DNA of 40,955 nt from Candidatus Bipolaricaulota bacterium. Its GTDB lineage: Bacteria; Bipolaricaulota; Bipolaricaulia; Bipolaricaulales; Bipolaricaulaceae. The notes below the pieces were generated by a model. The model was given only the letters and a program-made list of their open reading frames with translations, had not been told where the DNA came from and made no database searches. The stretch is taken from assembly GCA_938083225.1 (NCBI GenBank), contig CALKCH010000053.1, forward strand, positions 1-40,955. The letters are read 5' to 3'. This document shows, piece by piece, positions 1 to 40,955 of the stretch. Position 1 is the first letter of the stretch. Every line of letters starts with the position of its first letter. Position numbers and translations under genes: made by a program.

Positions 1-262
1 AGGCGCTTGGGAGAGATTCGCTCGCAGCCTTCCCAGACCAGAAGAAAAGCGGCTTTCACGGCCGGGGTGTACGGGTAGAACCGTCCACGGCGGTCCAGGT
101 GGGGCGGACAGTAGCCGTGAGGCAAGAGCCGAATGGCCGATTTGCGGGGGTATCCGGTGAGAGCCACGAATTCCTTGAGGATCCGGCCTTTCTCCTTGCG
201 GCTGGCTCGAAGGTACCTGGCCGCCAACTCTCCACAAGCTCCCGTATACTCATGGGAGTCAT
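1..262 (-). pseudogene. Transposase N-terminus, frameshifted and cut by the window edge
   Basis: Reading the minus strand from an ATG at 262 gives a start typical of integrase-core (DDE) transposases (MTPMSIRELVE). At about 230 the homologous reading moves to the -1 frame and continues as ELAARYLRASRKEKGRIL, a GYPRKSAIRLL motif, and then YTPAVKAAFLLVWEGCERI up to position 1 without a stop. The GYxRKxAIRLL element and the following 'valine-rich, W-E, CxRI' stretch are ones I associate with the first 90 residues of roughly 400-residue IS transposases. The exact IS family cannot be assigned from this fragment. A GAGAGG sequence lies upstream of the ATG. The break could be a one-base deletion that kills the gene, a programmed -1 shift, or a sequencing error. 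No terminal inverted repeat could be defined on this side. Confidence 0.6.
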
Positions 263-348
263 TGGTTCCTCTCGTGAACTTCAGTAACCGGAATTTTGAG
301 GAACCGATGACCCCTTCGGTAACACTTTCAATGAGGCAATCCGTGGTC

Positions 349-377
349 TTGACAGTGGTGGATTGTGGCGTTATACT
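349..377 (+). promoter_or_regulatory. Near-consensus sigma-70 promoter of the sugar operon
   Basis: TTGACA (349-354), a 17 nt spacer and TATACT (372-377) form an almost perfect housekeeping promoter. The start of transcription is expected near 384. That gives a leader of about 83 nt before the ATG at 467, which is preceded by AGGAGGT (454-460). Such a strong promoter for a catabolic operon implies tight repression, which fits the operator overlapping it. Confidence 0.8.
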
Positions 378-397
378 TGAGCAACCGGTTGCGCAAG
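376..397. promoter_or_regulatory. Palindromic operator, LacI-family type
   Basis: The core GCAACCGGTTGC (381-392) is a perfect 12 nt palindrome centred on CG. It sits inside a 22 nt inverted repeat whose outer arms CTTG and CAAG also pair, with one mismatched pair (A380/G393). It starts at the last bases of the -10 box and covers the predicted start site, a classic repressor position. A central CpG in an AACCGGTT core is typical of LacI-family sites in sugar operons. No regulator gene is in the window, so the family is inference. Confidence 0.65.
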
Positions 398-466
398 GAG
401 GTGGTCCAAGGAATCAAGAATTTTTGTGGTCCTAAAAACTTAAATTGTGCCCTAGGAGGTGCCGTT

Positions 467-1030
467 ATGATGAAGAAAGTGGGTTTAGCGATACTAGTGT
501 CGGTGGCTTGCTTCGCCGCAGTTTGGGCCGAGGACCTTGTGGTCTACGACTTCTCGGCGGGGGCCATTGCGGCCGCCTGGCAACCCTACCTCGATCCGGT
601 GAGTGGGGAATTCCTCGGCGCCGGTTCGGTCAGCCTGGCGGACGGGAAAGCCGTGGTCGGGGTGACTTTCGGCGAACCGTGGGGCGGCGGGGTGATCAGC
701 CCCTGGCTGCTCGTGGACATGTCCAAAAACCCAGTCATCATCCTCCACAACGTCCAGCCCACGGCCAAGTGGACCCTCAAAGCACATCTGCGCGGCTTGA
801 AGCCCGACGTTTTCACCCCGGTGGAGGGATGGGGCACCTACCTCATCGGCGATAACAACCTCTCCGGCGACGTGGAAATCGATCTGGCTCAGGCGCTTCG
901 AGAGTTTGCCCCTCTCGGCGTCATTCGAGCTATACCTCAGTCTCCCATCCTCGCCATCCGCCTTTGGTTCTGGGGGGTGGGCAGTAGTGTCTCCGTGGAC
1001 AGCATCACCATCGTTTACCGAAGCCAGTGA
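467..1030 (+). CDS. Small exported protein, possible carbohydrate-binding beta-sandwich
   Basis: This gene encodes 187 residues. A signal peptide is clear (MMKKVGLAILVSVACFAAVWA, cleavage predicted after the A of VWA), so the mature protein is outside the cytoplasm. The rest is rich in aromatic residues, Gly and alternating hydrophobics, with 'VYDFSAG' near the mature start and 'VSVDSITIVY' at the end. That pattern fits a jelly-roll or beta-sandwich sugar-binding module, although no family signature was recognised. The ATG at 467 is chosen because AGGAGGT lies 6 nt upstream and the signal peptide begins there; a second ATG follows at 470. As the first gene of the operon it probably binds or presents the polysaccharide used by the genes behind it. 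That role is inferred from position only. Confidence 0.7.
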   Translation: MMKKVGLAILVSVACFAAVWAEDLVVYDFSAGAIAAAWQPYLDPVSGEFLGAGSVSLADGKAVVGVTFGEPWGGGVISPWLLVDMSKNPVIILHNVQPTAKWTLKAHLRGLKPDVFTPVEGWGTYLIGDNNLSGDVEIDLAQALREFAPLGVIRAIPQSPILAIRLWFWGVGSSVSVDSITIVYRSQ

Positions 1031-1035
1031 AGAGC

Positions 1036-1062
1036 GCGGGGGAGGTTTCGCCCCTCCCCCGC
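1036..1062 (+). other. GC-rich stem-loop between the first two operon genes
   Basis: GCGGGGGAGG (1036-1045) pairs perfectly with CCTCCCCCGC (1053-1062) around a 7 nt loop. No U-run follows, so it is not a standard intrinsic terminator. It ends 10 nt before the ATG of the next gene, which has no visible Shine-Dalgarno site. It could stabilise the upstream mRNA end, act as partial attenuation, or set the expression ratio of the first two genes. Confidence 0.6.
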
Positions 1063-1072
1063 CTAAACCACC

Positions 1073-2764
1073 ATGAAAAAAGGGATAATGTTTTTGCTGT
1101 TGGGGCTAGCCTTTGGCACTAGCGCGGAACAAGTTGTAATCCCCGTTCTGGAAGCGATTCCCTCCCTTCCTCCGATTTTCGATCTTCGCGATTGGAGTGA
1201 AGTGACCCGCGCCTACACTTCTTTGGTATTCGATATTTCCCTCCAGGGTGATTTTCTTCCCTTAGCCTGGTGGGACCGCCGCGGCCTCAATTTTGGTCTA
1301 GAGCACTTAGCCCTGCCCGCCTATGTGGGAGACTACCGCTATGGTCGAGACGGCGCTCAAGAAGCCATCAACGTCATCGCCGCCGTACGTAGCGCAACTC
1401 TCGTGGGCTTAGATATGAGCCATTGGCGGGGTCTGGATTTGGTCACCATGCAAAAGGAATTTTTCAACCGAGCGAACGGGCAGAATCTTGTTCTCAATAA
1501 TCCTTCTGCCGTTACAGGCAATAGCTTTTGGTACGAAATCTACCCCAGTATCTTGTTTTTTATCCTGTGCTATCAATATCCAGAGCTAGCTCAGCAAAAG
1601 ATGGACGCTCATGATTTGAGCATGCTGGAAATAATGTATATCGTGGCCGAGCGGTGGTGTGAGGCCCTTGGTGTATGGCCGGAAAAAGAGGGTGTACCGG
1701 ATTTTTCCTTCCAGGCATTCGATTTCGCCCAGATGAAGCCCGTGTCTCGCGTGTGGCAGGAGCCGGATGCTGCTGCAGGGGTGGCCTGGCTCTTGTACAT
1801 GGCTTACGGGGCTTTTGGCGATCCTCGGTTCTTGGCCGGAGCAGAACGCGCTTTGGCTTATCTTCACACGCTAGTTGAGAAGAACTATAACCCGCTGTAC
1901 GAGCTCCTCCTCCCCTACGGGGCATTGGTGGCGGCTAGGTTCAATGCTGAGCACGGGCGTGCCTACGACGTGGCAGCTCTTGTGACATGGTGTTTTGGTG
2001 TTTCGGACGCGCGGCCCGGTTGGGGCATGATCACCGGGGAATGGGACGGGATACGCGTGGACGGTTTGATCGGGAGCCTCACCGACCAAGAGGGATATGC
2101 CTTTGCCATGAACACCTTCGTGTGGGCTGAGCCGCTGGTGCCCCTGGCGCGGTACGACTCGCGGTTTGCCCGCGCTGTGGGCAAATGGGTCTTGCACGCA
2201 GCAGTGAACGCTCCCCTCTTCTACGCTCCTTATCACTCTGCCAAGCACCAGTCCTCGGCCTTTTGGGCGGAAAACTCACGTGGAGTAATCCCATACGAGG
2301 GACTTCGTCGGTGGGGAGTTTCGGGGTGGGATGTGGTCAGTCCCTATGCCACGGGTGACGCGATACGCAACAAATGGGCCAAAACCGACTTTGCTCTCTA
2401 CGCTGGCTCCCATGCTGGGATCTTCGGGGCCATTATTTCTCCAACAAATGTGGAAGGCATTTTGCAGATCGACCTTTTAGCCACAGATTATTTTCGCGGA
2501 CCCGCTTATCCCACATACCTTTACTACAACCCTTACAGCGAGGCAAAGGCGGTGGAGATCACTCTGAAGAACGAGTCAGACCTGTACGATGCCGTGACCC
2601 AAAAATTCTTGCTCAGGGGAGCCAGAGGCACGGTGGGTTTTATCTTGCCGCCGGATTCAGCAGCCGTGGTGGTGGTTGTTCCGGCGGGAAAGGAGGTGGT
2701 GCAGGAGGGGAGCAAACTATTGGCAAACGGAGTCGTGGTGGACTGGCGAGTTCAGGCCAAGTAA
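1073..2764 (+). CDS. Large exported protein, probable glycan-active alpha-toroid
   Basis: This gene encodes 563 residues with an N-terminal signal peptide (MKKGIMFLLLGLAFGTSA). I do not recognise a family with confidence. The first 370 or so residues are mainly helical, with repeated Trp/Tyr-rich segments and 'YMAYGAFGDPRF' and 'ERALAYLHTLVEK' patterns, as in (alpha/alpha) toroid glycosidases and polysaccharide lyases. The last 130 or so residues, with alternating valines (SAAVVVVVPAG), look like a C-terminal beta-sandwich. Acidic and His residues that could be catalytic occur (for example the stretch with DGIRVDG and the 'APYHSAKHQ' segment), but none can be assigned. It sits just ahead of a sugar ABC importer and a GH130 gene, so it most likely degrades or binds the same glycan outside the cell. 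There is no Shine-Dalgarno site; the ATG at 1073 is chosen because it supplies the basic n-region of the signal peptide. Confidence 0.75.
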   Translation: MKKGIMFLLLGLAFGTSAEQVVIPVLEAIPSLPPIFDLRDWSEVTRAYTSLVFDISLQGDFLPLAWWDRRGLNFGLEHLALPAYVGDYRYGRDGAQEAINVIAAVRSATLVGLDMSHWRGLDLVTMQKEFFNRANGQNLVLNNPSAVTGNSFWYEIYPSILFFILCYQYPELAQQKMDAHDLSMLEIMYIVAERWCEALGVWPEKEGVPDFSFQAFDFAQMKPVSRVWQEPDAAAGVAWLLYMAYGAFGDPRFLAGAERALAYLHTLVEKNYNPLYELLLPYGALVAARFNAEHGRAYDVAALVTWCFGVSDARPGWGMITGEWDGIRVDGLIGSLTDQEGYAFAMNTFVWAEPLVPLARYDSRFARAVGKWVLHAAVNAPLFYAPYHSAKHQSSAFWAENSRGVIPYEGLRRWGVSGWDVVSPYATGDAIRNKWAKTDFALYAGSHAGIFGAIISPTNVEGILQIDLLATDYFRGPAYPTYLYYNPYSEAKAVEITLKNESDLYDAVTQKFLLRGARGTVGFILPPDSAAVVVVVPAGKEVVQEGSKLLANGVVVDWRVQAK

Positions 2765-2775
2765 GGAGGTGAGCC

Positions 2776-4044
2776 ATGCGTAAGATTTTGGGATTAGTGG
2801 TGCTGGTTGGCTTGGTGGGGTTAGCTCAGGTGGAGATCACCTTTTGGAGCGCCCCCAACCCCTCGCAAGAAGTGTTTTGGCGGCGTATGGCTGAAGCCTA
2901 TATGACCGAGCATCCTGAGGTTAAAATCCAAGTGCGTCCGATACCTGAGACGCCCACTTCTGAAGCGGGGATCCTCGCAGCGATCGCTGGTGGTGTAGCT
3001 CCCACCGCTTCGGAGAACGTATTCATTGGATTCGGGGACGAGCTCGTCCGATCCAAGGTCCTTGTGGCATGGAATACTTTCCCAGGCTGGCAAGAGCTGG
3101 TTAAGGCCCGCCATATGGAAGAGACGTTGAAGGCCTGGCTCTTTTCGGATGGTAATTACTACATCATCCCCATGTACGTGAACGCCATGCTCGTGGCCTG
3201 GCGCATCGATATCCTGCGGGAGCTGGGTTACGACCAACCGCCGCGTACCTACAGCGAGGTTTTGGCACTCGGGGAACGTCTTAAGGCCGTTTACCCCGAC
3301 AAATTCTTGTGGCTCCGCAGCGAGCTAGAAGTGCCTACATGGTGGCAGCGGTGGTTTGACTTTTTCGTGTTCTACTACGCCGCCAGCGGAGGTCGACCTC
3401 TCATCACCGGGAACACACTCACCGCCGACGACAAAGCAGCCATAGAGGTGCTGCGTTTCTTCAAAACCCTGAGGGACAAAAAATTGTTGATTACTGAAAC
3501 CCTGGCTACTGGGTTTGAGGCTGGAAAGACCCTTATGACTGTGCTGGGCCCCTGGACCTTCCCCTGGTGGAGAGAAAACTACCCGGAGTTGGTGTATGGG
3601 GAAACCTTCGTTCTCAGTCCGCCGCCTGTGCCTGACTGGTACCCAGCTGCCGAGGCCATCCGCACCTTTGCCGACGCCAAAGGTGTGGTGATGTACGCGC
3701 AAGCCAAACCTGAACAACAACAGGCCATGTGGGATTTCGTGCGCTGGGTCCTTTCTGATCCCGAGCACGATCTGGTTTGGGTGCAAGTCACGGGCATGCT
3801 TCCTGCCCGCGACGACGTGGCTACGAATCCCCTTTTCATGAGCTATGTGGAGGCAAAGGAGCCGGCACTGCTGGCCTATGCCGCGCAGATCCCCTATGCT
3901 GTCCCTCCCTTTGCCCACCATCAGTATGTGGAAATCCAGGAGCTCATGGGGCTGGAGTGCATCTATCCCGTGCTCGTGGGCGAGTTGACCCCTGAAAAGG
4001 GGTGGGCAGCCTGGAAGGCTGCAGTTGAAGCGACTCTCAAATAG
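2776..4044 (+). CDS. ABC sugar transporter, periplasmic solute-binding protein
   Basis: This gene encodes 422 residues of the family 1 (MalE/UgpB-like) extracellular solute-binding proteins. The signal peptide MRKILGLVVLVGLVGLAQ is followed directly by VEITFWSAPNPSQEVF, the usual first strand and sugar-facing loop of the family. Later 'GNYYIIPMYVNAMLVAWRIDIL' matches the conserved 'yyiPfyvn...l.yr.DlL' hinge region. There is no lipobox cysteine, so the protein should be free in a periplasm, which supports a diderm cell. AGGAGGTG lies just before the ATG and the gene starts 11 nt after its neighbour. Its partners are the two permeases directly downstream. The ligand is probably an oligosaccharide, and the GH130 gene suggests a mannoside. 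Confidence 0.92.
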   Translation: MRKILGLVVLVGLVGLAQVEITFWSAPNPSQEVFWRRMAEAYMTEHPEVKIQVRPIPETPTSEAGILAAIAGGVAPTASENVFIGFGDELVRSKVLVAWNTFPGWQELVKARHMEETLKAWLFSDGNYYIIPMYVNAMLVAWRIDILRELGYDQPPRTYSEVLALGERLKAVYPDKFLWLRSELEVPTWWQRWFDFFVFYYAASGGRPLITGNTLTADDKAAIEVLRFFKTLRDKKLLITETLATGFEAGKTLMTVLGPWTFPWWRENYPELVYGETFVLSPPPVPDWYPAAEAIRTFADAKGVVMYAQAKPEQQQAMWDFVRWVLSDPEHDLVWVQVTGMLPARDDVATNPLFMSYVEAKEPALLAYAAQIPYAVPPFAHHQYVEIQELMGLECIYPVLVGELTPEKGWAAWKAAVEATLK

Positions 4045-4050
4045 ACACCA

Positions 4051-4929
4051 GTGAGGCTCCAAGGGGAAGCAAGGGGCTGGCTTTTGGCCAGCCCCTACAT
4101 TGTCTCAGCGATCTTGTTCTTCCTCTTCCCCCTTGGGTGGAGTTTGTCCCTCATTTTATTCGACTGGAACTTAATCTCTCCCGTGCGCACCTATGTGGGG
4201 CTTGGGAATTTTCGGGAAGCCTTCACCAGCGCTCGTGTGTTCCAGGCGTTCTTCAACACCTACAAATTCATGGCCATCATCGTGCCCGCTGTCCTGGTGC
4301 TTTCCTTGGTGTTGGCCCTCATCGTGCACCACTTGCCCCGATTGAAACAGTTCTACGCTGTGGGATTCTTCCTTCCCTACTTGGCTTCGGGCGTGGCGGT
4401 GAGTTTAGTCGTGCGCGGGATCCTCTCCTACGACAGCGCGTTTAATGAGCTCCTGCGCTCTTTGTTTGGAACTTCACCGCGGTGGTTGCGGGATCCGTTT
4501 TGGGCCACGCTGGTGATCAGTGCTATGATTGTATGGAAGCTCTCGGGTTATTACGCGTTGATCTTTTTGGCTGGACTTCAGGGGATTCCCCGAGAACTCT
4601 ATGAGGCGGCGGCTTTGGACGGAGCAGGCTCCTTCACCCAGTTCCGCAAAATCACGCTGCCTCTCCTTTACCCAGCCTTTTATACTGTTTTGGTTTTAGC
4701 GATTGGATTGTGTTTCGGTATCTTCACTGAGCCATATGTGTTGACCGGTGGAGGCCCACGGTTTGCCACGCACACCTGGCAGCTGGAAATTTATTATCAA
4801 GCCTTCGAGCGTTTCCGGGCAGGGTATGGAGCCACTGTGGCAGTGCTCAACGCCCTCGCGACTTTTGTGAGCATTCTTATCATCCGCCGTGTGGTGGAAG
4901 CGTGGGGTGCTCGCCGCGGATTCCGTTGA
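4051..4929 (+). CDS. ABC sugar transporter permease, MalF/UgpA type
   Basis: This gene encodes 292 residues with about six membrane segments. The first (LASPYIVSAILFFLFPL) lies near the N-terminus. The inner-membrane coupling loop (EAA motif) is clear as 'ELYEAAALDGAGSFTQFRKI'; it docks onto the cytoplasmic ATPase. The N-terminal 'NFREAF' following a 'YVGLGNF' sequence is typical of the MalF/UgpA subfamily. The start is GTG at 4051, 6 nt after the binding-protein stop. No strong ribosome site is visible, so translation is probably coupled to the upstream gene. It forms the pore with the next gene product. Confidence 0.93.
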   Translation: MRLQGEARGWLLASPYIVSAILFFLFPLGWSLSLILFDWNLISPVRTYVGLGNFREAFTSARVFQAFFNTYKFMAIIVPAVLVLSLVLALIVHHLPRLKQFYAVGFFLPYLASGVAVSLVVRGILSYDSAFNELLRSLFGTSPRWLRDPFWATLVISAMIVWKLSGYYALIFLAGLQGIPRELYEAAALDGAGSFTQFRKITLPLLYPAFYTVLVLAIGLCFGIFTEPYVLTGGGPRFATHTWQLEIYYQAFERFRAGYGATVAVLNALATFVSILIIRRVVEAWGARRGFR

Positions 4930-4938
4930 GGAGAGGGA

Positions 4939-5778
4939 ATGTCTATGGCTAGAAAAAAGACTGTGAAAATGGCGGCTCTTTATGCGGTGGCCACATGTCT
5001 ATTGCTCATCATGATTACGCCTTACCTCTACATGTTGCTTCAGTCCCTTGCACCTTGGCACGAAGTGGACCGTGTTTTTCTCCCATCTTCCTTGAACACT
5101 CGCTCTTACAGATGGTTGCTGGCTGGCGGAGCTGAGGCTCTGCCCCGCCCGTGGCTCAAGAGCCTGGGCAATAGTGCCCTTGTAACCACAGTAGTCACCA
5201 TCAGCCGAGTCATTCTAGGAGCTTTTGTGGGTTACGCATTGGCTGTGCTCTCCTTTCGCGGTCGGCGGGTTGTACAAAATTTCATTCTGTTCCATATGTT
5301 CTACCCAGGAATTATTCTCCTTGTCCCCACTTTTCTCCTCATTCGGGCCATGGGACTGTATAACACATATCTGGCCATGATTCTCCCAGGACTGGTGAGC
5401 ACGTGGGCCATTTTCATGTATGTGAATTTCTTCCGCTCCGTACCCAAAGAGGTAGTTGAAGCAGCCCGCATGGACGGCGCTGGAGAACTGCGCATCATCT
5501 TTCAGATCATGATCCCCATTGCCAGACCAGTTACGGCCATTGTGTTCTTGTTTCTGTTCATGGAGCGTTGGGTTGAACTCCTTTGGGATCTGATTGTTGT
5601 TCGTGACCCTACAAAGCAAACGTTGAACGTGCTTTTGACCACGATGTTTGGTCCTTATGGCGGCTATCCTGGCCCTCTGTACGCAGCCGGCGTGCTCCTT
5701 ACCTTTCCCATTATCTTCCTCTTCCTCCTTTTCAGCCGCAGATTCGTGCAGGGGGTATCGCTTGTGATTTCCACATAA
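4939..5778 (+). CDS. ABC sugar transporter permease, MalG/UgpE type
   Basis: This gene encodes 279 residues with six predicted membrane segments. The EAA loop reads 'VPKEVVEAARMDGAGELRII'. The N-terminal 'YLYMLLQSLAP' and the following periplasmic loop are typical of MalG-like subunits, the second half of the permease dimer. GAGAGG lies upstream; the start may be the ATG at 4939 or the second ATG at 4945. No ATP-binding subunit follows. The importer must therefore borrow a shared MsmX/UgpC-like ATPase encoded elsewhere, which is common for this transporter class. Confidence 0.93.
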   Translation: MSMARKKTVKMAALYAVATCLLLIMITPYLYMLLQSLAPWHEVDRVFLPSSLNTRSYRWLLAGGAEALPRPWLKSLGNSALVTTVVTISRVILGAFVGYALAVLSFRGRRVVQNFILFHMFYPGIILLVPTFLLIRAMGLYNTYLAMILPGLVSTWAIFMYVNFFRSVPKEVVEAARMDGAGELRIIFQIMIPIARPVTAIVFLFLFMERWVELLWDLIVVRDPTKQTLNVLLTTMFGPYGGYPGPLYAAGVLLTFPIIFLFLLFSRRFVQGVSLVIST

Positions 5779-5793
5779 AAGGAGGCATAGATT

Positions 5794-6714
5794 ATGGAGA
5801 GCCTCATAAAGCGTGTTAGCGATGTGCCAGTGTTCATTCCCGATCCACTTTCGAGTTGGGAATGTGAACACGTGTTTAATCCCGGCGTTGTTTATCACCG
5901 CGGGCTGTTCCACATGTTTTACCGGGCCCAAGGGTTGGATTTGGTCAGCCGCATCGGCTACGCGGTGAGTGAGGACGGGATCCACTGGAACCGCCTGCGC
6001 TCTCCGGTATTAGTGCCGGAAGATCCGCGTGAAGCCTGGGGGGTAGAAGATCCTCGGGTGGTGGAAATCGAGGGCATGTTCTACATGACTTATACCGCTT
6101 TTGGTCCTCCAAAAAATCGAGCTGTACTGGCTGGGGGATCTGTTACTCCTATGCTTGCTAGCAGCGAAAATCTCATTGTTTGGAAGCGCATCGGCCCGCT
6201 CGTGGAAGGAGAGGACAATAAGGACCATGTTCTTTTCCCACGGCGCATCGGCAATCACTACGTGGCCTTGCACCGTCCGCGCCCAGCCATGTGGTTGGCT
6301 TTTTCTCAAAATCTTCGCCAATGGCCACGGGACAAAATGCGCTTACTCTTTGGGCCCCGAAAGGATAACTGGTGGGATAATGTCTGTGTGGGTGCCAACG
6401 GCGCGCCTATTGAAACCGATCAGGGCTGGCTTCTCTTTTACCACGCCTACGACGAAAACCGCATTTATCGCTTCGGTGTAGCTCTTTTGGATCTGGATGA
6501 CCCGAGCCGGGTGCTCTCCCGCCCCAGGGAGCCCATCTTCTGGCCGCAGACCGTATGGGAGCTCCAGGGCAACGTACCTAACGTGGTTTTCAGCTGTGCT
6601 AACGTTTTGGTCAACGACACGATCTATGTTTTTTATGGCGGAGCAGACCATGTTGTTGGCTTAGCTACGGCCTCTCTCCACGAGGTCTTGGACTACGCGC
6701 GCTATGAGAAATAA
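5794..6714 (+). CDS. GH130 family glycoside phosphorylase/hydrolase
   Basis: This gene encodes 306 residues of a five-bladed beta-propeller. Family marks are [19 protein letters not shown] (residues 29-47), '[11 protein letters not shown]' (residues 55-65) and '[21 protein letters not shown]' starting at residue 84. The Asp of the EDPR element (D86) is at the position expected for the catalytic acid of the family. GH130 enzymes cleave beta-mannosides, usually by phosphorolysis to mannose 1-phosphate; some clades are hydrolases. There is no signal peptide, so it acts in the cytoplasm on the imported oligosaccharide. The ATG follows AAGGAGG after a 15 nt gap. Phosphorylase versus hydrolase cannot be decided here. 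Confidence 0.88.
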
Positions 6715-7810
6715 TAATCATCCCATCGGTGTTGGCGTGGTTGGTCTCGGGAAATTCGGAGAGTTTTCCCTGGCTGCCTACACCGAAATGGAAGAAGTCC
6801 GCGTCGTGGCGGTCTGCGATGAAAAGAGCGCTCGCGCCCAAGCTTTGGCTCCCCAAGGAGCGCGGGCGTACGAGAAATTCGAGGATCTTCTTGCAGATCC
6901 ACAATTAGAGCTGGTGGTGATCAGTACACCCCCTGTCCTTCACGGTCCCATGGCCATTCGGGCGGCACGCGCCGGCAAACATGTGCTCGTGGAAAAGCCC
7001 TTAGCCTTGAACCTTGCCGAAGCCGAGGCTGCTATCGCTGTAGCTCGACAAAACGGGGTTCTTCTCACTGTGGACTACGTGCTTCGCTTTCACCTTCTGT
7101 ATCAAGTTGTTGGCAAAATTGTGGAGAGAAAGCTTTTCGGAGGGCTTCAGCTTTTCAGCCTCGTCAATTTGGCCACCGATGAGGGCCTTACTCCGGATCA
7201 TTGGTTTTGGGATCCGGCCCAAAGCGGGGGCATTTTGGTAGAGCACGGAGTACACTTTTTTGATTTGTGCGATCAGTTCCTCAAAGACCGCCCCAGCGTG
7301 GTTCAGGGGTACGCTCTGCGCGGCCCCCGAGGGCGTGTGGATCGGGTAGGCGTGGTGGTCCAGTACGGCAACGATGCTTTGGCCACCTTTTACCACAGCT
7401 TCAACCGCCCGCGCTGCATCGAACAAACAACTGTCCATTTAGCCCTCGCCCATGGGGAAATCGTCGTTGAGGGATGGATCCCGGTGCGTCTCACTCTGCA
7501 TGGATTGCTAGAAAAGGAAAAACTTCCGGACCTGCAAGCGCTTTTGGGGGAAGGCTTGAAAAGAACCTATCCCCGGGGAGACAGGGTCGAGGTTCAGGCG
7601 GAGGTGCACGCTCCAGAAAGGCAAAAAGACTACAAACATGCAATCCAAGCGGTTATGAGGGACTTGGTTCGGGCAATCAAAGAGCACCGACAGCCCACGG
7701 TCACCCCAGGGGATGCTTTGTCCAGCCTCGGTTTAGCCCTGGCCGCCACAGAATCCATGTTCAGGGGATTTCCCGCTCCGGAAAGATTCCAAGATTTTGA
7801 GAAGCGTTGA
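6704..7810 (+). CDS. Gfo/Idh/MocA family NAD(P)-dependent oxidoreductase
   Basis: This gene encodes 368 residues. The Rossmann dinucleotide motif is GLGKFG (residues 14-19) and the conserved 'EKP' lysine is K98 ([10 protein letters not shown]). '[13 protein letters not shown]' matches the substrate-site His/Asp segment of the family. Members oxidise or epimerise sugars and inositols using NAD(P). The gene overlaps the GH130 gene by 11 nt, so the two are translationally coupled and probably work in the same pathway, for example oxidising or remodelling the sugar released by GH130. Its 3' end converges with atpD, only 7 nt away, and no intrinsic terminator with a U-run is visible between them. 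Confidence 0.9.
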
Positions 7811-7817
7811 TTGAGGA

Positions 7818-10062
<2,245 letters not shown>

Positions 10063-10063
<1 letters not shown>

Positions 10064-11568
10064 TACGCGCGGAACGTTTTCTTGAATTCTGACAGAGCTT
10101 CCTCCAGCCCTGCCCGCACCTTCTCTGTCAGACGCTTTTCCGTACGGAGCTCGGAGAGGAGATGGGCGTGATGGTCGCGCAAGTACGCCAAAAATTCGCG
10201 TTCGAAGGCGCGCACGGCCTGTACAGGGATGTCGTCCAAATGCCCGGCCACCGCGGCGTAGAGAGAGGCCACCTGTTCCTCCACCGGCATGGGCACGTAT
10301 TGATCCTGTTTGAGGATTTCCATGACCCGGGCTCCCCGGGCCAGCTGGGCCTGAGAGGCCTCATCGAGTTCCTGGGCGAACTCCGCGAACGCCGCCAAAT
10401 CCCGGTACTGGGCGAGCTCCAAGCGGAGCTGTCCGGCCACTTCCTTCATGGCCGGGATCTGGGCCGCGCCGCCCACGCGCGATACAGAAAGCCCCACGTT
10501 CATGGCCGGCCGCTGCCCTTTGTTGAAAAGGTCCGCTTCCAGATAGATCTGGCCATCGGTGATGGAGATGAGGTTTGTGGGGATGTACGCGGTGATATCG
10601 CCGGCTTTGGTCTCCACGATGGGAAGGGCGGTGAGGGCCCCGCCGCCGTGCTCGTCGGCGAGCCGCGCAGCCCGCTCCAAAAGGCGGGAGTGGAGGTAGA
10701 AAATGTCGCCAGGGTACGCTTCACGGCCCGGCGGCCGCCGCAAAAGGAGCGAGATCTGACGATAGGCCACAGCATGCTTAGAAAGATCATCGTAGACGAT
10801 GAGGGCGTCCTCACCGTGGTCCCGGAAGTATTCGCCCATGGCGCAGCCGGCGTAAGGGGCGATGTACTGGAGCGGAGCCGGGTCTTCCGCGGAGGCGGCC
10901 ACTACGATGGTGTAGTCCATGGCCCCGTATTTCCGGAGAGCATCCACTACCTTGGCGATGGTGGAGGATTTTTGCCCGATGGCCACGTAGATGCAATACA
11001 CATTCTGATCCTTCTGGTTGATGATGGTGTCTACGGCGATCGCGGTTTTTCCGGTGCGGCGGTCGCCGATCAGGAGCTCCCGTTGGCCACGGCCGATGGG
11101 CGTGAGGGCATCGATGCACTTGATTCCGGTCTGAAGCGGGGTGTTCACGGGCTGGCGCATGATGACCCCAGGAGCTTTGGCCTCGGTCTTGCGATATTCC
11201 TCGGGCTCGATAGGTGAGCCTCCGTCCAACGGGCGGCCCAGGGGGTCCACTACGCGCCCCAAAAAGCCTCGGCCCACCGGGGTCTCCAAGACCCTTCCGG
11301 TGCGGCGCACCTCGTCCCCTTCCTTGATTCCTTCATCCGACCCAAGAACGGCTACACCTACGGAATCCTCGGTGAGGTCCAACACCAGCCCATACGTGCC
11401 CTCAGGGAAGAGGACGAGCTCGGAGGCCAGGGCCGAACGTAGCCCCCACACCCGGGCAATCCCGTCCCCTACTTCCACCACTACCCCGACCTCCTGCATC
11501 TCCAGATCGACGCCCAGGTTTTGGATTTGCTTTTTTAGCACCGATGCCAACTCATCGTAGCGCGGCAT
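10063..11568 (-). CDS. atpA: F1 ATP synthase alpha subunit
   Basis: This gene encodes 501 residues, the non-catalytic nucleotide-binding subunit of F1. The P-loop GDRRTGKT lies at residues 168-175, and '[30 protein letters not shown]' spans the Walker B and following region (quoted here in part: [14 protein letters not shown]). The length is normal for the family. The start at 11568 has GGAGGAGG just upstream and lies inside the 3' end of atpH, a 17 nt overlap. Confidence 0.98.
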
Positions 11569-12106
11569 GTCCTCCTCCTAAGGCCCGGCGCAAGCGGTGG
11601 AGACGCCCGCGCAGGGAAGCATCCAGGCGGTGGCCCGAGATCACCAATTCTGCCCCGGCTAGAAGCTCCGGCGCCGCTTCCTCCACCAAGCTCACCTCCC
11701 GCCTCAACGCTTCTTGAAGACGAGCTTGAAGCGTAGCGCGAAGTTCTGGGGAAAGAGGGCGAGCAGTGCGCACCACCACGTGGACTGGCCCTCCCGCCTT
11801 TTCCACGGCCTGGAAATACGCAGAAACGAGCCCCGGAAGAATTCCCGCTCGGCCATGCTGAATCAACAATCTCAGGAGATTCCGCGTGTAAGGGTGGAGG
11901 ATTCCCCCCAAATCGGTCAGAACCTGAAATTTGATCTTGGGGTCCAAGCGAGGGTGGGCCAGGAAGGGCAGAAGATCGGGTACGTTTTGCATGAGCTCCT
12001 CAAGAAGGGACAAATCCTGGGCCATGGTTTTCTCGGCCCCGATTTCCTGGGCCGCCTCCAAGAGGGCCTGGGCGTAGCGTTCTTCTAGGGCTCCCTCGCG
12101 GCGCAT
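11552..12106 (-). CDS. atpH: F1 ATP synthase delta subunit
   Basis: This gene encodes 184 residues (OSCP/delta), linking the F1 crown to the b stalk. '[14 protein letters not shown]' at the N-terminus matches the first helix, and a '[21 protein letters not shown]' segment matches the conserved mid-region. A longer frame begins upstream at 12205, but the family start fits [17 protein letters not shown] at 12106, one base after the atpF stop. The C-terminal half diverges, as is usual for delta subunits. Confidence 0.92.
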
Positions 12107-12107
12107 C

Positions 12108-12623
12108 CTAGGAAAGGAGTCCGGGTCCAAGCCGGCCGGTGAGATCGGCGAGCAACCGCGCGTGGTCTTCCGGCCGCACTTCCCGTCCCAAGACCTGGGC
12201 TGCACCGAGAATCACTAGCTCCGCATAGGCTTTACGCAGATCTGTCCACGCTTCCTCTTGGACGCGGGCGGCGGCCGCTTCCGCATCTTTCAGGATGCGG
12301 CGCGCTTCCTCCCGGGCTTCTTCCCGGGCACGGTGAAGAATCTTTTGGGCTTCGGCCTGGGCCTGGGCCAAAATCGCCCGCGCCTGCCGGTTGGCCTCTG
12401 TGAGTTCTTTTTCTGCCTGTGCCCGCAACGCCTGAGCCTCGGCTTCCAGGGCTTTGGCCTGAGAAATTCTTTCCTCCTCCAGCTTTCTCCGCGCCTCCAC
12501 CCATGCGATGGCCCGGGCGAACAGGAGACGCTTTAGAGCCCAAACGAGGAGCAAAAAGGCGATGACGTTCAGGATGAGCGTCCAGTTGAGACTTTTGATG
12601 ATCGTTTCCCAGCCGAGCTCCAT
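12108..12623 (-). CDS. atpF: Fo ATP synthase b subunit
   Basis: This gene encodes 171 residues. One membrane helix near the N-terminus (LILNVIAFLLLVWALKRLLF) is followed by a long, charged, Ala/Glu/Arg-rich coiled coil, the peripheral stalk. The chosen ATG at 12623 has GAGGA upstream and lies 7 nt after the atpE stop. A TTG at 12641 would overlap atpE and is less likely. Only one b-type gene is present, so the stalk is probably a homodimer. Confidence 0.95.
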   Translation of the reverse strand: MELGWETIIKSLNWTLILNVIAFLLLVWALKRLLFARAIAWVEARRKLEEERISQAKALEAEAQALRAQAEKELTEANRQARAILAQAQAEAQKILHRAREEAREEARRILKDAEAAAARVQEEAWTDLRKAYAELVILGAAQVLGREVRPEDHARLLADLTGRLGPGLLS

Positions 12624-12630
12624 GGGGTCC

Positions 12631-12870
12631 TCACACAACAAACAGGATCATGATGGCCACTAGCAACGAATAGATGCCGGTGGTTTCAGCGATGGCGTCA
12701 GCGATAATCATGTTTCTGAAGAGAGTGTTGGCCATTTCGGGCTGTCGAGCCATGGCCTCGAGGGCGGAGGCGCCGATGCGTCCTTCCCCCAGCGCTGGAC
12801 CAATGGCTCCGATTCCCATGCAGATCCCAGCTGCCAAGTACTTCAAGCCCTGTACAAGCTCTGGCCCCAT
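12631..12870 (-). CDS. atpE: Fo ATP synthase c subunit, Na+-type ion site
   Basis: This gene encodes 79 residues forming a two-helix hairpin of the rotor ring. Helix 1 has the motif GPALGEG (P25, E29). The loop is ARQPE and helix 2 has ADAIAETTGIYSLL with the ion-carrying E62 followed by T63 and Y67. Known Na+-type c subunits use a Gln or Glu after P-x3 in helix 1 and E-S/T-x3-Y in helix 2. The pair E29/E62, 33 residues apart, matches the two-carboxylate site described for Fusobacterium nucleatum. I infer Na+ coupling, though some such sites may also carry H+. D58, one turn before E62, is a further acidic residue. Confidence 0.96.
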   Translation of the reverse strand: MGPELVQGLKYLAAGICMGIGAIGPALGEGRIGASALEAMARQPEMANTLFRNMIIADAIAETTGIYSLLVAIMILFVV

Positions 12871-12883
12871 CTTTTCCTCCTTG

Positions 12884-13636
12884 TCACTCCGTGGCTACCT
12901 GGATGTACGCCGCCGCGAGGAGCGTGAACACCAGCGCCTGCACGATCCCCGCGAAAACCCCGAAGAACGCGTTCAGCAAAAGACTCGCTCCTGTCCCCAC
13001 GATGGGGATAGCCAACGTTCCCACTAGGGGGCCAAAAAACCGGAGAAGGAGATCCACTAACACGGGAATGGCCACGGCCACCATGATGGCCCCGCCCAGC
13101 ATGTTCCCGAACAACCGGAACCCGTGGGAGAGGGTTCGACCCATATCGCCCACAAGGTTCAGGGGAAGCATCACGGGGATGGGCTCGAGATAACCCTTCG
13201 CGTGCCTGAACACCCCTTTGGTGCGAACCCCATAAACATGGGTGAGGAGGTAAACGAGCAAGGCCAAACCCAGGGTGACGTTGAGGTCCTGGGTGGGGGC
13301 GACCATACCGGGAATGGGCAGAAGGGAAGAAAGGTTGCACGCCAGGATGTAGAGAAAAAGGGTGGCCATGAAGGGGAGGAGGGAGCGGCGAAGTCTTGCG
13401 TCTGTGCCCCCCAACACCTGGTTTTCCAGGAGATCCAAAAAGGCCATGAGGAGCACAAGGCGGCGGGAGGGAGGAGCTTGGGGATCCTGGGGAATCCCCC
13501 GCCGGAGCCAAAGAACTAGCCCCACGAGGAGGAGAGAAATACCTAAGGCCGCGCCCAGCGTGGCCGGGTTCAGGGCCACCAGGATGGGTCCCAGACGAAA
13601 CCGCAGCACCAGATCTTTACCGACTGTGGCGAACAT
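12884..13636 (-). CDS. atpB: Fo ATP synthase a subunit
   Basis: This gene encodes 250 residues with five to six membrane helices, forming the ion half-channels next to the c ring. The stator arginine lies in 'GRTLSHGFRLFGNMLGG', the strongest family signature. The C-terminal helix 'FAGIVQALVFTLLAAAYIQVA' matches the usual 'qAfVFtlLt..Yi' end. Its start lies inside the preceding small membrane protein gene (20 nt overlap). atpE follows after 13 nt. Confidence 0.97.
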   Translation of the reverse strand: MFATVGKDLVLRFRLGPILVALNPATLGAALGISLLLVGLVLWLRRGIPQDPQAPPSRRLVLLMAFLDLLENQVLGGTDARLRRSLLPFMATLFLYILACNLSSLLPIPGMVAPTQDLNVTLGLALLVYLLTHVYGVRTKGVFRHAKGYLEPIPVMLPLNLVGDMGRTLSHGFRLFGNMLGGAIMVAVAIPVLVDLLLRFFGPLVGTLAIPIVGTGASLLLNAFFGVFAGIVQALVFTLLAAAYIQVATE

Positions 13637-13934
13637 GGCGTACGGCCCAAATCCACAGGCTCACGGGCCAGAGAGAGAGCCCCAGCGCCACTCCCAGGGG
13701 GTGTAACCCCAAAAGGATACCGGCTATGGCCAAGCCCGCCAATCCCAGTTGTTTCCCCAATGCCCAAAGTCCAAGAAGGCTTGGCCAAAACCGCGCCAGC
13801 GAAGAGAAGAGAAGCCGGCTGAGTAAGATCACCGCGCAGCCGAAGACGAATCCGCCCACCCACATTGGCCGAAGGAGAAAAACCGCGGCCAACCCCAGAC
13901 CACTGAGAAAGAGGTGTTCGCGAATTCCCGGCAT
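13617..13934 (-). CDS. Small membrane protein in the AtpI position
   Basis: This gene encodes 105 residues, almost entirely hydrophobic, with about four predicted membrane segments and very few charges outside the ends. Its ATG directly abuts the frr stop codon (TAGATG), and its 3' end overlaps atpB by 20 nt, so it is clearly an operon member. The place ahead of atpB is where atpI is found in many atp operons; AtpI aids c-ring assembly. Sequence similarity is too weak to assert AtpI, so the role is inferred from position, size and topology. Confidence 0.7.
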   Translation of the reverse strand: MPGIREHLFLSGLGLAAVFLLRPMWVGGFVFGCAVILLSRLLFSSLARFWPSLLGLWALGKQLGLAGLAIAGILLGLHPLGVALGLSLWPVSLWIWAVRHVRHSR

Positions 13935-14492
13935 CTAAAGTGTACGCATCTCCTCGGCTTTCTTCTCCGCGAGCTCCTCCACTTTCTTTTGAAAATCTGA
14001 GGTGATTTGGTCCAGCTCTTTTTGTAAGCGGAAGAAGTCGTCTTCTGAAATTTTGGCCTCTTTTTTATCTTGTTCTAGGCGCTCTCTGAGCTCGCGGCGA
14101 ATGTTACGCAGAGCGATTTTCGCCTCCTCGGCCTTCTTAGCTACCAGTTTAGCCAATTCATTTCGGCGTTCCTCCGAGAGGCGCGGGACCTTGATGCGAA
14201 TGAGTTGACCATCGTTTTGTGGGTTTAACCCGAGATCCGCGGCGCGGATGGCCTTCTCAATGGCCCCGATCTGAGACTTGTCGAAAGGTCGCACCACCAG
14301 TAAGTCCGGATCCGGAGCAACAAGGTTAGCCAAATGGCGGAGGGGAGTGGGAACACCATAGTAGTCCACGCGGATATCCTCCAGTAACGCCGGATTAGCC
14401 CGGCCGGTATGAATTTTGCCTAACTCCTGACGCAGAGTGTCTAATGTCTTCCCCATCCGTTCGCGGGCTTCTCGCACCACCACATGTTCCAT
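13935..14492 (-). CDS. frr: Ribosome recycling factor
   Basis: This gene encodes 185 residues, the standard length. Family marks are 'LRQELGKIHTGRANPALL' and 'RRNELAKLVAKKAEEAKIALRNIRRE'. With EF-G it splits post-termination ribosomes. The ATG at 14492 is chosen because GGAGGG lies upstream; an in-frame extension to 14513 is unneeded. frr usually follows pyrH and tsf. Here it leads the ATP synthase operon, with the next gene starting directly after its stop. Confidence 0.97.
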   Translation of the reverse strand: MEHVVVREARERMGKTLDTLRQELGKIHTGRANPALLEDIRVDYYGVPTPLRHLANLVAPDPDLLVVRPFDKSQIGAIEKAIRAADLGLNPQNDGQLIRIKVPRLSEERRNELAKLVAKKAEEAKIALRNIRRELRERLEQDKKEAKISEDDFFRLQKELDQITSDFQKKVEELAEKKAEEMRTL

Positions 14493-14512
14493 CGCTCCCT
14501 CCTGCGAAAGCA

Positions 14513-14541
14513 ATCCTAGCCTTGTCCGGCAAACGAGGCAA
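14513..14541 (-). promoter_or_regulatory. Candidate promoter of the frr-atp operon
   Basis: On the minus strand TTGCCT (14541-14536), a 17 nt spacer and TAGGAT (14518-14513) form a 4/6 plus 4/6 sigma-70-like promoter. The start would be near 14506, 14 nt before the frr ATG. It is the best match in the 68 nt divergent spacer. Confidence 0.45.
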
Positions 14542-14549
14542 ACTTCGCG

Positions 14550-14555
14550 GATAAT
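14550..14555 (+). promoter_or_regulatory. Minus-10 box placed for a leaderless cca transcript
   Basis: GATAAT ends 5 nt before the GTG start of cca, so transcription would begin at or next to the start codon. No good -35 box lies 16-18 nt upstream; TTGTCC at 14522-14527 is 22 nt away. No Shine-Dalgarno site fits the GTG. This layout is like leaderless genes of Deinococcus-type bacteria. Confidence 0.4.
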
Positions 14556-14560
14556 TCCCC

Positions 14561-16018
14561 GTGCATCTTTGTGTTGACCGGATCTGGGGCGAACATCCGA
14601 CGGCCAAGGAGATTGTGGAGGAACTAGGCCGCGCTGGGCACCTGGCGGTGCTCGTAGGGGGTGTGGTGCGCGATGCCCTGCTCGCGGAGCTCGAGGGGCA
14701 TGAATTTTTCCCTCAAGACGTAGACATTGCTACCTCTGCTCCTCCGGAAGTGGTTCGCCGTATTTTCGCCAAGCGGTACAAAGTGCTCACGGTGGGCGAG
14801 GCCTTTGGAGTTGTGGTGGTGGTGGGAGCGGGCGGCCGGCAGTACGAGGTGGCCTCATTCCGTGCGGAAGGGGACTACCGGGACGGACGGCGACCGGGAA
14901 AAGTGCAGTGGGCAGATCTAGCCCAGGACCTCCAGCGCCGGGATTTCACCGTGAATGGCCTAGCAGCCACCCCCCAGGGAGAGGTGATCGATCTTGTGGG
15001 CGGGCTGGAGGATCTGCGCCGCCGCATCATCCGTACCATCGGCGACCCGGATCAACGCTTCAGCGAAGACTATCTGCGGTTACTCCGGGCAGTGCGATTT
15101 GCTTGCCAACTGGGGTTTTCTTTGGAGGAGAGAACAAAAGAAGCCATTCGCCGCCATGCTTCCAAAATTTTGCGCATCTCCTGGGAGCGCATCCGCGACG
15201 AGCTCGTGCGCATTCTGCGTACGCCGCGTTCCGCCCAAGGAGTTCAGACGCTAGCTGAACTTGGCCTTCTTTCTCCCATCCTCCCGGAGGTTGCCGAACT
15301 TCAAGGAGTGGCACAGCCCATAGAGTACCACCCCGAAGGAGATGTTTTTTCTCACACCCTTTTGGCTCTAAGCGTAGCCGACGGCATTTGGGATGACCCT
15401 CTTCTTAAGCTCGCCCTTCTCTTTCACGATGTGGGCAAGCCCCAAGCTTTGCGGCGCTCGGACGGAGAGAACATGGCTGGGCACTGCCGACTCGGGGCAA
15501 AGATTACTCAGGAAGCAATGGCCAGATTGCGCTTTTCCCACAAGGAGATAGAATACGTGAGCTTTCTCGTGGTCGAACACATGCGCGTCGCCAAACTCCC
15601 AGAGATGGGTTTAGGGAAGCAAGTGCTTCTTTTGTCTACCGGGGAGAATGGGGCTTTCGGTCTTGTTCAATTTGCTCAGAGATTTCCGCGGTTTGCTGAT
15701 CTTCTTCGGGTCCTCATCTGCGATGCCGAAGCCTCAGCCCACCACAGTTCCGCTTGGCTTCCCGTGCTTAGGCAAGCGGCGATGCTTCTTTTGCATCTTC
15801 GCCGGGTACAAGGGATCAGGCGGGCACGGGAGCTCCTCTCCGGAGCGGACCTTTTGGCCATGGGCGAGCCCCCCGGGCCCCGGTTGGGCCGAGTGCTTGC
15901 GGAAGTTCACGAGAGGATTTTGGCCGGGGATATTACCACGCGGGAAGAGGCTATTGCGGAGGCGGCCAAACTTCTTGGGCGTAAAGGCATCGATTTTCCT
16001 GTTGACCAAGGTAGCTAA
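14561..16018 (+). CDS. cca: CCA-adding tRNA nucleotidyltransferase / PcnB family with HD domain
   Basis: This gene encodes 485 residues. The nucleotidyltransferase head shows LVGGVVRDALL (residues 31-41) and the catalytic DVD (residues 53-55), followed by 'RRDFTVNGLA' (residues 126-135) and the 'RxxSED.LRLLRAVRF' neck. A metal-dependent HD hydrolase domain is marked by LFHDVGKP (H289, D290). It builds or repairs the 3' CCA end of tRNAs; the HD domain can remove 2',3'-cyclic phosphates. A role as poly(A) polymerase or as an A- or CC-adding enzyme in a two-enzyme system cannot be excluded. The GTG start lacks a ribosome site. The 3' end contains the hpf promoter. Confidence 0.92.
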   Translation: MHLCVDRIWGEHPTAKEIVEELGRAGHLAVLVGGVVRDALLAELEGHEFFPQDVDIATSAPPEVVRRIFAKRYKVLTVGEAFGVVVVVGAGGRQYEVASFRAEGDYRDGRRPGKVQWADLAQDLQRRDFTVNGLAATPQGEVIDLVGGLEDLRRRIIRTIGDPDQRFSEDYLRLLRAVRFACQLGFSLEERTKEAIRRHASKILRISWERIRDELVRILRTPRSAQGVQTLAELGLLSPILPEVAELQGVAQPIEYHPEGDVFSHTLLALSVADGIWDDPLLKLALLFHDVGKPQALRRSDGENMAGHCRLGAKITQEAMARLRFSHKEIEYVSFLVVEHMRVAKLPEMGLGKQVLLLSTGENGAFGLVQFAQRFPRFADLLRVLICDAEASAHHSSAWLPVLRQAAMLLLHLRRVQGIRRARELLSGADLLAMGEPPGPRLGRVLAEVHERILAGDITTREEAIAEAAKLLGRKGIDFPVDQGS

Positions 16019-16029
16019 TTGATTATAAT
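16002..16029 (+). promoter_or_regulatory. Strong promoter for hpf inside the end of cca
   Basis: TTGACC (16002-16007), a 16 nt spacer and TATAAT (16024-16029) give 5/6 and 6/6 matches to the housekeeping consensus. The start is expected near 16036, right at the AAGGAGG (16036-16042) that serves the ATG at 16050, so the leader is very short. It allows hpf to be transcribed independently of cca. Confidence 0.75.
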
Positions 16030-16049
16030 GGAATCAAGGAGGCGGGAGA

Positions 16050-16562
16050 ATGGATTTGCACGTGGTGACCCGTTATGAAGCTGGTTCCGATGCCATGCGG
16101 CAATATGTGGAGAAAAAAGTGGTGGTTCTTTCCCGCTATTTTGATCGGATAACCCGCATGGATGTGGTCCTGGAGCCGGAGGGTTCAGTGCATCGTGTCC
16201 AGATCACCGCCCACCTCGTGAACAAGAAGGTAGTCAAGGCGGTGGCAGAGGCCGGCGATATGCTCAGCTCCCTGGACCAGGCAGTGGACAAGATGCAAAG
16301 ACAGCTTGTGCAGTTCAAAGAGAGGTTGCGGGGCGTGCGCAAGAGCGGGGATTCCCCAAACGTAGAGCGAACTCCCTTGCGGAAGACCATCGTGGAAGAG
16401 GACGATTATCTTCGCACGCCTGTATCCGTAGAGGAAGCCGCGGAGGAGCTGGAGGCGCGCGGGCGGGAGTTCCTCGTGTTCTTCGAGGCCGAAACCGAGC
16501 AACCGGCGGTGGTATACAAAAGAAAAGATGGGAAATATGGGCTGATTCGACCGCACCGTTGA
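16050..16562 (+). CDS. hpf: Ribosome hibernation promoting factor, long form
   Basis: This gene encodes 170 residues. Residues 1-95 or so form the S30AE/YfiA domain that binds the decoding centre of idle 30S subunits ('RYFDRITRMDVVLEPEG', 'VDKMQRQLVQFKERLRG'). Residues 117-170 or so form the C-terminal dimerisation domain of long HPF, with 'EEAAEELEARGREFLVFF' and the final 'YKRKDGKYGLIRP'. Long HPF pairs two ribosomes into inactive 100S particles. It has its own strong promoter and ribosome site, fitting stress or growth-phase control. The following gene overlaps its stop codon. Confidence 0.95.
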   Translation: MDLHVVTRYEAGSDAMRQYVEKKVVVLSRYFDRITRMDVVLEPEGSVHRVQITAHLVNKKVVKAVAEAGDMLSSLDQAVDKMQRQLVQFKERLRGVRKSGDSPNVERTPLRKTIVEEDDYLRTPVSVEEAAEELEARGREFLVFFEAETEQPAVVYKRKDGKYGLIRPHR

Positions 16563-17554
16563 GGGAGGGGAACATTCGCGCGGTAGTCCTCTATTCAGGG
16601 AGCCTGGCAAGTGGGATCGCTGCCAAATTGGTGGAGCAGGCTGGGTGTACTGACCTTTTTTTCGTCTTCTTTCGCTCCCCTTTTTTCTTGGGCGAGGAAA
16701 CGGTGCACCAGGAGGCTAAGCGCTTGGGTTTTCCCCTGCGCTTCGTCACCTTGAAGCGTGCTTTTCTTCGTTTGCCCCACGAGGGCGGGCGAATGTTTCC
16801 CTGTGGGAGCTGCCGGCGGGTGCTCCTGAGACGGGTCGGGCGCTTCTTGCGCGGGCGAAAGTTTGATTTCATCGTGACCGGAGAGGTTGTGGGGAGTGGA
16901 GGCCTGTACCAGGAGGAGCTTTTAGCCCTGGACCACGAGCTAGGCCTAGAGGGGCGGGTTCTGCGTCCACTCTCCGCAAAACTCCTTCCTCCTACTCGTC
17001 CGGAGCTCGCGGGCGTTGTGGAGCGCACGGCCTTTTTGGATCTCACTGTGGAAAATGCGGACTTCCATCTGCGCAAGCTGGCCTCTAGTTTGGGCCTGAA
17101 CACCAATCATAATGGCCGGCACTGCCTTCTCCGTAATGCCGATTTTGCTCAGCGCTGCTGGCTTTTGGCCCAAGAAGGCCCATTCACAGCAAGCTTCGTG
17201 CGCCTCTTGGAGTTTCCGCATTTTGTGCGGTTGGGTCCTGGCCAATTCTTGGTGATTGCCTCCACGCCCGCGGAACAAGTGAAGCTGCAGGATCTCTTTT
17301 TGCCCGAAGACGTGCGGTTGTACATCCCCATCCCCGGTTCCCCCCTGGGACTTTTACGTGCACCGTGGACGAGGATGGGGCCAGAGGAGCGCCAGGAGCT
17401 TGTGCACCGGGCGGCTGCCCACCTTTTGGCCTGGGCTGGCTTCCCTCAGGATCGACCGTGGACCGTGTGTTTCCGGGCTGAAGAAGAAGAGGAGACCGCG
17501 CGGATCCACGTGTGGCCGCGGGCCTTGCACCTCCCAGTGCCCCCGGTAAAATAA
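16559..17554 (+). CDS. Thiouridylase-like PP-loop protein with degenerate ATP motif
   Basis: This gene encodes 331 residues. The N-terminus has a PP-loop-like strand-turn SGSLASG (residues 13-19), where active enzymes carry SGGLDS. Later segments match tRNA-thiouridylase-like proteins (distant MnmA/ThiI relatives): PCGSC (C82, C85), 'LRPLSAKLLPPTRPE' (residues 135-149) and a third cysteine in HCLLRNADFAQR (C189). Retention of three cysteines suggests a sulfur-transfer role on tRNA or a sulfur carrier; loss of the Asp in the PP-loop suggests altered ATP use. The last 120 or so residues look like an added C-terminal domain. TTG at 16559 overlaps the hpf stop (TTGA), so translation is coupled. 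The substrate is unknown. Confidence 0.7.
   Translation: MREGNIRAVVLYSGSLASGIAAKLVEQAGCTDLFFVFFRSPFFLGEETVHQEAKRLGFPLRFVTLKRAFLRLPHEGGRMFPCGSCRRVLLRRVGRFLRGRKFDFIVTGEVVGSGGLYQEELLALDHELGLEGRVLRPLSAKLLPPTRPELAGVVERTAFLDLTVENADFHLRKLASSLGLNTNHNGRHCLLRNADFAQRCWLLAQEGPFTASFVRLLEFPHFVRLGPGQFLVIASTPAEQVKLQDLFLPEDVRLYIPIPGSPLGLLRAPWTRMGPEERQELVHRAAAHLLAWAGFPQDRPWTVCFRAEEEEETARIHVWPRALHLPVPPVK
17525..17552 (+). promoter_or_regulatory. Possible promoter for the zinc ribbon-rpoC transcript
   Basis: TTGCAC (17525-17530), a 16 nt spacer and TAAAAT (17547-17552) form a weak -35 with a good -10. It straddles the end of the preceding gene and would start near 17559, leaving a leader of about 55 nt. It is the best candidate in the only sizeable gap ahead of rpoC. 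Confidence 0.35.
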
Positions 17555-17613
17555 TGATTTTGGTTCTGTGCGACCTTTTCTCCCGCTTGGATGAGAGCTG
17601 AAGGAGGTGGGCG

Positions 17614-17832
17614 ATGCCTATTTATCGTTTCCGTTGTGATCGCTGTGGTACAGAGTTCCGGGAGCTTGTTCCCGCCGGGGCGCCCCAGGTGCGTTGCCCT
17701 GGCTGCGGGGCCGATGAGGTGACGCGCCTCCTTTCTCATTTCGGCGTGATCTATAAGGGGAGCGGTTTTTACACCACCGACTATCGTCGGAAGAAGAGCG
17801 GAGGAGAAGGTAGTTCAGAGAGCAAGGGGTGA
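17614..17832 (+). CDS. FmdB-family zinc ribbon protein
   Basis: This gene encodes 72 residues. The FmdB/CxxC_CxxC zinc ribbon is complete: MPIYRFRCDRCGTEF, then CPGCG (C8, C11, C29 and C32 as ligands). The C-terminal 'GSGFYTTDYR' followed by a basic, low-complexity tail is the standard form of these small proteins. Their function is poorly known; regulatory roles have been suggested for some. AAGGAGG lies 6-7 nt before the ATG. It lies 6 nt ahead of rpoC, where rpoB would be expected. Confidence 0.88.
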   Translation: MPIYRFRCDRCGTEFRELVPAGAPQVRCPGCGADEVTRLLSHFGVIYKGSGFYTTDYRRKKSGGEGSSESKG

Positions 17833-17838
17833 TGAGCG

Positions 17839-20800
17839 GTGCCCATCTCTGGCGATGACATTGCCAAGATCCGTATAGGTCTAGCCTCTCCCGAGGAAAT
17901 CTTGGCTTGGTCCAAAGGGGAGGTGACGAACTCCGAGACCATCAATTACCGCACGCATAAGCCCGAGCGGGGCGGGCTTTATGCCGAGGAGATCTTTGGT
18001 CCGGAGAACGACTACGAGTGTGCTTGTGGGAAGTACCGAGGGAAAAGGTACGAAGGCATCACCTGCGACAAGTGCGGGGTGTTGGTTACGGACTCCTCGG
18101 TGCGCCGGGTGAACATGGGGCATATACACCTCGCCAGCCCCGTGGTGCACTTCTGGTACCTCAAGGGGGTGGCCAGCCCCCTCTCCCGTCTCCTGGGCAT
18201 CAAGCGCCGGGATCTCCGGCGCATCGCCTACTACGAGACGGAAACAGCTCGGGAAGAACTGTACATCGTGACCCAGTCCACCTCGCCCAAGGTGGAACCC
18301 GGGGAGACCCTGTACGCCACAGAGCTGCGCATCCTCCAAAGCGTTTTCACGTTCCAAGCGGAACGGGCGTTTCTCCTCACGGCAAGCCCACGGATCGTAG
18401 CCGAGGAGGCCGGACGAGTGCAGTTTGAGGAGCGGAAGCTCCAAAACGGGGAGAAGTTCCGAGTTCTCGTGGTGGGGCGGCACGAGTATCCCCTGACCCT
18501 GGACGCAGAGCTGTTCGTTGAGGACGGGGACGAGGTGGCGGAGGGCGAGCTCCTCTGTGAGCGTCCCGCACGAGAAATTTGTTCCCAAACGATGTTCGAG
18601 ATGCTGCGGGCCCGCTACGACGGGGTGGACGGTCACCCGGTCGTAGAGGTGGTGGATAACCTCACGCACCTCGTGGTGCGGGTTTCGGAGAACGCTCCCC
18701 TGCGGGTGGGGCAGATGCTCTCCACGCTGGAGGTGCGAGCCTACGAGCGAGCTTACCCAGGCACGTTCGCGGCTGCGACCGGCGCAGAGGGGATCAAGAA
18801 ACTTCTCGGGGCGCTGAACCTGGAGGCCTTGGCCGAAGAACTGTGGGACGAGCTCGACCGTACCGTGAGCCAAACGGATCGCCGGCGCATCCTCCATCGA
18901 TTGGAGGTGGTAGAGCAATTGCGCCGCTCGGGGAATCGCCCCCAGGACATGGTCCTCGAGGTCATCCCCGTTCTTCCTCCCGCTCTTAGGCCCATGATCC
19001 AGCTTGAGGGTGGCAAGTTTGCCACCACAGATCTCAACGATCTCTACCGGCGCATCATCAACCGCAATAACCGGCTGAAAAAGCTCATGGAGATGGGGGC
19101 TCCGGAGATCATCCTCCGCAACGAGCGGCGGATGCTGCAGGAGGCGGTAGACGCCCTCATCCACAACGAGAAGAAGGACAATCCCATCAAAGGGCGGGAT
19201 GGCCGGCCCCTCAAGAGCCTTTCCGAGCGGATCCAGGGGAAGCAAGGCCGTCTGCGCCGGCACCTTTTGGGCCGCCGGGTGGACTACTCCGGCCGTGCCG
19301 TCATCGTGGTCAACCCCAAGCTCAAGCTCCATCAGTGTGGCATTCCCAAAAAGATGGCCTTGGAGCTCTTTAAACCCTTTATCCTCGCCCAAGTCGAAGG
19401 GCTTCCCTACGCAGATTACGACGAGGTGAAGAACCGCGCCCTGGCTGGGGAGCTCCCCGAAGTGTGGGATGTCCTGGAGAAGCTGGTGCGGGAGTATCCG
19501 GTTCTCTTGAACCGCGCGCCCACATTGCACCGACTTTCTATCCAGGCCTTCGAACCTGTGCTTGTCGACGGCGACGCCATTCAAATCCATCCGCACGTTT
19601 GTCCTCCCTACAACGCCGACTTCGACGGAGACCAAATGGCTGTACACCTGCCCCTGTCCCAAGAAGCGGTGCGGGAAGCCAAAGAGCTCATGATCTCCTC
19701 CAAGAACATCATCTCCCCGGCCCATGGTCGGCCTTTGGCCTTGCCCACCCAGGACCAGGTGTACGGCTTTTATTACCTCACCCTCTTGAACCCTGAGGGG
19801 AAAGGGAAGGGAAAGGCGTTTCGTTCCGTGGAAGAGGCCCTAAAGGCCTGGGAACTTGGGCATCTCGATTTGCATGCGCCCGTGAAGATTCGGATCGATG
19901 GGAAGCTCAGGGAAACCACGCTCGGACGGGCCCTCCTGAACCAAGTGCTGCCCCCAGACCTCCGGGATTACCAACTCCTTTGGGACTCCCGCCGCATGCG
20001 CCGCAAAATCGAGGAATGCTTCCTCCGCTACGGGTGGGAGAAGACTGCGGAAGTGCTGGACCAGCTGAAAGAGTTGGGCTTTCTGTTTGCCACACGTTCC
20101 GGGCTTACCATCTCTATTCCGGACTGTGAAATCCCCCCGGAGAAGTGGGAGATCGTCCAGGAGGCCCAGGAAAAGGTGGACCGCATCCAACACATGTACT
20201 TGCGGGGCTTGTGCACCGCGGAGCAACGGTATCAAGCGGTGACCCAGGTCTGGCGCGAGACGGTGGACCGGGTGGAGAAGGTCACCATGCAGAACTTGGC
20301 GCACAACCCGTTCAACCCAGTGTACGGGATCGTGGCCTCGGGAGCCCGGGGTTCCGCGGGCCAGGTGAAGCAGCTGGCGGGGATGCGCGGTCCCATGGCG
20401 GACCCCCAGGGACAAGTCATCGAGTGGCCCGTGATCTCTAACTTCCGGGAGGGTCTATCTATTTTCGAGTACTTCATCTCCACTCACGGCGCACGCAAGG
20501 GCACGGCAGACACGGCCCTGCGTACGGCCACCGCCGGCTATCTCACCCGCCGCCTCGTGGATGCCTGTGTGGACGTGGTGGTGAGGGAACATGACTGCGG
20601 AACCCGCCAGGGCTTGGAGGTGGATCCTCTGTACTTTACCTCCAAGGGCGAGATCATGGAGGACATCCCCGAGCGCATTTATGGTCGAGTCACCGCCGAG
20701 CCCATCCATCACCCGCTCACGGGCGAGGTGCTGGTGCCGGCGGGGACCCTGATCGATCGGGCTACCGCGGAGAAGGTGGGCAAACTCGAGATAGAGCTCG

Positions 20801-22767
20801 ATCTCACTGCTCCCGGAGTGGAAGAGCGGGCCCATCTGGCCAAGGCCGTGCAAGAAGTCGTGCATCCTCAAACTGGCCACGTTCTCCTGCGGGCGAACGA
20901 GGCCCTCACTTCCGAGCTCATCCAAGAGCTGCGGGACGCGGGGATCGAGAGGATCCGCGTACGCCCCAGGTTCATCGTGCGGTCGCCCGCCACCTGCCAA
21001 ACCCCGGGCGGGGTGTGCCAGCTCTGTTACGGCATGGACTACGCCTTCCACCGCTTGGTGGATTTGGGTACGGCTGTAGGCATCATCGCTGCTCAATCCA
21101 TCGGTGAGCCTGGTACTCAGCTCACCATGCGCACTTTCCACACTGGCGGTGTGGCCGGGCTCGACATCACCCAAGGTCTTCCCCGGGCTGAAGAGCTCTT
21201 CGAAGCCCGCAGGACCACAAAGGCTCCGCACGCCGCGGTGGCTCCGATTTCTGGGCGGGTGCTTAGGGTGGAGACAGCGCGCACCGGCCAGGATATCGTG
21301 GAAATCGAGTCTGACCCGCGTAGAGTTATCGTCCCCGCGGCTCTCCTTCAGGTGGCTGAGGGCGAGGAAATCGAGAGCAGCAAGCTTTTCTCCCTCAGAA
21401 GCCCTGGGGATGGCCGAGCTTTTGTCTTCCGCGACGGTGACCAAAACTATCTGGCCATCCTCGACGAGGATTTGGACAAAATGTACCTCCTCCCACCAGG
21501 TGTGAGCCTGAAGGTTAAACAGGGCGAGGAAGTGGAGGAGGGGCAGAGCCTCACCGAGGAATTTCACCAGGAGGCGGTGGCGGCGGAGGTGGCCGGCCGT
21601 GTGGAGATCGTAGAGGAAAAACAGCGTCGCCACCTGGTGCTCCACGGCCGCGATGGTCGGACCTACTCCTACATGGTGCCCTACGGTGCCCAAATCCTTG
21701 TGAAGAACGGGGAGGAGGTGGAGGAAGGGCAGAGACTCACCACCAAATCCCGGTCCTTGACCATTACGGCTGAAGCCGCGGGAACCGTGCTTGTCTCCGA
21801 CCGCTCCCTGGCCGTCCGGCATCGGTCCAGCCGGGGTGTGATCCTTCCCCTTCCCCCTGGGCTGGAGGTCCGCGTGGAACACGGTGCTCCTCTGCGGGCC
21901 GGACAAGAGATCCTACGGCTCGCGTGGCCCAGGCTTTCGGACACGGTGGTGGTGGAAGAGATCCAGCGGGATGGGGACCTGTGCCACGTACGGTTTCGGT
22001 TCCGGGCGCACGTGGAGTGCAGGGAAGCTGCCATCGTTCGGGAAGGGGATAAAGTAGAGCGCGGCGATCCCGTGTCCAAAGGCGTGGTCCCCCCGCAATA
22101 CCTCATGGAGGTCGCTGGGGTACGCAAAGCCTTCGACTATCTTCTCGAGGAGCTCCAGCGGGTGTACAAGACCCAAGGCGTGGACATCCACGACAAACAC
22201 TTCGAAGTGGTGCTCCGGCAGATCCTCAACAACGTGCGCATCATCGATCCCGGAGAGTCCGACTTTCTCCTCAACGACATCGTCCCGCTTGAGATTTTCC
22301 AGCGGGAGGTGGAGCGTTTGTCCCAGGAAAACGAGAAGATCCGCGCGGCTCGCGAGGAGCTGGTGGGCGCAAAGCTTCTTGCTCCCGTCACGCGGGGTGG
22401 AACGGTGGTGGCCGAGGCTGGGGAAGCACTGACCTCGGAGTTGCTGGCTCGACTAGTGGCCCTGGGTGTGCGGCAGGTGCGGGCGGAGTTGCATGGTGAG
22501 CCGCGCACCGTGCGTATCTCCGAGTATCGTCTCCCCCAAGGCGAGCGGGAGCTTCTGCGGATCTCCCGGGTGGCTTTGGTGCGCAAATCCTGGCTGGCTG
22601 CGGCTTCCTTCGAGCGAACCACTAAAGTTTTGGCCGATGCCGCGCTCCGCGGGGAAGAGGACCCCCTGGACAGCCTCAAGGCCTGCCTCATGGTGGGGAA
22701 GAAGATCCCGGTGGGAACGGGGTTCCTCCGGGACAACTCCGTTGAATCTGCGCCCCCAAAAGACTAG
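17839..22767 (+). CDS. rpoC: RNA polymerase beta' subunit
   Basis: This gene encodes 1642 residues. The first zinc site uses C61, C63, C76 and C79. The catalytic Mg motif NADFDGDQMA starts at residue 592 (D594, D596, D598). The second zinc site is C920, C1053, C1060 and C1063. The C-terminal end (VGKKIPVGTGFLRD) is canonical. At about 230 residues longer than the E. coli protein, it has a large insertion after the first 160 or so residues with hybrid-motif character ('VEDGDEVAEGELL', 'PLRVGQMLSTLEV'), as known in Thermus and Thermotoga. More such repeats lie around residues 1140-1380. The start is GTG at 17839, 6 nt after the zinc ribbon gene. rpoB is not adjacent. Confidence 0.98.
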   Translation: MPISGDDIAKIRIGLASPEEILAWSKGEVTNSETINYRTHKPERGGLYAEEIFGPENDYECACGKYRGKRYEGITCDKCGVLVTDSSVRRVNMGHIHLASPVVHFWYLKGVASPLSRLLGIKRRDLRRIAYYETETAREELYIVTQSTSPKVEPGETLYATELRILQSVFTFQAERAFLLTASPRIVAEEAGRVQFEERKLQNGEKFRVLVVGRHEYPLTLDAELFVEDGDEVAEGELLCERPAREICSQTMFEMLRARYDGVDGHPVVEVVDNLTHLVVRVSENAPLRVGQMLSTLEVRAYERAYPGTFAAATGAEGIKKLLGALNLEALAEELWDELDRTVSQTDRRRILHRLEVVEQLRRSGNRPQDMVLEVIPVLPPALRPMIQLEGGKFATTDLNDLYRRIINRNNRLKKLMEMGAPEIILRNERRMLQEAVDALIHNEKKDNPIKGRDGRPLKSLSERIQGKQGRLRRHLLGRRVDYSGRAVIVVNPKLKLHQCGIPKKMALELFKPFILAQVEGLPYADYDEVKNRALAGELPEVWDVLEKLVREYPVLLNRAPTLHRLSIQAFEPVLVDGDAIQIHPHVCPPYNADFDGDQMAVHLPLSQEAVREAKELMISSKNIISPAHGRPLALPTQDQVYGFYYLTLLNPEGKGKGKAFRSVEEALKAWELGHLDLHAPVKIRIDGKLRETTLGRALLNQVLPPDLRDYQLLWDSRRMRRKIEECFLRYGWEKTAEVLDQLKELGFLFATRSGLTISIPDCEIPPEKWEIVQEAQEKVDRIQHMYLRGLCTAEQRYQAVTQVWRETVDRVEKVTMQNLAHNPFNPVYGIVASGARGSAGQVKQLAGMRGPMADPQGQVIEWPVISNFREGLSIFEYFISTHGARKGTADTALRTATAGYLTRRLVDACVDVVVREHDCGTRQGLEVDPLYFTSKGEIMEDIPERIYGRVTAEPIHHPLTGEVLVPAGTLIDRATAEKVGKLEIELDLTAPGVEERAHLAKAVQEVVHPQTGHVLLRANEALTSELIQELRDAGIERIRVRPRFIVRSPATCQTPGGVCQLCYGMDYAFHRLVDLGTAVGIIAAQSIGEPGTQLTMRTFHTGGVAGLDITQGLPRAEELFEARRTTKAPHAAVAPISGRVLRVETARTGQDIVEIESDPRRVIVPAALLQVAEGEEIESSKLFSLRSPGDGRAFVFRDGDQNYLAILDEDLDKMYLLPPGVSLKVKQGEEVEEGQSLTEEFHQEAVAAEVAGRVEIVEEKQRRHLVLHGRDGRTYSYMVPYGAQILVKNGEEVEEGQRLTTKSRSLTITAEAAGTVLVSDRSLAVRHRSSRGVILPLPPGLEVRVEHGAPLRAGQEILRLAWPRLSDTVVVEEIQRDGDLCHVRFRFRAHVECREAAIVREGDKVERGDPVSKGVVPPQYLMEVAGVRKAFDYLLEELQRVYKTQGVDIHDKHFEVVLRQILNNVRIIDPGESDFLLNDIVPLEIFQREVERLSQENEKIRAAREELVGAKLLAPVTRGGTVVAEAGEALTSELLARLVALGVRQVRAELHGEPRTVRISEYRLPQGERELLRISRVALVRKSWLAAASFERTTKVLADAALRGEEDPLDSLKACLMVGKKIPVGTGFLRDNSVESAPPKD

Positions 22768-22784
22768 AATCGAGGTGATCGTCT

Positions 22785-23162
22785 ATGCCCACGTTTAACC
22801 AACTGGTGAAGCACGGGAGAAAACCGAACCCGTGGAAGAGCAAATCGGTGGCTTTGGCGGGATGTCCGCAAAAACGGGGTGTTTGTCTGCGCGTGTTCAC
22901 CCGCACCCCCAAAAAGCCGAACTCCGCCCTGCGCAAGGTGGCACGGGTGCGCCTGTCCAACGGGCGGGAGGTCACGGCCTACATCCCCGGTGAGGGGCAC
23001 AATCTCCAAGAGCACTCCATCGTTCTCGTCCGCGGCGGGCGAGTGAAGGATTTGCCGGGCGTGAAGTACCACATCGTGCGGGGAGCCCTGGACGCGGCCG
23101 GTGTGGAGGGGCGGCGGCAAAGTCGCTCTCGCTACGGAACCCGCAGGCCCAAGGAGGGATGA
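22785..23162 (+). CDS. rpsL: Ribosomal protein S12
   Basis: This gene encodes 125 residues of the 30S decoding centre. The [10 protein letters not shown] loop (K43, K44) and the [13 protein letters not shown] loop are intact and wild-type in form, so no streptomycin-resistance change is seen at the usual lysines. GAGGTGATC upstream is an extended match to the 16S anti-Shine-Dalgarno end. It follows rpoC by 17 nt, the normal rpoC-rpsL junction. Confidence 0.98.
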
Positions 23163-23163
23163 G

Positions 23164-23637
23164 ATGACCACTTACGACATCGTGATCCCTGGCCGGGATG
23201 TTCTGCCCGACGTCCGCTACGGGTCAAAACTTGTGGAGAAGTTCATCAACTACATCATGTGGGACGGGAAGAAATCTCTGGCCCGGCGGATTGTGTACGA
23301 AGCCTTCGCTTTGATCGAGAAGCGCGGGGAGGGGCCGGCTTTGGAGGCCTTTCTCAAAGCAGTGCAAAACTGTATGCCCAAACTGGAGGTGCGCTCTCGC
23401 CGGGTGGGTGGCGCTACCTATCAAGTCCCATTTGAGGTTCCCCCGCACCGGCAGACGACCTTGGCTCTGCGATGGATCCGGGATGCGGCCCGGGAGCGCC
23501 CGGAGAAGACCATGGCCGAGCGCCTCGCGGCCGAGATCATTGCTGCCGCCAAAGGAGAGGGCGGAGCGATCGCCCGCAAACAGGAAGCTCACCGCATGGC
23601 CGAGGCCAACCGCGCTTTCGCTCATTACCGCTGGTGA
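23164..23637 (+). CDS. rpsG: Ribosomal protein S7
   Basis: This gene encodes 157 residues and nucleates assembly of the 30S head. 'YGSKLVEKFINYIMWDGKKSLARRIVY' (start of that stretch at residue 19 or so) and 'RRVGGATYQVPFEV' are diagnostic. The ATG at 23164 is chosen, one base after the rpsL stop and behind AAGGAGG. A GTG-started extension to 23101 would lie inside rpsL. The first ten residues (MTTYDIVIPG) differ from the usual MPRR start. Confidence 0.97.
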   Translation: MTTYDIVIPGRDVLPDVRYGSKLVEKFINYIMWDGKKSLARRIVYEAFALIEKRGEGPALEAFLKAVQNCMPKLEVRSRRVGGATYQVPFEVPPHRQTTLALRWIRDAARERPEKTMAERLAAEIIAAAKGEGGAIARKQEAHRMAEANRAFAHYRW

Positions 23638-23652
23638 TCCCCCTCCTTCCCC

Positions 23653-25737
23653 ATGGCCGACCCCTACGATTTACGCAGGGTTCGCAACATTGGAATCATC
23701 GCCCACATCGACGCCGGCAAGACCACCCTTACCGAGCGCATCCTGTTTTACGCGGGGAAGATCCACAAGATGGGGGAAGTCCATGAGGGCACCACCGAGA
23801 TGGACTGGATGGACCAGGAGCGGGAGCGCGGGATCACCATCACCGCTGCGGCGACCACCGTGTTTTGGCGCGGGCACCAGATCAACATCGTGGATACCCC
23901 CGGCCATGTGGACTTCACGGTGGAGGTAGAGCGGAGCTTACGCGTTCTGGACGGAGCCGTTGTTCTTTTTTCCGGGGTGGAGGGGGTGGAGTCCCAATCG
24001 GAGACAGTTTGGCGCCAGGCCGACCGCTACCGTGTCCCACGCCTGGCGTTCATCAACAAGCTCGATCGGCCAGAGGCTGATTTCGCCAGGGCTTTTGCGG
24101 ACATCGAAGCCAAGCTCGGAGCGGTGTCCTTGCCTTTGGTCTACCCCTGGCGCGACCCCGAAGACGGCCTCTGGGGCCTCGTGGATCTTCTGCGGTTCCA
24201 AGCCATGCGATGGGATCCTGCAAGCTTGGGGCGGGAGTTCCAGTATCTTCCTGTTCCCCCTGAGATCAGGGACGAAGCACAGATCTGGCGGGACCAGCTT
24301 TGGGAAAAGCTGAGCGAACTCTCCGACAAGATCGCTGAACTTTACCTGGCGGGAAAGGAGATTCCCCAAGATCTGGCGGTGCAGGTTCTGCGGGAAGCCA
24401 CGTTAAGACATCTTTGGGTTCCGGTCTTCGGTGGTTCCGCCTACGAGAAGATAGGGGTGCAGCCCCTTATGGATGCAGTGGTGGATTTTCTTCCCTCTCC
24501 CAAGGATCTTCCCCCGGCCCGGGGCACAGCTTTGGGCGGCGAAGCGCAGGAGATCCGGCGGCCTGATCCAGCGGAGCCCTTCGCCGCCCTGGTGTTCAAG
24601 GTTTTCACCGATCTCTATGCCGACCGACTTCTGTATACCCGCATCTATTCGGGAACCCTGAGCGAGGGGCAGATGGTGCTCAATGCCACGCAGGGCACCC
24701 GGGCCCGGGTGACCCGGATTTTCCGGCTTCACGCCAATAAACGGGAACAAATGCCCCAGGCCATGGCCGGGGACATCGTGGGTCTGATCCTTTCCGCTCC
24801 CGCCTACACCGGAAACACCCTCTGTGACCCGGAACATCCCATTCTCTTCGAGCCCATTGCCTTTCCTGAGCCCGTGGTGTTTTTGGCGGTGGAGCCGCGC
24901 TCGGAGAAGGACGAACCAGGTTTGCGCGAGGCTCTGGTCAAATTGGCTCAAGAGGATCCCACGTTCAAAGTTCAGGACGACGAGCTCACCGGCCAAATCC
25001 TCGTGGGCGGTATGGGCGAGCTGCACTTGGAGGTGTTGCTGCGCCGGTTGCGCGAGGAGTTCGGCGTGCCGCATCGGGTGGGGAAGCCGCAGGTGGTGTA
25101 CAAGGAGACGCTGGTCCGTCCGATCGAGGTGGTGGAGGAGTTCAAAAAGGTCGTGGGTGGGAAGCCGCAATATGCCTGGGTACATTTGCGCTTCGAGCCT
25201 TTGCCTCGGGGTGGGGGTTTTGAGTTTCGGGCCGAGGTTCCTGAGGATATGCTTCCCGTTCCTCTTGTGGAAGCGGTGCGGCGCGGCGTGGTTGGGGCTC
25301 TGGCGGCCAGCCCCATCGGAGGTTTTCCTGTAACGGACGTGCGGGCGGTCCTCCTTTCCGGGAAATTTCATCCTTTGGAATCCACGGAAGTGGCATTTGA
25401 AGCGGCTGGGACGCAGGCACTGAAGCGCGCTTTGCAGGAGGGCGGGGTTATTCTCCTGGAGCCGGTGGCTGAGGGCGATATAATCACGCCCAGCGAGTAC
25501 CTGGGCGAGGTTGTTTCGGATCTCAGCCGCCGCAGGGGTGAGATCCACGCCATCCAAACCCGGGGAACGGTGGACATCATTCGGTGTACCCTCCCCGTGG
25601 TGGAGACTTTTGGGTACGCTACACAGCTACGTTCCCTGACCCAGGGGCGTGCTGTTCACACCCTGCGGGTGGCCCGCTACGAAGCGGTGCCGGAGGACCT
25701 GGCCCAGGCGGTGCTGAGGAGCCGAGGTTATGGCTAG
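23653..25737 (+). CDS. fusA: Elongation factor G, divergent in domain IV
   Basis: This gene encodes 694 residues. The GTPase motifs are AHIDAGKT (17-24), RGIT (59-62), DTPGH (81-85) and NKLD (135-138), and the domain V end is normal ([15 protein letters not shown]). It moves tRNA and mRNA through the ribosome or, with RRF, recycles it. In domain IV the usual QSGGRGQYG element is replaced by [10 protein letters not shown] (about residues 500-509), and the GGxVPxxY segment after it is also altered. This may be a lineage-specific EF-G or a paralog of the spdEFG2/recycling kind. It is followed directly by rpsJ with no tuf. The ATG at 23653 has CCTTCC rather than a strong ribosome site ahead of it. 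Confidence 0.93.
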
Positions 25738-26038
25738 GGAAAAGATCCGTATACGCATAAGGGGTTACGACCACGAGCTGGTGGACGAGGCGGTGCGCAA
25801 GATCGTGGAGGCGGTGAAGCCCACCCGCGCCAAGATCAGCGGGCCCATTCCGCTCCCCACGGAGCGTCACCTGTACACGGTCCTACGCTCGCCCCACGTG
25901 GACAAGAAATCCATGGAACACTTTGAGCTCAAGATCCACAAGCGTCTTTTGGACATTCGGGAGCCCACGGCCGCCACGATCAACGCCCTCATGGACGTGG
26001 AGCTTCCCGCAGGAATCGACGTGGAGATCAAGCTGTGA
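25730..26038 (+). CDS. rpsJ: Ribosomal protein S10
   Basis: This gene encodes 102 residues of the 30S head, which in other bacteria also pairs with NusB in antitermination. '[22 protein letters not shown]', 'GPIPLPT' and '[13 protein letters not shown]' are diagnostic. The start lies within the last codons of fusA (8 nt overlap). That removes the space where tuf normally lies and fuses the str and S10 clusters. Confidence 0.98.
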
Positions 26039-26046
26039 GGGACGCC

Positions 26047-26676
26047 ATGGCTTTCGTCATGCTGGGGAGAAAAGTGGGTATGACCCAATGGTTTGACGGA
26101 GAGGGGCGGACCCTCGCGGCCACTGTGGTCCAAGTGGAACCCGCGGTGGTGGTGCAGATCAAAACTCCGGAGAAGGACGGCTACTCGGCTGTGCAACTGG
26201 CAGCCGGGAAGGTGAAAGAGCGCGAGCTCACTCAACCTATTCGGGGGCACTTCAAGAAAGCGGGGGTCGAGCCCAGGCGTTTCCTGTTCGAGGCGAAAGT
26301 TCCTGACCCCAGCCAATATCAGGTGGGCCAAGAGTTGGGGGTCGAGGTCTTCTCCGAAGGAGAGTTGGTGGACATAACCGGGATTTCCAAGGGTCGGGGC
26401 TTTGCTGGAACCATCAAGCGCTGGGGATTTCGCAGCCGGCCTGGTTCGCATGGACACAAATGGATTCGCCGACCAGGTACGGCCGGCCCTACGGGCCTGC
26501 GTAAGGTGGTCAAAGGCAAACGCTATCCCGGCCAGTATGGCGCAAAGCGCGTGACCGTGCGCAACCTCCAGGTGTTGGCCGTGGACAAAGACCATGGCCT
26601 CCTGGTGCTTAAAGGTTCTGTGCCGGGTACGCGCTCAGGCTTTCTCCGGATAAGGAAGCATCATGCCCAAAGCTAA
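26047..26676 (+). CDS. rplC: Ribosomal protein L3
   Basis: This gene encodes 209 residues and helps form the peptidyl-transferase surroundings. 'LGRKVGMTQWF', 'DITGISKGRGFAGTIKRWGF' and 'GHKWIRRPGTAG' are family marks. The ATG at 26047 (MAFVMLGRK) is chosen with GAGGG upstream; a GTG at 26035 overlapping the rpsJ stop is possible. The end overlaps rplD by 14 nt. Confidence 0.97.
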   Translation: MAFVMLGRKVGMTQWFDGEGRTLAATVVQVEPAVVVQIKTPEKDGYSAVQLAAGKVKERELTQPIRGHFKKAGVEPRRFLFEAKVPDPSQYQVGQELGVEVFSEGELVDITGISKGRGFAGTIKRWGFRSRPGSHGHKWIRRPGTAGPTGLRKVVKGKRYPGQYGAKRVTVRNLQVLAVDKDHGLLVLKGSVPGTRSGFLRIRKHHAQS

Positions 26677-27316
26677 ACTGTACCGTTTCCATGAGCCCAC
26701 GGCCGAGCCGGTGGAAGTGGAACTACCGCCGGAAGTGTTCGGGCTAGCGGGGAACGAGGACCTCCTGTGGCGGGCGGTGCGAGCCCATTTATCCAATCGC
26801 CGGCAGGGAACGGCCTCTGCCCAAGGGCGGGGGGAGGTGGCCGGGGGTGGCCGCAAGCCCTGGCCCCAGAAGCACACAGGGCGTGCTCGGCACGGTTCCA
26901 TTCGTTCCCCCCTTTGGCGACACGGGGGGGTAACCTTCGGACCGAAGCCCCGGGATTGGAATATGGACCTCCCCAAGAAAATGCGGCGCAAGGCTTTGGC
27001 TTGCGCGCTCTCCACCCGGGCCCAGGAGGGCCAAATTTGGCTCATCGACTGTTTGGAGTTCCCCCGGCCGCGCACAAAAGAGGCGGTGGCCCTTCTCTCC
27101 CGGCTGGGTGTTCCAGAAAGAACTCTCGTGGTGGTGGCGCCTGAAGAGTACCAGGTTCCAGTGCACAAATCTTTCGCCAACATCCCGGGTGTGGATTGCC
27201 ATCGCGCCGATCTTCTCACGACTTACACCGTCTTGGAACACGAGGCCCTTCTTTTGACTCAGAAGGCGGTGGAGGCCCTTGCCAGGAGGTTGAGCCATGC
27301 CCAGGTTAGCGCCTGA
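26663..27316 (+). CDS. rplD: Ribosomal protein L4
   Basis: This gene encodes 217 residues. The tunnel-lining loop is clear: 'GGGRKPWPQKHTGRARHGS' followed by 'SPLWRHGGVTFGPKPRDW'. It starts inside rplC and its own 3' end overlaps rplW by 20 nt, so L3-L4-L23 production is tightly coupled. Whether it also represses the operon as in E. coli cannot be seen; no S10-type leader is apparent. Confidence 0.97.
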   Translation: MPKAKLYRFHEPTAEPVEVELPPEVFGLAGNEDLLWRAVRAHLSNRRQGTASAQGRGEVAGGGRKPWPQKHTGRARHGSIRSPLWRHGGVTFGPKPRDWNMDLPKKMRRKALACALSTRAQEGQIWLIDCLEFPRPRTKEAVALLSRLGVPERTLVVVAPEEYQVPVHKSFANIPGVDCHRADLLTTYTVLEHEALLLTQKAVEALARRLSHAQVSA

Positions 27317-27590
27317 AGACATCATCATCCGTCCCATTCTTTCGGAGAAGACCTGGCGGGAGATGGAGGCCGGGAAGTACACGTTTGAGGTACATCCTGG
27401 CGCGACCAAGCCGGAGATCCGTCAGGCCGTGGAGGAGCTGTTCAAGGTAAAGGTGGAGAAGGTGTGGACCATGCACCGGCAGGGGAAACCACGGCGGACT
27501 CGGCTGGACCGCCGGCACGGGCGGACCAACATGGAGAAGCGAGCGGTGGTGAGGCTTGCGCCCGGCCACAAGATCGAGATTACGGGGTGA
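27297..27590 (+). CDS. rplW: Ribosomal protein L23
   Basis: This gene encodes 97 residues at the tunnel exit, the docking site for trigger factor and SRP. 'IIIRPILSEKTWREMEAGKYTF' (residues 9-30, quoted in part as IIIRPILSEKT) and 'VWTMHRQGKPRR' match the family. AGGAGG lies upstream within rplD, whose last 20 nt it overlaps. Confidence 0.96.
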   Translation: MPRLAPEDIIIRPILSEKTWREMEAGKYTFEVHPGATKPEIRQAVEELFKVKVEKVWTMHRQGKPRRTRLDRRHGRTNMEKRAVVRLAPGHKIEITG

Positions 27591-27596
27591 TGTCGA

Positions 27597-28427
27597 ATGG
27601 GACTGAAGAAGCTGAAGCCGGTTACGCCTGGGCAAAGGCACGCGGCGCTGTCGGATTTTTCCGAGCTCACCGCGGATGAGCCTGAGAAGAGTTTGGTAGC
27701 CCCTCTTCGTCGCCATGCCGGCCGCAATAGTCAGGGCCGCATTACCGTGCGTCACCGGGGCGGCGGCCACAAGCGCCTTTACCGGCTGATCGACTTCTAC
27801 CGGGAGAAGAAGGGTGTTCCCGCCAAGGTCGTCTCTGTGGAATACGATCCAAACCGGTCCGCTTGGATTAGCCTTCTCCACTACGCTGATGGTGAGAAGC
27901 GGTACATCATCAGCCCGGTGGAGCTACGGGTGGGCGAGACCGTCACGGCCGGGGAGGATGTGGAGCCTAAACTGGGCAACGCGCTTCCTCTGCGCAGCAT
28001 TCCCACCGGAACGCTTGTGCACAGTGTGGAGTTCTACCCGGGTTCCGGGGGAAAGATCGCCCGGGCGGCGGGGACGGCAGCACAGGTGTTGAGCAAAGAG
28101 GAGGACCGGGTTATCCTTCGTCTCCCTTCCGGGGAGATTCGGGCCTTCCATCCCGCGTGCATGGCCACAGTGGGGCAGGTTTCCAATCCTGACCACAAGA
28201 ACGTTCGGTACGGGAAAGCCGGCCGGCGGCGCAACAAAGGATGGAGGCCGGCGGTGCGCGGCACAGCCATGGGCGCCGACGATCATCCCCACGGCGGCGG
28301 CGAGGGCCGCACCGGTGAGGGGCGTTCGCCCAAGACGCCCTGGGGCAAACCCGCGCGGGGCGTGCCCACCCGGAAGAGGAAGCCCAGCGATCGGTGGATC
28401 GTTCAGCCGCGGAAGAGGAGGAAGTGA
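27597..28427 (+). CDS. rplB: Ribosomal protein L2
   Basis: This gene encodes 276 residues, the normal length, needed for subunit joining and peptidyl transfer. '[20 protein letters not shown]' and '[20 protein letters not shown]' (with the conserved His essential for peptidyl transfer) are present. The stop overlaps the rpsS start by one base (TGATG). Confidence 0.98.
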
Positions 28428-28711
28428 TGGCCAGGTCCAAGAAAAAGGGGCCGTTTGTGGACCCGAACCTCCTGGAGAAGGTGGAGAAGTTCAAGCGGGG
28501 TTTGATCAGCGAGATCAAGACCTGGTCCAGGGCGTCGATGATTACCCCGGAGATGGTGGGGTTGACCATCTACGTCCACAACGGGCGTACCCACGTCCCC
28601 GTGCGGGTCACAGAGGCCATGGTGGGGCATCGGTTGGGCGAGTTTGCTCCCACCCGCACGTTCCGGGCGCACGGCGGGGTCAAGAAGAAGACTCCGCCCG
28701 CTCCGAAGTAG
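28427..28711 (+). CDS. rpsS: Ribosomal protein S19
   Basis: This gene encodes 94 residues of the 30S head near the A-site finger. '[16 protein letters not shown]', '[15 protein letters not shown]' and '[16 protein letters not shown]' are diagnostic. The ATG at 28427 overlaps the rplB stop and has GAGGAGGAA upstream. A start at 28394 would add an acidic stretch not found in the family. Confidence 0.97.
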
Positions 28712-28721
28712 GGGGTGAGCC

Positions 28722-29063
28722 ATGCGGGAAGCGGTGGCACGGGCGCGCTTCGTCCGGGTTTCGCCCTTGCGGGCGCGGCTGGTGATCGACGAGATCCGGG
28801 GTAAACCCGTGGCCGAAGCTCGGCGGCTTTTGGCCCTCTCCCCGAAGAAGGCGGCCCGGATCATCAAGAAGGTGCTGGATTCGGCAGTGGCTAACGCCGT
28901 GAACAACTTCGAGATGGACGAGACGAACCTTTGGGTAGTGAAGGCCTACGTGGACGAGGGCCCGCGGCTCAAGCGCTTGAATCCGCGGGCTTTCGGGCGG
29001 GCCGACATCATCCAACGGCGCCTTTCCCACATCACTGTGGCTGTGGCGGAGAAGGAGGGCTGA
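28722..29063 (+). CDS. rplV: Ribosomal protein L22
   Basis: This gene encodes 113 residues and lines the nascent-chain tunnel. '[20 protein letters not shown]' and '[20 protein letters not shown]' (the tunnel hairpin) match the family. The stop overlaps the rpsC ATG by one base. Confidence 0.97.
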
Positions 29064-29722
29064 TGGGTCAGAAGACGCATCCGGTGGGATTTCGTGTGGG
29101 GGTTCTCCGCAAATGGCGCTCCACCTGGTTTGCCCCGAAGGGCAGGGTTCCCGCGTATGTGGTGGAGGACCGGCGTATCCGCGACTACATCGAGCGGACG
29201 TATCGCGGGGCGGGGATTGCGGAAGTTCAGATCGAGCGGGCCACCGAGGCGCGGGCCAAGGTCATCATCCGCGCCGCTCGTCCGGGCATCATCATCGGCC
29301 GGGGTGGGGCGGAGATCATGGCCCTCCAGGAGCGCCTGCGGAACCTGACGGGCCGGGAGATGGCGGTACATGTGATGGAGGTGGATAAGCCCGAGCTGGA
29401 GGCTGTGCTTGTGGCTCAGGACGTGGCTTTTCAAATCGAGAACCGGGTCAATCCTTATCGGGCCATCAAAGAGGCCATCCGCCGAGTGATGGCCGCCGGT
29501 GCACAAGGGGTAAAGATCCGGGTTTCCGGGCGGCTGGGCGGCGCGGAGTTGTCCCATTCTGTGGAGATAAAGGAAGGCCGGGTTCCCCTCCAGACCCTTC
29601 GCGCTGACGTGGATTTCGGCTCCGCCATTGCCTGGACGAAATACGGGGTGATTGGAGTCAAAGCCTGGGTGTTTCGGGGTGAGATTTGGGCATTCAAGGA
29701 AAAGCGGGTGGAGGTGAAGTAA
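29063..29722 (+). CDS. rpsC: Ribosomal protein S3
   Basis: This gene encodes 219 residues at the mRNA entry. It starts [13 protein letters not shown], with the KH-domain motif 'IIIGRGGAEI' and the C-terminal 'GVKIRVSGRLGGAE'. The ATG at 29063 overlaps the rplV stop. A longer frame from 28931 only reads through rplV and is not real. Confidence 0.98.
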   Translation: MGQKTHPVGFRVGVLRKWRSTWFAPKGRVPAYVVEDRRIRDYIERTYRGAGIAEVQIERATEARAKVIIRAARPGIIIGRGGAEIMALQERLRNLTGREMAVHVMEVDKPELEAVLVAQDVAFQIENRVNPYRAIKEAIRRVMAAGAQGVKIRVSGRLGGAELSHSVEIKEGRVPLQTLRADVDFGSAIAWTKYGVIGVKAWVFRGEIWAFKEKRVEVK

Positions 29723-30154
29723 ATGGCACTTTTGGCGCCCAAGCGCACGAAGTACCGCAAGCAGCAGAAGGGCCGCCACATCAAGGGCAAGGCCAGCCGT
29801 GGAAACACCGTGGCCTTCGGGGACTACGGAATCCAAGCATTGGAGCGTGTCTGGCTCACGGCCCAGCAGATCGAGGCCGCCCGCACGGTGTTGGCTCATT
29901 CCACCCCAAAGGGCAAAGTTTGGGTCCGTATTTTTCCGGACAAGCCCTATACGAAGAAACCCGCGGAATCCCGCATGGGCAAGGGGAAGGGCGATGTGGT
30001 GGGCTGGGTGGCGGTGGTGAAACCTGGGCGGGTACTGTTCGAATTCACCGGGGTTACCGAGGAGGAAGCTAAAGAGATCCACCGCAAGGTTTCAGCAAAA
30101 CTGCCGATCGCCACGCGACTGGTTCGCCGAATGCAAGTGGGGGTGGCCGTATGA
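29723..30154 (+). CDS. rplP: Ribosomal protein L16
   Basis: This gene encodes 143 residues at the A-site of the 50S subunit. '[20 protein letters not shown]' and '[19 protein letters not shown]' are diagnostic. Its ATG directly follows the rpsC TAA, and its stop overlaps the rpmC start (ATGA). Confidence 0.98.
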
Positions 30155-30348
30155 AAGCCCGGGACCTGCGGGAACTCACCGACGAAGAGTTGAAGCAAAA
30201 GGTCCAGGAGTGGAAGCGCAAGCTCTTGAACCTGCGCTTCCAAGTGGCCTCTGGCCAGCTCACCAACACCGCGGAGCTCCAAAAGACCAAGCGGGATATT
30301 GCCCGGGCCCTTACTGTGTTGCGGGAACGGGGGGTGCGTTATGGGTAG
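30151..30348 (+). CDS. rpmC: Ribosomal protein L29
   Basis: This gene encodes 65 residues forming the usual helical hairpin, with '[20 protein letters not shown]' and '[20 protein letters not shown]'. It sits by the tunnel exit next to L23. It overlaps rplP by 4 nt and rpsQ by 8 nt. Confidence 0.96.
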
Positions 30349-30589
30349 GCGCAAACAACGTCTCGGGGTGGTGGTGAGCGACAAGATGCAGAAGACCATC
30401 GTGGTGGTGGAGGAAAGGCTGGTGGAGCATCCCCTCTACCACAAATATGTCCGGCGGCGCACCAAGTATTACGTGCACGATGAAGCCCAACAGGCGCGGG
30501 TTGGGGACTTGGTGCGCATCGAGGAGACCCGGCCGCTCTCCAGGCTCAAGCGGTGGCGGCTGGTGGAGATCGTTCGCCGCGCTCAATAG
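30341..30589 (+). CDS. rpsQ: Ribosomal protein S17
   Basis: This gene encodes 82 residues of OB fold. '[23 protein letters not shown]' (core [12 protein letters not shown]) and '[20 protein letters not shown]' are family marks. The ATG at 30341 lies in the last codons of rpmC and is preceded by CGGGGGGTG. An extension to 30299 would be antitypical. Confidence 0.96.
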
Positions 30590-30591
30590 CC

Positions 30592-30957
30592 ATGGCTGTC
30601 CAGCTGCGTACGCGTCTAGTGGTGGCCGACAACACCGGCGTCAAAGAGGTGGAGTGCATTAATGTCCTGGGGAAGAAGCGAACGGCAGAAATAGGGGATA
30701 TCATCGTGGTCTCGGTGAAAAAGAGGCTCCCCACCGCTCAATTTGACAAGGGCGACATCGTACGGGGCGTGGTGGTGCGCACGCGTAAAGCCTTCCGCCG
30801 GGCCGACGGGAGCACTATTCGCTTCGACGACAACGCCGTGGTTTTGGTGGACAAGAGCCTACAGCCCGTGGGAACTCGGGTGTTCGGGCCAGTGGCGAGG
30901 GAACTGCGGGACAAGGGGATGATGCGTATCATTTCCCTCGCTCCCGAGGTGGTGTGA
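30592..30957 (+). CDS. rplN: Ribosomal protein L14
   Basis: This gene encodes 121 residues and forms an intersubunit bridge. '[18 protein letters not shown]', '[13 protein letters not shown]' and '[10 protein letters not shown]' are diagnostic; the end '[24 protein letters not shown]' is normal. It starts 2 nt after the rpsQ stop, without a clear ribosome site, and is probably translationally coupled. Confidence 0.97.
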
Positions 30958-30967
30958 GGGGAAGAAG

Positions 30968-31279
30968 ATGGCCAAGATCAAGAAGGACGACCGGGTAAAA
31001 ATCATCGCCGGCGACGACCGGGGCAAGGTCGGGAAAGTCCTGCGGGTCTTTCCTGAGGGGGAGCGCGTGTTGGTGGAGGGCGTGAACATTGTGACCAAGC
31101 ACCAGCGCCCCACGGCCACGGTGCGGGAGCCGGGGATCATTAAGAAAGAGGCCCCCATCCACATCTCGAACGTGAAACTCATCTGTCCGGAGTGTGGGGT
31201 GCCCACCCGTGTGGGGTTTGCCTGGGTCGAGGGCCGCAAGCTCCGGCGGTGCAAACAGTGCGGAGCTACCTTCCCATAA
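30968..31279 (+). CDS. rplX: Ribosomal protein L24 with zinc ribbon
   Basis: This gene encodes 103 residues. The KOW segment ([20 protein letters not shown]) is at residues 11-30. The C-terminal tail carries four possible zinc ligands, C73, C76, C95 and C98 (CPEC...CKQC), a form found in many but not all bacteria. L24 starts 50S assembly at the tunnel exit. Confidence 0.96.
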
Positions 31280-31283
31280 AACC

Positions 31284-31820
31284 ATGCTTCTTTACGAACG
31301 ATACAAGCAAGAAATCGTGCCCAAGCTCCTTAGGGAGCGGGGTTACCGGAATGTCTTACAGGTTCCCCGGATCGAAAAGGTTGTGATCAACATGGGGGTT
31401 GGCAAACACGACGATCCCAAGGTCTTGGAGGGGGCGGTGAAGAATCTCACCCAGATCGCTGGGCAGAAGCCCGTGGTAACGCGGGCTAAAAAGGCTATCT
31501 CCGATTTCAAGATCAGGAAAGGCGATGCCATCGGGTGCACGGTCACCTTGCGGGGGGTGCGAGCTTACGAGTTCTTACACAAGCTCTTCCGCGTGGTGTT
31601 GCCGGGCATCCGGGACTTCAAGGGTGTGGATCCTGATTCCTTCGATGGCCGTGGCAATCTTGCCCTTGGCATTCCTGACCAGATGGCGTTTCCCGAGGTG
31701 AGCTACGACGATGTAGTTCGGCCGCAGGGGATGGATGTGGTGATCGTGACCACCGCCAAGACCGACGAAGAAGCTTATCATCTCTTGGCTGCTTTGGGAT
31801 GTCCGTTTCGGAAGAAATAG
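31284..31820 (+). CDS. rplE: Ribosomal protein L5
   Basis: This gene encodes 178 residues and binds 5S rRNA in the central protuberance. '[13 protein letters not shown]', '[21 protein letters not shown]' (core [13 protein letters not shown]) and '[23 protein letters not shown]' match the family. The ATG at 31284 lies 4 nt after the rplX stop. The longer frame to 31194 overlaps rplX and is rejected. Confidence 0.97.
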
Positions 31821-31828
31821 GGGCGAAC

Positions 31829-32014
31829 ATGGCGCGCAAATGTAAAATTGAAAAGATGGGAAAGCCGCAGAAGTTCCGGGTGCGGCAGCGGAACCGGTGC
31901 CTTTTGTGCGGGCGGTCGCGCGGATACATTCGGGATTTTGGTCTCTGCCGCATGTGTTTTCGCAAACTGGCACTGGACGGGCAAATACCTGGAGTGAAGA
32001 AGGCGTCCTGGTGA
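31829..32014 (+). CDS. rpsZ: Ribosomal protein S14, zinc form
   Basis: This gene encodes 61 residues of the short, zinc-binding S14 type (rpsN type Z). The ligands are C24, C27, C40 and C43 in '[20 protein letters not shown]'. It ends in KKASW, the standard terminus. The ATG at 31829 is chosen over an upstream extension inside rplE. Confidence 0.97.
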
Positions 32015-32024
32015 GGAGGAGAGG

Positions 32025-32435
32025 ATGACCGTGATCGATCCCATCGCTGACATGCTCACGCGCATCCGCAATGCCTTGGCCCGCCGGGCCCCCGAAGTGG
32101 TGCTGCCCGCCTCCCGCCTGAAGGTAGAAATCGCCCGGGTCCTCCAGGAGGAAGGGTACATTGCGGGGTACGAGGTGGACGACACTGGAAGCTACCCGGT
32201 GCTCCGGATCAAGTTCAGGTACCTGCGGGAGGGGACGCGCACCTGGCGCCCGGCGATCCGGGGTCTGCGCCGGCTGAGTCGGCTGTCCTGCCGGGTCTAC
32301 GCCGGTGTGCGGGAGTTGCCCCGTCCCTATCAAGGCCTGGGAATCGTCATCGTCTCTACCCCGCAAGGGGTGATGACGGACCGCGAGGCGCGGCGGCGCC
32401 GCATCGGCGGTGAGCTCCTCTGCGAAGTCTGGTGA
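32025..32435 (+). CDS. rpsH: Ribosomal protein S8
   Basis: This gene encodes 136 residues of the 30S platform. 'DPIADMLTRIRNA' and 'RPYQGLGIVIVSTPQGVMTDREAR' (core GIVIVSTPQGVMTDREA) are diagnostic. In E. coli S8 represses the spc operon; no matching mRNA site was identified here. GAGGAGAGG lies before the ATG. Confidence 0.97.
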   Translation: MTVIDPIADMLTRIRNALARRAPEVVLPASRLKVEIARVLQEEGYIAGYEVDDTGSYPVLRIKFRYLREGTRTWRPAIRGLRRLSRLSCRVYAGVRELPRPYQGLGIVIVSTPQGVMTDREARRRRIGGELLCEVW

Positions 32436-32443
32436 GGTGGTCC

Positions 32444-32989
32444 ATGTCTAAAGTGGGCAAAAAGCCGATCCCTTTGCCAGCCGAGGTCAAGGTTGAGGTT
32501 CTGCCCGGGGAGGTCGTGGTGCAGGGGCCCTTGGGCAGCCTGCGCTGCCCGTATGATCCGGAGTACGTCTCCATCGCCGTTGAGGATGGGAAAGTCGTGG
32601 TGACCCGCAAGGGCGAACGGGCTGCTTTCCGTGCTCGCCATGGCTTGTATCGAGCTCTCATCGCCAACATGGTCCAAGGCGTCACGAAAAAATGGGAGAA
32701 AGAGCTGGAGATCCAGGGGTTGGGGTATCGGGCTAAGCTGGAGGGGCGCACTTTGGTGATGGAGCTCGGCTTTTCCCATCCTGTGCGCTTCCCCATCCCG
32801 GAAGGCGTGGAGGTGGAAGTGCCTGAGCCCACCCGCATCATCGTGCGTGGGATCGATAAATATTGGGTGGGGCAAGTGGCGGCAGACATTCGCCATATCA
32901 AACCGCCCGAGCCCTATCGTGGCACGGGCATTCGCTACAAAGGCGAAGAAATCGTGCGCAAGGTGGGCAAACTTGGAGCGAAGGCGTGA
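32444..32989 (+). CDS. rplF: Ribosomal protein L6
   Basis: This gene encodes 181 residues near the sarcin-ricin loop. '[18 protein letters not shown]' starts the protein and '[31 protein letters not shown]' (core [12 protein letters not shown]) is the C-terminal signature. The ATG at 32444 has GAGGTGGT upstream; an earlier GTG at 32432 overlaps rpsH. Confidence 0.97.
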
Positions 32990-32994
32990 TAGCT

Positions 32995-33366
32995 ATGGCT
33001 GAACTTTCCCGTAATGCGCAGCGGATCAAGAGGCACATGCGCATCAGGCGCCGGATTGTGGGCACGCCCGAGCGCCCCCGGCTCTGTGTGTACAAAAGCC
33101 TTCAGCACATGTACGCGCAGATCATCGACGACACCCAGCCCGGGGGCAGCCGCACGTTGGTGGCGGCCTCCACCCTGGATCCAGAGATTCGGGACCAGAT
33201 CAAATCAGACAACGTCGAAGCTGCGCGGCTGGTGGGGAAGGTTTTGGCCCAGCGCGCACGCGCTCAGGGGATCCACAAGGTTGTATTCGACCGGGGCGGT
33301 TATCCCTATCACGGCAAGGTGCGGGCCTTGGCGGAGGCGGCCCGGGAGGGAGGGCTGGAGTTTTGA
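32995..33366 (+). CDS. rplR: Ribosomal protein L18
   Basis: This gene encodes 123 residues binding 5S rRNA. '[18 protein letters not shown]' and '[26 protein letters not shown]' (core [20 protein letters not shown]) are diagnostic. The ATG at 32995 follows the rplF stop by 5 nt. The stop overlaps the TTG start of rpsE. Confidence 0.97.
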
Positions 33367-33881
33367 TCACCCAGGTTCCTGAGCAGTTACAAAACGAGGT
33401 CATCGAGATCCGCCGGGTCGGACGGGTCACCAAGGGCGGAAAGCGCATGCGGTTTCGGGTCGTGGTGGTGGTGGGCAACGGCGCCGGGCTGGTGGGGGTG
33501 GGCATGGGCAAGTCCATCGAGATTCCTCAAGCTGTGCAGCAGGCCATTCGCGACGCTCTGAAAAACATGGTGGAGGTGCCCCTGGTGAACGGGACCATCC
33601 CCCACGAGGTGTTGGGCGAATATGGAGCGGCCAAAGTTCTCCTGCGCCCGGCCTACCCGGGTACGGGCGTTATTGCCGGCCGCACCGTGGGTGCCGTGTG
33701 CCGCATGGCCGGGATCAAGGACGTGTTGACCAAGGCCCTACGCTCCACGAACCCCCTGAATTTGGCCCGGGCCACGTTGGCTGCCCTGGCCCAGTTGGAG
33801 AGCCCCCACATGGTAGCCAAACGTCGGGGCAAGACACTCCAGGAGATTGTGGAGGCCGAAGATGGCAAAGAATCTGAATGA
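33363..33881 (+). CDS. rpsE: Ribosomal protein S5
   Basis: This gene encodes 172 residues, important for decoding accuracy. '[20 protein letters not shown]', '[14 protein letters not shown]' and '[21 protein letters not shown]' (core PGTGVIAG) match the family. The start is TTG overlapping the rplR stop (TTGA); no ATG is available in a sensible place. It overlaps rplO by 20 nt, so no rpmD (L30) fits between them. Confidence 0.97.
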
Positions 33882-34314
33882 CCTGCGTCCTGCGCCTGGG
33901 GCCAAGCCCCGAAAGAAGCGGGTTGGCCGAGGCTATGGCTCTGGCCACGGTGGGCACGAGTCCGGCCGGGGCACGAAGGGGCAAAAGGCCCGCGCCGGTG
34001 TGCGCATGCGCCCAGGATATGAGGGCGGACAAACGCCCCTTTGGATGCACTTCCCCAAGCGTGGGTTTCATAATCCCCTGGCCAAGGATTACGCGGTGGT
34101 CAACGTGGGCCTTTTGGAGAAGCACTTCTCCCCCGGCGAGGAGGTTACCCCTGAGAAGCTATGGGAGAAGAGGCTCGTCAGAGATATTAAAGATGGGGTG
34201 AAGATCTTGGGCGGCGGGGAGCTTCGGAAGTCCCTTATCGTCAGGGCCCACAAATTCAGTCGCACGGCCAAGGAGAAAATCGCGGCGGCCGGCGGCCGGG
34301 CCGAGGAGGTCTAG
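33862..34314 (+). CDS. rplO: Ribosomal protein L15
   Basis: This gene encodes 150 residues of the 50S core. '[20 protein letters not shown]', '[19 protein letters not shown]' and '[18 protein letters not shown]' are diagnostic. The ATG at 33862 lies inside rpsE. Normally rpmD lies between rpsE and rplO; here it is absent. Confidence 0.97.
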
Positions 34315-34315
34315 G

Positions 34316-35605
34316 GTGCTTCGCCGCGCGCAACAGGTTTTCGCTGTGGAGGAGCTGCGCAAGCGCATTCTTTATACCTTGGGCATGCTCCTCGTCTATC
34401 GTATTGGCGTGTATATTCCAATCCCGGGCATCAAAACCGAGGCCTTGGGGCAGATTCTGTCCCAAGCTTTAGGTGCCGGTCTTCTCCAGTTTTTGAACCT
34501 CTTCACCGGAGGAGCGCTCCAGAACTTCTCTCTCTTCGCCCTCGGCGTCATCCCCTACATCAACGTGTCCATCATCATTTCCCTCCTCATGCCCGTGGTT
34601 CCAGCCCTAAAGAAGCTGCGGGAAGAAGGGAGAGAAGGGCAAAAAAAGCTCACCCAGTACACGCGGTGGGGTACAGTCCTTATGTCCCTCACTCAGGGCT
34701 ATGCTTTTAGCTACCTGGCCATCACCTATGGTCTAGCTGATCCTACGCCGCGATTTTTCATAACCTCCATCATTGCCTTAGCTACGGGGAGTATTTTCCT
34801 CATGTGGATTGGAGAGCGCATCACTGAAAATGGTATTGGGAACGGAATATCCATGTTGATCATGGCCGGGATTGTGGCGCGCTTCCCCGCGGAAATTCAG
34901 TCCACCTATATCGAAATTTCCACCGGAACAGTTCATCCCCTATGGGCCATTGGTTTGGTAGTGGTGTTTGTGGCCGTGGTGGGCCTCACCGTGATCATGC
35001 AGCAGGGTCAGCGCCGCATTCCTGTGCAGTACGCCAAACGCACCACCGGCCGGCGGGTGTACGGTGGCCACTCCACCTATCTCCCCCTCCGGGTGAACAT
35101 GGGCGGTGTGATCCCCATCATCTTCGCTTCCGCCATTCTCAGCCTCCCTAGCTCCATCGCCTCCTGGATTCCTAGCCTGCGCTGGCTGCAGACCTATGTG
35201 GAGCCCGGAAGTTGGGTGTACCTTTTGGCCTACGTAGCCCTCACCATCTTTTTCACCTATTTCTACGCTTCCTTGGTGTTTGACCCGGAGGAGGTGGGGA
35301 AGAACCTGCGGGAGGCGGGCGGGTTTGTGCCTGGGGTGCGGCCCGGATCGCCCACAGCCCAATATCTCCGAGATATTCTCAATCGCTTGAACCTTGTGGG
35401 AGCACTGTTCCTGGCGGGCATTGCCGTTCTGCCCTACATTTTCCGGGCCATTTCCGGCATCAGAGGTTTCTGGCTCGGCGGAACCTCCCTCCTCATCCTC
35501 GTGGGCGTGGGAATTGACACGATCATGCAGATCGAAGCTCACCTCATCATGCGCCAGTACGAGTCCCTCATCAAAGGTGCCCGTTTCCTGGGGAGGAGAG
35601 GATGA
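34316..35605 (+). CDS. secY: Preprotein translocase subunit SecY
   Basis: This gene encodes 429 residues with ten predicted membrane helices, the channel of the Sec translocon. 'YRIGVYIPIPGI', 'FALGVIPYINVSIIISLLMPV' (core LGVIPYINVSII) and 'QGQRRIPVQYAKRTTGRR' (cytoplasmic loop binding SecA and ribosomes) are diagnostic. The start is GTG at 34316 with GAGGAGGT upstream, two bases after the rplO stop. It overlaps adk by 4 nt. Confidence 0.98.
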   Translation: MLRRAQQVFAVEELRKRILYTLGMLLVYRIGVYIPIPGIKTEALGQILSQALGAGLLQFLNLFTGGALQNFSLFALGVIPYINVSIIISLLMPVVPALKKLREEGREGQKKLTQYTRWGTVLMSLTQGYAFSYLAITYGLADPTPRFFITSIIALATGSIFLMWIGERITENGIGNGISMLIMAGIVARFPAEIQSTYIEISTGTVHPLWAIGLVVVFVAVVGLTVIMQQGQRRIPVQYAKRTTGRRVYGGHSTYLPLRVNMGGVIPIIFASAILSLPSSIASWIPSLRWLQTYVEPGSWVYLLAYVALTIFFTYFYASLVFDPEEVGKNLREAGGFVPGVRPGSPTAQYLRDILNRLNLVGALFLAGIAVLPYIFRAISGIRGFWLGGTSLLILVGVGIDTIMQIEAHLIMRQYESLIKGARFLGRRG

Positions 35606-36225
35606 AGAACCTCGTTCTTCTGGGGCCTCCTGGTGCGGGGAAAGGCACAGTGGCAGCCCGTCTGGTTCGAGAATTCGGGTTCATCCACGTTTCCACGGGC
35701 GACATGCTCCGGGAAGAGGTGAACCGGAATACCCCGCTTGGGCAGCTGGCCAAGGGATACATGGCACGGGGCGAACTCGTGCCCGATGAGGTCATCTTGA
35801 GCATGGTCAGGCAGCGCGTGGATGCCCAACAGGGTGTACTGTTTGACGGTTTCCCCCGTACCCGGGCCCAGGCGGAAGGCCTGGAGCGGTTTACCTGTGT
35901 GGATCTGGTCATCTTCTTCGAAGTGGATGAGGAAGAGGTGGTGCGCAGGCTTTCCAGTCGGCGGATCTGCGCAAGCTGTGGCGCGGTGTACAACCTCGTG
36001 ACCCAACCTCCCAAAGTCCCTGGAAAGTGCGATCTCTGCGGAGGAGAGCTCATTCAACGGGAAGACGACAAGCCCGAAGTGGTGAGGCACAGGTTTGCGG
36101 TGTACATGAAGGATTCCGCACCTCTGGTGGCCTATTACCAAAGCCGGGGTCTCTTGCATCGGGTCCGGGCTGACCGGTCTCCCGACGAAGTTTTTCAGGC
36201 TATAGCTGAGATCTTACGCGCATGA
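35602..36225 (+). CDS. adk: Adenylate kinase with zinc LID
   Basis: This gene encodes 207 residues catalysing ATP + AMP to 2 ADP. The P-loop is GPPGAGKGT (residues 8-16) and FDGFPRT (81-87) is the AMP/ATP signature. The LID has four cysteines, C123, C126, C143 and C146, the structural zinc form common in Gram-positives and thermophiles. It overlaps secY and map by 4 nt each, in the usual secY-adk-map order. Confidence 0.98.
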   Translation: MKNLVLLGPPGAGKGTVAARLVREFGFIHVSTGDMLREEVNRNTPLGQLAKGYMARGELVPDEVILSMVRQRVDAQQGVLFDGFPRTRAQAEGLERFTCVDLVIFFEVDEEEVVRRLSSRRICASCGAVYNLVTQPPKVPGKCDLCGGELIQREDDKPEVVRHRFAVYMKDSAPLVAYYQSRGLLHRVRADRSPDEVFQAIAEILRA

Positions 36226-37001
36226 TCGCCATTAAAACGGAACGAGAGCTGGAACTAGTGGCGGAGAACGCCAGACTGCTCCGGGAGACCCTGCGGGAGC
36301 TGGTGCGCCGGGTGGAGCCAGGGGTGACTACGGCGGAGCTGGACCAGTGGGCAGAGCGGTCGCTTCGGGCTGCCGGAGCTGTCCCAGCTTTCAAGGGGTA
36401 TCAAGGATACCCTGCTACGGTGTGTGTTTCCGTGAACGACGAGGTCGTACACGGTATTCCTAGCCCTCGGCGGGTGCTCAGGGAAGGAGACGTGGTCTCC
36501 CTGGACCTTGGGCTTCGCCGGGCCGAGTATTACGCGGATGCAGCGGTGACGGTGGCGGTGGGCCAGCCCGCGGCGGAGGCGCTGCGGCTGGTGGTCGCGG
36601 TCCTGGACGCCTTGCGGGCGGCCATCGAGGCCATTAAGATGGGAGCACACGTTTCGGATTTGTCTTATGCTATTGAGTCCACAGCCAGAAAACATGGGTT
36701 TTATCCGGTGCGGGAGTTTGTAGGGCACGGAATAGGCCGCTCCCTGCACGAAGATCCACAAATTCCGAACTTCGGCCCGCCCGGGTTTGGGCCGGTGCTC
36801 AGAGAGGGAATGGTCCTTTGTCCGGAGCCCATGCTGAAAGGGGATGATCTTCCCACACGAGTTCTTCCGGATGGGTGGACAGTGGTCACTGGCGGGGGGA
36901 CGCTGGCCGCCCACTTCGAGGAGATGGTGGCGGTGACCGCGGACGGCCCGTGGGTTTTGACGGAATGGATTGGGGAGGAGATTTGGGGAAAAAGGAACTG
37001 A
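36222..37001 (+). CDS. map: Methionine aminopeptidase, type I
   Basis: This gene encodes 259 residues and removes the start methionine from new proteins. The five metal ligands are D95, D106, H169, E202 and E233, and H77 matches the substrate-site His. 'GHGIGRSLHEDPQIPNFG' is diagnostic of type I. The last codons contain the infA start. Confidence 0.97.
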   Translation: MIAIKTERELELVAENARLLRETLRELVRRVEPGVTTAELDQWAERSLRAAGAVPAFKGYQGYPATVCVSVNDEVVHGIPSPRRVLREGDVVSLDLGLRRAEYYADAAVTVAVGQPAAEALRLVVAVLDALRAAIEAIKMGAHVSDLSYAIESTARKHGFYPVREFVGHGIGRSLHEDPQIPNFGPPGFGPVLREGMVLCPEPMLKGDDLPTRVLPDGWTVVTGGGTLAAHFEEMVAVTADGPWVLTEWIGEEIWGKRN

Positions 37002-37201
37002 TCAGGGCGAAAGGCGAAGTGATCGAGGTGCTTCCAGACAGTATGTACCGTGTGCGTTTGGAAACCGGTCATGAAGCAATTTGCGTGACCTCTGGCCGGA
37101 TGCGTCGGAACCTCATCCGGGTTGTGGTGGGAGACAGGGTGGTGTGCGAGTTTTCGCCCTATGACTTGACCCGCGGGCGCATCGTGTACCGGGAGAGCTA
37201 G
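36983..37201 (+). CDS. infA: Translation initiation factor IF-1
   Basis: This gene encodes 72 residues, the exact family length, with an S1/OB fold. 'AKGEVIEVLPDSMYRVRLETGHE' (core VIEVLPDSMYRVRL) and 'SPYDLTRGRIVYR' are diagnostic. The start is taken as TTG at 36983, 4 nt after a GGGGAGG site and inside map (19 nt overlap). An ATG at 36965 lacks a ribosome site and would add residues alien to IF-1. Confidence 0.95.
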   Translation: MGKKELIRAKGEVIEVLPDSMYRVRLETGHEAICVTSGRMRRNLIRVVVGDRVVCEFSPYDLTRGRIVYRES

Positions 37202-37210
37202 GAGGAGGGC

Positions 37211-37324
37211 ATGAAGGTCCGGAGCTCAGTGAAAAAGATCTGCGAAAAGTGCCAGGTTATTCGGCGCCGAGGGCGCCTCTGGGTGATTTGTCGCAATCCT
37301 AAGCATAAGCAGAGGCAGGGGTGA
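37211..37324 (+). CDS. rpmJ: Ribosomal protein L36
   Basis: This gene encodes 37 residues: [17 protein letters not shown], then [20 protein letters not shown]. The zinc ligands are C11, C14, C27 and H32, the zinc-binding form. AGGAGGAGG lies just before the ATG. It occupies the usual place between infA and rpsM. Confidence 0.97.
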
Positions 37325-37328
37325 TGCT

Positions 37329-37709
37329 ATGGCGAGAATTGCAGGGGTAAACCTTCCGGCCAAAAAGAGGATCGACGTGGCGTTGACCTATATCTACGGG
37401 ATCGGCCCCTCGTTGGCGAAAAAGATCCTGGCCAAAACCGGGGTGGACCCAACCACCCGGGTCATGGATCTCACGGAAGAGCAGGTGACAGCCATTCGGC
37501 AAGAAGTGGAGTCTTATCCGGTGGAGGGTGACTTGCGGCGCCAGGTTCGGGCAAACATTCAGCGGCTCATCGACATCGGCTGTTATCGGGGCCTTCGCCA
37601 CAAGGTAGGTCTTCCTGTGCGGGGGCAGCGCACCCGTACGAACGCCCGCACCTGGAAGGGGCCTCGCCCGGACAAGGCAGGCCGCCGTACGCGTAAACAG
37701 AAGGAGTAA
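37329..37709 (+). CDS. rpsM: Ribosomal protein S13
   Basis: This gene encodes 126 residues contacting the P-site tRNA and L5. '[20 protein letters not shown]', '[13 protein letters not shown]' and '[24 protein letters not shown]' (core [14 protein letters not shown]) are diagnostic. It starts 4 nt after rpmJ. Confidence 0.98.
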
Positions 37710-37711
37710 AC

Positions 37712-38068
37712 ATGAGCCCGCAGGCCCAGGCGCGCAAAAAGAAGAACATTCGGCTCGAGCGAGCCCGTGTTCACATCCATTCAACGTTCAACAACACCAT
37801 TCTCACCCTCACCGATCTAGAAGGGAACACTTTGACCTGGCAGTCCGGTGGTACTGCGGGGTTCAGCGGGTCCCGTAAAGGTACGCCTTATGCCGCGCAG
37901 CTTGCTTGCCAGGCGTTGGTGCGCGAGATGAAAGACATGGGGATTCGCACGGTGGTCGTGACGGTGGATGGTTCCGGGCCAGGTCGTCAGCCGGTCATCC
38001 AGACGCTCCGCGCTTCGGGGATTCAAGTGGAAGAAGTGAAAAACGTCACCCCCACCCCCCATAGTTAG
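37712..38068 (+). CDS. rpsK: Ribosomal protein S11
   Basis: This gene encodes 118 residues of the 30S platform. 'RARVHIHSTFNNTILTLTD', 'GFSGSRKGTPYAAQLA' and 'GSGPGRQPVIQTLRASGI' match the family. The C-terminus ends in TPTPHS rather than the common GCRPPKRRRV form, so the basic tail is missing. Confidence 0.96.
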   Translation: MSPQAQARKKKNIRLERARVHIHSTFNNTILTLTDLEGNTLTWQSGGTAGFSGSRKGTPYAAQLACQALVREMKDMGIRTVVVTVDGSGPGRQPVIQTLRASGIQVEEVKNVTPTPHS

Positions 38069-38076
38069 GAGGAATG

Positions 38077-38700
38077 ATGGGAAAACACACGGAAGCTAAG
38101 TGCCGAATATGTCGTCGTGAAGGGGTGAAACTTTTCCTCCGGGGCGATCGGTGTTATTCCCCAAAGTGCGCCCTTTCCCGCAGGCCTCGTCTGCCTGGCC
38201 AGCACGGTCGCTTCCGCCGTCGCATGAGCCTCTACGCCATCCGCCTCCGGGAGAAACAGAAGCTCAAGAGGATCTACGGCCTCAGGGAAGAGCAGTTCCG
38301 CCGGTATGTGGAATGGGCGAAGGCGTTCAAGGGTGTCACCGGTGAGGCCCTCCTGAAGTTCTTGGAGCGGCGCTTGGACAACGTGGTGTACCGCGCGGGC
38401 TTCGCCGTGTCCCGCGCCCAAGCCCGGCAGCTTGTCTCCCACGGACATTTTCTCGTCAATGGACGGGTGACCAACATCCCCTCTTACCTCGTGGAGGAGG
38501 GTGATATTGTGGAAGTGCGCCTCCAGTCCAAACAAAAGCTCGGACCGGTGATCCGGGAGATCGCCGATCGCCGGCCTGTGCCCAGTTGGCTCACCCGGGA
38601 CTTGGAAGGCTTGCGTGTCCAGGTGAATGCTGAACCCAATCTGGAGGAAGTGGAACACGCCGTGGACACCAGCCTCATTGTGGAGTACTACTCTCGCTGA
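38077..38700 (+). CDS. rpsD: Ribosomal protein S4, zinc form
   Basis: This gene encodes 207 residues and starts 30S body assembly. The N-terminal zinc ligands are C9, C12, C26 and C31. The S4 RNA-binding domain reads 'RLDNVVYRAGFAVSRAQARQ' and 'LVSHGHFLVNGRVTNIPSYL'. The second ATG (38077) is better spaced from AGGAGG than the first at 38074. No alpha-operon pseudoknot was identified. Confidence 0.97.
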   Translation: MGKHTEAKCRICRREGVKLFLRGDRCYSPKCALSRRPRLPGQHGRFRRRMSLYAIRLREKQKLKRIYGLREEQFRRYVEWAKAFKGVTGEALLKFLERRLDNVVYRAGFAVSRAQARQLVSHGHFLVNGRVTNIPSYLVEEGDIVEVRLQSKQKLGPVIREIADRRPVPSWLTRDLEGLRVQVNAEPNLEEVEHAVDTSLIVEYYSR

Positions 38701-38701
38701 T

Positions 38702-39625
38702 ATGGCAGACTTTACTTTTCCGGAAGAGGTGCGCTGGGAGGAACACACCGACCGCTATGGTCGGCTCGTCCTGGCTCCTTTGGAGCGTGGCTACGCCACC
38801 ACCCTGGGTAACGCCCTGCGCCGGGTTCTCCTCTCTTCCATCCCTGGGGCCGCGGTGGTGCGCGTCTATATTCCCGCGAAATATCACGAGTACGACGTCA
38901 TCGAAGGCGTGCGAGAGGACATCCTCAACATTGTCCTCAACCTCAAAGGTTTGGCCATCCGCGCCACTGACTCTGAACTCTATCGCCTGTACCTGAACGC
39001 CGTCGGGCCGGGCGAGGTCCGCGCGCGGGATATCCAAGTTCCTTCAGGCCTTACCATTGTCAACCCCGATCACTACATTGCCACACTGGAAGAAGGAGCA
39101 AAGTTGGAAATGGAAATGGAGGTGGAGGTGGGCCGGGGGTTCAAGCCCGCCGAGGAAAACAAGCGGGAGGACGCGCCCCTGGGCCTCATCCCCGTGGATG
39201 CAGACTTCTCCCCCATCGAGAAGGTGAACTTCCTGGTGGAGGAAACCCGGGTGGGCGGCCGCTCTGGCTACGAGCGGTTGATCTTGGACGTATGGACTAC
39301 GGGAACGATCAGCCCGCGTGAGGCCGTCCAGGAAGCAGTGAGCATCCTCCAGCGACATTTGGCCCTTCTGGAGAAGGTGGAGGCGCCCAGCGCTCCTGCT
39401 ACCAAAGCTCCCGGCGAATACGATCAGCCTCTGACGGAGCTCGGGTTCGAAATTCGCGCCTGTAACCTGCTCAAGGAGGCGGGCGTTGTCACTTTGGGGG
39501 ACCTCCTTTCCCGCACGCGCGAGGAGATCTCGGACATCCATGGACTGGGCGAGAAAACTCTAGCCAAGCTGGAGCAGCGTTTGGCCGAACTCGGTCATCG
39601 CTTGCGCTCGGAGAAGGAGGGCTGA
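38702..39625 (+). CDS. rpoA: RNA polymerase alpha subunit
   Basis: This gene encodes 307 residues. The N-terminal dimerisation domain shows 'LEPLERGYATTLGNALRRVLL'-like sequence (here LAPLERGYATTLGNALRRVL). The C-terminal DNA-binding domain (about 245-307) has the helix-hairpin pattern 'RACNLLKEAGVVTLGDLL' and 'ISDIHGLGEKTLAKLEQRL'. The ATG at 38702 follows the rpsD stop by one base; a start at 38627 would lie inside rpsD. The stop overlaps rplQ. Confidence 0.98.
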   Translation: MADFTFPEEVRWEEHTDRYGRLVLAPLERGYATTLGNALRRVLLSSIPGAAVVRVYIPAKYHEYDVIEGVREDILNIVLNLKGLAIRATDSELYRLYLNAVGPGEVRARDIQVPSGLTIVNPDHYIATLEEGAKLEMEMEVEVGRGFKPAEENKREDAPLGLIPVDADFSPIEKVNFLVEETRVGGRSGYERLILDVWTTGTISPREAVQEAVSILQRHLALLEKVEAPSAPATKAPGEYDQPLTELGFEIRACNLLKEAGVVTLGDLLSRTREEISDIHGLGEKTLAKLEQRLAELGHRLRSEKEG

Positions 39626-39975
39626 TGCGGCACCGCAAGAAGGTTCCGAAACTCTCGATGAAGGCCGACCGGCGAAGGCTGGTTCTGGCCGGGCAGGCCC
39701 GGGACCTCATCCTCCACGGCAAGATCGACACCACCCCGGCGCGGGCCAGGGCTACCCAGCGCTTGGTGGAGCGGCTGGTGACCTGGGCCAAGGAGGACAC
39801 CCAGGCCCACCGCCGCATGGCCTTCGCCGTTCTCCGGGACAAGGAGGCCACGGAGAAGCTGTTCGCCGAGATCGGCCCCAAGTACAAGGATCGGGACGGC
39901 GGGTACACTCGGGTGCTGAAGCTGGGCCCCCGGCTGGGCGATGGGGCGGAGATGGCCCGCCTCACCTGGGTATGA
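39625..39975 (+). CDS. rplQ: Ribosomal protein L17
   Basis: This gene encodes 116 residues near the tunnel exit. 'MRHRKKVPKLSMKADRRRLV' is the family start, and 'LGPRLGDGAEMARLTWV' is close to the usual 'R.GDaA.m...eLv' end. The ATG overlaps the rpoA stop (TGATG) and its stop overlaps the RidA gene (ATGA). Confidence 0.97.
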   Translation: MRHRKKVPKLSMKADRRRLVLAGQARDLILHGKIDTTPARARATQRLVERLVTWAKEDTQAHRRMAFAVLRDKEATEKLFAEIGPKYKDRDGGYTRVLKLGPRLGDGAEMARLTWV

Positions 39976-40358
39976 CCCGCCGCGCCGTTGTTCCGTCAGG
40001 GATCCATACGGTGGGCCCTTATTCCCCGGCGGTCCGCGCTGGGGATTTCCTTTTCATTTCTGGCCAGATTCCCTTGGACCCCCAGAGCGGCGCCCTTCTT
40101 CAGGGCAGCATCGAGGCCCAGACCCAACGGTGCTTAGAGCAAATCAAGGAAATTCTGGCTGCCGTCGGCGCCAGCCTCGCGGACTTGGTCAAGGTCACCA
40201 TTTACCTGGTGGACATGAAGGATTTCGAGGCTGTGAATCGCGCTTACGCTGCTTATTTCGACCTAGAACCGCCGGCGCGGGCTTGTGTGGCTGTCTCCGT
40301 CCTGCCCAAGGGCGCACGCATCGAGATCGAGGCCGTGGCCTATCTTGGCGGGCGCTGA
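39972..40358 (+). CDS. ridA: RidA/YjgF/YER057c-UK114 family deaminase
   Basis: This gene encodes 128 residues, a trimeric enzyme that hydrolyses reactive 2-aminoacrylate and related imines made by PLP enzymes. 'VGPYSPAVRAGDFLFISGQI' and 'DLVKVTIYLVDMKDF' are typical. The catalytic Arg lies in 'PPARACVAVSVLP' and the Glu in 'IEIEAVA', both as in active RidA. The 4 nt overlap with rplQ puts it on the ribosomal transcript. It converges with the next gene, 5 nt away, without a clear terminator. Confidence 0.93.
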   Translation: MTRRAVVPSGIHTVGPYSPAVRAGDFLFISGQIPLDPQSGALLQGSIEAQTQRCLEQIKEILAAVGASLADLVKVTIYLVDMKDFEAVNRAYAAYFDLEPPARACVAVSVLPKGARIEIEAVAYLGGR

Positions 40359-40363
40359 GGAAC

Positions 40364-40955
40364 CTAGAGCTCGCCCCGCTCCCGTCGCTTACGCAACGCC
40401 GTAAGCATGGCGTCCACCATTTTGGGAAGGTCGTAGTCCGGCTTCCAGCCCCAGTCCTCCCGGGCTGGGGAATCATCGATCGTGCGGGGCCAGCTATCGG
40501 CGATGCACTGCCGGAAGTCGGGCTTGTACTCCACGCGGAAGCCTGGGACCCGTTTTTGGATCTCCCGTGCCAATTCCTCGGCGGAGAAGCTTAAGGCCGC
40601 GACGTTGTAGATCCGATACCGCAGACGCACGGGATCCGCTTGCATAAGCAGGAGCGTGGCCTTGAGGCAATCGGGCATGTACATCATGGGGAGGACGGTG
40701 TCCGGCCGCACAAAGCAGGTGTAGGGCTCACCGCGCACGGCGGCGTAGAAGATCTCCACGGCGTAGTCAGTGGTCCCCCCGCCCGGCGGGGTCTCGCTGG
40801 AGATGATCCCGGGAAACCGCAGCCCCCGCACATCCAGGCCATACCGCCGGTGGTAGTACTCGCAGAGGAGCTCGCCCGCGACCTTCGTGATCCCGTACAT
40901 GGTCGTGGGCGAAAGGATTGTGTCCTGAGGCGTGTTATCCCGCGGGGTTTTTTCG
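40364..40955 (-). CDS. NAD-dependent epimerase-family protein, threonine dehydrogenase-like (partial)
   Basis: This is the C-terminal 196 or so residues of a short-chain (UDP-glucose-4-epimerase-like) dehydrogenase; the 5' part lies beyond the window. The catalytic Tyr and Lys are in 'TMYGITKVAGELL' (YxxxK). 'RYPG'-like RFPGIISSETPPGGGTTDYA and 'YTCFVRPDTVLPMMYM' match bacterial L-threonine 3-dehydrogenases of this family, which oxidise threonine to 2-amino-3-ketobutyrate. The reading frame runs to the edge, so an internal ATG at 40900 is not the start. A related sugar-nucleotide epimerase is a less likely alternative. Confidence 0.88.
   Translation of the reverse strand, partial: EKTPRDNTPQDTILSPTTMYGITKVAGELLCEYYHRRYGLDVRGLRFPGIISSETPPGGGTTDYAVEIFYAAVRGEPYTCFVRPDTVLPMMYMPDCLKATLLLMQADPVRLRYRIYNVAALSFSAEELAREIQKRVPGFRVEYKPDFRQCIADSWPRTIDDSPAREDWGWKPDYDLPKMVDAMLTALRKRRERGEL

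Follow-up and report, generated by a model that had tools for sequence, protein, structure and literature searches.

A PP-loop thiolase paralogue without the PP-loop aspartate is encoded beside hpf in Bipolaricaulota and probably starts at ATT or ACG in two genera

The closest described systems

The protein reported here, which we call type A, resembles several described systems in part. ThiI has a PP-loop domain of the same fold (Z 15.2-15.8) and the same FxSPF and TGE segments, but also carries the THUMP domain, ferredoxin-like domain and SGGxDS motif that type A lacks. NcsA/TtuA and the [4Fe-4S] form of LarE share with type A three cysteines in a CxxC...C-like layout, and these bind a [4Fe-4S] cluster through Cys142, Cys145 and Cys233 in NcsA of Methanococcus maripaludis (PMC10067955, in extract) and through Cys92, Cys96 and Cys172 in LarE of Thermotoga maritima (PMC9283937, in extract); unlike type A, these enzymes keep the PP-loop aspartate and adenylate their substrate. 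Ctu2/Ncs2 is, like type A, the paralogue of an active thiolase and is thought to be non-catalytic, but Ctu2 lost the cysteines (PMC10067955, in extract), whereas type A lost the aspartate, keeps the cysteines and also occurs without an active paralogue. RqcH ends, as type A does, in an NFACT-R domain (Z 12.1 for the predicted fold), which lies near the A-site finger in the RqcH-50S complex (PMC8012679, in extract); in contrast to RqcH, type A is without NFACT-N, HhH and coiled coil. Likeness over the full length is seen with a canonical paralogue, type B, and with homologues from Fusobacterium and Haliovirga, which have the same domain order, CxxC...C, RPLSAKLLPPT and NFACT-R. Type B differs in keeping SGGLDS, GQRPMSQ and GRSR, and in the loci read it is not beside hpf.

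The start of the gene also has described counterparts. Conserved AUU and AUA starts that combine a strong Shine-Dalgarno sequence with low output and are linked to IF3 are reported for Staphylococcus aureus, infC included (PMC13009471, in extract), and the kinetics of IF3 on messages with AUG, AUU and ACG have been examined (PMC8266586, in extract). The combination of a near-cognate start and a strong Shine-Dalgarno sequence, conserved within a clade, in S. aureus infC, cvfC1 and ccpN (PMC13009471, in extract) is like that proposed below for type A, although type A mostly has ACG where the S. aureus genes have AUA, and its start is proposed from sequence comparison.

Here, we show by homologue comparison, profile searches and structure prediction that type A has lost the PP-loop aspartate throughout its clade, keeps three invariant cysteines and an NFACT-R-type domain, and is paired with hpf across the phylum Bipolaricaulota. 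A comparison of start codons further points to initiation at ATT or ACG in two genera.

A degenerate PP-loop paralogue paired with hpf

The window, by which we mean the whole 40,955-nucleotide stretch of Bipolaricaulota DNA that was analysed, contains the following features around the gene:

16002..16029, plus strand: promoter-like TTGACC-16-TATAAT just 5' of hpf, matching 11/12 consensus positions
16050..16562, plus strand: hpf, long form (S30AE, PF02482, 6.8e-19; S30AE C-terminal domain, PF16321, 3.8e-18)
16559-17554, plus strand: type-A open reading frame as originally predicted, 331 amino acids from a TTG start, intact
16595..16612, plus strand: degenerate PP-loop S13-G-S-L-A-S18
16802..16813, plus strand: CxxC (C82, C85)
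16961..16996, plus strand: LRPLSAKLLPPT, residues 135-146, common to type A and the canonical paralogue
17123..17125, plus strand: C189, the third conserved cysteine
17219..17548, plus strand: NFACT-R domain, from residues 216-325 of the predicted model compared with RqcH
17614..17832, plus strand: small zinc-ribbon gene, often 3' of type A (PF09723, 1.1e-13)
17839-22767: rpoC, named from its sequence

Genes for EF-G, L2, SecY, an M24 peptidase and RpoA lie further downstream, and the proximity of EF-G, L2, SecY and RpoA places the type-A gene within a translation/transcription cluster. Promoter-like sites between 15900 and 18000 number one, against 0.4 expected from shuffled sequence, a figure that does not by itself argue for function. 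In the window rpoC comes after hpf, type A and the zinc ribbon, and no rpoB lies directly 5' of it.

Searched alone, the window protein matched nothing above cut-off in Pfam, NCBIfam or the PDB, and only family profiles gave matches. Its AlphaFold model has a mean pLDDT of 92.2. Residues 1 to about 190 of the model match PP-loop enzymes, namely YcfA (Z 16.7), ThiI (15.8, 15.3 and 15.2) and LarE (up to 15.0, and 14.4 for the [4Fe-4S] form 8cnz), and the best 50 rows of a Foldseek search against the PDB are all PP-loop superfamily proteins, in agreement with the original prediction of a thiouridylase-like protein. It is nonetheless not a ThiI by profile or by architecture: it scores 11.5 bits against TIGR00342 where the cut-off is 264.5, the SGGxDS PP-loop of ThiI occurs in 0/80 distinct type-A sequences, and the N-terminal ferredoxin-like and THUMP domains are absent, as nothing precedes the first strand of the PP-loop domain in the window protein. 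PF03054 (MnmA) likewise has no match in the window protein, and a separate gene with this domain is present in the window's genome (E 1e-61). The C-terminal 120 residues or so, originally taken for an added extension, are present but are not an addition peculiar to type A: structure prediction gives them an NFACT-R fold, in which residues 216-325 match residues 451-570 of RqcH (8s1u_H; Z 12.1, rmsd 2.7, 103 aligned; VIA-align 2), and the canonical paralogue has the domain too. Homology of type A to canonical ThiI-like proteins with NFACT-R_2 extends over the full length. All 28 type-B proteins match NFACT-R_2, ThiI and tRNA_Me_trans in Pfam, and PF18297 is found in 28/28 of them and, at E <= 0.1, in 20/38 type-A members of alignment A1, from which L014 was left out for X residues. 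PF18297 is above cut-off in some distant relatives and has no match in the window's own sequence. In most relatives NFACT-R_2 also matches long open frames that would fit a separate RqcH.

The window protein reads YSGSLASG at residues 12-19. The replacement of SGGLDS by SGSLAS, which the original prediction had proposed to follow through homologues, is real and extends over the whole clade: the PP-loop aspartate is missing from 80/80 distinct Bipolaricaulota homologues, which rules out chance or a sequencing error, and its position is held by A (73), S (4), E (2) or G (1). The rest of the PP-loop is well conserved, with S13 and G14 in 80/80 and S15 and S18 in 79/80 each. C82, C85 and C189 are each kept in 80/80, as had been noted for the window protein together with LRPLSAKLLPPT, and this is the arrangement of the [4Fe-4S] PP-loop sulfurtransferases, a CxxC plus one further cysteine. 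RPLS is retained as well, GQRPMSQ and GRSR are present in type B and absent from type A, and the NFACT-R domain has invariants of its own in type A (L248, P249, D251, R253, Y255 and R267, 80/80). The eight loci left out of alignment A3, which was built from 65 loci (L079, L084, L085, L094, L096, L101, L122 and L134), had X residues, truncation, near-identity or a motif variant. Substitution rates indicate that type A is under purifying selection, with dN/dS of 0.09-0.19 in five pairs (dS 1.57 in one pair); between the window protein and its congeners dN is 0.21-0.42 and synonymous sites are close to saturation. A divergent type-A copy beside hpf in genome G014 (L043:2992-3942) has an internal deletion around SAKLLPPT and retains SGSLAS and the three cysteines. 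Selenocysteine or other recoding was considered and rejected, as the TGA of three congeners lies outside the protein, 5' of the PP-loop and immediately ahead of the start proposed below.

Homologues were found in 40/40 genomes when the window's genome and 39 relatives were searched, and the extracted sequences separate cleanly into type A (n=39, SGSxxS) and type B (n=28, SGGLDS in 28/28). Compared as profiles, the two can be aligned along 315 columns (E 1.1e-49). In a quick tree built from 80 distinct A proteins, 28 B proteins and a fusobacterial outgroup of two sequences, A splits off with SH-aLRT 100 and B with 90; such trees came with long-branch warnings and were used for the A/B split and for the single change of start type only. 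Type A is best explained as a paralogue that arose by a single split no later than the root of Bipolaricaulota. In a scan of 84,980 species genomes with a pattern made from one type-A C-terminal motif, 98 stretches were found, of which 65 are relatives of A; homologues outside the phylum that are without this single motif would escape the scan. Most of the 65 loci are labelled Bipolaricaulota, Acetothermia or Bipolaricaulis, five are labelled uncultured bacterium, and three labelled Thermotoga sp., Neomarinimicrobiota and Fraserbacteria group inside the A tree. The first two of these three (L080, L110) are probably mislabelled bins, as the gene sits in the Bipolaricaulota tree.

Presence per genome was judged from the best E of each genome together with its places among the matches listed. 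On this basis type A is in 95/100 Bipolaricaulota genomes among the matches listed, that is, in 94 with E < 1e-57 and as the divergent copy in G014; the five genomes without it among the matches listed are 58-73% complete, and it is in 38/38 genomes at least 90% complete. Type B, complete or in fragments, is in 60/100 among the matches listed. Twelve genomes at least 90% complete (G026, G028, G031, G034, G037, G039, G057, G058, G063, G065, G067 and G086, the last with 7% contamination) have A and no B among the matches listed, meaning no B match better than A's own cross-match, and none of the 21 genomes searched from families f3, f4, f6, f7, f8 and f9 has B among the matches listed. Type A therefore does not need B. 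In the window's genome, which is 87% complete and smaller than those of its congeners, neither B nor ThiI is among the matches listed. ThiI is in 22 of the 100 genomes among the matches listed (19 over cut-off and three fragments), overlaps with the 60 B genomes in G038 only, and 19 genomes have neither. B and ThiI are thus nearly exclusive across the phylum, in counts that take no account of relatedness, and B may replace ThiI as the tRNA thiolase in Bipolaricaulota.

The link of type A to hpf, which had been noted in the window, is real and phylum-wide: hpf lies directly 5' of type A on the same strand in 64/65 loci, and in the 65th type A reaches the contig end. The distance from the hpf stop to the PP-loop serine is 30-167 nt across loci. 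The zinc ribbon and rpoC often follow 3', with exceptions. Of all the neighbours hpf keeps its place beside A most consistently, and the two genes are probably co-transcribed. An HPF-A fusion by readthrough or frameshift was rejected, since in close relatives the distance is 30, 31, 32, 37 or 41 nt, which puts hpf in all three frames relative to A; several of them have in-frame stops between hpf and the PP-loop serine.

Start codons in two genera

Where does translation of type A begin? We compared 85 distinct type-A sequences, counting codons before the PP-loop serine S13. Outside the window's group (65/85), 60/65 have ATG, GTG or TTG at -8; the remaining five carry GTG or ATG at -7 (two sequences) or ATA at -7 plus TTG at -12 (three sequences). 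The last three (L027, L100 and L101, family f2, genus g14) may represent a third near-cognate start, at a codon that is ATG in their relative L028, but the TTG at -12 makes it ambiguous. In the window's genus (8 sequences) and its sister genus g5 (12), position -7 reads ATT in 5 cases, which include the window, and ACG in the other 15. The start features of the window are:

16563..16573, plus strand: Shine-Dalgarno-like run GGGAGGGGAAC from the hpf stop to the proposed start, with same-place purine runs in the 20 sequences of the two genera
16574..17554, plus strand: type-A gene from the proposed ATT start, with ATT/ACG at codon -7 in 20/20

The run before -7 is purine-rich and reads AAGGAGG, AGGAGGTGA and similar, and GGGAGGGG in the window. 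Ten of the 20 sequences have no ATG, GTG or TTG from the upstream in-frame stop to S13. Against the proposed start, the remaining ten do have some such codon before the serine, scattered over -2, -3, -12, -14, -24 and beyond; the TTG at -12 in the window is not conserved among congeners. Likewise against the ATT/ACG start, the next canonical codon past S13 is often near, only three codons away in the nearest cases (TTG or GTG in several), but a start there is argued against by the invariant PP-loop residues that would be lost. ATT serves for 24/132 isoleucines and ACG for 87/227 threonines in the bodies of the 20 genes, which gives the pattern a naive chance of 1e-10 with relatedness ignored; on the quick tree the ATT/ACG state is a single change with support 93.

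Other genes gave canonical starts in a lenient test, in which any canonical codon from the upstream stop to about residue 10 sufficed and near-duplicate loci were counted: hpf 100/100, zinc ribbon 70/70, RRF 15/15, CCA 33/33, B 28/28 and rpoC 78/80, the other two rpoC reading N. As a positive control we used infC, at 13 of 19 loci. In the window's genome, G005 and G011 it has no ATG, GTG or TTG from the upstream stop to the conserved N-terminus and an ATT behind a Shine-Dalgarno-like run, so that infC seems to start at ATT in L166 (window's genome, contig C34), L159 and L171. G026, G028, G029 and G031 are likewise without ATG, GTG or TTG, a canonical codon is found further upstream in G008, G009 and G012, and G025, G027 and G030 have ATG close by. 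The type-A start has the look of the infC start in the window's genome.

Judged from this comparison, the window's type A probably starts at ATT 16574 and not at TTG 16559. The 4-nt overlap with hpf originally described depends on that TTG, and it disappears with the ATT start, which lies 11 nt after the hpf stop. As only two genera have the ATT/ACG start, it is not essential to function elsewhere. The pattern itself, in the window's genus and sister genus, is to our reading of the sequences what is new here.

What type A may do

A changed function, as originally suggested, is likely because GQRPMSQ and GRSR have been lost along with the PP-loop aspartate; the sulfur relay suggested at the same time may be one form of it. 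The reading we favour, tentatively and at somewhat under an even chance, is that type A is an ATP-dead, Fe-S-type thiolase paralogue that acts as an RNA- or ribosome-binding partner of HPF in hibernation. As a paralogue of an NFACT-R-bearing, ThiI-like thiolase whose adenylation-site motifs are lost, it would most likely be unable to adenylate RNA, given the missing aspartate and other motifs. Its CxxC...C triad most likely holds a [4Fe-4S] cluster, by analogy with the enzymes above, and its NFACT-R domain, which is also found in 50S-bound RqcH, would allow it to bind this subunit. It could then serve on ribosomes or tRNA as a non-catalytic or ATP-independent factor alongside HPF in hibernation, with the Fe-S site as a sensor or structural element. 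In the two genera, the ATT/ACG start would limit the output of type A and make it depend on the fidelity of initiation, as in infC. Some points count against this reading. The pairing of the genes does not prove joint function; the cysteine triad is invariant, although a protein with no catalysis at all should let it drift, and this fits an active Fe-S enzyme equally well; and ATP may bind without the aspartate, as suggested by the title of a solved structure among the fold matches, 9kqd (YcfA-D19A-ATP-GTP complex), where D19 is placed at the PP-loop aspartate from aligned ranges (model 1 to chain 8). A more specific version, in which type A is a phylum-specific ATP-dead Fe-S partner of HPF that uses NFACT-R to dock on the ribosome or tRNA and has an IF3-gated AUU/ACG start in the two genera, so that it would be made when ribosomes exceed IF3 or initiation turns lax, we regard as doubtful.

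We think it unlikely that type A, for all its unusual PP-loop, has remained an ATP-dependent RNA thiolase. S13, G14, S15, S18, the cysteine triad and RPLS are kept, and binding of ATP without the aspartate (9kqd, by its title and the inferred D19 position) would suit it; yet the aspartate is missing in 80/80, GQRPMSQ and GRSR are missing too, and SGGxDS is kept in LarE, NcsA and the canonical paralogue.

We consider it quite unlikely that type A is an ATP-independent Fe-S desulfidase on thiolated RNA, akin to TudS/RudS with a different fold and perhaps acting when ribosomes rest. The cluster site has been kept while the ATP chemistry was lost, a predicted RNA-binding-type domain is kept as well, and TudS takes off sulfur using a [4Fe-4S] cluster. 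Against this, TudS is not known to be homologous to type A.

As little weight is given to type A as an Fe-S or nucleotide sensor for transcription or metabolism that merely shares an operon with hpf. The frequent presence of rpoC and the zinc ribbon after type A would suit such a role, but hpf is the most constant neighbour, and NFACT-R has been described in 50S-bound RqcH (PMC8012679, in extract).

Could type A instead be the non-catalytic subunit in a heterodimer formed with B, in the way that Ctu2/Ncs2 pairs with Ctu1/Ncs6? The two are full-length paralogues (315 columns, E 1.1e-49) that occur together in many genomes, yet the constant company of an active paralogue is not found: no B is found, mostly in the presence of A, among the matches listed for the 12 genomes with completeness of 90% or more or for any of the 21 genomes of the six families. 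Moreover, Ctu2 lost the cysteines that type A keeps (PMC10067955, in extract), and A lies beside hpf while B lies elsewhere, so we hold this to be very unlikely. Finally, a decaying, functionless copy is hardly credible, for despite the lost catalytic motif, the weak start codons of two genera and the internal deletion in the divergent copy of G014 (L043), dN/dS is 0.09-0.19 in five pairs, type A is in 38/38 genomes at least 90% complete, and both domains have invariant sites.

In the open-licence literature searched, nothing was found on hibernation promoting factor with a PP-loop or on hibernation with thiouridine and iron-sulfur, nor on NFACT-R or NFACT with ThiI, thiolation or thiouridine. 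Burroughs and Aravind are said to have discussed, in 2014, the fusion of NFACT-R to thiouridine synthases.

In conclusion, if type A is an HPF partner of the kind we favour, it would be a hibernation-linked factor without an earlier description found in the literature searched, and a case of an RNA-modifying enzyme fold turned translation factor with its probable Fe-S site retained. It would also bear on how tRNA thiolation enzymes have been reshuffled in a mostly uncultured phylum. The conserved ATT/ACG start, if true, would give IF3 discrimination a natural target other than infC and would link the fidelity of initiation with hibernation.
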